Below are positions 1 to 35,479 of a stretch of DNA of 35,479 nucleotides, one piece after another (within the stretch, counting starts at the first letter, position 1; every line of letters starts with the position of its first letter). The position numbers were made by a program, and so were the translations under genes. The notes beneath the pieces were generated by a model. The model ran no database searches and had not been told where the DNA came from. It was given only the letters and a program-made list of their open reading frames with translations. Source of the stretch: Methanococcoides sp. EBM-47. GTDB taxonomy: Archaea > Halobacteriota > Methanosarcinia > Methanosarcinales > Methanosarcinaceae. The DNA is taken from positions 1-35,479 of the forward strand of contig MPPA01000008.1 in assembly GCA_001896725.1 (NCBI GenBank), read 5' to 3'.

Positions 1-26
1 GAAACAACTCCTGTCTCCACTTATGA

Positions 27-232
27 TAAGGCGGTGATTGTCACGCACAACGATGTTGTGCGGGAATCACCTTAATGATAGTCCTTGTATATATACCTTG
101 CGAAGAAGGCAAGGGAATAACAGGACGAACATTAATTGATGCCACTTTAATGATATTATCTCTCAAGAGAGCTGCATTACGCCTACGCGCTACAATGCCC
201 CTTGCGAGCACCCCTAGAAGCACATGCTTCTA
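27..232. other. non-coding region with serial hairpins
   Basis: The first 300 bases hold no convincing gene; the short open frames on both strands have no family resemblance and no ribosome binding site. The DNA is rich in inverted repeats. A long two-part stem pairs 33-39 with 65-71 and 44-51 with 55-62, around a 3-base loop. A 6-bp stem pairs 96-101 with 109-114. A 7-bp stem pairs 215-221 with 226-232. The last is followed by a TATA-like stretch at 230-237. It could be the 3' end or terminator of a gene outside the window, a structured RNA on either strand, or a remnant of a mobile element. I do not recognise it as SRP RNA or RNase P RNA. Confidence 0.4.
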
Positions 233-299
233 TAAATACCTATCTGTTATGCAATATGTTATTGTCAATATTTTGAGAGTAGTTGAAACATAAAGAAAC

Positions 300-309
300 A
301 TTTAAATAT
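300..309 (+). promoter_or_regulatory. TATA box for leuA
   Basis: An AT-rich element (TTTAAATATA) matches the archaeal box A consensus. It lies about 30 bases upstream of an ATG at 339, which would make the transcript leaderless or nearly so if translation starts there. This spacing supports the ATG at 339, rather than the TTG at 391, as the original start of leuA. Confidence 0.5.
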
Positions 310-338
310 AATAACTTGACACAAAGTTTATGATTACT

Positions 339-390
339 ATGAGCGCAGAAATACAACTGAGGGATCGTTTTTTATAACACTGAACCGCTG
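339..390 (+). other. frameshifted N-terminal segment of leuA
   Basis: An ATG at 339 opens a 12-codon frame (MSAEIQLRDRFL) that stops at 375-377. The leuA frame read upstream of its TTG gives FYNTEPLLNKK, which resembles the usual pre-barrel segment of archaeal LeuA. The two frames meet at a run of six T (368-373). Removing one T joins them into a continuous N-terminus MSAEIQLRDRFYNTEPLL, giving a protein of about 520 residues. Either there is one extra T (a sequencing or assembly error, or a real mutation) or a +1 ribosomal frameshift occurs there; otherwise a 12-codon leader ORF precedes a TTG start. Confidence 0.55.
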
Positions 391-1902
391 TTGAACAAGA
401 AGATCACTATTTTCGATACTACACTGCGCGATGGTGAACAGACACCCGGGGTCTCCCTGACGGATGACCAGAAGCTGAAGATCGCAATGCAACTGGACAA
501 GCTAGGGGTAGATATCCTTGAAGCCGGATTTCCTATTTCCTCTGATGGAGACAAGCAGTCTGTAAAAGCTATCGCCAACGAAGACCTTAAACTGGATGTG
601 TGTGGTCTTGCAAGAGTACTGACAAAAGACCTGGACGCATGTCTTGATACAGGTGTGGACATGATACATACATTCGTATCCACGTCAGACATACAAAGGG
701 TCCACACAATAAAGAAGAGCAAAGAAGAAGTTCTTGTAATGGCAGTGGATGCAGTCCAATATATAAAGGACCATGGTGTCAAATGTATGTTCTCAGCCAT
801 GGATGCTACCCGTACAGATATCGATTACCTTACACAGATATATAAAGCAGTAGAGGAAGCAGGGTGTGACATTGTCAATGTGCCCGATACTGTAGGAATA
901 ATGTCCCCTTCCCGCATGTACCGGTTGGTAGATGCGATCAGTAAAGAAGTAATGATTCCCATAGACGTACATTGCCATAATGACTTTGGAATAGCAGTTG
1001 CTAACAGCCTTATGGCAGTTGAGGCTGGAGCAAGCCAGATCCAAGTAACTGTGAATGGTATTGGAGAAAGGGCTGGTAACGCCAATCTTGCTGAAGTGGT
1101 CATGTGCCTGCAGTCGATCTATGGTGCAAGGACGAACATTAACACAGAATACCTGCTTGAAACTTCTAAAATGATCGAGAGATATACAGGCATACACATA
1201 CCTCCTAACATGCCTATCGTTGGTGAGAATGCCTTTGCACATGAATCAGGGATCCATACCCATGGAGTGCTCACCAAGGCAGATACGTTCGAACCTGGTA
1301 TCATGACACCAGAGATGGTAGGACACAAAAGGCGCATCGTGCTGGGTAAACATGCTGGTAAGCACGCTGTACAGAGATCATTGGAAGACGCTGGTATCCA
1401 GACCACTGATGAGCAACTGGACGAGATAGTCAGGAGAATAAAGGCTATCGCTGATAAAGGAAAAAGGATATGTGATGCTGATCTGCACGCTGTTGCAGCA
1501 GATGTACTGGGAAGGAACCTTGGCAGTGAGACCATAAAGCTCAGGGAGCTGTCAGTAATGACAAGTAACCTTACAACACCAACTGCAGTGGTTAGGGCTA
1601 TCATTGGTGATGAGGAAGCAGTTGCATCCAATATTGGTACAGGACCAGTGGATGCGGCTGTCAAGGCAGTCCAGCAAATGATTGCCGGGTACACAAAGGT
1701 CAAGATACGTGATTTCCGCATTGAAGCCATTACTGGAGGCGCCGATGCCCTTGCCGAGGTCACCATAGGTGTGGAGGACGAAAGTGGGCGCACGGTAACA
1801 GCCCATGCTGCAAGCACTGATATCGTGACAGCATCAGTAGACGCACTTGTAACGGCCATAAACATCCTGCTTGACAAGAAAAAACTATGGAACATGCAGT
1901 GA
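391..1902 (+). CDS. leuA: 2-isopropylmalate synthase (LeuA family)
   Basis: This enzyme condenses acetyl-CoA with 2-oxoisovalerate in leucine synthesis. The HMGL-like TIM barrel begins at once with FDTTLRDGEQTPG (residues 8-20; metal ligand D9). The metal-binding HCHNDFG is at 194-200 and GIGERAGN at 223-230, followed by NAFAHESGIHTHG. The C-terminal part, from about 390, is the alpha/beta allosteric domain that binds the feedback inhibitor. The close paralog citramalate synthase (CimA) shares these motifs; AGFPISSDG and HTFVSTSDIQ favour LeuA. The annotated start is TTG with no good ribosome binding site, because the natural N-terminus seems to lie upstream behind a frameshift in a T run (see 339-390). 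A terminator-like hairpin follows the stop. Confidence 0.85.
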   Translation: MNKKITIFDTTLRDGEQTPGVSLTDDQKLKIAMQLDKLGVDILEAGFPISSDGDKQSVKAIANEDLKLDVCGLARVLTKDLDACLDTGVDMIHTFVSTSDIQRVHTIKKSKEEVLVMAVDAVQYIKDHGVKCMFSAMDATRTDIDYLTQIYKAVEEAGCDIVNVPDTVGIMSPSRMYRLVDAISKEVMIPIDVHCHNDFGIAVANSLMAVEAGASQIQVTVNGIGERAGNANLAEVVMCLQSIYGARTNINTEYLLETSKMIERYTGIHIPPNMPIVGENAFAHESGIHTHGVLTKADTFEPGIMTPEMVGHKRRIVLGKHAGKHAVQRSLEDAGIQTTDEQLDEIVRRIKAIADKGKRICDADLHAVAADVLGRNLGSETIKLRELSVMTSNLTTPTAVVRAIIGDEEAVASNIGTGPVDAAVKAVQQMIAGYTKVKIRDFRIEAITGGADALAEVTIGVEDESGRTVTAHAASTDIVTASVDALVTAINILLDKKKLWNMQ

Positions 1903-1923
1903 AATCTATTGATCGTTTGATTA

Positions 1924-1953
1924 CCAGGAAACAATACCTGGGATTCTTTTTTT
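1924..1953 (+). terminator. intrinsic-type terminator after leuA
   Basis: CCAGG (1924-1928) and CCTGG (1937-1941) form a 5-bp stem with an 8-base loop, followed by ATTC and a run of seven T ending at 1953. It lies 21 bases after the leuA stop codon and before the next gene on the same strand. Confidence 0.5.
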
Positions 1954-2020
1954 GAACTGTGTTGGCTGCGAACTGTTTGAATCGTTTACTTTATGATTTC
2001 AGCAACCAATAAAAGTAACC

Positions 2021-2779
2021 ATGGATTTACAAGTCATAGATTCCCACTGCCATCTTGATTTTCCAAAATTCAATAAGGACAGAGAGGAAACCATACAACG
2101 CGCACTCAATGCTGGCGTAGAACAAGTGTTAAATTCCGGAGTTGATCCAAAGACAAACCTCTCGACCCTTAAACTTGCACAGAAATATGATCATATCCAT
2201 GCGACCCTAGGATGCAGTCCCCATTTGTCACCGAAAGCTAATAATGAACAAATAAAGAACATGTTGGATTTCATAGAAGATCACGTCACAGAGATAGCTG
2301 GAATAGGAGAAACAGGACTTGATTATCACTACTTCACCTCGGAAGCTGAAAGAAATCGACAGATAGAAGTTTTTAAACAGTTCATAGAGCTTGCAGACAG
2401 ATATAATAAACCCCTGGTGATACATGGCAGAGAAGCAGAAGATATTGCGCTGGGGTTGTCAGGACATCTGGACAAAGTTGTATTTCACTGCTATAGTGGG
2501 AGCCTTGAAACCATGAGAAATATAGTAGATGCCGGACATATTATATCAGTTCCCACCTTGGTCTGCTTCTCGGAGCATCACCAGGAAATAGCAAAGGGAG
2601 TACCATTGGAGCACATGCTTCTTGAAACGGATAGTCCATACCTTTCTCCCCGCAAAGGCAGGAATGAACCTGCATTCGTTCTTGATTCCCTTCCGTGGAT
2701 CTCAAAGCTCAAAGGAATAGAACAGAAAGATATAGCAAGTACTACCAGGAAAAACACTATAAAGGTTTTCGGCCTCTAA
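2021..2779 (+). CDS. tatD: TatD-family metal-dependent DNase
   Basis: A 252-residue protein of the TatD branch of the amidohydrolase superfamily, whose members are metal-dependent exo/endonucleases implicated in DNA repair and fragment clearance. Every expected metal-site element is visible: H9-C-H11 in the opening DSHCHLDF, E97 in GIGETGLDYHY, H135 in VIHGRE, H156 in FHCYSGS and D204 in LETDSPYLSP. The length is typical. It starts at ATG 2021 with no clear ribosome binding site; a weak TATA-like CTTTATGA about 30 bases upstream suggests a leaderless transcript. The metallo-beta-lactamase gene follows 33 bases downstream on the same strand. The natural substrate cannot be told from sequence. 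Confidence 0.9.
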   Translation: MDLQVIDSHCHLDFPKFNKDREETIQRALNAGVEQVLNSGVDPKTNLSTLKLAQKYDHIHATLGCSPHLSPKANNEQIKNMLDFIEDHVTEIAGIGETGLDYHYFTSEAERNRQIEVFKQFIELADRYNKPLVIHGREAEDIALGLSGHLDKVVFHCYSGSLETMRNIVDAGHIISVPTLVCFSEHHQEIAKGVPLEHMLLETDSPYLSPRKGRNEPAFVLDSLPWISKLKGIEQKDIASTTRKNTIKVFGL

Positions 2780-2812
2780 GGACCATAGTATAGAGAATAA
2801 GGGATAAGGAAC

Positions 2813-3457
2813 ATGAACGTAAGAAAATTCCATACTGGTTACTATGATGCGAACTCTTATCTTGTAAATGGTAAGGTGCTCATAGACACAGGTATCAACA
2901 CGGATGCTTTGATAACAGAAATAGAAGAAAACATCGATATCAATGATCTTGAACTTATCATCCTTACCCATTGCCACTATGACCATAGTGCGGCTGCAGA
3001 GGCCATTGCCAGAAAAAGCGGGGCACTTATAGCGATCCATAAGGATGATGTGGAACTATTGCATCACGATAAAGCCAGTGCTGCTGAGGCTTTTGATAGC
3101 AGAGCACCTTCTTTTGAACCTAATGTCCTGCTGAGTGGTGGAGAAAACATACCCATTGGAGATGGAGAGCATCTGCAAGTCATACATACTCCTGGGCACA
3201 CACCGGGTGGTATATGTCTTTATGAACCAATATCAAAGTCACTGTTCTCAGGAGATACCGTATTCCCCCAAGGTAGCATCGGGCGCACTGATTTTATGGG
3301 TGGGAACTCTGCAAAGATAAGTGAATCGATTCAAAAACTCACAGAACTGGACGTAAGAACAATGTATCCCGGACATGGAGAAGCTACTTCTGATAACGTT
3401 AAACGCCAGATAGAACTATCATACCACATGGCTAAAAGCATATCTAAGACCATCTGA
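2813..3457 (+). CDS. metallo-beta-lactamase fold hydrolase (glyoxalase II-like)
   Basis: A 214-residue MBL-fold hydrolase. The zinc signature THCHYDHS supplies H53, H55, D57 and H58. The remaining ligands are H129 in HTPGHTPGG, D148 in FSGDTVF and H188 in YPGHGE. This layout is that of the hydroxyacylglutathione-hydrolase-like group, but methanogens lack glutathione, so the substrate is unknown; a thioester of another thiol is possible. The ATG at 2813 is preceded by a good ribosome binding site (AAGGA, 3 bases away). The radical SAM gene begins 2 bases after its stop, so the two are probably co-transcribed and translationally coupled. Confidence 0.85.
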   Translation: MNVRKFHTGYYDANSYLVNGKVLIDTGINTDALITEIEENIDINDLELIILTHCHYDHSAAAEAIARKSGALIAIHKDDVELLHHDKASAAEAFDSRAPSFEPNVLLSGGENIPIGDGEHLQVIHTPGHTPGGICLYEPISKSLFSGDTVFPQGSIGRTDFMGGNSAKISESIQKLTELDVRTMYPGHGEATSDNVKRQIELSYHMAKSISKTI

Positions 3458-3459
3458 TC

Positions 3460-5313
3460 ATGACATTAAAAAAGAAAGGACAAAACTCATTTGTTCCGCA
3501 GTTTCTCCCAATGGACCTTAAAGAAGCACAGCAAAGAGGCTGGGAGGAGCTTGATGTGGTCATCGTGACAGGAGATGCCTACGTAGATCATCCTGGATTT
3601 GGGACAGCCATCATAGGCAGGGTCCTTGAAGATGCCGGATACAGAGTAGGCATTATTGCACAACCTAAATGGAACAGTATTGAAGACTTTAAGAAACTGG
3701 GTAAGCCGCGTCTGTTCTTCGCCATCAGTGGGGGAAATACAGACTCAATGGTCAGCAACTATACGCCTTCCCAGAGGTTGCGTCATGAAGATGCATATTC
3801 CCCTGGGAACAGACCCGGAATGAGACCAAACAGAGCAACCATTGTCTTTTCCAACAGGTTGCGGGAAGCATATCCTGATGTGCCGCAGGTAATGGGCGGC
3901 ATAGAAGCCTCTTTGCGCCGTTTTGCTCAATATGACTATTGGTCAGACAAGGTACGCCAGTCAGTTCTTGCGGATACACCTGCTGACCTGCTGGTATATG
4001 GCATGGGAGAATTGCAGCTGCTACAAATAGCAGAGAGACTGGATAAAGGCGTGTCTGTAAAAGACATAACTGACATTGACGGCACTGTCTGGAAAATGGA
4101 GGTCAAAATCTGGAAGGAAAAAAAAGAGGAAATGCTCAAGAATAATATCGAGATACCTTCCTACACCGAAGTCCTACATGACAAAACGCTCTATTCCAAA
4201 GCATTCAAGCTTACATTAGATGAGCAGGACCCAGTAAGGGGAAGGGGGATAGTACAGGTCCATCCAAAAACAGTGATCGTACAGAACAAACCCATGCGCC
4301 CCCTTAATGAAAATGAGCTTGATCATGTGTATGAGCTGCCTTATACAAGGAATGCACATCCATCATACAAAGAACCCATTCCTGCCCTTGATATGGCCAG
4401 GTTCTCTATCACCACCCATAGAGGATGTTTTGGATCTTGCTCTTTCTGCGCCATCACCTTGCACCAGGGAAGAGCTATCTCAAGCCGTAGCATTGGATCG
4501 ATAATGAGAGAAGCAGAGAAAATAAAAAAGATCAAGGGTTTTAAAGGTATTATCAATGGGCTTGGTGGCCCTTCTGCGAACATGTATGGAATGAAATGTG
4601 AAAAATGGGAAAAAAGGGGAACGTGTACGGATAAATTATGCATTTTTCCTAAAATCTGTCCCTCACTTAACACAAGTCATGAGAAACTGATAGAACTAAT
4701 GAGAAGATTGCGGGAAATACCCGGTATATCAAAGGTTTTCGTCGGCTATGGCGTACGTTATGATCTGGCACTCCTTGATGAACAATATATGGAAGAACTG
4801 TGTACCTATCATGTCAGTGGACAGCTCAAGGTAGCACCTGAGCATTACTGCAATACGGTCACCGATACCATGAAAAAACCCCGCAGGGAAGTGTTTGAAA
4901 AATTCGAACAAAAATATAAGGAAATAAATCGGAAGCTAGACAAAGACCAGTACCTTGTGGCATTTTTAATGTCCAGTCATCCTGGGTGCACCCTTAACAA
5001 TATGATAGAAATGGCAGAATATATCAGAGATACTGGCAGGTATACTGAACAAGTGCAGGATTTCACACCCACACCTATGACTGCAGCCACCTGCATGTTC
5101 CATACAGGGATCGACCCCTTCACAGGCAATGAAATCTATGTTGCAACTTCCAGAAAAGACAAAATGATACAAAGAGCATTTTTACGATATAAGGACAGTC
5201 AAAACCAAATGCTTGTATATGAAGGGCTCAAACGCGCAAACCGGCCGGACCTTATAGGTAATAGCTGGAACTGTCTTATCAGAAGACCTCCAAGGGGAAA
5301 AGGAAGGCAATAA
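3460..5313 (+). CDS. YgiQ-family radical SAM protein
   Basis: A 617-residue protein of the YgiQ (UPF0313) family. The radical SAM cysteines are in RGCFGSCSFC (C323, C327, C330), a CxxxCxxC motif. The N-terminal 300 residues form the family-specific domain with HPGFGTAIIGRVLE and a GGIEASLRRFAQYDYW segment. A cysteine-rich insertion (KCEKWEKRGTCTDKLC and following) sits near residues 380-405 and may hold another cluster. The C-terminus has the conserved VQDFTPTPMT and CLIRRPPRG near its end. The reaction of this family is not established. It starts 2 bases after the upstream MBL gene and ends 3 bases before the convergent Fe-S protein gene. Confidence 0.88.
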   Translation: MTLKKKGQNSFVPQFLPMDLKEAQQRGWEELDVVIVTGDAYVDHPGFGTAIIGRVLEDAGYRVGIIAQPKWNSIEDFKKLGKPRLFFAISGGNTDSMVSNYTPSQRLRHEDAYSPGNRPGMRPNRATIVFSNRLREAYPDVPQVMGGIEASLRRFAQYDYWSDKVRQSVLADTPADLLVYGMGELQLLQIAERLDKGVSVKDITDIDGTVWKMEVKIWKEKKEEMLKNNIEIPSYTEVLHDKTLYSKAFKLTLDEQDPVRGRGIVQVHPKTVIVQNKPMRPLNENELDHVYELPYTRNAHPSYKEPIPALDMARFSITTHRGCFGSCSFCAITLHQGRAISSRSIGSIMREAEKIKKIKGFKGIINGLGGPSANMYGMKCEKWEKRGTCTDKLCIFPKICPSLNTSHEKLIELMRRLREIPGISKVFVGYGVRYDLALLDEQYMEELCTYHVSGQLKVAPEHYCNTVTDTMKKPRREVFEKFEQKYKEINRKLDKDQYLVAFLMSSHPGCTLNNMIEMAEYIRDTGRYTEQVQDFTPTPMTAATCMFHTGIDPFTGNEIYVATSRKDKMIQRAFLRYKDSQNQMLVYEGLKRANRPDLIGNSWNCLIRRPPRGKGRQ

Positions 5314-5316
5314 AAA

Positions 5317-6372
5317 CTATTCCATTGCCATTTCCAGCAGGTCCAGGATATCAATAACTTCTACTTTAGGCCCCCCACGCTGCAGATTTGTCCTGCACAA
5401 TGGACAGGAAGTAACGAGGTAGTCCACGCCTTCAGGTATCTCTTCCAGGCGTTTCTTTGAAAGGGCCATAGACAGATCAGGATAGCCTTTCAATACTCCA
5501 CCACCCGCACCGCAGCAGCGGGATTGAGCGTGATGGGATCCCATTTCATTAAGTTCACAGATGGATGTGATGATCTTCCGGGGTGCATCAAAGATGCCAT
5601 TGCATCTTCCCAGATGACAAGGATCATGATAGGTCACTTTAATATCCAGATGGCTTATGTCCAGCTCTTGAATATTTTCTGCCAAAAACTCTGAGACATG
5701 CATTACTTTCAAATTACTGTGATAATCGTTCTTAAGAGTGGTATAACACCCTGCACAACCTGTGATGACGGTATGTGCACCGGTCCTTTGGATCTGCTCC
5801 AGATTCTTAGATACAAGGGCATCCGGATCCAAACCAGTACGCATCAGAGGCGAACCGCAGCAAACCTCCTCAGGTATCAGAGTGACATCGAACTTCTTAA
5901 GCAGATCGAATGTCCTGCGCGTAAGATCGGGATACCTGTAAGCACCAAGGCAACCCACAAAAAAGACATAAGAAGCATGCGCTTTGATGTCATTATCATT
6001 TTCAAGCCAAGCATGACGATATTGCGTTTCTCCAAGGGTGTTACCACCTAATGCGGCAGCATCACGCAATGCTGTCTGTGCATCCGTCATCTGGCCCTTA
6101 AGTACAAGTTGGTGGCGGGCTTCCTGGACAACCTGAACAGGAGAAGCACCTGAAGGGCACATCTGTTCACACATTCCGCAGGTTGTGCATGTATTGAGGC
6201 TGTTTAGTACATCTTGATCTGGCTCAAGACCTTGAGACACACCATGAGCAACAAGCATACGGCCTCTGGGGCTTGCTGATTCCCAGCCCACCTGTTCAAA
6301 AACAGGACATATTGACCTGCAAGTGCCGCAGCGCACACATTTAAGGATGGATCTCAGATCAAGATTGAGCAT
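5317..6372 (-). CDS. Fe-S / CCG-domain subunit of 2-hydroxyacid oxidoreductase
   Basis: A 351-residue electron-transfer subunit of the GlcF/HdrD type. Two [4Fe-4S] motifs are clear: C12-C15-C18-C22 and C62-C65-C68-C72. Two cysteine-rich CCG-type modules follow, with the signatures VCCGSP, TGCAGC, SRCCGAGGG and SCPLC. It probably accepts electrons from the adjacent FAD subunit. The ATG lies one base after the FAD gene's stop, and its GGTGTGAT ribosome binding site is inside that gene's last codons, so translation is coupled. Methanogen HdrD has the same modules, but the FAD-oxidase partner argues against heterodisulfide reductase. The electron acceptor is unknown. Confidence 0.85.
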   Translation of the reverse strand: MLNLDLRSILKCVRCGTCRSICPVFEQVGWESASPRGRMLVAHGVSQGLEPDQDVLNSLNTCTTCGMCEQMCPSGASPVQVVQEARHQLVLKGQMTDAQTALRDAAALGGNTLGETQYRHAWLENDNDIKAHASYVFFVGCLGAYRYPDLTRRTFDLLKKFDVTLIPEEVCCGSPLMRTGLDPDALVSKNLEQIQRTGAHTVITGCAGCYTTLKNDYHSNLKVMHVSEFLAENIQELDISHLDIKVTYHDPCHLGRCNGIFDAPRKIITSICELNEMGSHHAQSRCCGAGGGVLKGYPDLSMALSKKRLEEIPEGVDYLVTSCPLCRTNLQRGGPKVEVIDILDLLEMAME

Positions 6373-6373
6373 A

Positions 6374-7756
6374 TCACACCCCCATCTTGCCTGGATTCAG
6401 TATCCCCTTAGGATCAAGAGCCTTCTTGATCGTGATCATGACATCTAACGCATTTCCCAGTTCCAGGCGCATGTATTCGGATCTCGCACTGCCCACACCA
6501 TGCTCCGCAGTGACCGTTCCACCTATCTCAATGGCTGTACGGTGGATCCTATCAGCTACGGTATTAAGTTTTTTCCAGCCTTCATCGCTAAGCATATCTA
6601 TACACATGCCTGTATGCAAGTTTCCATCCCCTATGTGACCATAGGTCATGATAGGCAATTTGAACTCTTTAGATATCTCATCCACCTTGCGCAACATCCT
6701 GGGTATTTCCTTTATAGGAACCCCAATATCCTCACCTACATATACCCTGGTACTCATAGGGTCGAGGCGCGAGATCGCCGCGCCCGCCAGCCTGCGTGCA
6801 GCCCATATCTCATTTCCTTCCTTTTCATCCGAAGCAGCCCTTATATCTGAAGCCAAACCTTCACATGTTTTTACTATGAGGTCAACACCTTCCTTTACTT
6901 CAGCTTCAGTGCCATCTACTTCGAAAAGCAGAATGGCACCGGCAAGCGGAAGGTCTAGTTTAGGATCATAGTTGTTGATAGCCCGGATAATGTTCGCATC
7001 CAGTATCTCACATGCGGAGGGAACGATACCTGATGACAGCACTCTTACAACAGCCTTACCTGCAAGTTCAGGACTATCGAATGAAGCAAATATGACAGAG
7101 CGTTCTTTAGGAATGCCACGTACCTTGATTATAGCCTGGGTGATGATGCCAAGAGTACCCTCCGAACCAACCATAAGATCAGTGAGAGAATAACCTGCAA
7201 CGGTTTTTATTGTCTTTGAGCCTGTTCTTATTATCTTTCCATCTGCCATCACTACCTCAAGACCGAGCACGTAACTGCGGGTTGTACCATATTTTACTGA
7301 GCGCATTCCACTACCGTTATTAGCTATCAGCCCTCCAAGAGTGCACATTGCAGAACTTCCAGGATCGGGAGGGAAGAAAAAACCATATGGTTCCAGGGCC
7401 TTATTAAGATCTTCCTGAACTATACCTGGTTCCACTACCACCTGAAGATTATCAAAATCCATTTCCACTATTCGGTCCATACCAGACATATCAAGGACAA
7501 TTCCACCTTCCAGAGGGACGCAGCCGCCTGCCAGACCTGTGCCTGCCCCCCTAGTGGTAACTGGAATATTATGCTCGTAAGCGATCCTGACAATATCTGA
7601 AACCTGAACAGTGGTATGCGGCTTAATGACAACTTCTGGAATACCTCTTATCTGGGAAGCATCAGAAGAATAACAATAAAGCTCGCAGGAAGCAATGGAA
7701 AGATTGTCTTTACCCACGATCATTTTCATTTTTTCTATTAGGTCAACATTGAGCAT
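6374..7756 (-). CDS. FAD-linked oxidase, glycolate/D-lactate dehydrogenase type
   Basis: A 460-residue FAD protein of the GlcD / D-lactate dehydrogenase group (vanillyl-alcohol-oxidase fold). The PCMH FAD-binding domain covers about residues 35-215 with TTRGAGTGLAGGCVP and DPGSSAMCTLGGLIANNGSG. The C-terminal substrate domain carries YGHIGDGNLHTGM and TAEHGVGSARSEY; the histidines match the family active site. It is the first gene of a two-gene operon with the Fe-S subunit. D-lactate or glycolate is the likely substrate class, and the specificity cannot be read from sequence. A TATA element (7781-7790, minus strand) lies about 30 bases upstream of the ATG. Confidence 0.87.
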   Translation of the reverse strand: MLNVDLIEKMKMIVGKDNLSIASCELYCYSSDASQIRGIPEVVIKPHTTVQVSDIVRIAYEHNIPVTTRGAGTGLAGGCVPLEGGIVLDMSGMDRIVEMDFDNLQVVVEPGIVQEDLNKALEPYGFFFPPDPGSSAMCTLGGLIANNGSGMRSVKYGTTRSYVLGLEVVMADGKIIRTGSKTIKTVAGYSLTDLMVGSEGTLGIITQAIIKVRGIPKERSVIFASFDSPELAGKAVVRVLSSGIVPSACEILDANIIRAINNYDPKLDLPLAGAILLFEVDGTEAEVKEGVDLIVKTCEGLASDIRAASDEKEGNEIWAARRLAGAAISRLDPMSTRVYVGEDIGVPIKEIPRMLRKVDEISKEFKLPIMTYGHIGDGNLHTGMCIDMLSDEGWKKLNTVADRIHRTAIEIGGTVTAEHGVGSARSEYMRLELGNALDVMITIKKALDPKGILNPGKMGV

Positions 7757-7780
7757 ATCTTTGATTTTAGAGAAGTGGTC

Positions 7781-7818
7781 GCTATTTAAAGATGTCGGTT
7801 AGGTCACAGAAATTTATA
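7781..7818. promoter_or_regulatory. divergent promoters for the oxidoreductase operon and arcS
   Basis: On the minus strand TTTAAATAGC (7781-7790) is a box A placed about 30 bases before the FAD oxidase ATG, predicting a very short leader. On the plus strand GAAATTTATA (7809-7818) is a box A about 40 bases before the arcS ATG at 7858. The two elements lie back to back within 40 bases, so both operons could share control. Confidence 0.45.
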
Positions 7819-7857
7819 CCATACATTTACATCTAACTATGTAGTATCCTACAAACA

Positions 7858-9690
7858 ATGACACGATATTTTGAGGTATACCAGAGGGATGGCGCAGCAA
7901 GGAAAGGTAGACTTCTCCTTGACAGAACTATTGAAACACCATGCATCCTGAAAACCGAGACTCTGAAAGATCATAACGGACATATCATGGATGCTGGCTC
8001 CCTGTGGGAAATGAGTAATGTGGAGAAGGCAGGAAAGAGATTACAACAGCTTAGAAGTGAGCTTGGAGAAGACAGGTTGATCATACTACCTCATATGTGT
8101 CTTGTACCTGAGGCTCCTGACATCGTGCCTGAGACCTTGGAAATGTTAGGATCGAACACTGGGGCTATCGGAAGAGTGTATCGTAAAGGGGGAGCTATAA
8201 AGGCTGCTGATATGTATATACTTGAAGGGGCAGGTGTCTTTGAGAACAATGCAAAGGCATTGATGGAAAGGGTCCTTGACCTTAAAGAAAGTACAGCTGA
8301 TGATGCAGCATTATACCTTCCTAATATCTGCCTTCCTGAGAACCTTGCAATGCTTGTTTACATGGGCGCTGATGTGTTGGATACCACTAAAGCCACACTT
8401 GCAGCCTATAAGGATATTTATCTTACTCACGCCGGGAGTTTTTACCTGGGGTCACTTTCCGAGTTACCCTGCAGATGTTCTGTATGTGTATCTGTCACAC
8501 TATTGGAACTTAAAAAAATGGATAGGATTTCCAGAGCACAACTGCTGGAGCAGCATAATATCAATGTAATGGAAGCTGAACTTGCCCTGGTAAGAGAAAA
8601 GATATCTTCAGGCAATCTTCGGGAATATGTTGATGCCCAATGCCGCATCAGACCCTGGCTTACTGCACTGTTGAGATTGCTTGACAGAGAATATCTATAT
8701 CTGGAAAAAGGAACTCCGATCGCACGCAATACAGAGATGCTTGCTAATTCGGGAGATTCTCTAACAAGACCGGAAGTTGTCAGATTTGCACGCAGGGTAC
8801 AGGAAAGGTACATCCCTCCCGAACTAGATGTGCTGCTGCTATTACCATGTTCTGCAAAGAAACCTTATTCTATTTCACAATCTCATCAGAAGTTTAGTCT
8901 AGCCCTGGGCAAGTACCGCAAATTCGTGCATGAGGTAATAATTACATCTCCTCTTGGAATAGTTCCCAGAGAACTTGAACTGACATATCCGGCAGCTCAT
9001 TATGATATTGCTGTAACAGGTAACTGGGATGCTGAAGAAACAAAGTGGGTTTCGGGATGTCTTGAAGATTATCTTTCAAAACACAAGTACAATGCAATAT
9101 TGGCACATGTAGATGGAGCTTACAGAAAAATCTGTGAAATGGTAGCCAACAGGCTTGGGTTGGAGATACACTTCACAAGCACCGGCAGTGTCACTTCCTA
9201 TGAGTCCCTCAGGAACCTTAGTAAAACAGCAGGGGAACTGTGTATAGGCAGGAAATTGAGCGAAACAAAAAGAAAAGCAGCAATGCTGAAGGCTATTGCA
9301 GATTATCAGTTTGGCAAGGGAGCAGGAAAAATATTAGTTCCCGACAACTCTGAGATTAGGGGCCCTTTCCCCAGATATCAAGCTTTTTGCGAAAATACCC
9401 AGATCGTGACCCTTATACCCCAGTATGGAACACTGGCAGTTACTATAGAAGGGGCTGAAATGATGGTCTCACACAATTCCCACATCGTGCGGATAGATGA
9501 TTTCATACCGAAAGGTTCTATCCTCGCCCCGGGGGTCCTGGAAGCTGACCCTGCTATCCGCCAGGGAGATGAAGTGTTTGTGGTTGGTGATAGAGCAATT
9601 GGTGTTGGGCGGGCGCGTATGAGCGGCAAGGAGATGAGCGTCTCTACAAAAGGTCAGGCTGTTGACCTGCGCCATGTGAAGGTTAAATGA
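7858..9690 (+). CDS. arcS: archaeosine synthase ArcS (TgtA2)
   Basis: A 610-residue paralog of archaeal tRNA-guanine transglycosylase that converts preQ0 at position 15 of tRNA towards archaeosine. The N-terminal half is a TGT-like barrel that lacks the catalytic aspartates but keeps a zinc site (C205, C207, C210, H233). The hallmark PCSAKKPYS is at 330-338, in the ArcS core that binds the preQ0 nitrile substrate; its lysine is the family nucleophile. The C-terminal 75 residues, including VVGDRAIGVGRARMSG, form a PUA RNA-binding domain. Length and domain order are those of euryarchaeal ArcS. An acetyltransferase gene follows after 17 bases. Confidence 0.92.
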   Translation: MTRYFEVYQRDGAARKGRLLLDRTIETPCILKTETLKDHNGHIMDAGSLWEMSNVEKAGKRLQQLRSELGEDRLIILPHMCLVPEAPDIVPETLEMLGSNTGAIGRVYRKGGAIKAADMYILEGAGVFENNAKALMERVLDLKESTADDAALYLPNICLPENLAMLVYMGADVLDTTKATLAAYKDIYLTHAGSFYLGSLSELPCRCSVCVSVTLLELKKMDRISRAQLLEQHNINVMEAELALVREKISSGNLREYVDAQCRIRPWLTALLRLLDREYLYLEKGTPIARNTEMLANSGDSLTRPEVVRFARRVQERYIPPELDVLLLLPCSAKKPYSISQSHQKFSLALGKYRKFVHEVIITSPLGIVPRELELTYPAAHYDIAVTGNWDAEETKWVSGCLEDYLSKHKYNAILAHVDGAYRKICEMVANRLGLEIHFTSTGSVTSYESLRNLSKTAGELCIGRKLSETKRKAAMLKAIADYQFGKGAGKILVPDNSEIRGPFPRYQAFCENTQIVTLIPQYGTLAVTIEGAEMMVSHNSHIVRIDDFIPKGSILAPGVLEADPAIRQGDEVFVVGDRAIGVGRARMSGKEMSVSTKGQAVDLRHVKVK

Positions 9691-9707
9691 TATGATCATG
9701 AGATATT

Positions 9708-10229
9708 ATGAACATAAGGATCAGGAATTTTAAAGCTGATGACTTTGAAGATGTGCTTTGTATAGAGTCGGAATCTTTTACGGAGCATAACCCTTTTGCA
9801 TACATACACTTCTACGAAATGCATGGGAATATGTTCTTGGTGGCTGAGTATCTGGGATCTATAGTCGGCTTCGTAGTAGGATATAGGATGAACGAAAGAG
9901 AGGGAAGAGTGTTCTCCCTTGCCGTAAGAGAGGAGTTCCAAGGAAAAGGGATAGGAACAATGCTTCTGGATGCATTGTTCAAAGAATTCTATTCGAACCT
10001 TTTGAAATATGCTACTTTGGAAGTAAGGACCAATAACATAAAGGCCAAGGGCCTTTACCTCAAGATGGGGTTCGTTCCTTGCTGGATAGAAAAAGGATAC
10101 TACTCGGATGGAGAGGACGGAATAATAATGAAAATGAAATTATCCTCATATAAGTTCCAAGAACTAGATATCTTAGCAGAAAAAATAGAGAGAATGTCCC
10201 AAAAAAGCACGGAAGACTTTAATGGGTGA
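9708..10229 (+). CDS. GNAT N-acetyltransferase, RimI-like
   Basis: A 173-residue GNAT-fold acetyltransferase. The acetyl-CoA pyrophosphate-binding loop is QGKGIG (78-83) after the beta strand FSLAVREEF. The C-terminal motif KGLYLKMGF (near 114-122) is typical of RimI/Ard1-like N-terminal protein acetyltransferases. About 30 residues after the GNAT core (KFQELDILAEKIERMS) are predicted helical and are not part of the usual fold. The ATG at 9708 follows arcS by 17 bases, so it is likely in the same transcript. In archaea this family acetylates protein N-termini; the actual target is unknown. Confidence 0.82.
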   Translation: MNIRIRNFKADDFEDVLCIESESFTEHNPFAYIHFYEMHGNMFLVAEYLGSIVGFVVGYRMNEREGRVFSLAVREEFQGKGIGTMLLDALFKEFYSNLLKYATLEVRTNNIKAKGLYLKMGFVPCWIEKGYYSDGEDGIIMKMKLSSYKFQELDILAEKIERMSQKSTEDFNG

Positions 10230-10251
10230 GCTTTTTCTAAATAAGATGATT

Positions 10252-10539
10252 TCAGAAATTTCCTTGCATAATGCTATGATGCATACGTGTGGCAAGTTCC
10301 TTCATTCTCTCGGATGTCCTGCCAAAGCCTGAAAACTCATCTTTGGACATTACAGATGCAAGACTGTTGCCCAGTACAAAAATAGCAAGCTTATGTTCAG
10401 CCTTGCTCCGATGTACATGTACCGGACTTATTGCCAAAGATTCATATTCAGAGAACTCGTTTGTAAAACCTTTTTCTTCCAGATAACTTTTCATTTGTGC
10501 CATTAATGTGTGCAACTGAATCAATTCATCTTTATGCAT
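10252..10539 (-). CDS. UPF0058 family protein
   Basis: A 95-residue protein that I recognise as UPF0058, a small family restricted to archaea, of unknown function. It opens with MHKDELIQLHTLM and contains the family signature YESLAISPVHVHRSKAEHKLAIFVLGN. The sequence looks helical and soluble. I start it at the ATG at 10539 because family members begin at this point; in-frame ATGs at 10551 and 10572 would add 4 or 11 residues. The last 22 bases before 10252 separate it from the convergent acetyltransferase gene. A perfect inverted repeat overlaps its leader (see 10562-10609). Confidence 0.8.
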   Translation of the reverse strand: MHKDELIQLHTLMAQMKSYLEEKGFTNEFSEYESLAISPVHVHRSKAEHKLAIFVLGNSLASVMSKDEFSGFGRTSERMKELATRMHHSIMQGNF

Positions 10540-10561
10540 ACCAACCAACATATCCTTTTTT

Positions 10562-10609
10562 TGTTTGTACATTGTGCTATTGTGCACTGATGAAATTAAT
10601 GTACAAACA
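10562..10609. repeat. 12-bp perfect inverted repeat upstream of the UPF0058 gene
   Basis: TGTTTGTACATT (10562-10573) and its exact reverse complement AATGTACAAACA (10598-10609) are separated by 24 bases, which contain a GTGCAC palindrome. The repeat lies 23-70 bases upstream of the chosen start and overlaps a TATA-like TTTATG on the minus strand. It could be an operator or an RNA hairpin in the leader. Confidence 0.55.
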
Positions 10610-10701
10610 TAAATCAACTGATTTCAATAAAAGGCTGTTGTCGGAAATGCATGACCGTCTATCTAGTATAAAAAATTAACTAAAAGAAGAGATCGTATAA
10701 G

Positions 10702-10733
10702 TTTAAAAAAATGAAAAATAAAAAAAAGAAATT
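10702..10733 (-). terminator. U-rich terminator region after dnaG
   Basis: Downstream of the dnaG stop the minus strand has three T tracts in 32 bases (8, 5 and 7 T, separated by single A or CA interruptions). Archaeal RNA polymerase terminates at such oligo-U stretches without a hairpin. It separates dnaG from the UPF0058 gene on the same strand. Confidence 0.5.
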
Positions 10734-10761
10734 ATAAAGACTTAATATGGACCATTAAAAC

Positions 10762-12090
10762 CTAAAGATCTTTAACGGTCAATATTTTCACTGAAGCTGG
10801 CCTTTTGGTGACACTTCCTATTTTAGCACCAACAAGGTTTTCAATGCCTTTGTTCTCGGCAATGTCAAGTATCCTCTGGGTGATAACACCATCAAAGACA
10901 ACGCTTTTGACATCACCCTCATAGTTCTTCAGATTATTGACAAGATTACGCACCGCGGTTTCTCCAATCACATTATTTCCAGTATCAAGAAAACGAGCAC
11001 CAAATGTTCCCATAAGCTCATCTGCGTGGGACTTGAACTTTTTTGAAGCTGGAGAGAGTTTCATAACTGGTGCTATAGCCTCCTGCACTTCTCCATAAGG
11101 AACCTTTATTTCCACAGCTTCTGAAGAGATCTCACGCTGCTTGATCGGGCGCTTCTTCAACTTAGTCGGAGCAGCAACCCTTGGGATCTCAATGGGTCTT
11201 CTTTCTTTTGGCTTTGGCACCCTCTGAAGTGCTGGAACCTTCACAGGATCCGGGTCCTTCAAAGAGTACTTGTCCATTACCTGTTCTATTGGTATCTTCT
11301 GCCTTAGGGCCCTGACTATTTCCTTTTGTACAAGATCCTCTACACTCTTGCCATCGGGGGCACGGGCAATGTAATCAATATTAGCTACCTGTAGAAGTTC
11401 CTTTATGATCAGCTCTCCTCCACGGTCACCATCTGTAAATGCAGTTACAGTTTCCTTTCTCTTTGTAAGTTCAGCGACCTCTGGAGGCACATTGGTACCA
11501 CCTACACAAATAGTGTTCTTGATACCATATCTTAGAAGGTTCAGTACATCTGCACGACCCTCTACAACGACTATTGCATCTGAATCAAATACTGCCGGAC
11601 CACATGGGATCTTGTTCTTTCCAAAGTACTGCATTTCTTCCACACGTACGGACTGCCGGACCTCCTCGGCTATTTCCTGGGACTCTGGCACATTGGTATC
11701 GAACATGTCAGTAAGAATGAACTTGGCACGCTCTATGATCTGCTTCCTCTTTGTGGCTCGTACATCTTCTATATTTATTATTTCGATCTTGGCGCTACAT
11801 GGCCCGACCCTGTCTATGGTCTCCAAAGATGCGGCCAGAATGGATGTTTCCACCTTGTCCAGACTGGAAGGCACCAAAATGGTACCTTTTGATTTACCAC
11901 CCTTAGCATTGACAAGGACCTCTATTCTCCCTATCCTTCCTGTTTTCTGAAGGTCCCGCAGGTCCAGGTCCGATCCGAGCAATCCTTCTGTCTGTCCGAA
12001 AATAGCACCCACGATATCAGGACGTTCAATGATACCATCTGCGCTGATCTTTGAATGAATAATGTACTTGGTAGTATCTGTATTTTGCAT
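10762..12090 (-). CDS. dnaG: archaeal DnaG primase-like protein
   Basis: A 442-residue archaeal DnaG. A conserved N-terminal region (1-165; [27 protein letters not shown] near the start) precedes a Toprim domain at about 168-255. Its catalytic acidic residues are visible: E177 in [12 protein letters not shown], and D220 and D222 in [12 protein letters not shown]. The C-terminal third, after a charged linker, ends with a segment typical of archaeal forms. In archaea DnaG has weak primase activity and associates with the RNA exosome, so RNA degradation or quality control is the likely main role. The ATG has a GGAG ribosome binding site 8 bases upstream (12099-12102, minus strand) and a TATA-like GCATAAATAA further up. 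Confidence 0.93.
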
Positions 12091-12437
12091 ATATGAATCT
12101 CCATATTATTTATGCTGATTTTATGCTAATCTATGGCACATAGCGTTTGGTCTTCTTACAAAAATAGCCTAACAAGTAACTTACAATGCTCAGGTATAAT
12201 GAACCTGATACCCCGTTTTTAGGTCACTTCAATAATAGCGTTCTGCTGAACCCAATCTCAACTGTGTTCGTTTTTTCCGACGTGCCACACGTAATTCAGC
12301 TTTACATTATGCCTATGTCTTGAACACACGCCTACAGCACTACAAGGGTAACTAACGTTCAATTAGTATACCAAATATCACCTGCACATTAAATACCCTT
12401 ACCGTCATTCCTTTTGACAATCCATATCAAGTGGGAT

Positions 12438-12458
12438 GTTTGATGCTAATGATCAAAC
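12438..12458. repeat. hairpin, 7-bp stem
   Basis: GTTTGAT (12438-12444) and ATCAAAC (12452-12458) pair perfectly around a 7-base loop. It lies about 45 bases downstream of a TATA-like CATTAAATAC element, in a gap without genes. Confidence 0.45.
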
Positions 12459-12525
12459 GTGAGTTCTAACTTATTTCCTGATTATTGTAAATTAGATAAT
12501 GATAAACTATTTTTGCGTGATCAGA

Positions 12526-12546
12526 ATACCCATGTTCCATGGGTAT
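12526..12546. repeat. hairpin, 9-bp stem
   Basis: ATACCCATG (12526-12534) and CATGGGTAT (12538-12546) pair perfectly around a 3-base loop. No T run follows on either strand, so it is not a standard intrinsic terminator. An operator or a stem within a small RNA is possible. Confidence 0.5.
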
Positions 12547-12692
12547 CCTCAATGATTCTAGATCAATTTCAAGTTGATGTAGCCACATGAGTAATGAATA
12601 CAATAGGTAATATCCGTATGATATATAATAAACTTGTGGGTTTACAAAGATGCCCAGCTCCCTTTGAAAAGAGGAACAAGATAACGAATGAA

Positions 12693-12702
12693 CTAAATAT
12701 AT
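12693..12702 (+). promoter_or_regulatory. TATA box for the flavoprotein-rtcA operon
   Basis: CTAAATATAT lies 20-30 bases before the ATG at 12723. The spacing predicts a transcript starting at or within a few bases of the start codon. Confidence 0.4.
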
Positions 12703-12722
12703 AGAAAGCAGAATTCTAATAC

Positions 12723-14099
12723 ATGGTAAAAAGAGGAGAAACATCAGGTAAAAAACTCTTGATCATCGGGGGCGGTGCAGTTGGCATGGCGGTATCAACC
12801 GGAGCCACAAGATATACCGGCTATGAGGTAATGGTAATATCCGCTGATAAGCATGCATCTTATAGCCAATGCGGCATACCTTACGTTTTTTCAGGTGATA
12901 TACCTAACTTTGAACAATTAATAGTTAAAGGGCCTGAATTCTTCAAGGAAATGGGTATCAAAGTCAGGCTTGATACTCGAGTAGACTCTATTGACCTTGA
13001 CAACAGTTCGATAAGGATTGGCAACGAAAAGTTAGCCTTTGATAAGCTTGTGATAGCTACAGGAAGCATACCAGCTATACCTAAAATTATAGAAAAGAGT
13101 AGCTCTTTGAAGAATGTGTTCACCCTGCGTACACTATCCGACGGTATACTGATCCGCGAAGCTCTGAACAATGCAAAGGATATTGTTATCATAGGTGCTG
13201 GTTCCATTGGTGCCGAAGTTTCCATAGCCACTGCACGTCAGGGAATAAGAACTTCATTATTGAACAGGAGCAATACGATCCTTTCATCCAGTCTTGATCC
13301 TGATATGGCAGAAGTAGTTATATCATATCTGGAAGAGGAGGGGGTTCAGGTATTGACTGGATACGCTCCTACATCCATCAATGGTGAAGAGAGCGTCATA
13401 TCGGTAATAGTGAATGAAATAGAGATACCTGCTGATGTTGTGTTGATCTCAGTTGGTGTGATCCCTGATGTTTCTATAGCATCAGAGAGCGGAATAGATA
13501 TTGGACCCACTGGAGGAATAGTCACAAATGACAGACTTCAAGTCATGAGAAATGGAAATGTCATTGAAGATGTGTACTCCGGAGGAGAATGCACCCAGAT
13601 ATACAATTTTGTGACAGGTGAACCCATGCTTAGCCATCTGGCAAGCACGGCGCGCAGAATGGCAGGGGTGATAACCAATAATCTGGGAGGTAAGGATACA
13701 AGATTTGGCCCTGTGGCCAATCCTTGGGTAGCAGTGATCGGAAACCTCCAGATAGGTTCAGTAGGGATTACGACCGCAGAAGCTGAAAAACAGGGGATCA
13801 AGGTTGTCAGTGGTATAGCTACAGGTTCTACACGTGCAGAGTATTTCCCTGGGTCCCACAAAATATATATAAAGGTCCTGTTCCATGAAAGATGCCTGGT
13901 CGGTGCTCAGATAATTTCAACAACCGGCGTCAAAGAGCGTATTGATGGTATTTCTCTGGCAATAAAAAAGAAACAAACAATAGATGAACTGCTTGAGATG
14001 GAAACTTGCTACTCTCCTGCTGTTTCCACACTTCAAGACCCCCTTCTTTTTGCTGTCAAAGGTGCATACAAGAAAATGCCAAAAAAAGGTGGACAATGA
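12723..14099 (+). CDS. CoA-disulfide reductase / NADH oxidase-like flavoprotein
   Basis: A 458-residue FAD/NAD(P)-dependent pyridine nucleotide-disulfide oxidoreductase. The FAD Rossmann motif is IIGGGAVG (14-21), the NAD(P) Rossmann motif is IIGAGSIGAE in the middle, and the FAD-contacting YSGGECTQ follows. The single redox cysteine C50 in YSQCGIPY is the signature of the CoA-disulfide reductase, NADH oxidase and persulfide reductase group, which lacks the CxxxxC pair of glutathione reductase. The C-terminal dimerisation domain is complete. A thiol, disulfide or oxygen-defence role in an anaerobe is likely; the substrate is unproven. Its stop overlaps the rtcA start by 4 bases (ATGA). Confidence 0.85.
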   Translation: MVKRGETSGKKLLIIGGGAVGMAVSTGATRYTGYEVMVISADKHASYSQCGIPYVFSGDIPNFEQLIVKGPEFFKEMGIKVRLDTRVDSIDLDNSSIRIGNEKLAFDKLVIATGSIPAIPKIIEKSSSLKNVFTLRTLSDGILIREALNNAKDIVIIGAGSIGAEVSIATARQGIRTSLLNRSNTILSSSLDPDMAEVVISYLEEEGVQVLTGYAPTSINGEESVISVIVNEIEIPADVVLISVGVIPDVSIASESGIDIGPTGGIVTNDRLQVMRNGNVIEDVYSGGECTQIYNFVTGEPMLSHLASTARRMAGVITNNLGGKDTRFGPVANPWVAVIGNLQIGSVGITTAEAEKQGIKVVSGIATGSTRAEYFPGSHKIYIKVLFHERCLVGAQIISTTGVKERIDGISLAIKKKQTIDELLEMETCYSPAVSTLQDPLLFAVKGAYKKMPKKGGQ

Positions 14100-15091
14100 T
14101 AGATATCGATGGGTCCTATGGGGAAGGTGGGGGACAGATACTGAGGACAGCTATTTCTTTGGCAAGCATTGGATCAATAGAAGTGAGAATATTTAACATC
14201 AGATCTCATCGACCCCAGCCGGGACTTAAGGCACAGCATATGAAAGCGATAGAAACTGCTGCAAAGCTCTGTGATGCTGAAGTTTTAGGACTGTATATGG
14301 GTTCTCAGGAGATCATCTATTCTCCAATGGAAATAAAGGGGGCTGCATATAAAGTGGACATTGGAACTGCTGGAAGCATCTCACTGCTGCTTCAGTGTAT
14401 AATGCCTATGGCAGCATTCTCTAAAGGAGATATATCACTTGAGATCACCGGTGGGACCGATGTGAAATGGTCCCCTACTATGGACTATCTCAACAACGTG
14501 ACATGTAATGCACTTAAACAAATGGGATTTAACTATAGAATAGAAGTTCTGAAAAGGGGATACTATCCAGAAGGAGGGGGAAAAGTATGCGCATCCTTTG
14601 AACCTGCAAGGCTGCACGGGTTCGAATATGAAAGAAAGGAAGAGATCATTAAGGGAATATCACACTCATCAAAACTTCCTGAACATATATCACAGCGCCA
14701 GGCCCTGGCAGCTAAAAGAGTGCTGGATAACAGAGGGATAGAATGCGATATAACTGTATGTACTAAAGATGAAGTTTCAACAGGAAGCGGGATCACGTTA
14801 TGGAGTGGATACAATGGTGCCAGTAATCTTGGAAGGAAAGGTATTCCTGCCGAAAAGATTGGAGAGATGGCTGCTAAGCAAATGATACAACAGATCGATT
14901 CCAAAGCCTCGGTAGACCCTTATCTTGCAGATCAGCTAATTACCTATATGGGCCTTGTAGGAAGTGGGTCTTTCACCACTTACATGGTATCACAGCACAC
15001 ACTGACGAATATACATATAACTGAACTGCTTTTGGATATAGAGTTCGAAATTAGAAAAAAGGGAAAACTTGCTGAGATCTCAGTTAAATAA
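14096..15091 (+). CDS. rtcA: RNA 3'-terminal phosphate cyclase
   Basis: A 331-residue RtcA that uses ATP to convert RNA 3'-phosphate ends to 2',3'-cyclic phosphates through an enzyme-AMP intermediate. The N-terminal GSYGEGGGQ (6-14), HRPQPGLKAQH and RGYYPEGGG motifs match. The adenylated histidine is H301 in SQHTLTN near the C-terminus. The start is the ATG at 14096, which overlaps the upstream stop and has GGTGG just before it; the open frame extends further upstream, but that part is the previous gene read in another frame. Its convergent neighbour encodes KptA, another enzyme acting on RNA 2'-phosphates. Confidence 0.93.
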   Translation: MIDIDGSYGEGGGQILRTAISLASIGSIEVRIFNIRSHRPQPGLKAQHMKAIETAAKLCDAEVLGLYMGSQEIIYSPMEIKGAAYKVDIGTAGSISLLLQCIMPMAAFSKGDISLEITGGTDVKWSPTMDYLNNVTCNALKQMGFNYRIEVLKRGYYPEGGGKVCASFEPARLHGFEYERKEEIIKGISHSSKLPEHISQRQALAAKRVLDNRGIECDITVCTKDEVSTGSGITLWSGYNGASNLGRKGIPAEKIGEMAAKQMIQQIDSKASVDPYLADQLITYMGLVGSGSFTTYMVSQHTLTNIHITELLLDIEFEIRKKGKLAEISVK

Positions 15092-15111
15092 GATGAAGGA
15101 AGCTATCTGGA

Positions 15112-15747
15112 TCAGCTACCATTCTCAACTACGCTTAGGTATTCAGCCGGAATGAATCTTGCAAGGGCGATGTCCTCATTGGCGGTAATTACCATTATTC
15201 CTTCGTTCTGTGCAGAATCAGCATCTACCTCAAGTATTACAGGATTATCAGTGTGTACAAGTGCAGCTTCCACAGCTTTATCATAAGAAGTGCTAAGATG
15301 TGCATAGGTTTGCCTGATAGGTGTAATACCGCTTTCCAGCAACATATCAACCTCTTCCTGGCTGACGCCATAATAAAGTAATGGAAGTTCATTTTCGGGA
15401 TAATCTGACTCAAGCTCTACATCTACAGAATGGCCATATTTTGCCCTTATGTGTTTACCATCTATCTCATACCTGTGCTTTCTGTCAGACTTGACAAGAG
15501 CAATGAGCCTTTCCTTGGTGGCCCACCTATAGCGTGTGCTCAGAACATCCAGAAGATGTCCCAGGCTAACCCAGCCATAGATGTCCATTTTAAGACCCAC
15601 ATCTTCAGGGAAATGCCTCAGTGCTCCAGAAACAAATTTCCCCAGGCGCTCTTCGCGGTCATCATCAAGGACGTATCGGCCTTCCACACCGCATGCCGGG
15701 CATGTCTCACCTCGGAAATATCCATGCTCATTGCATTTACGGATCAT
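15112..15747 (-). CDS. kptA: RNA 2'-phosphotransferase KptA/Tpt1
   Basis: A 211-residue KptA that transfers an internal RNA 2'-phosphate to NAD+, releasing nicotinamide and ADP-ribose 1'',2''-cyclic phosphate. The family's Arg-His-Arg-Arg set can be read as R44 and H45 in LRHFPEDVGL, R101 in IRAKYGHS and R145 in PIRQTYAHLS. An N-terminal zinc knuckle (C5, H8, C16, C19) precedes the domain, as in some archaeal members. The usual HGT triplet is YGV here (LLYYGVS). A TATA element (15774-15784, minus strand) is close upstream. Archaea have no known tRNA-splicing 2'-phosphate, so the physiological substrate is open; reversal of RtcA-type or other 2'-phosphate marks is possible. Confidence 0.88.
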   Translation of the reverse strand: MIRKCNEHGYFRGETCPACGVEGRYVLDDDREERLGKFVSGALRHFPEDVGLKMDIYGWVSLGHLLDVLSTRYRWATKERLIALVKSDRKHRYEIDGKHIRAKYGHSVDVELESDYPENELPLLYYGVSQEEVDMLLESGITPIRQTYAHLSTSYDKAVEAALVHTDNPVILEVDADSAQNEGIMVITANEDIALARFIPAEYLSVVENGS

Positions 15748-15773
15748 GATATATCGGTCTTGAGATGTAATTA

Positions 15774-15786
15774 ATCGTTAATATAT
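15774..15786. promoter_or_regulatory. shared TATA region between kptA and the RPA gene
   Basis: The AT-rich stretch around TTAATATATG reads as a box A on both strands. On the minus strand it is about 27 bases before the kptA start. On the plus strand it would give a transcript with a leader of roughly 110 bases before the RPA start at 15920. Confidence 0.4.
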
Positions 15787-15919
15787 GTTATCAAAGCAAA
15801 GGGGAGCTATGATAATAGTTTCGTCAGATTTAATACATACTCATGCTATCACGTTACGCACAACCAAGAGATTAACTTGTGAGCAAATGCTCCCAATAAT
15901 AAATTTCCAGGGAATTAGC

Positions 15920-17047
15920 ATGAACGGGATAGATGAGATCTACTCAAAACTTAGTAAATCTATAGTTAAAGAAGAATTTGTTGAAAAGGTAAATGCAAAA
16001 GTAGAACAGATGGGAGGCCTATGTGATGAAAAGACAGCTGCCATGCTGGTGGCACACGATCTGGGATTAAATGAAACTGCAAGGTCTTCACAAAAAATAG
16101 CCGACATAAAAAGTGACAGTGGAAATGTAAATTTTATTGCAAAGGTAGTATCCATTTTTCCCACAAGAGAGTTCACACGCGGTGATGGCACAACAGGAAG
16201 AGTTGGAAATCTTCTGGTGGCAGATGAAACCGGGAGTATAAGAATAACAATATGGGATGAAAAAGCAGACCTGGTCAATAAGGGCTTCATTGAAATGAAT
16301 CAGAATCTACAGATAAGCGGTTATGTAAAGGAAGGATATTCAGGCATTGAAGTGAACGTAGGTAACAACGGAGTGTTATCCCAAACTGATGAAGAAATAC
16401 ATGTCAAAGACCCTTCAACTAAGATCTCAGACATTAAAGATGGTATGGGAAGCATTAACGTGGTTGGAAGATTGCTTGATATCTCAGATATCCGCAGCTT
16501 TAACAGGAAAGATGGATCAAAAGGTCGCGTGGGCAATGTAACTATTGGTGATGATACTGGTAAAATAAGGATAACACTATGGGATGACAAGGCGGATAAA
16601 ATGACAGAGCTTTGCCCTGGAGATGCAATAGAGATAATCAATGGTTATGCAAGGTCGAACAACTTTAACCAACAGGTAGAGATACAGATCGGTAATCATG
16701 GCCTGATAAGAAAGACCGAAATCTCTGTCAAGTATCAGGAAAATTTTACAGCCATTGAAGATATCATACCTGGAGAATCCTATTCCATACAGGGTTCTGT
16801 ATCTGGACTGGGAGAAATAAGGGAGTTCAACAGGGACGATGGCACAGTTAACATGGTCTCAAATATATATGTTTCCGATGACACTGGCAGAATAAGAATA
16901 GCCATGTGGGCAGACCATGCATTACTGGTAGATGAACTTGATATCGATACACCGATACAGATCATAGATGCTTATGCAAAATCAGGCTTTAATGAAGATG
17001 TCGAACTCAGTGCAGGAAACCGGACACGGATAATCATCAACCCATGA
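15920..17047 (+). CDS. replication factor A, three OB folds
   Basis: A 375-residue single-stranded DNA-binding protein. A helical N-terminal region (1-50) is followed by three repeated OB folds at about 60-155, 170-265 and 278-375. Each contains the same core, for example FNRKDGSKGRVGN followed by DDTGKIRITLWDDKAD. No zinc finger is present. It probably coats ssDNA in replication and repair. I chose the ATG at 15920 because it has an AGGGAAT-type ribosome binding site and starts the conserved helical region. The frame is open back to 15785, but that extension has no binding site and an unlikely composition. It is followed, on the same strand, by the CBS gene array. Confidence 0.88.
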   Translation: MNGIDEIYSKLSKSIVKEEFVEKVNAKVEQMGGLCDEKTAAMLVAHDLGLNETARSSQKIADIKSDSGNVNFIAKVVSIFPTREFTRGDGTTGRVGNLLVADETGSIRITIWDEKADLVNKGFIEMNQNLQISGYVKEGYSGIEVNVGNNGVLSQTDEEIHVKDPSTKISDIKDGMGSINVVGRLLDISDIRSFNRKDGSKGRVGNVTIGDDTGKIRITLWDDKADKMTELCPGDAIEIINGYARSNNFNQQVEIQIGNHGLIRKTEISVKYQENFTAIEDIIPGESYSIQGSVSGLGEIREFNRDDGTVNMVSNIYVSDDTGRIRIAMWADHALLVDELDIDTPIQIIDAYAKSGFNEDVELSAGNRTRIIINP

Positions 17048-17105
17048 TGAACTTTCAGAAGATGATAGTCATTCTGCCACTGTTCTTTAGAATGTGGTCT
17101 ACGAA

Positions 17106-17117
17106 CACCTATATATA
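17106..17117 (+). promoter_or_regulatory. TATA box upstream of the CBS gene array
   Basis: ACCTATATATAC lies about 65 bases before the first CBS gene start. The 136-base gap after the RPA gene and this box suggest that the array has its own promoter. Confidence 0.45.
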
Positions 17118-17183
17118 CAATAACTAATAACATTTATTTGTGGGCAATCACTTTCCTTAAAAATAATTGGAGCGTGTTATGCA

Positions 17184-17795
17184 ATGGTTTTGGGTGCACA
17201 ATGGAACCTTGGGACTGACACATCTATCAATAAGGTTCGCAAGGAGATGTCAGTTCGGGAAATAATGACCAGTAGTGTGGTTGTTGCAAATATCAATTCT
17301 AGTGTTCTTGAAATTGCCCAGGAGATGATCAGCCAGAAAGTAGGCAGTGTGATCATCACTGATAATGATGATAATCCTGTGGGAATAATAACAGAGACGG
17401 ACATCATCAGCAAAGTGGTGATCAATAACATGGTGCCAAGCACAGTTATGGCAGGTACGATCATGTCTTCTCCCATCATAGCAACAAAACCATCAACAGG
17501 AGTTATAGAAGCTGCAGAACAGATGACCAGGTGCAACATCCGCAGGCTTGCAGTGAAAGATGGTGATAAGATAGTAGCTATCATCACGGACAGGGATATC
17601 CTTACAATATCACCTAGTCTCAACACTATTCTGGAAAGTCTGATCGAACTGCATCGGGATGAGAATAGCTTTGTGGACGAATCGGGGATAGAAAGAGGGA
17701 TATGCCAAAGATGCGGTGCATATACAGACCTTACCCTGATGAACGGACTTATGCTCTGTGAAGACTGCAAAGAAGAAGAAGGCTATTACGATTAG
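17184..17795 (+). CDS. CBS-pair protein with C-terminal zinc ribbon
   Basis: A 203-residue protein with two CBS motifs (about 22-80 and 90-145), together one Bateman module of the kind that binds adenosine nucleotides or SAM. A C-terminal zinc ribbon has C174-x2-C177 and C192-x2-C195 (CQRCGAY and CEDC). The ribbon suggests contact with a nucleic acid or protein partner. The ATG at 17184 has GGAG 11 bases upstream; an inner ATG at 17247 (MSVREIM) is a second possibility. It is the first of five successive CBS genes, 42 bases before the next. Ligand and target are unknown. Confidence 0.85.
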   Translation: MVLGAQWNLGTDTSINKVRKEMSVREIMTSSVVVANINSSVLEIAQEMISQKVGSVIITDNDDNPVGIITETDIISKVVINNMVPSTVMAGTIMSSPIIATKPSTGVIEAAEQMTRCNIRRLAVKDGDKIVAIITDRDILTISPSLNTILESLIELHRDENSFVDESGIERGICQRCGAYTDLTLMNGLMLCEDCKEEEGYYD

Positions 17796-17837
17796 TCGTG
17801 TATCAATTGACCTGCCCATTCTTAATGGAGGATATCT

Positions 17838-18626
17838 ATGACAGTAGAGAGGATAATGTCAAAGGATCCCTTATATGTAAAAGATAGCGATCTTATAACC
17901 CATGCACGTCAAGTTATGCGTGACCATTTTTTGAGAGGGGTACCTGTAGTGAACGATCACATGAAAGTTGGTGGAATACTTACAGATGGGGATATACTTA
18001 AAGTAAAATCCACCAAGTCCAATGTGACAGTAAAAGGATATGTAAAGGAAGTACCAATGATCACACCTGAAATGGAAATACTGAAAGCTGCACGCTTAAT
18101 GCTTGATGCGAATCAGCATAGAGTTCCTGTGGTATCAGGTGTTGACAGACAGCTAATGGGGATCATAAGTGACGCAGATATACTGGCAGCTGTCAGGCCA
18201 ACAAAAAAGTCTCCTCCATACATTGAAGAGATCATGGTGACAGATGTGATTAGCTGCTATCCGGATGATAGTGTAACCAAGGTCTGGCATCAAATGCTTG
18301 AACATGATTATACTGGAATACCCGTGGTATCACACACCAATGAAACTGTTGGGATGGTGACCAGAAGAGATATCATAAAAGCAGGTTATGCAAGAGTGGG
18401 AGAAGTTGATGGACGGGGTGCAAAAGCCGGTGATGCACCTAAAGTGGAAAAGGTTATGTCCACTCCCATGTACACCTTACCCCCGGAGGCTTCAGTGAAA
18501 GAGGCCATTGATAAGATCCTGCAATATGATATTGGCAGGATAGCCGTAGCCAGCAATAAGAAGTTGTTAGGTGTCGTAAGCAGGTCTGCATTATTGTCTG
18601 CCTGCCTTGTAGGCACAGGTTTCTAA
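17838..18626 (+). CDS. four-CBS-domain protein
   Basis: A 262-residue soluble protein made almost entirely of four CBS motifs, at about 1-55, 68-118, 128-182 and 201-255, forming two Bateman modules. Typical strands are GVPVVND, HRVPVVSG, TGIPVVSH and IGRIAVAS, each followed by a GIxTxxD-type helix start. There is no attached catalytic or channel domain, so it is a stand-alone sensor or regulatory subunit. The start is supported by a strong GGAGG site 7 bases upstream. No member of this array shows which partner it controls. Confidence 0.87.
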   Translation: MTVERIMSKDPLYVKDSDLITHARQVMRDHFLRGVPVVNDHMKVGGILTDGDILKVKSTKSNVTVKGYVKEVPMITPEMEILKAARLMLDANQHRVPVVSGVDRQLMGIISDADILAAVRPTKKSPPYIEEIMVTDVISCYPDDSVTKVWHQMLEHDYTGIPVVSHTNETVGMVTRRDIIKAGYARVGEVDGRGAKAGDAPKVEKVMSTPMYTLPPEASVKEAIDKILQYDIGRIAVASNKKLLGVVSRSALLSACLVGTGF

Positions 18627-18742
18627 ATCTGGCGAAACTATAGTACAAAAAATGAGGACCTTTTCTTTTTGGTCCCTGAAAGTAGTTGAACAGTGAACAT
18701 TTTATTGTACCGGTGGTTGAATTGACAAAAAAGAGAACAGAT

Positions 18743-19711
18743 ATGGTCACAGCAGATAGATCAAGGTTCAAGAACAACATGGAATACAAGAGCAAAAGTA
18801 AAAAGGACCCTAGTATGATTAGCAGTACAAGTACTATGGATGTGTCACCTGTTGAATTCAAGGCAAAAGCTGCAGAAAAGAAAGGTGATATGAGTATTGT
18901 GGCCAAGAAAGACGTGATCACCCTTCCTCCCACAACAACGATCATGGGTGCGATAAGAACGATGACGAATAAAGGTTTTAGAAGAGTGCCGATCGCAGAT
19001 GCTGGGACAAAACGTCTTGAAGGAATAATTACCTCGATGGATGTTGTAAACTTCCTTGGAGGCGGCTCAAAGAACCTACTTGTCAAAAAGTATTATAAAG
19101 GAAACCTTCTGGCAGCTATCAATGCTGATGTGAGCGAGATCATGCAACGTGATGTAGCCTTTCTTGTCTCCAAGGCAAGCATTTTCGATGCAGTGGAAAT
19201 GATGATCCAGAGAAATACAGGAGGATTGCCTGTAGTTAATGAAGATAACAGAGTATGCGGCATATTCACGGAAAGAGATTTTCTGGAGCTGATGGCAGAT
19301 ACCATTGATTATGACTCTGTTAGGAACTACATGAGCACAAAAGTAAAAACCGTTCCTTTCGATGCTACTATAGAGGACGCAGCAAAGATAATGGTCAGTA
19401 AGGGTTTCAGACGATTGCCTATTGCAAAAGATGGTATATTGATAGGTATTGTTACTGCATCTAACATTATGAATTTCTTGGGGAGCGGAAAAGCCTTTGA
19501 AAAGATCATAACAGGTAATTTCCGTGAAGCTTTCAGTGAACCAATAACCTCACTTATAAACAAGGATGTCGTATGGGCCCCACCTGAGATGGACCTGGGA
19601 GATGCTGCAAGATTGATGATAGAGAAAAAAGTAGGTTGTCTGCCAGTAATCGATAATGATGTTCTCTGCGGTATAATTACTGAAAGAGACCTCCTGAAAG
19701 CCGTCTATTAA
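18743..19711 (+). CDS. four-CBS-domain protein with charged N-terminal tail
   Basis: A 322-residue protein. The first 48 residues are charged, rich in Lys, Ser and Met, and probably disordered. Four CBS motifs follow at about 50-106, 126-186, 192-248 and 266-322, with GFRRVPIAD, TGGLPVVNE, GFRRLPIAK and VGCLPVIDN. The first and third motifs are alike (both GFRR and NFLG), as are the second and fourth (both CGIxTERD), which indicates duplication of a CBS pair. The start is uncertain: ATG 18743 has only a weak GAGA site, while a GTG at 18713 and a TTG at 18686 are in frame. A GGACC/GGTCC stem with a T-rich loop lies just upstream. Confidence 0.8.
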   Translation: MVTADRSRFKNNMEYKSKSKKDPSMISSTSTMDVSPVEFKAKAAEKKGDMSIVAKKDVITLPPTTTIMGAIRTMTNKGFRRVPIADAGTKRLEGIITSMDVVNFLGGGSKNLLVKKYYKGNLLAAINADVSEIMQRDVAFLVSKASIFDAVEMMIQRNTGGLPVVNEDNRVCGIFTERDFLELMADTIDYDSVRNYMSTKVKTVPFDATIEDAAKIMVSKGFRRLPIAKDGILIGIVTASNIMNFLGSGKAFEKIITGNFREAFSEPITSLINKDVVWAPPEMDLGDAARLMIEKKVGCLPVIDNDVLCGIITERDLLKAVY

Positions 19712-19760
19712 AAGGCGAAGAACAGCTATCAATTAATATAACGACCATTGGAGGAAGTAA

Positions 19761-20609
19761 ATGAGCGTTTCAGATATAATGAGCTCTCCAGTTTTCGTAG
19801 TGGAACCTGATGAGCCAGTATCACGTGCAAGGAATCTGATGTTGAAACACAGGATCAGTACGGTTGTTGTTGCTGATGGTGATAAAATGCTGGGTATCCT
19901 CTCACAGACTGACCTGAGCAGAAAACTTGCCCAGGCAGAACCTGTCTGGAGAAGGCGCCCCATAGATAAGATCCCAGTAAGCATGGTGATGACAGAGGAC
20001 CCAATAACTATCTATCCAGAAGCTTCGATATCCCAAGCCGGGAATCTCATGTTAGAGAACAACATCAACTACCTAGCGGTGATGAAAAAGGGACTTGTTG
20101 GCATAGTAACAGGTACTGATATCGTCAGATATATCTCCAAGCTTGATGAAGAAAAGTTAGATAAGAAAGTATATGAGATTATGTCTGACGAGCCTGTTCG
20201 TATACACATGCATCATACCATTAACCATGCGATAGAGGAGATGGAGAAAAATAATGTGGATGAAGTCCTGGTTGTTGATGATGCTGAAAAAGTAGTAGGA
20301 TTGATATCCTTTAACAATGTTGCCCTTAACATAGTAGCAAGTTCTGATAAAGAGGTCCCTACAAAGAATATCAAGATGACCAGACGTGCTACATCCGGTG
20401 GACAGAAGGTATATAGGTACATAAAAGAAGTGCCCCTGGTTGCTGAAGATATCATGTCATATATCAGTACTATTGTGAAGTGGGGTGATTCGGCAATTGA
20501 GGCTGCAAAGCTCATTGTAGAGGATGATTCAAGGGTCCTGCCGGTAGAAAAGGATAACGAGATCGTTGGTGTCATCCGGAGAAAGGATCTGATAAGGATA
20601 GCGAAGTGA
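19761..20609 (+). CDS. four-CBS-domain protein
   Basis: A 282-residue protein with four CBS motifs at about 1-56, 71-128, 138-194 and 228-281. It begins directly with MSVSDIMSSPVF, a classical CBS start. A linker of about 30 residues between motifs three and four (rich in Lys, Thr and Arg, ending YIKEVPLVAED) is longer than in the neighbouring proteins. The ATG is supported by GGAGG 7 bases upstream. It is the fourth gene of the array, 49 bases after the third and 36 bases before the fifth. It is presumably cytoplasmic and binds nucleotides; the partner is unknown. Confidence 0.86.
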   Translation: MSVSDIMSSPVFVVEPDEPVSRARNLMLKHRISTVVVADGDKMLGILSQTDLSRKLAQAEPVWRRRPIDKIPVSMVMTEDPITIYPEASISQAGNLMLENNINYLAVMKKGLVGIVTGTDIVRYISKLDEEKLDKKVYEIMSDEPVRIHMHHTINHAIEEMEKNNVDEVLVVDDAEKVVGLISFNNVALNIVASSDKEVPTKNIKMTRRATSGGQKVYRYIKEVPLVAEDIMSYISTIVKWGDSAIEAAKLIVEDDSRVLPVEKDNEIVGVIRRKDLIRIAK

Positions 20610-20645
20610 AGGAACAAAAGCTAATACAACCTGAAGGTGAAAGAC

Positions 20646-21422
20646 ATGGAAGTAAAGGACATAATGACAGAACCACCAACTATCAGTAAATCGGACACTC
20701 TTTCCCATGCGCTTGATATTATGGAAAAGAAAGAAATGCGTCGGGCCCTTGTGAAACAAGGTGATAAGATAGTTGGTATCCTTACTATGAGAAACCTCAC
20801 AAGAGAACTCGGGACCAGAAAGAAGGGAAATATGCCTGCATCCTCGCTTCACGTGGCAACAGCTGTTTCTGATAACTTTGTGAAGGTCTTCCCGGATGTC
20901 AAGGTAAAGGATGCTGTCACACTCATTGATAAGAATCAGGGAGTTATCATTGTCTGCAAGGATGAGAAGGTCGTGGGTTGGGTCACACCTACAGAACTAC
21001 TGAGTACTGACAACTTCAATGGCTTTGCAGGAGAGTTCATGCAAAAAGAAACTGTGATCGCAAGCCCTGGTGACCGCGTGAGCCATATCAGGCGCCTGAT
21101 GCTGGACAAAAATGTAGGAAGGATCCCTATCACAGAAAATGGTAAACTGGTGGGGATTGTCACCGAAAAAGATGTTGTTAAGGCCATGAGGGCTTTCAGG
21201 GATATAGTATCAGGAAATCAGCAGGAAGCCAGGATAAAGAATCTGATCGTTGCAGATATCATGAAGAGGAGTGTAATGACAGTTAATACGAACACCTCTC
21301 TTTCAGATGTGGCAAAGATGATGCTCGCAGAGAACATAGGAGGTCTTCCTGTACTAAATCTTGAAGGAGAGTTCGTAGGATTTATCACCAGAAGGAACCT
21401 GGTACATGCAATGGCACAGTGA
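20646..21422 (+). CDS. four-CBS-domain protein next to RNA ligase
   Basis: A 258-residue protein with four CBS motifs at about 1-55, 66-120, 126-180 and 201-256, opening with [12 protein letters not shown]. The ATG at 20646 is preferred because AAGGTGA lies at the right distance; a GTG at 20637 would overlap that site. The second motif ([16 protein letters not shown]) is divergent. Its stop is 2 bases before the ATG of the RNA ligase gene, or overlaps a GTG start by 4 bases. This is the closest coupling of any CBS gene here to an enzyme gene, which makes the ligase the best candidate for a regulated partner. Confidence 0.86.
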
Positions 21423-21424
21423 AC

Positions 21425-22591
21425 ATGGATAACTATCCACAAACAGAGCTGAACGTTGAGGATGCTGCATCTTTCCTGAAAATCCCTGTTCAGCAGATGA
21501 AGGAATTGATAGAAAGAAAAGTGTTGGTACCTAACTGGAACGAGTACCAACACTTATTCCGTTTTGAACGTAAGTCTATACGTATCGATATTGGAAGTGT
21601 TCTTGTACAAAAGGACGATGGTTTCAATCTTATTCTTGGATTTCCAAAGATCAAAAGAGCAATGCTGCTTGGGCCTGCCATCAAGTTCAATTTCAGTGAT
21701 ATAAAGAAGATAGCAGTAGAAGAGAAAATGAATGGATACAATGTAAGAGTGATCTTACTGGATGGGAAGCTCATAGCACTTACGCGCAAGGGTTATGTAT
21801 GCCCTTATTCTTCAGAGAAGGTTAATGATCTGCTAGACCATAGTTTTTTCGTCGAGAACCCACAACTTGTGGTATATGGAGAAATGGTAGGTCCCGATAA
21901 TCCTTACGTACCTAAGGGAATATATGGTATTGAATCACTGGAGCTCTTTGTTTTTGATATAAGGCAGAAAGACACGGGTGTACCTTTACCACTGTATGAG
22001 CGAAGGAGACTTGCTGAAAAATATGGCTTCAGACAGGTCAGACTTTTCGGAGAGTTCAGTATCCAGGAAGCTCCTTCCATGATCATGAACATCATCCAGG
22101 AAATTGGGAGAAAAGGACATGAAGGAGTGGTGATCAAGGACCCGAATATGGTATTGCAACCAATCAAATACACTGCTTCTCAGAGTAATTGTTCAGATCT
22201 CCAGCACGCCCTGAAAATATATAATGAAAGTGGAAGAGATTTCATATTTTCCAGAATAGTCAGAGAAGGTTTCCAGTCAGTAGAATGGGATGAAAATGAG
22301 GAGGATTTCAGAAAACGTTGTCTTCGGTTAGGTGAAAGTATCCTGAGACCTATGAAAGAGTCCATAGTGCATGTAAGGGAGGGAGGGAGAGTTGCAGAAG
22401 AATTCACTATCAGAGTGAAAGACAGAGCAACCATATCAAAGTTCGAAGAATATATGAGAAGGCTTGGAATGGACATAGTGTTCAGTGAGCCTAAGACCGT
22501 GGGCGATGAATATCTTGTACATATGAAAAAGGTAAGTAAGAGCACCAGTGATAAGACACTGGCCATGTGGGAAGGCCAGCTGTGGTCATGA
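21425..22591 (+). CDS. ATP-dependent RNA ligase, Rnl3 family
   Basis: A 388-residue nucleotidyltransferase of the archaeal Rnl3 (Pab1020-like) family, which seals or circularises RNA. The adenylated lysine is K101 in EEKMNGYNVR (motif I, KxxG-like). Motif III is VVYGEMVG (E153), motif IV is GHEGVVIKDP (E233, K238) and motif V is QPIKYT (K248). The N-terminal 85 residues and the helical C-terminal domain (from about 255) match the family layout. An in-frame GTG at 21419 would overlap the preceding CBS gene by 4 bases; ATG 21425 is taken as start. It sits between a CBS sensor and a GTPase gene. Confidence 0.85.
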   Translation: MDNYPQTELNVEDAASFLKIPVQQMKELIERKVLVPNWNEYQHLFRFERKSIRIDIGSVLVQKDDGFNLILGFPKIKRAMLLGPAIKFNFSDIKKIAVEEKMNGYNVRVILLDGKLIALTRKGYVCPYSSEKVNDLLDHSFFVENPQLVVYGEMVGPDNPYVPKGIYGIESLELFVFDIRQKDTGVPLPLYERRRLAEKYGFRQVRLFGEFSIQEAPSMIMNIIQEIGRKGHEGVVIKDPNMVLQPIKYTASQSNCSDLQHALKIYNESGRDFIFSRIVREGFQSVEWDENEEDFRKRCLRLGESILRPMKESIVHVREGGRVAEEFTIRVKDRATISKFEEYMRRLGMDIVFSEPKTVGDEYLVHMKKVSKSTSDKTLAMWEGQLWS

Positions 22592-22646
22592 AAAAAGATA
22601 TATCTATATGGAGTATTCGTAACCCCCATAAATACCAGGTGCCAAT

Positions 22647-23681
22647 ATGACAAAGATCACTATAATAGGGAGTCAGCAAAGTGGGAAGACAACGCTTGCT
22701 GCAAAACTGGGAAAGAAAGGTAATGTATCAGACTTCACAATGTATGATTTTGCCAAAGGCGATAAGATAATGACCATCATAGATCCCACTGGATATCCGG
22801 TTTCTGTTAAGCCATTGATATCCTCGCTTAATCTTTCCGATATTGCCGTCCTATGTGTGCCCCCCACTGGCTTGGATGCTTACGCAGGGGAATGCATCAT
22901 CTGCCTGGAGTGTATGGGCTACAGGCATGGTCTTGTACTGCTCACAAAATCTGACACCACTTATCTGCAGGCAATCGATGAATTAAAGACGAAATTACAG
23001 AAGATCACAAAGGACACTGTGATTGAGAATTGGGAGCATATGACAATCTCTACTAAAACCTTTGATGGTATGGAAGAACTCAAGGAAAAGATATTCAGTA
23101 TGGGTGAAATGATCGATGAAGAAAATCGGAAGAAGGCCACCTTACCAACAAGAGTTATAATAGATCAATCTTTCAATGTCACTGGGATCGGATGTGTTGT
23201 GCTTGGTGTTGTGATACAGGGTACTATCAATGTAAAAGACAAAATGATAGCTTATCCCACCAGGAAGCCTTTGGAGATCAGATCGATACAGATGCACGAT
23301 GTAAATGTTAAAACTGCATCCACCGGAGCAAGAGTGGGCCTTGCCCTTAAGGGAATACAATCAAAGGATATAGACAGAGGCCATGTTCTTTCCCTTGAGG
23401 AAATGGTCAGTGATGAACTTAGAATCAAATGTAAGCTCTCACCCTTTTCCAAAGGTTTCAATACTGGGAGCATGCTGCATGTATTCGCTGGGTTGCAATC
23501 GTCTCCAATGAGAGTTACTAGCATAGCAGAAAATGGGAACATGGTGGAAAAAGCTTCTCCTGGGAAAGAATATACCCTTCAGTTGATGGGTACGAAAGAA
23601 ATTTCCTATTCTCAGTCAGAAAGGTTCATACTTACGGATCTGGACGAAAAACAAAGGTTCTTAGGCTTTGGTTCCCTTTGA
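22647..23681 (+). CDS. divergent EF-Tu/SelB-like GTPase
   Basis: A 344-residue relative of translational GTPases. G1 is GSQQSGKTT (8-16), G3 is DPTG (46-49) where elongation factors have DxPGH, and G4 is TKSD (100-103) instead of NKxD. Only about 30 residues separate G1 from G3, too few for a normal switch I. The histidine after DxPG, needed for EF-Tu GTP hydrolysis, is replaced by tyrosine. From about residue 145 a domain II beta barrel (FNVTGIGCVVLGVVIQGTI) and a domain III-like segment follow. It could be a ribosome or tRNA-binding factor without normal GTPase cycling. It is probably the last gene of the CBS-ligase transcript, 55 bases after the ligase; a TATA-like stretch near 22597-22610 could drive it separately. 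Confidence 0.75.
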   Translation: MTKITIIGSQQSGKTTLAAKLGKKGNVSDFTMYDFAKGDKIMTIIDPTGYPVSVKPLISSLNLSDIAVLCVPPTGLDAYAGECIICLECMGYRHGLVLLTKSDTTYLQAIDELKTKLQKITKDTVIENWEHMTISTKTFDGMEELKEKIFSMGEMIDEENRKKATLPTRVIIDQSFNVTGIGCVVLGVVIQGTINVKDKMIAYPTRKPLEIRSIQMHDVNVKTASTGARVGLALKGIQSKDIDRGHVLSLEEMVSDELRIKCKLSPFSKGFNTGSMLHVFAGLQSSPMRVTSIAENGNMVEKASPGKEYTLQLMGTKEISYSQSERFILTDLDEKQRFLGFGSL

Positions 23682-23687
23682 ACACGA

Positions 23688-24191
23688 TCATTTTTTAGGA
23701 GAAAGGTGCTTGATACCATCCAGCATGGACGGTCTTTCTACTGCTTTTGTAAGAGATGTGTTCTCAGGAAGATCTGTAAACTGGGGTCTTTCTAAAGGAG
23801 CCGGAGAACTTTCCTGAAAAGTATTTCTTTTTCTAAAGGAATTGTCAATACCTGAGATATTATAAGATTGCGGGAACAGTACGGATGCAGACTCTGATAA
23901 TGTTTTATCCTTATCTGTTGCTCTTCTGAAGAGCCCTGCTTTCATGTCACGTTCTCTAGTTCTGGCACCCTCTGATCGCCCAGTTTCATAGTATTCCCTG
24001 ACAGGCTGTCCCAGATCACCTTGGGATGCAAACTCGTAAAGTGAGTTGAACCTTTCCTTTACCCATCCGATCTCTGAATGTTTATGATAACCCACCTCAA
24101 AGCCCAGTTCATAAGAGCTCTTTATGAGTGTCTGTTTCTGAGGTTCGGTGAGCTTTCTTTTATTTTCCTTTTTCTTAAAGATCTTGACCAT
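23688..24191 (-). CDS. hypothetical protein paired with KaiC-like ATPase
   Basis: A 167-residue protein that I do not recognise. The N-terminus is strongly basic (MVKIFKKKENKRKLTEPQK). Residues 20-80 look helical, with KSSYELGFEVGYHKHSEIGW and a YEFASQGDLG segment. The last 80 residues are polar and probably disordered (rich in Ser, Pro, Arg). There is no signal peptide or membrane segment. Its ATG is 12 bases after the stop of the KaiC-like gene, so the two form an operon and may form a complex. It ends 6 bases from the convergent GTPase gene. Confidence 0.65.
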   Translation of the reverse strand: MVKIFKKKENKRKLTEPQKQTLIKSSYELGFEVGYHKHSEIGWVKERFNSLYEFASQGDLGQPVREYYETGRSEGARTRERDMKAGLFRRATDKDKTLSESASVLFPQSYNISGIDNSFRKRNTFQESSPAPLERPQFTDLPENTSLTKAVERPSMLDGIKHLSPKK

Positions 24192-24203
24192 TGGACCAAT
24201 CCA

Positions 24204-24947
24204 TTATTCCAGATATCCTTCGATCTTCAGGCCCCTATCAGTGAACTGCACTGTGCGCATGTTACAATCATGCTTTGTTCCTCTCATTTTGATAATTTGT
24301 ATGGCTCTGGTCATATTCTTATCGTAGAGAAAATTATGCATGAAGATGACGCCATGTGCTGCAAACTGCTCTGTTGAGTAGGCTGTCGGATCGGTCAGCT
24401 CTCCTATCAATATTGTGGTGCAGCCAAGCTTTTTAAGATTACGTATGAACCTTGTCATTTCCTTTTCCTGTAAAGAAAGGTCCTTTGTTGTAAAACGGAT
24501 GGCTGATACGGAATCCAATACAAGTCTTTTTACATCATATTCAGCTACATAAGCAGCAACTTCCTTAAATACCATTGCAGGTGAAGGAGCTTCACTTTCA
24601 AGAGAAGTTCTGCTGACCTGATAATGAGATAGTTCTGACCCATTGAATTCGTCCATATACCCATATTCCATTCTTGGACCCAGGTCCGCGAACAGGAGTT
24701 TCCTCATTTTTATAAGTGGGATGACGTTCATTGAATAATTGGACATATCATCAATGATGTTCTGAGGACTTTCCAGTAAGGTCACATACAGACCTACATC
24801 GCCAAGCGCAGCACCGTGAGCAAGGAATTGTACACCAAATGTAGTTTTACCACTACCTGGGGGGCCACTTACAAGATAAACCCTTTCAGAGAGCAAACCT
24901 CCCTGCATAAGTTCATCAAAACCTTCGATTCCAGTTTGTATTCTCAT
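24204..24947 (-). CDS. KaiC/RadA-superfamily ATPase, single domain
   Basis: A 247-residue RecA-fold ATPase of the KaiC/GvpD/Rad55-like group. It opens with RIQTGIEGFDELMQGGLL, typical of KaiC domains. Walker A is GPPGSGKTT (28-36) and Walker B is RLVLDSVSA (D145). The catalytic glutamate position is E59 in LYVTLLESPQ, where KaiC usually has two adjacent glutamates. A single RecA domain is present without a helix-hairpin-helix or second KaiC domain. Members of this group in archaea act in signalling and motility, but this one has no such neighbours. It is transcribed with the unknown gene downstream and divergently from the SpoIIM-family gene. Confidence 0.85.
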   Translation of the reverse strand: MRIQTGIEGFDELMQGGLLSERVYLVSGPPGSGKTTFGVQFLAHGAALGDVGLYVTLLESPQNIIDDMSNYSMNVIPLIKMRKLLFADLGPRMEYGYMDEFNGSELSHYQVSRTSLESEAPSPAMVFKEVAAYVAEYDVKRLVLDSVSAIRFTTKDLSLQEKEMTRFIRNLKKLGCTTILIGELTDPTAYSTEQFAAHGVIFMHNFLYDKNMTRAIQIIKMRGTKHDCNMRTVQFTDRGLKIEGYLE

Positions 24948-24977
24948 CCTTAATCCTCATCTATGGTGGAATATACT

Positions 24978-25003
24978 AATATATTTATAAACTAATATAT
25001 AAG
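24978..25003. promoter_or_regulatory. divergent TATA elements for KaiC-like and SpoIIM-like genes
   Basis: On the minus strand TTATAAATATA (about 24978-24989) is 30 bases before the ATPase start. On the plus strand CTAATATATAAG (24992-25003) is 30 bases before the membrane protein start. The boxes nearly touch, so the two transcription units probably share regulation. Confidence 0.45.
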
Positions 25004-25032
25004 ATGCGCGTTCATGATCTGATTGGAACCTG

Positions 25033-26043
25033 ATGGACATGAATAATAAAGAAGAAAATGACTTTCATATCGCCTGGCACGAAATTCGATGGTCTTCCAA
25101 GATATTCATATTATCGATGCTAATTGCCTGGATGACAAGTATGCTGTTCTACTTCCTTAGCCTGGTGACAGTATCGCCTGAACCTGTAAATGATGCTATA
25201 ACCTCTACCTCTGCAATGGCGATGAAAAAAGTAGACTCCGCCGCAGAACACCTGGATCTGATGTGGACGATCTTCCTGTTCAACTCACTGGCAGTTATAA
25301 CAACCTCTGTAGGAAGCGGATTGTTACCATTCGTCCAAAACGTTTCCATTGCTGAGCTGAAGATGAGGGCACATCATCAAAGATACATGGTTTTCTCAGT
25401 GAAAGCGGAACAGTTATTTCAACTGGTCAGCACCCTCATAAAAGATAGTGCCGAAAGGTTGAATCCCGGGATCGCCATACTAAGGGCTCAGGACAATTCT
25501 GAGACCAAGAGTTCAATATGGGAACGCGCGAAGTATAGCAAAGAGCACTTCAGATTGCTCGCTTATGTTATTCCATATCTCATTCCTGTTATAGCACTAA
25601 CATTGAATGGAATGCTTCTTGGGAGCATGTTCTCTTTCTTCATTTTTAATGGAGCACTACCATTCTACAACCTGATAGGTCCACTAGGTATTGTACTAGG
25701 GATCCTCTATTCTGTGATCTATTTCCTAGCCTTTATCCTGCCACATGGAATAATTGAGCTGCCTGTCATAATCGTAGCTGGCGCTCTTGGATACAGGTTT
25801 GCCAGTATATATTCTGATAAAATAGTGAAAGATAGACTGCTGTCAGGCGATGAGGCCGAAAGTCTTGAAAAAGATATATCATATCTGAATAGCATTGCCA
25901 CAGAGTATATTCGATCCCGCTACCTGTGGACCATGGTAGGTATGATGCTGATCTTGCTCTTGATAGCTGCTTACATAGAAACGAACATCACACCAAATGT
26001 GGCCCTACAGACAGCAGATTTTATAGACCGGCTGCTATCCTGA
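25033..26043 (+). CDS. SpoIIM-family (DUF95) membrane protein
   Basis: A 336-residue integral membrane protein. Hydrophobic segments appear at about 22-46, 76-102, 172-198, 204-222, 226-256 and 292-316. The family signature ILPHGIIELPVIIVAGALGYRFA lies near residues 236-258 and identifies the stage II sporulation protein M-related family, which in archaea has no link to sporulation. A cytoplasmic or external soluble loop of about 70 residues separates the second and third membrane segments. Function unknown; membrane remodelling or transport association has been suggested for the family. ATG 25033 or 25039 may be the start. It is divergent from the KaiC-like gene. Confidence 0.75.
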   Translation: MDMNNKEENDFHIAWHEIRWSSKIFILSMLIAWMTSMLFYFLSLVTVSPEPVNDAITSTSAMAMKKVDSAAEHLDLMWTIFLFNSLAVITTSVGSGLLPFVQNVSIAELKMRAHHQRYMVFSVKAEQLFQLVSTLIKDSAERLNPGIAILRAQDNSETKSSIWERAKYSKEHFRLLAYVIPYLIPVIALTLNGMLLGSMFSFFIFNGALPFYNLIGPLGIVLGILYSVIYFLAFILPHGIIELPVIIVAGALGYRFASIYSDKIVKDRLLSGDEAESLEKDISYLNSIATEYIRSRYLWTMVGMMLILLLIAAYIETNITPNVALQTADFIDRLLS

Positions 26044-26050
26044 TGCGATA

Positions 26051-27079
26051 TCAAATACCAGATATCTTTATACCTGCTGCTACATTTTGCAGTAGCTGCG
26101 AAGCTATCTGCTGAGAGGGCCATGATCCCAGACCACAATCTGGTCCTACGTACTTTATCCTTTCACCAAAGATCGAATGGGCCTTTTCAAGTCTTTTAGA
26201 TATAACATCCGGGGTTTCAAGCTCAGTAACGACCTCCTGAAGACGTGATGCATCCTTCCAGACATTGGTACCATACTTGTCATTGATGACAGAAACCAGG
26301 TTCGAAATATCGGTCCTTGCAATACCTACCCTCAGGAAAGAATCTGATTCATCGAGCATCTTTTTATCAATAAGGTCAAGATATGAAGGATGCCCTGCTG
26401 ATTCGACACCTATTACATTTATCTGGGAAGTGGCACAAGCGAGCCTATAGTGAAGAGGTGAATGTAAATGTACCTGCACATCAATGCCTTTACGGTGAGT
26501 TGACTTGGTAGCGATCTTAAGAGCTTGTATGAGTTCGTCATCGCTGAACATGACCTGGGGATTGATTCCAATGCTTGGCTCATCTATGGAGACCACGCTT
26601 ATGTTCAAATGCCCTGAGTTTTCAATGGAATTTTTCAGGAAGCGGTCTACACTTTCTGCCAAAAGGTAGAGGATATCAGTATATTCCGTTCCTCCAAACT
26701 CTTTCAAGTACATTTCCAGGGGACCTGTAACACATACCCTGGTATTTTGCTTCTCACCACGAGATTGCATGTACATTTGAGCTGCTGGCTGGATAGCTTC
26801 CAGCTCTAGTATTCTGGCAGCTTTTTCTTTGACCTTGAAAGGCTCTTCTGTATTTTCCGGGTTCCTTATTATAGAAAGGAACTGCTCGTTCATGTCCTGA
26901 TATTGGGGATAGGTGGGAACATCAACCCCTGCATCTACCTTTTGCTGAAAAGCAGCATTGATAACATGGAACAGTTTTTCGCGTTCCGAGTGATCAGAAA
27001 ATGCCTTTTGTATCCATTCCTTTGCTATCCCCTGAGGCAGTGGGTAACTACCTATGTCATCAAAGATCACATTACTCAT
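26051..27079 (-). CDS. MetE-core methionine synthase (folate-independent)
   Basis: A 342-residue protein matching the C-terminal catalytic half of cobalamin-independent methionine synthase. In methanogens such short proteins move a methyl group from methylcobalamin or a methylated corrinoid protein to homocysteine. It has DEPSIG (166-171), E226 in GVESAG and C315 in GPDCGLGSW, the last a typical zinc ligand. The first zinc site reads VHLHSP (H204, H206), where the well-known members have His-x-Cys, so one ligand is altered. It converges with the SpoIIM-like gene, 7 bases apart. Which of the folate-independent families it belongs to cannot be settled by eye. Confidence 0.82.
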   Translation of the reverse strand: MSNVIFDDIGSYPLPQGIAKEWIQKAFSDHSEREKLFHVINAAFQQKVDAGVDVPTYPQYQDMNEQFLSIIRNPENTEEPFKVKEKAARILELEAIQPAAQMYMQSRGEKQNTRVCVTGPLEMYLKEFGGTEYTDILYLLAESVDRFLKNSIENSGHLNISVVSIDEPSIGINPQVMFSDDELIQALKIATKSTHRKGIDVQVHLHSPLHYRLACATSQINVIGVESAGHPSYLDLIDKKMLDESDSFLRVGIARTDISNLVSVINDKYGTNVWKDASRLQEVVTELETPDVISKRLEKAHSIFGERIKYVGPDCGLGSWPSQQIASQLLQNVAAGIKISGI

Positions 27080-27143
27080 GCTTTAAGATTGAAGCAGCAA
27101 TGAAATATAAGTTTTGGGACAAAAAATACAAAAAATTAGATAT

Positions 27144-27482
27144 CTAAGATATGCGCTGTATTCTGTCCTGCTTTAATTTTCCCTTTTTAGCAACATGTTC
27201 AACATAATAGTCCACACATTTCTGTGAGTAATCAATGGAAGCCTTGGACATATGAGCGATAATCTCACTTAAAGGTCTTTCGACTTGTATAGTACGCCTG
27301 GGTATACCGTATTTCTCATTGTGTTTTGCTACGGTCTCAAGCATAATGTTCTGTAGTTGCAATACATTCAGCTTTTCGGAGGAAGGGAGTTTTTCGAAAT
27401 CTTCCATTATCTTCATTATGTGGTCCCTATCCTTTTCATCTACTTCTAATTCGGAAATGGGATGCTTAATGTGCTCCTCCAC
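27144..27482 (-). CDS. hypothetical helical protein
   Basis: A 112-residue protein that I do not recognise. It is charged and almost entirely helical by composition, with segments such as DRDHIMKIMEDFEKLPSSEKL and a C-terminus KKGKLKQDRIQRIS. There is no signal, membrane segment or metal motif. The start is a GTG at 27482, supported by GGTGAT just upstream (27486-27491, minus strand). It lies between the symporter and the methionine synthase on the same strand, separated from each by 60-90 bases. Nothing in the sequence says which neighbour it serves. Confidence 0.6.
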   Translation of the reverse strand: MEEHIKHPISELEVDEKDRDHIMKIMEDFEKLPSSEKLNVLQLQNIMLETVAKHNEKYGIPRRTIQVERPLSEIIAHMSKASIDYSQKCVDYYVEHVAKKGKLKQDRIQRIS

Positions 27483-27548
27483 TCTATCACCATTAGCAGT
27501 GTATACATCATTGATTAAAATACTTATCTATAAATTTCATAAATACTA

Positions 27549-27580
27549 TAAAAATAGTTTTCCCTTAAAAAATATTAAGG
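27549..27580 (-). terminator. possible terminator after the symporter gene
   Basis: CCTTAA and TTAAGG (27563-27568 and 27575-27580) form a 6-bp stem overlapping the symporter stop codon. On the minus strand it is followed about 10 bases later by a run of five T. The stem is AT-rich and weak. Confidence 0.35.
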
Positions 27581-29491
27581 AAGGGTGAACATTACACCCA
27601 TTTCCTTTGAGATCTTTGAAACCTCTTTAAATGCTATGAACATTTCCTTGCGACTTTGCTCAATGTTCTCTTTTCTTGGCTCACATGAGAGCCATATCTC
27701 TTTATCGCTCTCTCCGCGAGTAACAGTGATACAAGCCAACATATCTGATTTTGTCAGCCTGTAAACTGAATCCACACCTGTAGGGGTAACCCACTCATGA
27801 TACTTATCAGTGATATGCTTAACCAGATCATTCCAATTAACTGTATCAGATGCTTTCAGGCTAATGTGCAGATAAGCACGGTCACCGGTTATTTCTTCTG
27901 TCATGATCGCACGTATCTTCTTATACTCGGGATCTGCCTCATCGACAACGATCGTTTTTTCAAGCTCCATGGCAGCTTCTTTAAAGAAGGGAGCAAGATT
28001 AACTACCTTTGATGGTTTACTAAGTAAGGAAACACCAAAGAAAGCTATACCGCTCAATGACATGCCTAATATCACTCCATGATTAGAGAGCAACGGATGT
28101 ATAGAATTCAGATAGGCGGGAGATAAAGCCGGAGTATTTGCAAGATCTATTACAGTGAGAGTTACCTGTGAAATAAAACCTACTATCAGGCCTGCGAGCG
28201 CACCTTCCTTTGTAGCTCTGCTCCAGTAAAGTCCTCCCATAAGAGGGAAGAAGTATGAAGCACTGGCTATGAAAGTAGCTATGTGAATGGCATCAAGGAT
28301 ACCATCGATATAGAAGGAGCCGATGGTAGCACTTGCAATAATTATTAGTACGCTCACTCTATTAACAGCAAGCATCTCCTTCATGGTAGCATCAGGTTTC
28401 ATGTATCTCTGATAAATGTCACGGGATAGACAGGAACCTCCGGAAGTTGCAAAAGTATCTGTAGAGGACATTGCAGCTGCTGCCAGGCCTATACCTGCCA
28501 GACCTATAAGAAATGGAGAGAAATGTTCAAAGATATAAACAAGTAGTGCCGGTTCTGCCTGGGCTATTGCACCCATGCCGATCTTAGAGAACGCTGCAGG
28601 GATCTCGGGATACACATGGTTCAGCCCTATGGCAATGGTAGTACATGCCACCCCAAATACCAGGAAAATAAAGAACGAGCCCAGGATCATACCATTCCTT
28701 GCTGATCTTTCATCCTTTGCAGCCCAGACCCGTTGCCATGGATCTTGTTCTGTGATCCAGCCGGGGATGATGGCAAAGATGGCAACCAACACTGCAACTA
28801 TGCCAACACTGAATGGGTTCCACCATCCTGCAGGCACATCAGAGAAAAGATCGGAAAAGGTAATAGATGGGGCTATATCTGTAGTGGTCGCCGAACCTGT
28901 TACAGCAACCGCCATTCCCAGAGCAAATGTTGCAATGAAGAAGAATTGTATCACATCGGTCCAGATTACCGCAGAAAGTCCTCCCAGTGTCACATACGCA
29001 GAGACAGCTAGAGCAACAATAGCTGCAGCGTATACAGGAGGCAATCCAAAGAATATTTCAAGCACCATGGCAAAACCCTTTATATCCGCAACTGCGAAGA
29101 GGATCATGACAACAGTTATAATAAGGGCCACGGGGCCCCTTATGGAACTGCTGTACCTTTGTTCAAGTAGTTCAGGTTGTGTGATTGCTGGTAAATGTTT
29201 TATTTTACCTACCAAAAGTGCTATCACTAGCAAGGCAAGGATATTAGGGGCCACAAAACCCCAGATCGAACCCATACCCAATAGCATATAAAGGCCAACA
29301 ACCGCAAGAATGCCCCCAGCAGTCATCCACGAAGCGGCTGCCGAGCAGCCGATCGCTATGAAATTAACTCTACGTCCCGCAAGCCAGAAATCGATGACAG
29401 ATTTCTGCCTCTTTGTGAAATGCCAGCCAATAGCCACCATCATGAGGATATAGACCGCAAGCAACAGCATAAACAGACCATACGAATTCAT
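27575..29491 (-). CDS. sodium/solute symporter (SSF) with soluble C-terminal tail
   Basis: A 638-residue secondary transporter of the SSF (proline/pantothenate symporter) family. About 13 membrane helices fill residues 1-500, with family motifs ASWMTAGG, DFWLAGRR and the AAAMSSTDTFATSGGSCLSRD helix that carries the conserved serines and aspartate. The last 140 residues are soluble and charged, containing ITGDRAYLHISLKASD and a helix-rich end; this is longer than in transporters such as PutP. The ATG at 29491 is preferred: AGGTG lies 6 bases upstream, and it overlaps the alternative GTG at 29500. The substrate may be a compatible solute or amino acid; this is not determined. Confidence 0.85.
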   Translation of the reverse strand: MNSYGLFMLLLAVYILMMVAIGWHFTKRQKSVIDFWLAGRRVNFIAIGCSAAASWMTAGGILAVVGLYMLLGMGSIWGFVAPNILALLVIALLVGKIKHLPAITQPELLEQRYSSSIRGPVALIITVVMILFAVADIKGFAMVLEIFFGLPPVYAAAIVALAVSAYVTLGGLSAVIWTDVIQFFFIATFALGMAVAVTGSATTTDIAPSITFSDLFSDVPAGWWNPFSVGIVAVLVAIFAIIPGWITEQDPWQRVWAAKDERSARNGMILGSFFIFLVFGVACTTIAIGLNHVYPEIPAAFSKIGMGAIAQAEPALLVYIFEHFSPFLIGLAGIGLAAAAMSSTDTFATSGGSCLSRDIYQRYMKPDATMKEMLAVNRVSVLIIIASATIGSFYIDGILDAIHIATFIASASYFFPLMGGLYWSRATKEGALAGLIVGFISQVTLTVIDLANTPALSPAYLNSIHPLLSNHGVILGMSLSGIAFFGVSLLSKPSKVVNLAPFFKEAAMELEKTIVVDEADPEYKKIRAIMTEEITGDRAYLHISLKASDTVNWNDLVKHITDKYHEWVTPTGVDSVYRLTKSDMLACITVTRGESDKEIWLSCEPRKENIEQSRKEMFIAFKEVSKISKEMGVMFTLP

Positions 29492-29720
29492 AATTGACAC
29501 CTCATTTCGATCTATAATAATTGACCTATACTTCTGTAATGAATAGATATATTGATCTTTTAATTGACCATAAAGTTGATTGCAGACATTTCTCAGGGCT
29601 TATATTTAAGCTTTTCAAAAAAATCTGGTTTATCATAAGACAAACCTAGTTGATTTAACAGGTAGCTGTTCAATGTAATATGAAATGGTCCGGAATAAAG
29701 TTCTGCTATTATTATGACCC

Positions 29721-29728
29721 AATATATA
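29721..29728 (+). promoter_or_regulatory. TATA box for nurA-herA
   Basis: ATATATAT is centred about 30 bases before the ATG at 29755, so the transcript should start at or a few bases before the start codon. This supports the internal ATG over the upstream one at 29680, which lies before the box. Confidence 0.5.
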
Positions 29729-29754
29729 TCTCTCATCAGAGTCAATTGTACTGT

Positions 29755-31038
29755 ATGACCCTTGGACCGGTTCACATAAAGGCAATATCCGAACTTGCAG
29801 ACCGTATTGACAGATGTCTGAAGCCGGATGATCGGGAGGAAGATGACACTGATGGTGTAATGGACATTCTGGAAAGGCTCAGGGAACTGAAACACGATGG
29901 GAAAGTAGTGCTTAAGGCCATAGGAAGGCTCAAAAGAGGTAAGGTGAGCATAGAGAAAATGGCTCAAGGCCCGGACCCTTTTCCTGTCACCTATTCATGT
30001 GATAGTGGAAGTACGACCCCAAGGTCCTTTGATAATGGTCTTTACGTAGATTTCTGTCATTGTGCCATGGCCTCCACACCTACTGACCTGGGATTGCACA
30101 ACAGGAGGACAATTATTGCTGCTACTTATACTCCCAGCTATAGTGTGTACATCGACACCACTACTAACTGGGAAATGTTAGACAATGGAGCAAGCCGTGG
30201 TCAGATAATCCGTATTCAACCAGGTTTGCTGCATAAGCGAATTGACAGGATAGTACATGATATAGCCCTGTACCTTTCAGAGTCGGAGCATATTCTGTGG
30301 CTGAAGGACGAGCTTGATCCCCAGGGCTTTTTCATCATGGATGGACCGATCTATCCCAAACATCTCATGTACTGGATGGTGGTTGGGTCAGAAGAAGTAC
30401 AATTGCTTTACGACCCTCACACAGAACGTATACTGCAAAATTACATCGATATCGTGGACCATCATATTGACAAAAGGCTTCCTTTTATTGGTTTCGTGAA
30501 GAATCCTGAGGATATGCAGATAATGCAAACTCTGCGAAAAGAGGGCATGAGAGACCTGTCATGGGTAATGGATGCACAGTTCTTCAAAAATCTGCTTTCT
30601 TTTCCGCTATATCTGGAAGAAAAAAAGAGATATAATCGCTATATAACTTACACCAACTGGTTCATGCAACCTAATCAGTTCTATGAAAGAATGCTTGGGA
30701 CCACATCACCTCTGGTCAAGGAAAAGCTCAGGGCTAAATACCCACATGAATACTATTCACTGACATTCTTCGTGGTGTATGTACCTTCAAAGAACCTGCT
30801 CTTTAAGATAGAAGCTCCATATGGGCTCACACAGGATGAAGGAATGCGGGATATCATTACAAGAAAGGTATTATATGATATCTCAATAAGTGAGATACCA
30901 AGCACATTAAGGAAGGCAGACTCCATTGCAAAGATCCAGGTATCGGAAAGAAAGCAAATAATCAACAGGTTCAGGTACTCCCGTGTGGATACCACATATA
31001 ATGATATCAGATGGAGCGAATACTATGAGGATGGATAA
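29755..31038 (+). CDS. nurA: NurA nuclease
   Basis: A 427-residue NurA, a toroidal 5'-3' nuclease that works with the HerA motor to resect DNA double-strand breaks. The metal-binding aspartates are visible as D83 in SCDSGSTTPR and D196 in FFIMDGPIYP. The length is somewhat above that of crenarchaeal NurA. The start at 29755 follows the TATA spacing; the frame is open back to 29680 but the extra 25 residues look like untranslated leader. The herA start codon lies inside its last 14 bases, so the two proteins are translated together. Confidence 0.87.
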   Translation: MTLGPVHIKAISELADRIDRCLKPDDREEDDTDGVMDILERLRELKHDGKVVLKAIGRLKRGKVSIEKMAQGPDPFPVTYSCDSGSTTPRSFDNGLYVDFCHCAMASTPTDLGLHNRRTIIAATYTPSYSVYIDTTTNWEMLDNGASRGQIIRIQPGLLHKRIDRIVHDIALYLSESEHILWLKDELDPQGFFIMDGPIYPKHLMYWMVVGSEEVQLLYDPHTERILQNYIDIVDHHIDKRLPFIGFVKNPEDMQIMQTLRKEGMRDLSWVMDAQFFKNLLSFPLYLEEKKRYNRYITYTNWFMQPNQFYERMLGTTSPLVKEKLRAKYPHEYYSLTFFVVYVPSKNLLFKIEAPYGLTQDEGMRDIITRKVLYDISISEIPSTLRKADSIAKIQVSERKQIINRFRYSRVDTTYNDIRWSEYYEDG

Positions 31039-32851
31039 AGATATATTTGCCTACATATCTTCAGAAAAAAAGGACAGCAGGATCATTGCAGGATTCGAGA
31101 GAACAACTGCTGTAGAAGGGTTCAGCTTCGAAGAAGAATACATGATCACTACAGAAAAACATCCTGACACCGAGGACATCACAGAAGAAGCCTTTGGGAT
31201 CATAACCACAGGTATAGAACCTCTTGAAATAACAGAATCTGGAGCAATTATCACTGGATACATCAATGCAGAAAGAAGAAAGGACATGAGGCTGGGAACG
31301 TATGTTATCGTGCCCTACGGAGAAGAACATCTGTTTGCACGCATATGGAAGATACAGTACAAACAAGAGTTCGCAGTGGATGATGCCACTGAACTTCATT
31401 CTCGCAGAATGCTCAGGTCCAATAATATAGATGAAGTGGATTACAAATTCCTGGCTTATTTAGACCCTATTTGTATACTTTATCCTAGGGATCAAATTAT
31501 GGCCCGACGTATGAGCGACCGCATACCCCAGCCTAACACCCCCATATTGCCCGTTAAAAACAAGACAATGATCCAGACAGGACTTAACATTCCCAGGGAA
31601 GGCATATTCCTGGGACATCTCAGTGTAGGTGGTGAAGTGGTAAAGACACATGCAGTTCCTCCCACTGTCCCCTATTATCTGCGGAATGATTATTTAATGG
31701 GTGATCCGCTTGTGTTCAGGCACATGCTGGTATGTGGCAGCACAGGAACGGGTAAGACATTTCTCACAAAGAACATCCTAAGACAGTTCATGGTACAAGA
31801 TAACCGCTACAATGTGAGGGGAACTGGTGCCAGAAAAAATCCCTGTTTGGTAGTTCTTGATCCTCAGGACGAGTATTCTCAGATGCTAGAAGATAATTCT
31901 GAGCTTACAGCAGCTGATGAACTCAGTTTCAGGTCCGAAAAAGTTGATTTCGGCGGATGTGTCAATACCCGCACCTTTGTTGCCAAAGTGGATGGTCAGT
32001 CATATAATGGCCGCTCAAGGGCACAACAGATGGAGTTCACCATACCCTTCGAGATGGTGAGGAACAATTCCTGGCTCATGGCACCTGTAGGCATGACCGA
32101 TTTGCAATATCTGGGAGTGGAGCTGCTGCTGGATGAATTCTTCAAAAAAGCAGGCGAGCATACATATAATCGTTTTCTGGAACATATCAGTGACGAACTG
32201 GTACGGGACAACTATGTGCAAAGCGGGAAGGTACACGAAACTTCCTATGATGCCATCGTGCGCAGGGTGAGGGACAAAGCTCTTAGCAGGGTGTTCGACC
32301 AGCCTGCAAGACCCATAGACCAGATGTTGGAAGAGGTCATAAGACCAGGACAAGTGAGCGTGTTCCCCACTGAATACATTAGCAACGGTCGTATACGGGA
32401 TCTTATAACTTTAACCTTGATGATGATAATAGTGGATAATAAACTAAGTACTAAACTTAACACACCTGGAGAAACTGCTGTTAAAGAGACACCTATTATC
32501 CTGGCATTGGATGAAGCTCATAGGTATCTAGCCAGCACCACAAGCGAGCACAGTAGGAGGATAGTGTCCAAATTCACCGAAGCTGCACGGCAGGGTAGAA
32601 AAGAAGGATTAGGACTGTGCCTTATAACCCAGGACCCTCAGGACATCGATGATACTGTATTCAAACAAGTCAATACACGCATTATCCTTAACCTGACGAA
32701 CGATGCTGCCATCGGAGCACTAAAGGTCAAGAAAGAATATGAGAAGCGTATACCATATTTGAAGAAAGGGCAGATGATAGTGCATAGCCCAGACAATAGT
32801 GATATGGTTGAGATCATAGGACTGCAGAGATGTGTGGTGAAGCATATATGA
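31025..32851 (+). CDS. herA: HerA DNA translocase/helicase
   Basis: A 608-residue FtsK/HerA-family hexameric ATPase that drives DNA into the NurA nuclease. An N-terminal HAS-barrel region (about 1-170) precedes the RecA core. Walker A is GSTGTGKT (residues 238-245, K244) and Walker B ends LALDEAHRYL (D496, E497). The TEAARQGRKEGLGLCLITQDP segment contains the arginine-rich and sensor elements of the family, and the C-terminus ends with the conserved PDNSDMVEIIGL region. ATG 31025 has GGAG 7 bases upstream and overlaps nurA; the frame extends upstream inside nurA. No Mre11 or Rad50 gene is in the window, unlike many archaeal loci. Confidence 0.92.
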   Translation: MRMDKDIFAYISSEKKDSRIIAGFERTTAVEGFSFEEEYMITTEKHPDTEDITEEAFGIITTGIEPLEITESGAIITGYINAERRKDMRLGTYVIVPYGEEHLFARIWKIQYKQEFAVDDATELHSRRMLRSNNIDEVDYKFLAYLDPICILYPRDQIMARRMSDRIPQPNTPILPVKNKTMIQTGLNIPREGIFLGHLSVGGEVVKTHAVPPTVPYYLRNDYLMGDPLVFRHMLVCGSTGTGKTFLTKNILRQFMVQDNRYNVRGTGARKNPCLVVLDPQDEYSQMLEDNSELTAADELSFRSEKVDFGGCVNTRTFVAKVDGQSYNGRSRAQQMEFTIPFEMVRNNSWLMAPVGMTDLQYLGVELLLDEFFKKAGEHTYNRFLEHISDELVRDNYVQSGKVHETSYDAIVRRVRDKALSRVFDQPARPIDQMLEEVIRPGQVSVFPTEYISNGRIRDLITLTLMMIIVDNKLSTKLNTPGETAVKETPIILALDEAHRYLASTTSEHSRRIVSKFTEAARQGRKEGLGLCLITQDPQDIDDTVFKQVNTRIILNLTNDAAIGALKVKKEYEKRIPYLKKGQMIVHSPDNSDMVEIIGLQRCVVKHI

Positions 32852-32880
32852 ATTTATGAATTCTTTCCTAACTGGTGCTA

Positions 32881-32892
32881 TTCATTTTTTTT
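32881..32892 (+). terminator. oligo-T terminator after herA
   Basis: A run of eight T (32885-32892) begins 34 bases after the herA stop without a strong hairpin, as in archaeal U-tract terminators. It precedes the tRNA promoter. Confidence 0.45.
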
Positions 32893-32915
32893 AACAGATT
32901 AGAGATGATATTAAA

Positions 32916-32931
32916 CCGAAACATATATATT
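32916..32931 (+). promoter_or_regulatory. BRE/TATA promoter of tRNA-Lys
   Basis: CCGAAACATATATATT combines a BRE-like CCGAAA with a box A. It lies 41-56 bases before the mature tRNA 5' end, giving a short 5' leader for RNase P to remove. Confidence 0.55.
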
Positions 32932-32971
32932 AAGCAAATACGTATGAAGGCATCACGTCGATAAACAGGAT

Positions 32972-33048
32972 GGGCCGGTAGCTTAGCCAGGCAGAGCGAC
33001 GGACTCTTAATCCGTAGGCCAAGGGTTCAACTCCCTTCCGGCTCGCCA
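32972..33048 (+). tRNA. tRNA-Lys (anticodon CUU)
   Basis: The cloverleaf is complete. The acceptor GGGCCGG (32972-32978) pairs with CCGGCTC (33038-33044) with one G-U pair. The anticodon stem ACGGA/TCCGT encloses the loop CTCTTAA, giving anticodon CTT for lysine AAG codons. The T arm is AAGGG-TTCAACT-CCCTT. The discriminator is G, followed by an encoded CCA at 33046-33048. No intron is present. Confidence 0.95.
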
Positions 33049-33163
33049 ATCCCTTTTAGATCAATAGTTATTGGGTTATTGTTCTGTTCAATATTGGAGT
33101 CTCTAAGTGAGAACTTTGGAACACATAGATCCCATGAACCCTGTTTATTCACAAGGTGAACTA

Positions 33164-33337
33164 ATGCCAAAAGTAAGTGTGGAGATTCCCCATGAATTGC
33201 TGGAAGATCTAAACAGGCATGTGGGGGACGATAAGAAATTCGTTAACCAGTCAGATGCTATCAGGACAGCTATCCGCAAGATGCTGGACATGATGGACGA
33301 GATCGATAAAAGACATGGAAGGATCAAAGAACGATAA
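33164..33337 (+). CDS. CopG/ribbon-helix-helix regulator
   Basis: A 57-residue ribbon-helix-helix DNA-binding protein. The N-terminal strand MPKVSVEIP is followed by helix HELLEDLNRHV and helix VNQSDAIRTAIRKMLDMMDEI, the classic CopG/NikR arrangement, with no ligand-binding domain. It should bind DNA as a dimer. ATG 33164 is chosen because AAGGTGA lies 4 bases upstream and the RHH fold starts immediately; the frame also opens at 33107, but that adds an unstructured 19 residues. It lies between the tRNA and the convergent TIM-barrel gene, with no obvious toxin or target gene beside it. Confidence 0.8.
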   Translation: MPKVSVEIPHELLEDLNRHVGDDKKFVNQSDAIRTAIRKMLDMMDEIDKRHGRIKER

Positions 33338-33355
33338 AAAGAGGATGTTGGATAT

Positions 33356-34129
33356 TCAGAGATCTCGAAGATATGCAACACACTCTTTACCTTCTTCTAA
33401 GCTTGCCATTTCAGTTACAAACCTTCCATTATAGCCCTTAAGACTTTCCATGACCTTTTTCCACTGCACATTTCCCTGCCCCAGAGGCAGGTGTTCATCC
33501 CATTGTCCGTGATTGTCGTGGATATGCACGTGCAGGATCTGGTCCTTGCACTTTTCCAAGAACTCATCCACAACCCCTACAGTATTAGCATGGCCTACAT
33601 CCAAGGTCATACCTACATTGTCTCTGTTCACTTCCTCAATGGTCCTGAGCATCTCATCAGGATATTTACCGAAAATCTTGGCCATTTCAGGCATGTTCTC
33701 CACAGCTATCGTTATGCTGCACTCTGCAGCAATATCACATACGCTCTGTATGGACCCTATATGGACACGCCATGCCTTTTCAGGCATCTGTGAACCATAT
33801 GGGGATAGGTAACCTGGATGTACCACAGCCAAGTCCACGATATCACTTCCAAGTTCAAGGCAGTGGTACATTTGCCTTAGTACCTCATTACGTATCCCGT
33901 TATTAAGGCCTGCCAGGTTCATATCAGAAAAAGGTAGATGCATTGTGATCTTCAGATCAGTGGTGTCACGGATCTCCAGCACCTTGCCCAGGTTGCCGTT
34001 ATGCAGGGTATGTGAACCTTCCTGCACGATCTCCCAGCCTGTATATCCCAGGTCTTCAAGCTGATATACCCAGGCAAAAGAATCACCGGTATCTACCCTG
34101 GATGAAAAGCTCAGATTTCTCAGTTTCAT
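33356..34129 (-). CDS. sugar phosphate isomerase/endonuclease IV-like TIM barrel
   Basis: A 257-residue protein of the xylose isomerase-like TIM-barrel superfamily, which includes AP endonuclease 2 and sugar epimerases. Conserved metal-site elements include VVHPG, VENMPEM, TLDVGHAN, HVHIHDNHG and a C-terminal FVTEMASLEEG. The length is typical. It cannot be assigned to DNA repair or to sugar metabolism on sequence alone. Its ATG overlaps the UPF0201 stop by 4 bases, and it is the last gene of a three-gene operon with an RNA-binding-like protein and a nucleotide kinase. Confidence 0.82.
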   Translation of the reverse strand: MKLRNLSFSSRVDTGDSFAWVYQLEDLGYTGWEIVQEGSHTLHNGNLGKVLEIRDTTDLKITMHLPFSDMNLAGLNNGIRNEVLRQMYHCLELGSDIVDLAVVHPGYLSPYGSQMPEKAWRVHIGSIQSVCDIAAECSITIAVENMPEMAKIFGKYPDEMLRTIEEVNRDNVGMTLDVGHANTVGVVDEFLEKCKDQILHVHIHDNHGQWDEHLPLGQGNVQWKKVMESLKGYNGRFVTEMASLEEGKECVAYLRDL

Positions 34130-34584
34130 GTGCTTTCCACGTCCTCTATATCGGGTTCAAAAAGTATCCTGCCCTTTTCAGTGGGAGGAGCAAGCCATTC
34201 CATCAGCCTCTGTAGTTCAAAAGATGAATCTGCACTTATTGTTACATGCAATGAACCCAGTGATTCTTCGTCGGCCGGGAAGTTAAGACACCCCACAAAG
34301 GCCACGAATTTGCTGATCCTGAAAGATATGGAATCCGCATTTTTGCTCATACCCACCTCAAACTGGGTACGTGCAGTGTCTATGATTTCCTTCTCCCTTA
34401 AAAGATGATGAAAATGACCGAGTCCTTCAAGGCCAGTCGTTCCTTCAACCAATCCCCATAATCCAATATCATCAGTCTTATTGTAAGTTAGGTCCGCCAA
34501 AGGAAAAATCCTTTTGACCGCTGTCCTGACATTTGCCTCGGTTTCAGTAGGGTTAACTCTGGCCGAAATTTTTACCGTTATCAT
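34126..34584 (-). CDS. UPF0201 family RNA-binding-like protein
   Basis: A 152-residue archaeal protein of the UPF0201/COG1325 type, associated by genome context with RNA processing. The N-terminal half has the family opening VKISARVNPTETEANVRTAVKRIF; the second half includes ISFRISKFVAFVGCLNF and a segment resembling a ribosomal-protein-like fold. The start overlaps the UPF0200 kinase stop by 4 bases, and the stop overlaps the TIM-barrel gene start by 4 bases, so the three proteins are translationally coupled. The molecular function is not established. Confidence 0.8.
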   Translation of the reverse strand: MITVKISARVNPTETEANVRTAVKRIFPLADLTYNKTDDIGLWGLVEGTTGLEGLGHFHHLLREKEIIDTARTQFEVGMSKNADSISFRISKFVAFVGCLNFPADEESLGSLHVTISADSSFELQRLMEWLAPPTEKGRILFEPDIEDVEST

Positions 34585-35123
34585 GCCTGACCCGCCATAT
34601 CTAGCACTTTTTTTCTGAACTCATCAAGTGTTCCTGCATTCATAATAGCAATATCTGCAGCAGCTATTGCTTCACCCATACCCCAGCCAAGCTCACGGTC
34701 ATCCCTCACACGCAGGGCATCGATATCGCTCATATCATCACTTCTTTTTCTGGCCTGGACCCTTGCGAACCTCGTATCAAGTGGAGCTTCTATGGCAACT
34801 AAAGTAAAATCAGAACCAAATATCTTCTTGAAGCAATTGACCTCTGCAAGGCTACGCACGCCATCTACAACGAGAAGGTCTGAATCAGCTGCTTGTATTT
34901 TGGATATACAGCGTTTGGCCACAGCGTCTTTACCTTCTTTGTTACGCAGGTCAGTTCCTACACCACCTACATTAGTATCCGTGGGTTCAAGTCCTCTACG
35001 CACAACCTCTTCACGTATCGCATCACCCATATTAACGACCTTGATACCGGATTCTCCCAGGATCGATGCAGCCAGTGATTTGCCTGAAGCTGGCATCCCT
35101 ACAAAAGCTAATATCTTTGTCAT
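34581..35123 (-). CDS. UPF0200 family nucleotide kinase
   Basis: A 180-residue P-loop kinase resembling dephospho-CoA kinase and adenylate kinase. The P-loop GMPASGKS occupies residues 9-16. DGVRSLAEV is the LID-side Walker B-like segment, and ARVQARKRSDDMSD is an arginine-rich lid. The true start is ATG 35123, where the family begins (MTKILAFVGM); the frame is open 25 codons further upstream but lacks a binding site. The substrate is unknown for this archaeal family. It is the first gene of the operon with UPF0201 and the TIM-barrel protein. Confidence 0.82.
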   Translation of the reverse strand: MTKILAFVGMPASGKSLAASILGESGIKVVNMGDAIREEVVRRGLEPTDTNVGGVGTDLRNKEGKDAVAKRCISKIQAADSDLLVVDGVRSLAEVNCFKKIFGSDFTLVAIEAPLDTRFARVQARKRSDDMSDIDALRVRDDRELGWGMGEAIAAADIAIMNAGTLDEFRKKVLDMAGQA

Positions 35124-35137
35124 ACCCAACCTGATGT

Positions 35138-35147
35138 TATTTATGGA
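35138..35147 (-). promoter_or_regulatory. TATA box for the UPF0200 operon
   Basis: Read on the minus strand, CCATAAATAA lies about 15-25 bases before the ATG, so the transcript would be leaderless. A second TATA-like TTATTTATAA at about 35183-35193 could give a longer leader. Confidence 0.35.
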
Positions 35148-35305
35148 CCTTTGAATAATGTGATTCACACAGTCAGTGATGTTATAAATAATATACATTT
35201 CGAATAAAATTACCTTTGGGAACTAACCTACATACATGTGCAATAACCTATATTATATATTGATATGTAGGCTCTGTAGAAAACCTACTTTTAATTTTAT
35301 TTTGA

Positions 35306-35479
35306 CCTATTAATTTAAAAAGGATAAATCCCCTGAGTATTCTCTGCTACCAAAAACACATAGGGGATGATTGTGCTTTCTCTAATAAGTACTTAAAGTT
35401 TGTTGATACAGCTCTAGCTGTATCAGGAAAATCACACCTACCAATCTATAGTTGCAAATATTCCAAAAGAACATATACA
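35306..35479 (+). CDS. transposase N-terminus, partial
   Basis: The frame is open from 35306, after a TGA at 35303, to the window edge. It reads INPLSILCYQKHIGDDCAF and then NKYLKFVDTALAVSGKSH, LPIYSCKYSKRTYT. I recognise this as the opening of archaeal IS transposases (the YSCKYSKRTYT segment is characteristic) from memory of Methanosarcina elements. No ATG lies in frame; the expected start near INP is an ATA, and a CTG is at 35333. The copy may use a rare start, or its start codon may be mutated. Catalytic residues lie outside the window. Confidence 0.55.
35404..35425. repeat. 9-bp hairpin inside the transposase reading frame
   Basis: TGATACAGC (35404-35412) and GCTGTATCA (35417-35425) pair perfectly around TCTA. 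The arms encode part of VDTALAVSG, so the stem lies within the coding region near the transposase start. It could limit translation of read-through transcripts, as described for several IS elements. Confidence 0.45.

What the first reader, a model, noticed from the sequence alone, without database searches (positions are those of the whole stretch)
14096..23681. Candidate nucleotide-sensing RNA-end repair neighbourhood
Within 10 kb lie RtcA (ATP), KptA (NAD+), an ATP-dependent RNA ligase, a degenerate translational GTPase, an ssDNA-binding protein and five CBS proteins of the class that senses AMP, ATP, NAD or SAM. The ligase gene is separated from a CBS gene by only 2 bases. A plausible idea is that adenylate-charge sensors gate RNA healing and sealing, perhaps of tRNA or rRNA damaged under stress, with the GTPase acting on the ribosome or tRNA.
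Basis: partly seen in the sequence, partly recalled or inferred. Interest (0 to 1): 0.6.

Follow-up and report, generated by a model that had tools for sequence, protein, structure and literature searches.

The report
Ribosome-hibernation CBS genes with RNA ligase
In this methane-making archaeon, and across its phylum, five genes for CBS proteins (relatives of four of them have been solved bound to ribosomes) sit in a fixed order directly in front of an RNA-sealing enzyme, which suggests one gene set that puts ribosomes to sleep and mends their RNA.

Summary
The genes are there as described. The core is a co-directional run of five CBS genes, an Rnl3-type RNA ligase and an aSelBL GTPase (17184-23681).

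In Halobacteriota, at least 109 of 112 non-haloarchaeal ligase genomes have the ligase downstream of the CBS array on the same strand, often with ATGA stop/start overlap. RtcA, KptA, RPA and aSelBL accompany it mainly in the window's own family, so 'RNA-end repair neighbourhood' is too broad.

The CBS genes are not generic sensors. CBS2-CBS5 each match one-to-one a chain in PDB entries 9ZNF, 9ZNG and 9ZNI, which carry the Methanosarcina acetivorans uL2 sequence. CBS2+CBS3 occur in one entry, CBS4+CBS5 in another. A 2026 paper assigns such CBS modules to archaeal ribosome hibernation. CBS1 (two CBS domains plus a Zn ribbon) nearly always accompanies them. The five-gene array also persists in ligase-less families, so gating the ligase cannot be its main job.

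Best reading: a ribosome-dormancy array with an appended RNA ligase that probably repairs or processes rRNA or sRNA of stored ribosomes. CBS-ligase-aSelBL adjacency in Methanosarcinales was mentioned in 2011. I found no earlier report of the phylum-wide link to hibernation factors.

The parts
17184..17795 (+). CBS1: two CBS domains plus C-terminal four-cysteine Zn ribbon (Ta0289-like layout); constant first gene of the array
   Evidence: (four invariant Cys)
17838..18626 (+). CBS2: four-CBS module; ortholog is chain 4 of PDB 9ZNF
   Evidence: (7.4e-74)
18686..19711 (+). CBS3: four-CBS module (MJ1225-like); ortholog is chain 5 of PDB 9ZNF
   Evidence: (3.1e-101; MJ1225 1.1e-61)
19761..20609 (+). 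CBS4: four-CBS module; ortholog is chain 6 of PDB 9ZNI; profile also matches the C-terminal half of Dri (9E6Q)
   Evidence: (1.7e-91)
20637..21422 (+). CBS5: four-CBS module; ortholog is chain 7 of PDB 9ZNI and 9ZNG; directly upstream of the ligase
   Evidence: (7.7e-103)
21425..22591 (+). Rnl3-type ATP-dependent RNA ligase (alternative GTG start at 21419)
   Evidence: TIGR01209 1.3e-113; MthRnl 5D1O 6.8e-82
22647..23681 (+). aSelBL, SelB-like GTPase with catalytic His replaced by Tyr; linked to the array mainly in the window's family
   Evidence: (M. mazei protein 3WNB 1.5e-109)
17110..17117 (+). TATA-like stretch about 70 bases upstream of CBS1, possible promoter (by eye, untested)
15785..17047 (+). 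RPA-type ssDNA-binding protein; neighbour within the family only
15112..15747 (-). KptA; opposite strand, neighbour in some genera of the family only
14093..15091 (+). RtcA; neighbour in some genera of the family only

Best explanation
A ribosome-dormancy and ribosome-RNA-maintenance gene set. CBS2-CBS5 are AMPK-gamma-like four-CBS modules that bind ribosomes, probably in pairs (CBS2+CBS3 and CBS4+CBS5), and keep them inactive and protected when energy is low; CBS1, with a Zn ribbon, is a constant fifth partner, perhaps the regulator. The downstream Rnl3 RNA ligase is expressed with them and most likely seals breaks in, or finishes processing of, the RNA of stored ribosomes (or circularises the C/D sRNAs that modify it). 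In this family aSelBL is added downstream. Shown: gene order, orthology, adjacency, stop/start overlap, and orthologs as chains of ribosome structures. Inferred: dormancy role in this organism, nucleotide control, and the ligase's substrate.
For: CBS2, CBS3, CBS4 and CBS5 match full length and one-to-one 9znf_4, 9znf_5, 9zni_6 and 9zni_7/9zng_7. Those entries share their uL2 sequence with 9NRI/9NTA/9O17/9OU7, which are M. acetivorans ribosomes (PMC12605026). 9zni_7 is 82-94% identical to CBS5 of Methanosarcina-type loci where the array precedes the ligase. PMC13324472 identifies CBS modules as archaeal hibernation factors, with CM-1 and CM-4 in dormant M. acetivorans ribosomes. The CBS array sits upstream of the ligase in at least 109 of 112 non-haloarchaeal ligase genomes, with ATGA overlap in several families. 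Apart from ligase and CBS genes, no gene family near the ligase is shared by more than 4 of 14 sampled groups. Each CBS position is one clade at 100% bootstrap. Deleting Rnl in T. kodakarensis changes 23S fragments near the sarcin-ricin loop and C/D sRNA circles (PMC9014305).
Against: The ligase is dispensable for the array: many families have CBS1-5 without it. The ligase also occurs without CBS neighbours in haloarchaea and Methanococci, and HARP is the other reported partner (PMC12153264). In Methanosarcina the CBS5-ligase gap is over 1 kb, so co-transcription is not universal. Ligase action on ribosomes of this lineage is unproven, and HibA showed no clear effect of AMP or ATP on ribosome binding (PMC13324472). 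I read only sequences and chain names for 9ZNF/9ZNG/9ZNI, not their publication or binding sites.
Confidence: 0.6

Rival explanations
1. Adenylate-gated RNA repair: the CBS proteins bind the ligase and switch it on or off with the AMP/ATP ratio.
For: Ligase directly behind CBS5, or CBS3 in Archaeoglobaceae, with ATGA overlap; ribose-type Asp signature conserved in most domains of CBS1-CBS4; the ligase uses ATP.
Against: Complete arrays without ligase; ligase without CBS in haloarchaea and Methanococci; the neighbouring CBS protein differs by lineage (CBS5 or CBS3); CBS5, the gene next to the ligase, has the most degenerate nucleotide signatures; orthologs of CBS2-5 are found on ribosomes.
Confidence: 0.15
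2. Shared regulation only: the ligase (C/D sRNA circles, other RNA) is merely expressed with the hibernation genes under stress, without acting on ribosomes.
For: The ligase lives without the array elsewhere; rnl deletion removes circular C/D sRNAs (PMC9014305); Methanosarcina loci are loosely spaced.
Against: Order kept despite wide gaps in Methanosarcina, ATGA overlap in distant families, and no other partner equally conserved.
Confidence: 0.22
3. Ordinary RNA healing/sealing cluster of RtcA, KptA and ligase, with the CBS genes as bystanders.
For: Proximity in several genera of the window's family.
Against: RtcA and KptA are missing from the neighbourhood in Methanosarcina and in all other families mapped, while CBS stays; KptA is on the opposite strand.
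Confidence: 0.03

Closest known systems
CBS-module (CM) ribosome hibernation factors of archaea: HibA, Dri, standalone CM-1/2/4/5 (PMC13324472)
   Same: Four-CBS modules; orthologs of CBS2-5 are chains in ribosome structures; gene clustering of CM genes is reported there
   Different: No HPF/RaiA domain (unlike HibA), no fusion (unlike Dri); the paper does not mention a ligase; CBS1 with a Zn ribbon is a two-CBS protein of the kind its module search mostly left out
Rnl3 archaeal RNA ligase (MthRnl, Pab1020, TK1545)
   Same: TIGR01209 equivalog, Lig_C domain, invariant EEK[ML]NGYN motif I
   Different: Reported genomic partner is HARP (PMC12153264); here HARP is elsewhere in the genome and the CBS array is the partner
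aSelBL (M. mazei MM1309)
   Same: Closest solved structure 3WNB; catalytic His replaced by Tyr
   Different: P-loop Lys retained here, Arg in MM1309 (PMC4329189)
CBS/ligase/aSelBL adjacency in Methanosarcinales (Atkinson 2011, PMC3037878)
   Same: The same three gene types in the same order, noted in one sentence
   Different: That paper called it a DNA ligase, did not go beyond Methanosarcinales and gave no ribosome link for the CBS gene

Membership tests
Archaeal CBS-module hibernation factors (CM type) | Four CBS domains (two Bateman pairs) and little else | tested here: met
   CBS2-CBS5: four domains each; CBS1 has two and does not meet it
Archaeal CBS-module hibernation factors (CM type) | Ortholog found on archaeal ribosomes | tested here: met
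   9ZNF, 9ZNG, 9ZNI chains in entries that also hold uL2; no match of this kind for CBS1
Archaeal CBS-module hibernation factors (CM type) | Inhibits translation or preserves ribosomes in dormancy | not testable with these tools
   needs experiment
HibA | C-terminal HPF/RaiA domain | tested here: not met
   only CBS domains found in CBS2-5
Dri | two CBS modules fused in one chain | tested here: not met
   modules are separate genes, though the CBS4 profile matches the Dri C-terminal half
Rnl3 RNA ligase | TIGR01209 above cut-off, Lig_C domain, motif I lysine | tested here: met
   379.6 bits against cut-off 136.9, PF18330, invariant K in A1
Rnl3-HARP pair | HARP gene within 5 kb of the ligase | tested here: not met
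   HARP on another contig, C10:155646
aSelBL | SelB-like domains with disrupted GTPase motifs | tested here: met
   DPTGYP in place of a D-x-P-G-H type motif
RtcA/KptA/ligase RNA-repair operon | co-directional and conserved together | tested here: not met
   KptA reversed; RtcA and KptA linked only in some genera of one family
Adenylate-sensing CBS proteins | conserved G-h-x-T/S-x-x-D ribose motif | tested here: inconclusive
   near-invariant in CBS1 and in most domains of CBS2-CBS4, mostly lost in CBS5; binding not tested

The most novel reading that the evidence does not exclude
Archaea of this phylum encode a combined ribosome storage-and-repair operon: paired CBS modules shut and shield the ribosome, and a translationally coupled RNA ligase reseals rRNA breaks (for example near the sarcin-ricin loop) in stored ribosomes before they are reused, with the CBS/Zn-ribbon protein CBS1 as the controller.
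Probability: 0.3. Interest if true: 0.85.

Novelty: new variant of a known kind. Interest (0 to 1): 0.6.

Why it matters
The cellular job of Rnl3 ligases and the partners of archaeal CBS hibernation modules are both open questions. A phylum-wide, partly translationally coupled link between them turns both into one testable hypothesis: that archaea mend the RNA of sleeping ribosomes. It also names a fifth, overlooked protein (CBS1, CBS plus Zn ribbon) and predicts which CBS proteins act in pairs.

Tried and rejected
HARP as local partner: elsewhere in the genome, although a PIN_5/HARP-type gene does sit by the ligase in sampled haloarchaea. RtcA/KptA as part of the unit: rejected. Other neighbours shared across families: OapB, OapC, a GTPase, DUF1464 and ArgZ-like genes, each confined to one or a few families. 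Non-coding RNAs in the region: only tRNA-Lys at 32972. Methanobacteria (remembered ligase MTH1221 with MTH1222-1226 CBS genes; memory only) could not be reached; a paper search gave nothing. Methanococci lack CBS next to the ligase. Structure prediction was not used because direct PDB orthologs exist and complexes cannot be modelled with the tool.

Full report
What is in the window. The window is contig C40 of a 2.18 Mb, 53-contig genome. From memory of its chromosome length, I take a same-genus genome (G169) to be Methanomethylovorans hollandica, so the host is probably a Methanomethylovorans; this is not a test. The co-directional block runs from CBS1 (17184) to the SelB-like GTPase (23681), with gaps of at most 59 bases. 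CBS5 ends in TGA at 21420-21422 and the ligase ATG is at 21425, or a GTG at 21419 overlaps the stop. KptA is on the other strand and RtcA lies 2 kb upstream of CBS1.

Is the neighbourhood conserved? I mapped 60 ligase loci of the phylum and then compared coordinates of the ligase, CBS5 and CBS3 over the same sample of 296 genomes. Of 125 genomes with the ligase, 107 have CBS5 (66) or CBS3 (41) directly upstream on the same strand. Two more are seen in the maps (L072, L090). Thirteen are haloarchaea without CBS neighbours. One is split between contigs (G214) and two fell below the printed list (G176, G196). So at least 109 of 112 non-haloarchaeal ligase genomes keep the link. The array is CBS1-2-3-4-5-ligase in most genera of the window's family, in the families labelled f2, f3, f12, f18 and f26 and in one of two f30 loci, and CBS1-CBS3-ligase in Archaeoglobaceae. 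ATGA stop/start overlaps occur in Archaeoglobaceae, in two f3 genomes and in one f30 genome.

What else is conserved? Apart from ligase and CBS genes, no gene family near the ligase is shared by more than 4 of 14 sampled groups. RtcA and KptA accompany the array only in some genera of the window's family, and the RPA gene in that family. aSelBL lies downstream of the ligase in that family; single looser cases occur in one f3 and one Methanococci genome. HARP, the published Rnl3 partner (PMC12153264), is elsewhere in this genome.

The array without the ligase. Of 18 array loci fetched from genomes without a ligase hit, 14 (families f5, f8, f11, f13, f14, f16, f18, f21, f22) have the complete CBS1-2-3-4-5 order; the other four are partial. 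In a tree of 81 proteins each of CBS2, CBS3, CBS4 and CBS5 is a single clade with 100% bootstrap. The array is therefore an old set of distinct proteins whose main function cannot depend on the ligase.

What the CBS proteins are. CBS2, CBS3, CBS4 and CBS5 match, full length and one-to-one, chain 4 and chain 5 of PDB 9ZNF, chain 6 of 9ZNI and chain 7 of 9ZNI/9ZNG. These entries share an identical uL2 with 9NRI, 9NTA, 9O17 and 9OU7, which are M. acetivorans ribosomes (PMC12605026). The printed 9ZNI chain 7 sequence is 82-94% identical to CBS5 in Methanosarcina-type loci, where the array precedes the ligase. A 2026 study names CBS modules as archaeal hibernation factors, reports that they often cluster, and notes CM-1 and CM-4 in dormant M. 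acetivorans ribosomes (PMC13324472); it does not mention a ligase. The CBS4 profile matches the C-terminal half of Dri. The PDB pairing fits gene order (2+3, 4+5). In four genus-g6 genomes CBS2 and CBS3 lie side by side at a second locus while CBS4-CBS5-ligase stays.

CBS1. It has two CBS domains and four invariant cysteines in C-x2-C pairs, the layout of Ta0289. It is present in nearly every array, including the shortened ones, but has no ribosome-bound match of its own. It is the least understood constant member.

Nucleotide sensing. The G-h-x-T/S-x-x-D signature is nearly invariant in CBS1 and in most domains of CBS2-CBS4, and mostly lost in CBS5, the gene next to the ligase. Energy sensing is plausible but untested; HibA binds AMP and ATP without a clear effect on ribosome binding (PMC13324472).

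How it most likely works. Shown: orthology, order, adjacency, overlap, and orthologs as chains of ribosome structures. Inferred: under low energy, pairs of CBS modules occupy the ribosome and protect it; the ligase, made with them, acts on RNA of stored ribosomes. The best outside support is the T. kodakarensis ligase deletion, where 23S fragments near the sarcin-ricin loop and 16S 5'-end fragments appear and C/D sRNA circles are lost or reduced (PMC9014305). Shared regulation without direct action on ribosomes, and CBS gating of the ligase, remain as rivals. aSelBL may add a tRNA-related function in this family (M. mazei MM1309 binds Cys-tRNA, PMC4329189).

Novelty. Each component is known, and the CBS/ligase/aSelBL adjacency in Methanosarcinales was mentioned in 2011 (PMC3037878). 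I found no paper in the searched library that links Rnl3 to the CBS hibernation array or shows the phylum-wide conservation. Most subscription papers and all preprints are outside that library.

Noticed in passing
G234, G246, G250, G258 (genus g6, same family); L037, L038, L040: In four g6 genomes CBS2 and CBS3 lie together at a second locus while CBS1-CBS4-CBS5-ligase stays; in nine others CBS2 is elsewhere and CBS3 is not detected at the 1e-60 cut-off. A natural split along the CBS2+3 / CBS4+5 pairs seen in PDB entries.
   Followed up: partly
Methanosarcina-type loci, e.g. L041, L042, L143, L196: Order CBS1-5-ligase-aSelBL is kept although intergenic gaps grow to several hundred or over 1000 bases, so the order persists without tight packing.
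   Followed up: partly
window 17184-17795: CBS1 combines two CBS domains with a four-cysteine Zn ribbon and is in nearly every array, yet has no known role.
   Followed up: partly
G031, G039, G092, G242, G199, G275 (genus g5): Ligase matches in genus g5 contain one in-frame TAG; in L033 the first open start lies well inside the usual N-terminus. Could be pyrrolysine (UAG) read-through in a methylotrophic methanogen.
   Followed up: no
G131, G224, G112 (genus g7): Ligase matches in three genus-g7 genomes carry one in-frame TGA in the table.
   Followed up: no
L065 9457-10152 and similar haloarchaeal loci: A HARP-type PIN_5 gene lies divergently next to the ligase in sampled haloarchaea, as published, where the CBS array is absent.
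   Followed up: partly
L067 2796-4239 and matching loci in families f12, f18, f30: A GTPase, OapB and OapC genes lie divergently just upstream of the CBS array in four deep families.
   Followed up: no
window 23688-24947 (-): A 167-aa protein of unknown function and a RecA/KaiC-like ATPase follow the array on the other strand in several genera of the family.
   Followed up: no

Follow-up and report, generated by a model that had tools for sequence, protein, structure and literature searches.

The window, by which we mean the whole stretch of 35,479 nucleotides from Methanococcoides sp. EBM-47 analyzed here, carries at positions 22647–23681 of the forward strand an ORF of 344 amino acids with an ATG start, which is the gene for aSelBL (aEF-X, also called "EF-Pyl"), a SelB paralogue that lacks both the SECIS-recognition domain and the greater part of switch I. 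A first-pass annotation had described its product as a translational GTPase-like protein with an eroded G domain, and the individual sequence features on which that description was based were recovered in our alignments. The P-loop is indeed kept as GSQQSGKT (22668–22691, residues 8–15), with the GxxxxGKT pattern and the canonical Lys14, and the switch I region is very short (GKKGNVSDFTMY, 22710–22745, residues 22–33), with an Asp29 that is invariant in all the 78 sequences compared: 65 distinct "conservative" ones of more than 330 amino acids plus 13 divergent ones from the family labeled f5. The G3 motif reads DPTGY in place of DxPGH (22782–22796, residues 46–50), so that the catalytic His of EF-Tu, whose lack had also been noticed, is replaced by Tyr50, which residue is aligned with the His of DAPGH in the M. 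maripaludis SelB and of DVPGH in the A. aeolicus SelB. The G4 motif is TKSD instead of NKxD (22944–22955, residues 100–103); since the M. maripaludis SelB (4AC9) carries TKSD too—that of A. aeolicus has TKMD—this motif need not be a sign of decay.

The elongation-factor barrels were likewise confirmed. Beta-barrel domain II, with approximate borders at residues 166–252 (23142–23402), was recognized by Pfam as GTP_EFTU_D2 (residues 183–248, E 5.9e-12) and in the structural model, and contains the aminoacyl pocket, of which Asp173-Gln174 (23163–23168), with Gln for His, and the retained Arg229 (23331–23333; 78 of 78 sequences) are part. By a hand-mapped numbering, Asp173-Gln174 corresponds to Asp191-His192 of the M. 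maripaludis SelB and to Asp178-His179 of the M. mazei protein MM1309, while Arg229 is the SelB Arg247 and the MM1309 Arg234. Beta-barrel domain III (approximately residues 253–344, 23403–23678, from the model) is the point at which both the ORF and the model stop, the C-terminal SECIS-recognition domain being absent. The ligand-contact residues named for MM1309 that are kept here are D46, D103, T136, K55, S28, R229, and R244, the last of which is the Arg249 of MM1309.

Profile searches of the ORF placed the protein near SelB: the top NCBIfam model was selB, though below its cut-off (134.3 against 242.25 bits), and the EF-1 alpha models scored lower still, at 86.6 and 58.9 bits (the cut-off of the latter model being 540.1), while the Pfam G-domain match was marginally below the cut-off (26.3 against 26.5 bits). 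The best match among solved structures was MM1309 (3WNB, 3WNC, and 3WND, along with 2ELF as cited in the accessible text of PMC3037878), with a phmmer E-value of 1.5e-109 over residues 1–342, the second family being SelB with 8.6e-21. The first-pass annotation had proposed a structure prediction against EF1A and SelB and a phylogeny, and both placed the protein apart from those factors. An AlphaFold model built with 57 family sequences reached a pLDDT of 92.4 and a pTM of 0.90 (7 close homologues alone gave a pLDDT of 37.8), displayed the arrangement of a G domain followed by domains II and III, and was aligned to 3WNB across residues 1–344, with a Foldseek E-value of 6.8e-48 and a TMq of 0.97, and with a VIA-align Z of 49.8 at 1.3 Å over 344 residues and 49% identity, the next VIA-align rows being EF1A-type proteins and SelB at a Z of 36–36.5. 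A maximum-likelihood tree of 64 rows united all 58 aSelBL rows, MM1309 included, in a single clade (100/96), outside which fell the same-genome EF1A and two SelB rows; both of the latter are partial and have long branches for which long-branch joins were warned, so that we did not rely on the order of the SelB rows. The aSelBL membership thus follows from the E-value for 3WNB against that for SelB, from the Z of 49.8 against 36.5 for the next entry, and from the clade at 100/96. The host resembles a Methanomethylovorans-type methanogen, its closest named relative being Methanomethylovorans sp. PtaU1.Bin093, at 87% identity.

The comparison with the known systems can be made specific. MM1309 is a full-length orthologue of the same fold and similar length, with a Tyr where the catalytic His would stand and the same G4 Asp; the window's protein differs from it in having Lys14, Gln174, and TKSD where MM1309 has Arg14, His179, and TRSD. 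The archaeal SelB, represented by that of M. maripaludis, is the closest canonical family by sequence and shares TKSD, the pocket Asp and Arg, and the three-domain fold; but its identity to our protein is 21–25%, and it possesses a full switch I, an extension at the C-terminus, and, within DAPGH, the catalytic His, none of which is present here. A true SelB is moreover not indicated by the host SelD, whose best match of 97.6 bits was below the cut-off of 125. With EF1A and EF-Tu the protein has in common the G domain and two beta barrels (Z of 35–36.5 for the top rows), but the identity is approximately 20%, the NKxD and the G3 catalytic His are absent, and the genome's own EF1A is another protein, placed in a different clade. 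That the protein belongs to a distinct archaeal family, as had been surmised, therefore stands with respect to SelB and EF1A; that family is, however, not new, having been named in 2011.

The odd GTPase in fact belongs to a family that had been described before, and for which both a solved structure and a ligand are in print. PMC3037878 named the family aSelBL and gave much the same reading of the G domain as did the first-pass annotation: the accessible text lists a deletion of 15 amino acids with respect to aSelB, an unconserved catalytic His that is universal in other translational GTPases, a missing C-terminal domain, and a SelB-like pocket whose His is almost universal except in the longest branches, along with conserved 16S rRNA contact patches; the deletion in switch I, of some 15 residues against SelB, is seen as the short segment in our alignment. 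For MM1309, PMC4329189—from which the name aEF-X stems and whose list of genera with the gene includes "Methanomethyloborans"—gives a Kd of 0.43 µM for GTP and 26.2 µM for GDP, notes, without showing the data, that no GTPase activity was detected when ribosomes were absent, and reports an increase in the half-life of Cys-tRNACys from approximately 80 to 300 min. The tRNA tested was Cys-tRNACys, and neither a panel of other aminoacyl-tRNAs nor a trial of the ribosome as an activator appears in the accessible portions of that paper, whose authors consider that the 20 canonical amino acids might fit the pocket, find pyrrolysine too large for it, and connect both Arg14 and Tyr50 with the missing GTPase. 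The function of aSelBL was called unknown in PMC4342817, and among the open-licence papers in PMC we found no later work on that function beyond these three.

The word "eroded" could not be maintained for the G domain. Among five Methanomethylovorans-type sequences, the window's included (10 pairs), the dN/dS was 0.07–0.11 over the full length, 0–0.04 over residues 1–40 in all 10 pairs, and 0.07–0.29 in domain III, as estimated by the simple Nei–Gojobori method with some dS values near saturation. D29, Y50, T100, and D103 are invariant in the 65 conservative sequences and D46 is present in 64 of them, while Tyr50 occurs in 77 of the 78 (all 65 conservative ones and 12 of the 13 divergent ones), the remaining one having Phe; Asp173, Arg229, and Arg244 are found in all 78. 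A result on the opposing side is that, over the 65 sequences, the G domain was less conserved than domain II, though more so than domain III: the mean entropy was 1.11 bits in the G domain, 0.83 in domain II, and 1.46 in domain III, and the columns with at least 95% identity numbered 36 of 165, 34 of 87, and 12 of 90, respectively. The observation is no product of chance, because the orthologue is matched at E 1.5e-109, the features recur in the 65 sequences, and the dN/dS is that low; and the alignments indicate that purifying selection acts on the G domain, whose odd features are shared and conserved across the family and are not those of decay.

The gene is widespread in the class. At E ≤ 1e-20, aSelBL was matched in 104 of the 119 genomes: the host's family contributed 58 of its 59 genomes, f2 and f3 all 7, f5 39 of 50, and f4 (1 genome) and f6 (2 genomes) none, these family counts being made by hand and several of the f5 genomes being incomplete. 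An apparent loss in a genome of the genus labeled g7 (G063) was set aside as a probable assembly gap, the RNA ligase there lying at the very end of a contig of 3,665 bases, just before the place expected for aSelBL. The aSelBLs of Argoarchaeum and ANME-2 branch inside a clade of rows from the host's family (31 rows, 99/96) and not with f2 and f3, for which placement transfer is possible; beside those two genes, no match to the window neighbor genes searched was found.

As to the source of the published ligand, SepRS was over the cut-off in 114 of the 119 genomes and CysRS in 65, the latter in 48 of the 59 genomes of the host's family, with the host among the 11 without it. Because the host SepRS (748.9 bits) and SepCysS (589 bits) are both over the cut-off and the best CysRS match is short and below it, the host Cys-tRNACys is probably produced mainly by SepRS/SepCysS. 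The CysRS-like protein in question, which narrowly misses the cut-off, has 416 amino acids and lies at 539–1789 (minus strand) of the locus L084; one of 411 amino acids, which misses it narrowly too, is encoded at 541–1776 (plus strand) of L085 in a genome of the same genus. They match MshC with 182 and 178 bits (cut-off 485.1), and the CysRS match ends near position 396 of the 466 of the model. We rejected a broken host CysRS, since the TGA reported within the match is the stop codon of the intact ORF. The host aSelBL (contig C40) lies on a contig separate from those of SepRS (C29), SepCysS (C25), and the CysRS-like protein (C44), so that the genomic context provides no link to cysteine.

Immediately upstream, as had been noted, an RNA ligase gene precedes that of aSelBL: an archaeal Pab1020-type ligase is encoded on the same strand at 21419–22591, 55 bases away (TIGR01209, 379.6 bits against a cut-off of 136.9; Pfam Lig_C, "Ligase Pab1020 C-terminal region"). 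Its ORF overlaps by 4 bases a four-CBS protein at 20637–21422 (plus strand), which is the last of five consecutive, head-to-tail CBS genes (Pfam) spanning 17184–21422, with 2 or 4 CBS stretches each, the others starting at 17184, 17838, 18686, and 19761; many Methanosarcinaceae loci have relatives of several of these genes, with the order unchanged. Downstream, on the minus strand (23688–24947), Pfam and NCBIfam searches gave no match for a 167-amino-acid protein, after which comes a KaiC-like ATPase. Farther upstream, at 14006–15747 and some 6–7 kb from the ligase, an RtcA-type RNA 3'-phosphate cyclase and a Tpt1/KptA RNA 2'-phosphotransferase are convergently encoded, so that the region holds three RNA end-processing genes. 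An ATP-dependent DNA ligase upstream of aSelBL, often after a CBS protein, was described for the Methanosarcinales in PMC3037878. All 57 of the Methanosarcinaceae loci have the RNA ligase ahead of aSelBL and on its strand, a number that includes the window's own copy and two loci that are apparently one contig counted twice (L005 and L032); the spacing by match ends was 38–106 bases in 44 of them and larger in 13. The CBS gene next to the ligase recurs in 56 of the 57. The KaiC-like gene recurs in 41, and the 167-amino-acid gene in 39, of the 45 Methanosarcinaceae loci outside the groups g7 and g8, and both in none of the 12 loci within those groups, the flanks of some of the loci counted being short; SpoIIM and methionine synthase-like genes also belong to the shared block. 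In the genome G003 (L044) the ligase is matched piecewise, over model positions 5–183 and 165–373, which overlap but are read in different frames, and is thus probably frameshifted or misread.

In relatives the block is situated close to a replication origin: on several long contigs some 5–19 kb separate aSelBL from one of the ends, and at five such ends there is an Orc1/Cdc6 ORF, confirmed in L064 by a profile model and recognized in L062, L087, L090, and L091 by likeness. The window's contig itself ends at 35479, and relatives of its AAA, RNA-binding, and AP-endonuclease-like genes (33356–35198) lie, in L064, in the stretch from Orc1 to aSelBL and, in most g7 and g8 loci, close to aSelBL, those of the AP-endonuclease-like gene also in three f2 loci (L055, L057, and L058). 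Other window neighbors recur near Orc1/Cdc6 in g7 and g8 as well; the neighborhood of aSelBL has the look of origin-proximal regional synteny no less than that of a dedicated operon.

We consider, with a probability of roughly 0.6, that this aSelBL, bound to GTP and impaired in its hydrolysis, binds and protects Cys-tRNACys. By this mechanism the protein would hold GTP without the canonical hydrolysis cycle, would use the SelB-type pocket of its domain II to bind Cys-tRNACys, and would shield the ester bond of the cysteinyl group, perhaps along with its thiol, until EF1A or the ribosome received the released tRNA. The reading combines the family membership, the predicted fold, the retained nucleotide, pocket, and 5'-phosphate residues, and the purifying selection established here with the GTP binding, the lack of GTPase without ribosomes, and the Cys-tRNACys protection published, in the accessible text, for the M. 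mazei orthologue only; by analogy with that orthologue, we infer that the MM1309 biochemistry would extend to the window's protein, that the latter would act as a holder rather than as a delivery factor, and that release would proceed in the way outlined. The non-hydrolyzing tRNA binder suggested by the first-pass annotation would find its support along the same route. The Lys14 and the Gln174 of the window's protein nevertheless count against this reading, the Arg14 of MM1309 being one of the two substitutions tied to the missing GTPase, and the Gln in place of the pocket His being able to alter specificity.

That same Lys14 would suit an alternative elongation factor that brings Cys-tRNACys, or several aminoacyl-tRNAs, to the A site, with a hydrolysis that does not depend on His or a release that dispenses with hydrolysis, which is one of the two options given in PMC4329189 and agrees with the full EF-Tu-like three-domain fold of the model and with the 16S rRNA contact patches reported as conserved in PMC3037878; but with most of switch I gone, with Tyr fixed in 65 of 65 sequences where, according to PMC3037878, other translational GTPases have a universal His, and with the GTPase of MM1309 unseen without ribosomes in PMC4329189, we regard such a delivery role as possible but rather unlikely. 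If the same losses of the catalytic His and of most of switch I were instead those of a decaying SelB remnant without a selected nucleotide function, the deletion of the P-loop core in 13 of 13 f5 sequences and the greater variability of the G domain compared with domain II would be accounted for; yet the dN/dS of 0–0.04 at residues 1–40, the Tyr50 and D103 fixed in the 65 conservative sequences, and the submicromolar GTP affinity of MM1309 (PMC4329189) make simple decay highly improbable and contradict it: the nucleotide site may be decaying in the f5 proteins, but not in that of the window.

The pyrrolysine-linked function that the name EF-Pyl implies is contradicted as well, and has hardly any probability left. 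The host does have a PylS over the cut-off (375.7 bits), as do 58 of the 59 genomes of its family, but PylS reaches the cut-off in 60 of the 119 genomes (2 of 2 in f6) as against 104 with aSelBL, and aSelBL occurs without a PylS over the cut-off in a genome of the same genus (G081), throughout f2 and f3 (7 of 7), and in 39 of the 50 f5 genomes, by which the two are dissociated; G002 and G005 (89% and 59% complete), conversely, have PylS with no aSelBL match at E ≤ 1e-20, G002 yielding at E ≤ 0.01 an EF1A-like match only, and the MM1309 pocket is too small for pyrrolysine according to PMC4329189. A partnership with the upstream ligase in tRNA or RNA repair or circularization, outside translation, would explain the constant gene order in the Methanosarcinaceae and the company of the RtcA and Tpt1/KptA genes; the Pab1020 ligase performs ligation and circularization in vitro, with no cellular role seen in the accessible text of PMC3514331. 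Outside the family, however, the two genes are apart—a match to the window's ligase lay beside aSelBL at none of the 9 loci from f2, f3, and ANME/Argoarchaeum and at one of the 13 from f5, where it is encoded on the other strand—even though 114 of the 119 genomes have a ligase over the cut-off, and the block holds genes without any evident tie, such as those for the CBS, KaiC-like, SpoIIM, and methionine synthase-like proteins, so that we deem this partnership improbable.

The variation at residues 14 and 174 deserves consideration. Position 14 is Lys in 36 and Arg in 29 of the 65 conservative sequences, and position 174 is Gln in 45, that of the window included, and His in 20 (as well as in 13 of 13 f5 sequences), Lys14 accompanying Gln174 in 36 of the 45 instances. 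Of the SelB pocket triad Asp191, His192, and Arg247, which is a reported trait of aSelBL and does not define the family, the Asp and the Arg are kept here and the His is changed to Gln, and in our alignments the near-universal pocket His claimed in the accessible text of PMC3037878 does not hold for the Gln174 genera; neither the Lys14 nor the Gln174 of this lineage was found described in the accessible portions of PMC3037878 and PMC4329189. On a tree for which the columns 14, 28, and 174 were set to be left out, residue 174 required 2 changes and residues 14 and 28 required 8 and 6—the count for residue 14 including the letters aligned there in the f5 rows without a P-loop—and the joint pattern of the three may mostly reflect shared descent. 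Compared by eye, the Gln-type genera include genomes both with and without a CysRS over the cut-off. The Gln174 in place of the pocket His could signify a change of specificity, and a doubtful extension of that idea would be that the Methanomethylovorans-type and related aSelBLs with Gln174, mostly with Lys14 too, form a sub-lineage with a pocket shifted from the Asp-His of SelB, holding another or an incompletely processed aminoacyl-tRNA such as Sep-tRNACys, and perhaps with GTP turnover kept or regained. The family being already known, it is in this lineage that the remaining interest lies, since it provides natural variants both at a P-loop residue linked to the missing GTPase and at a pocket residue that would favor Sec or Cys.
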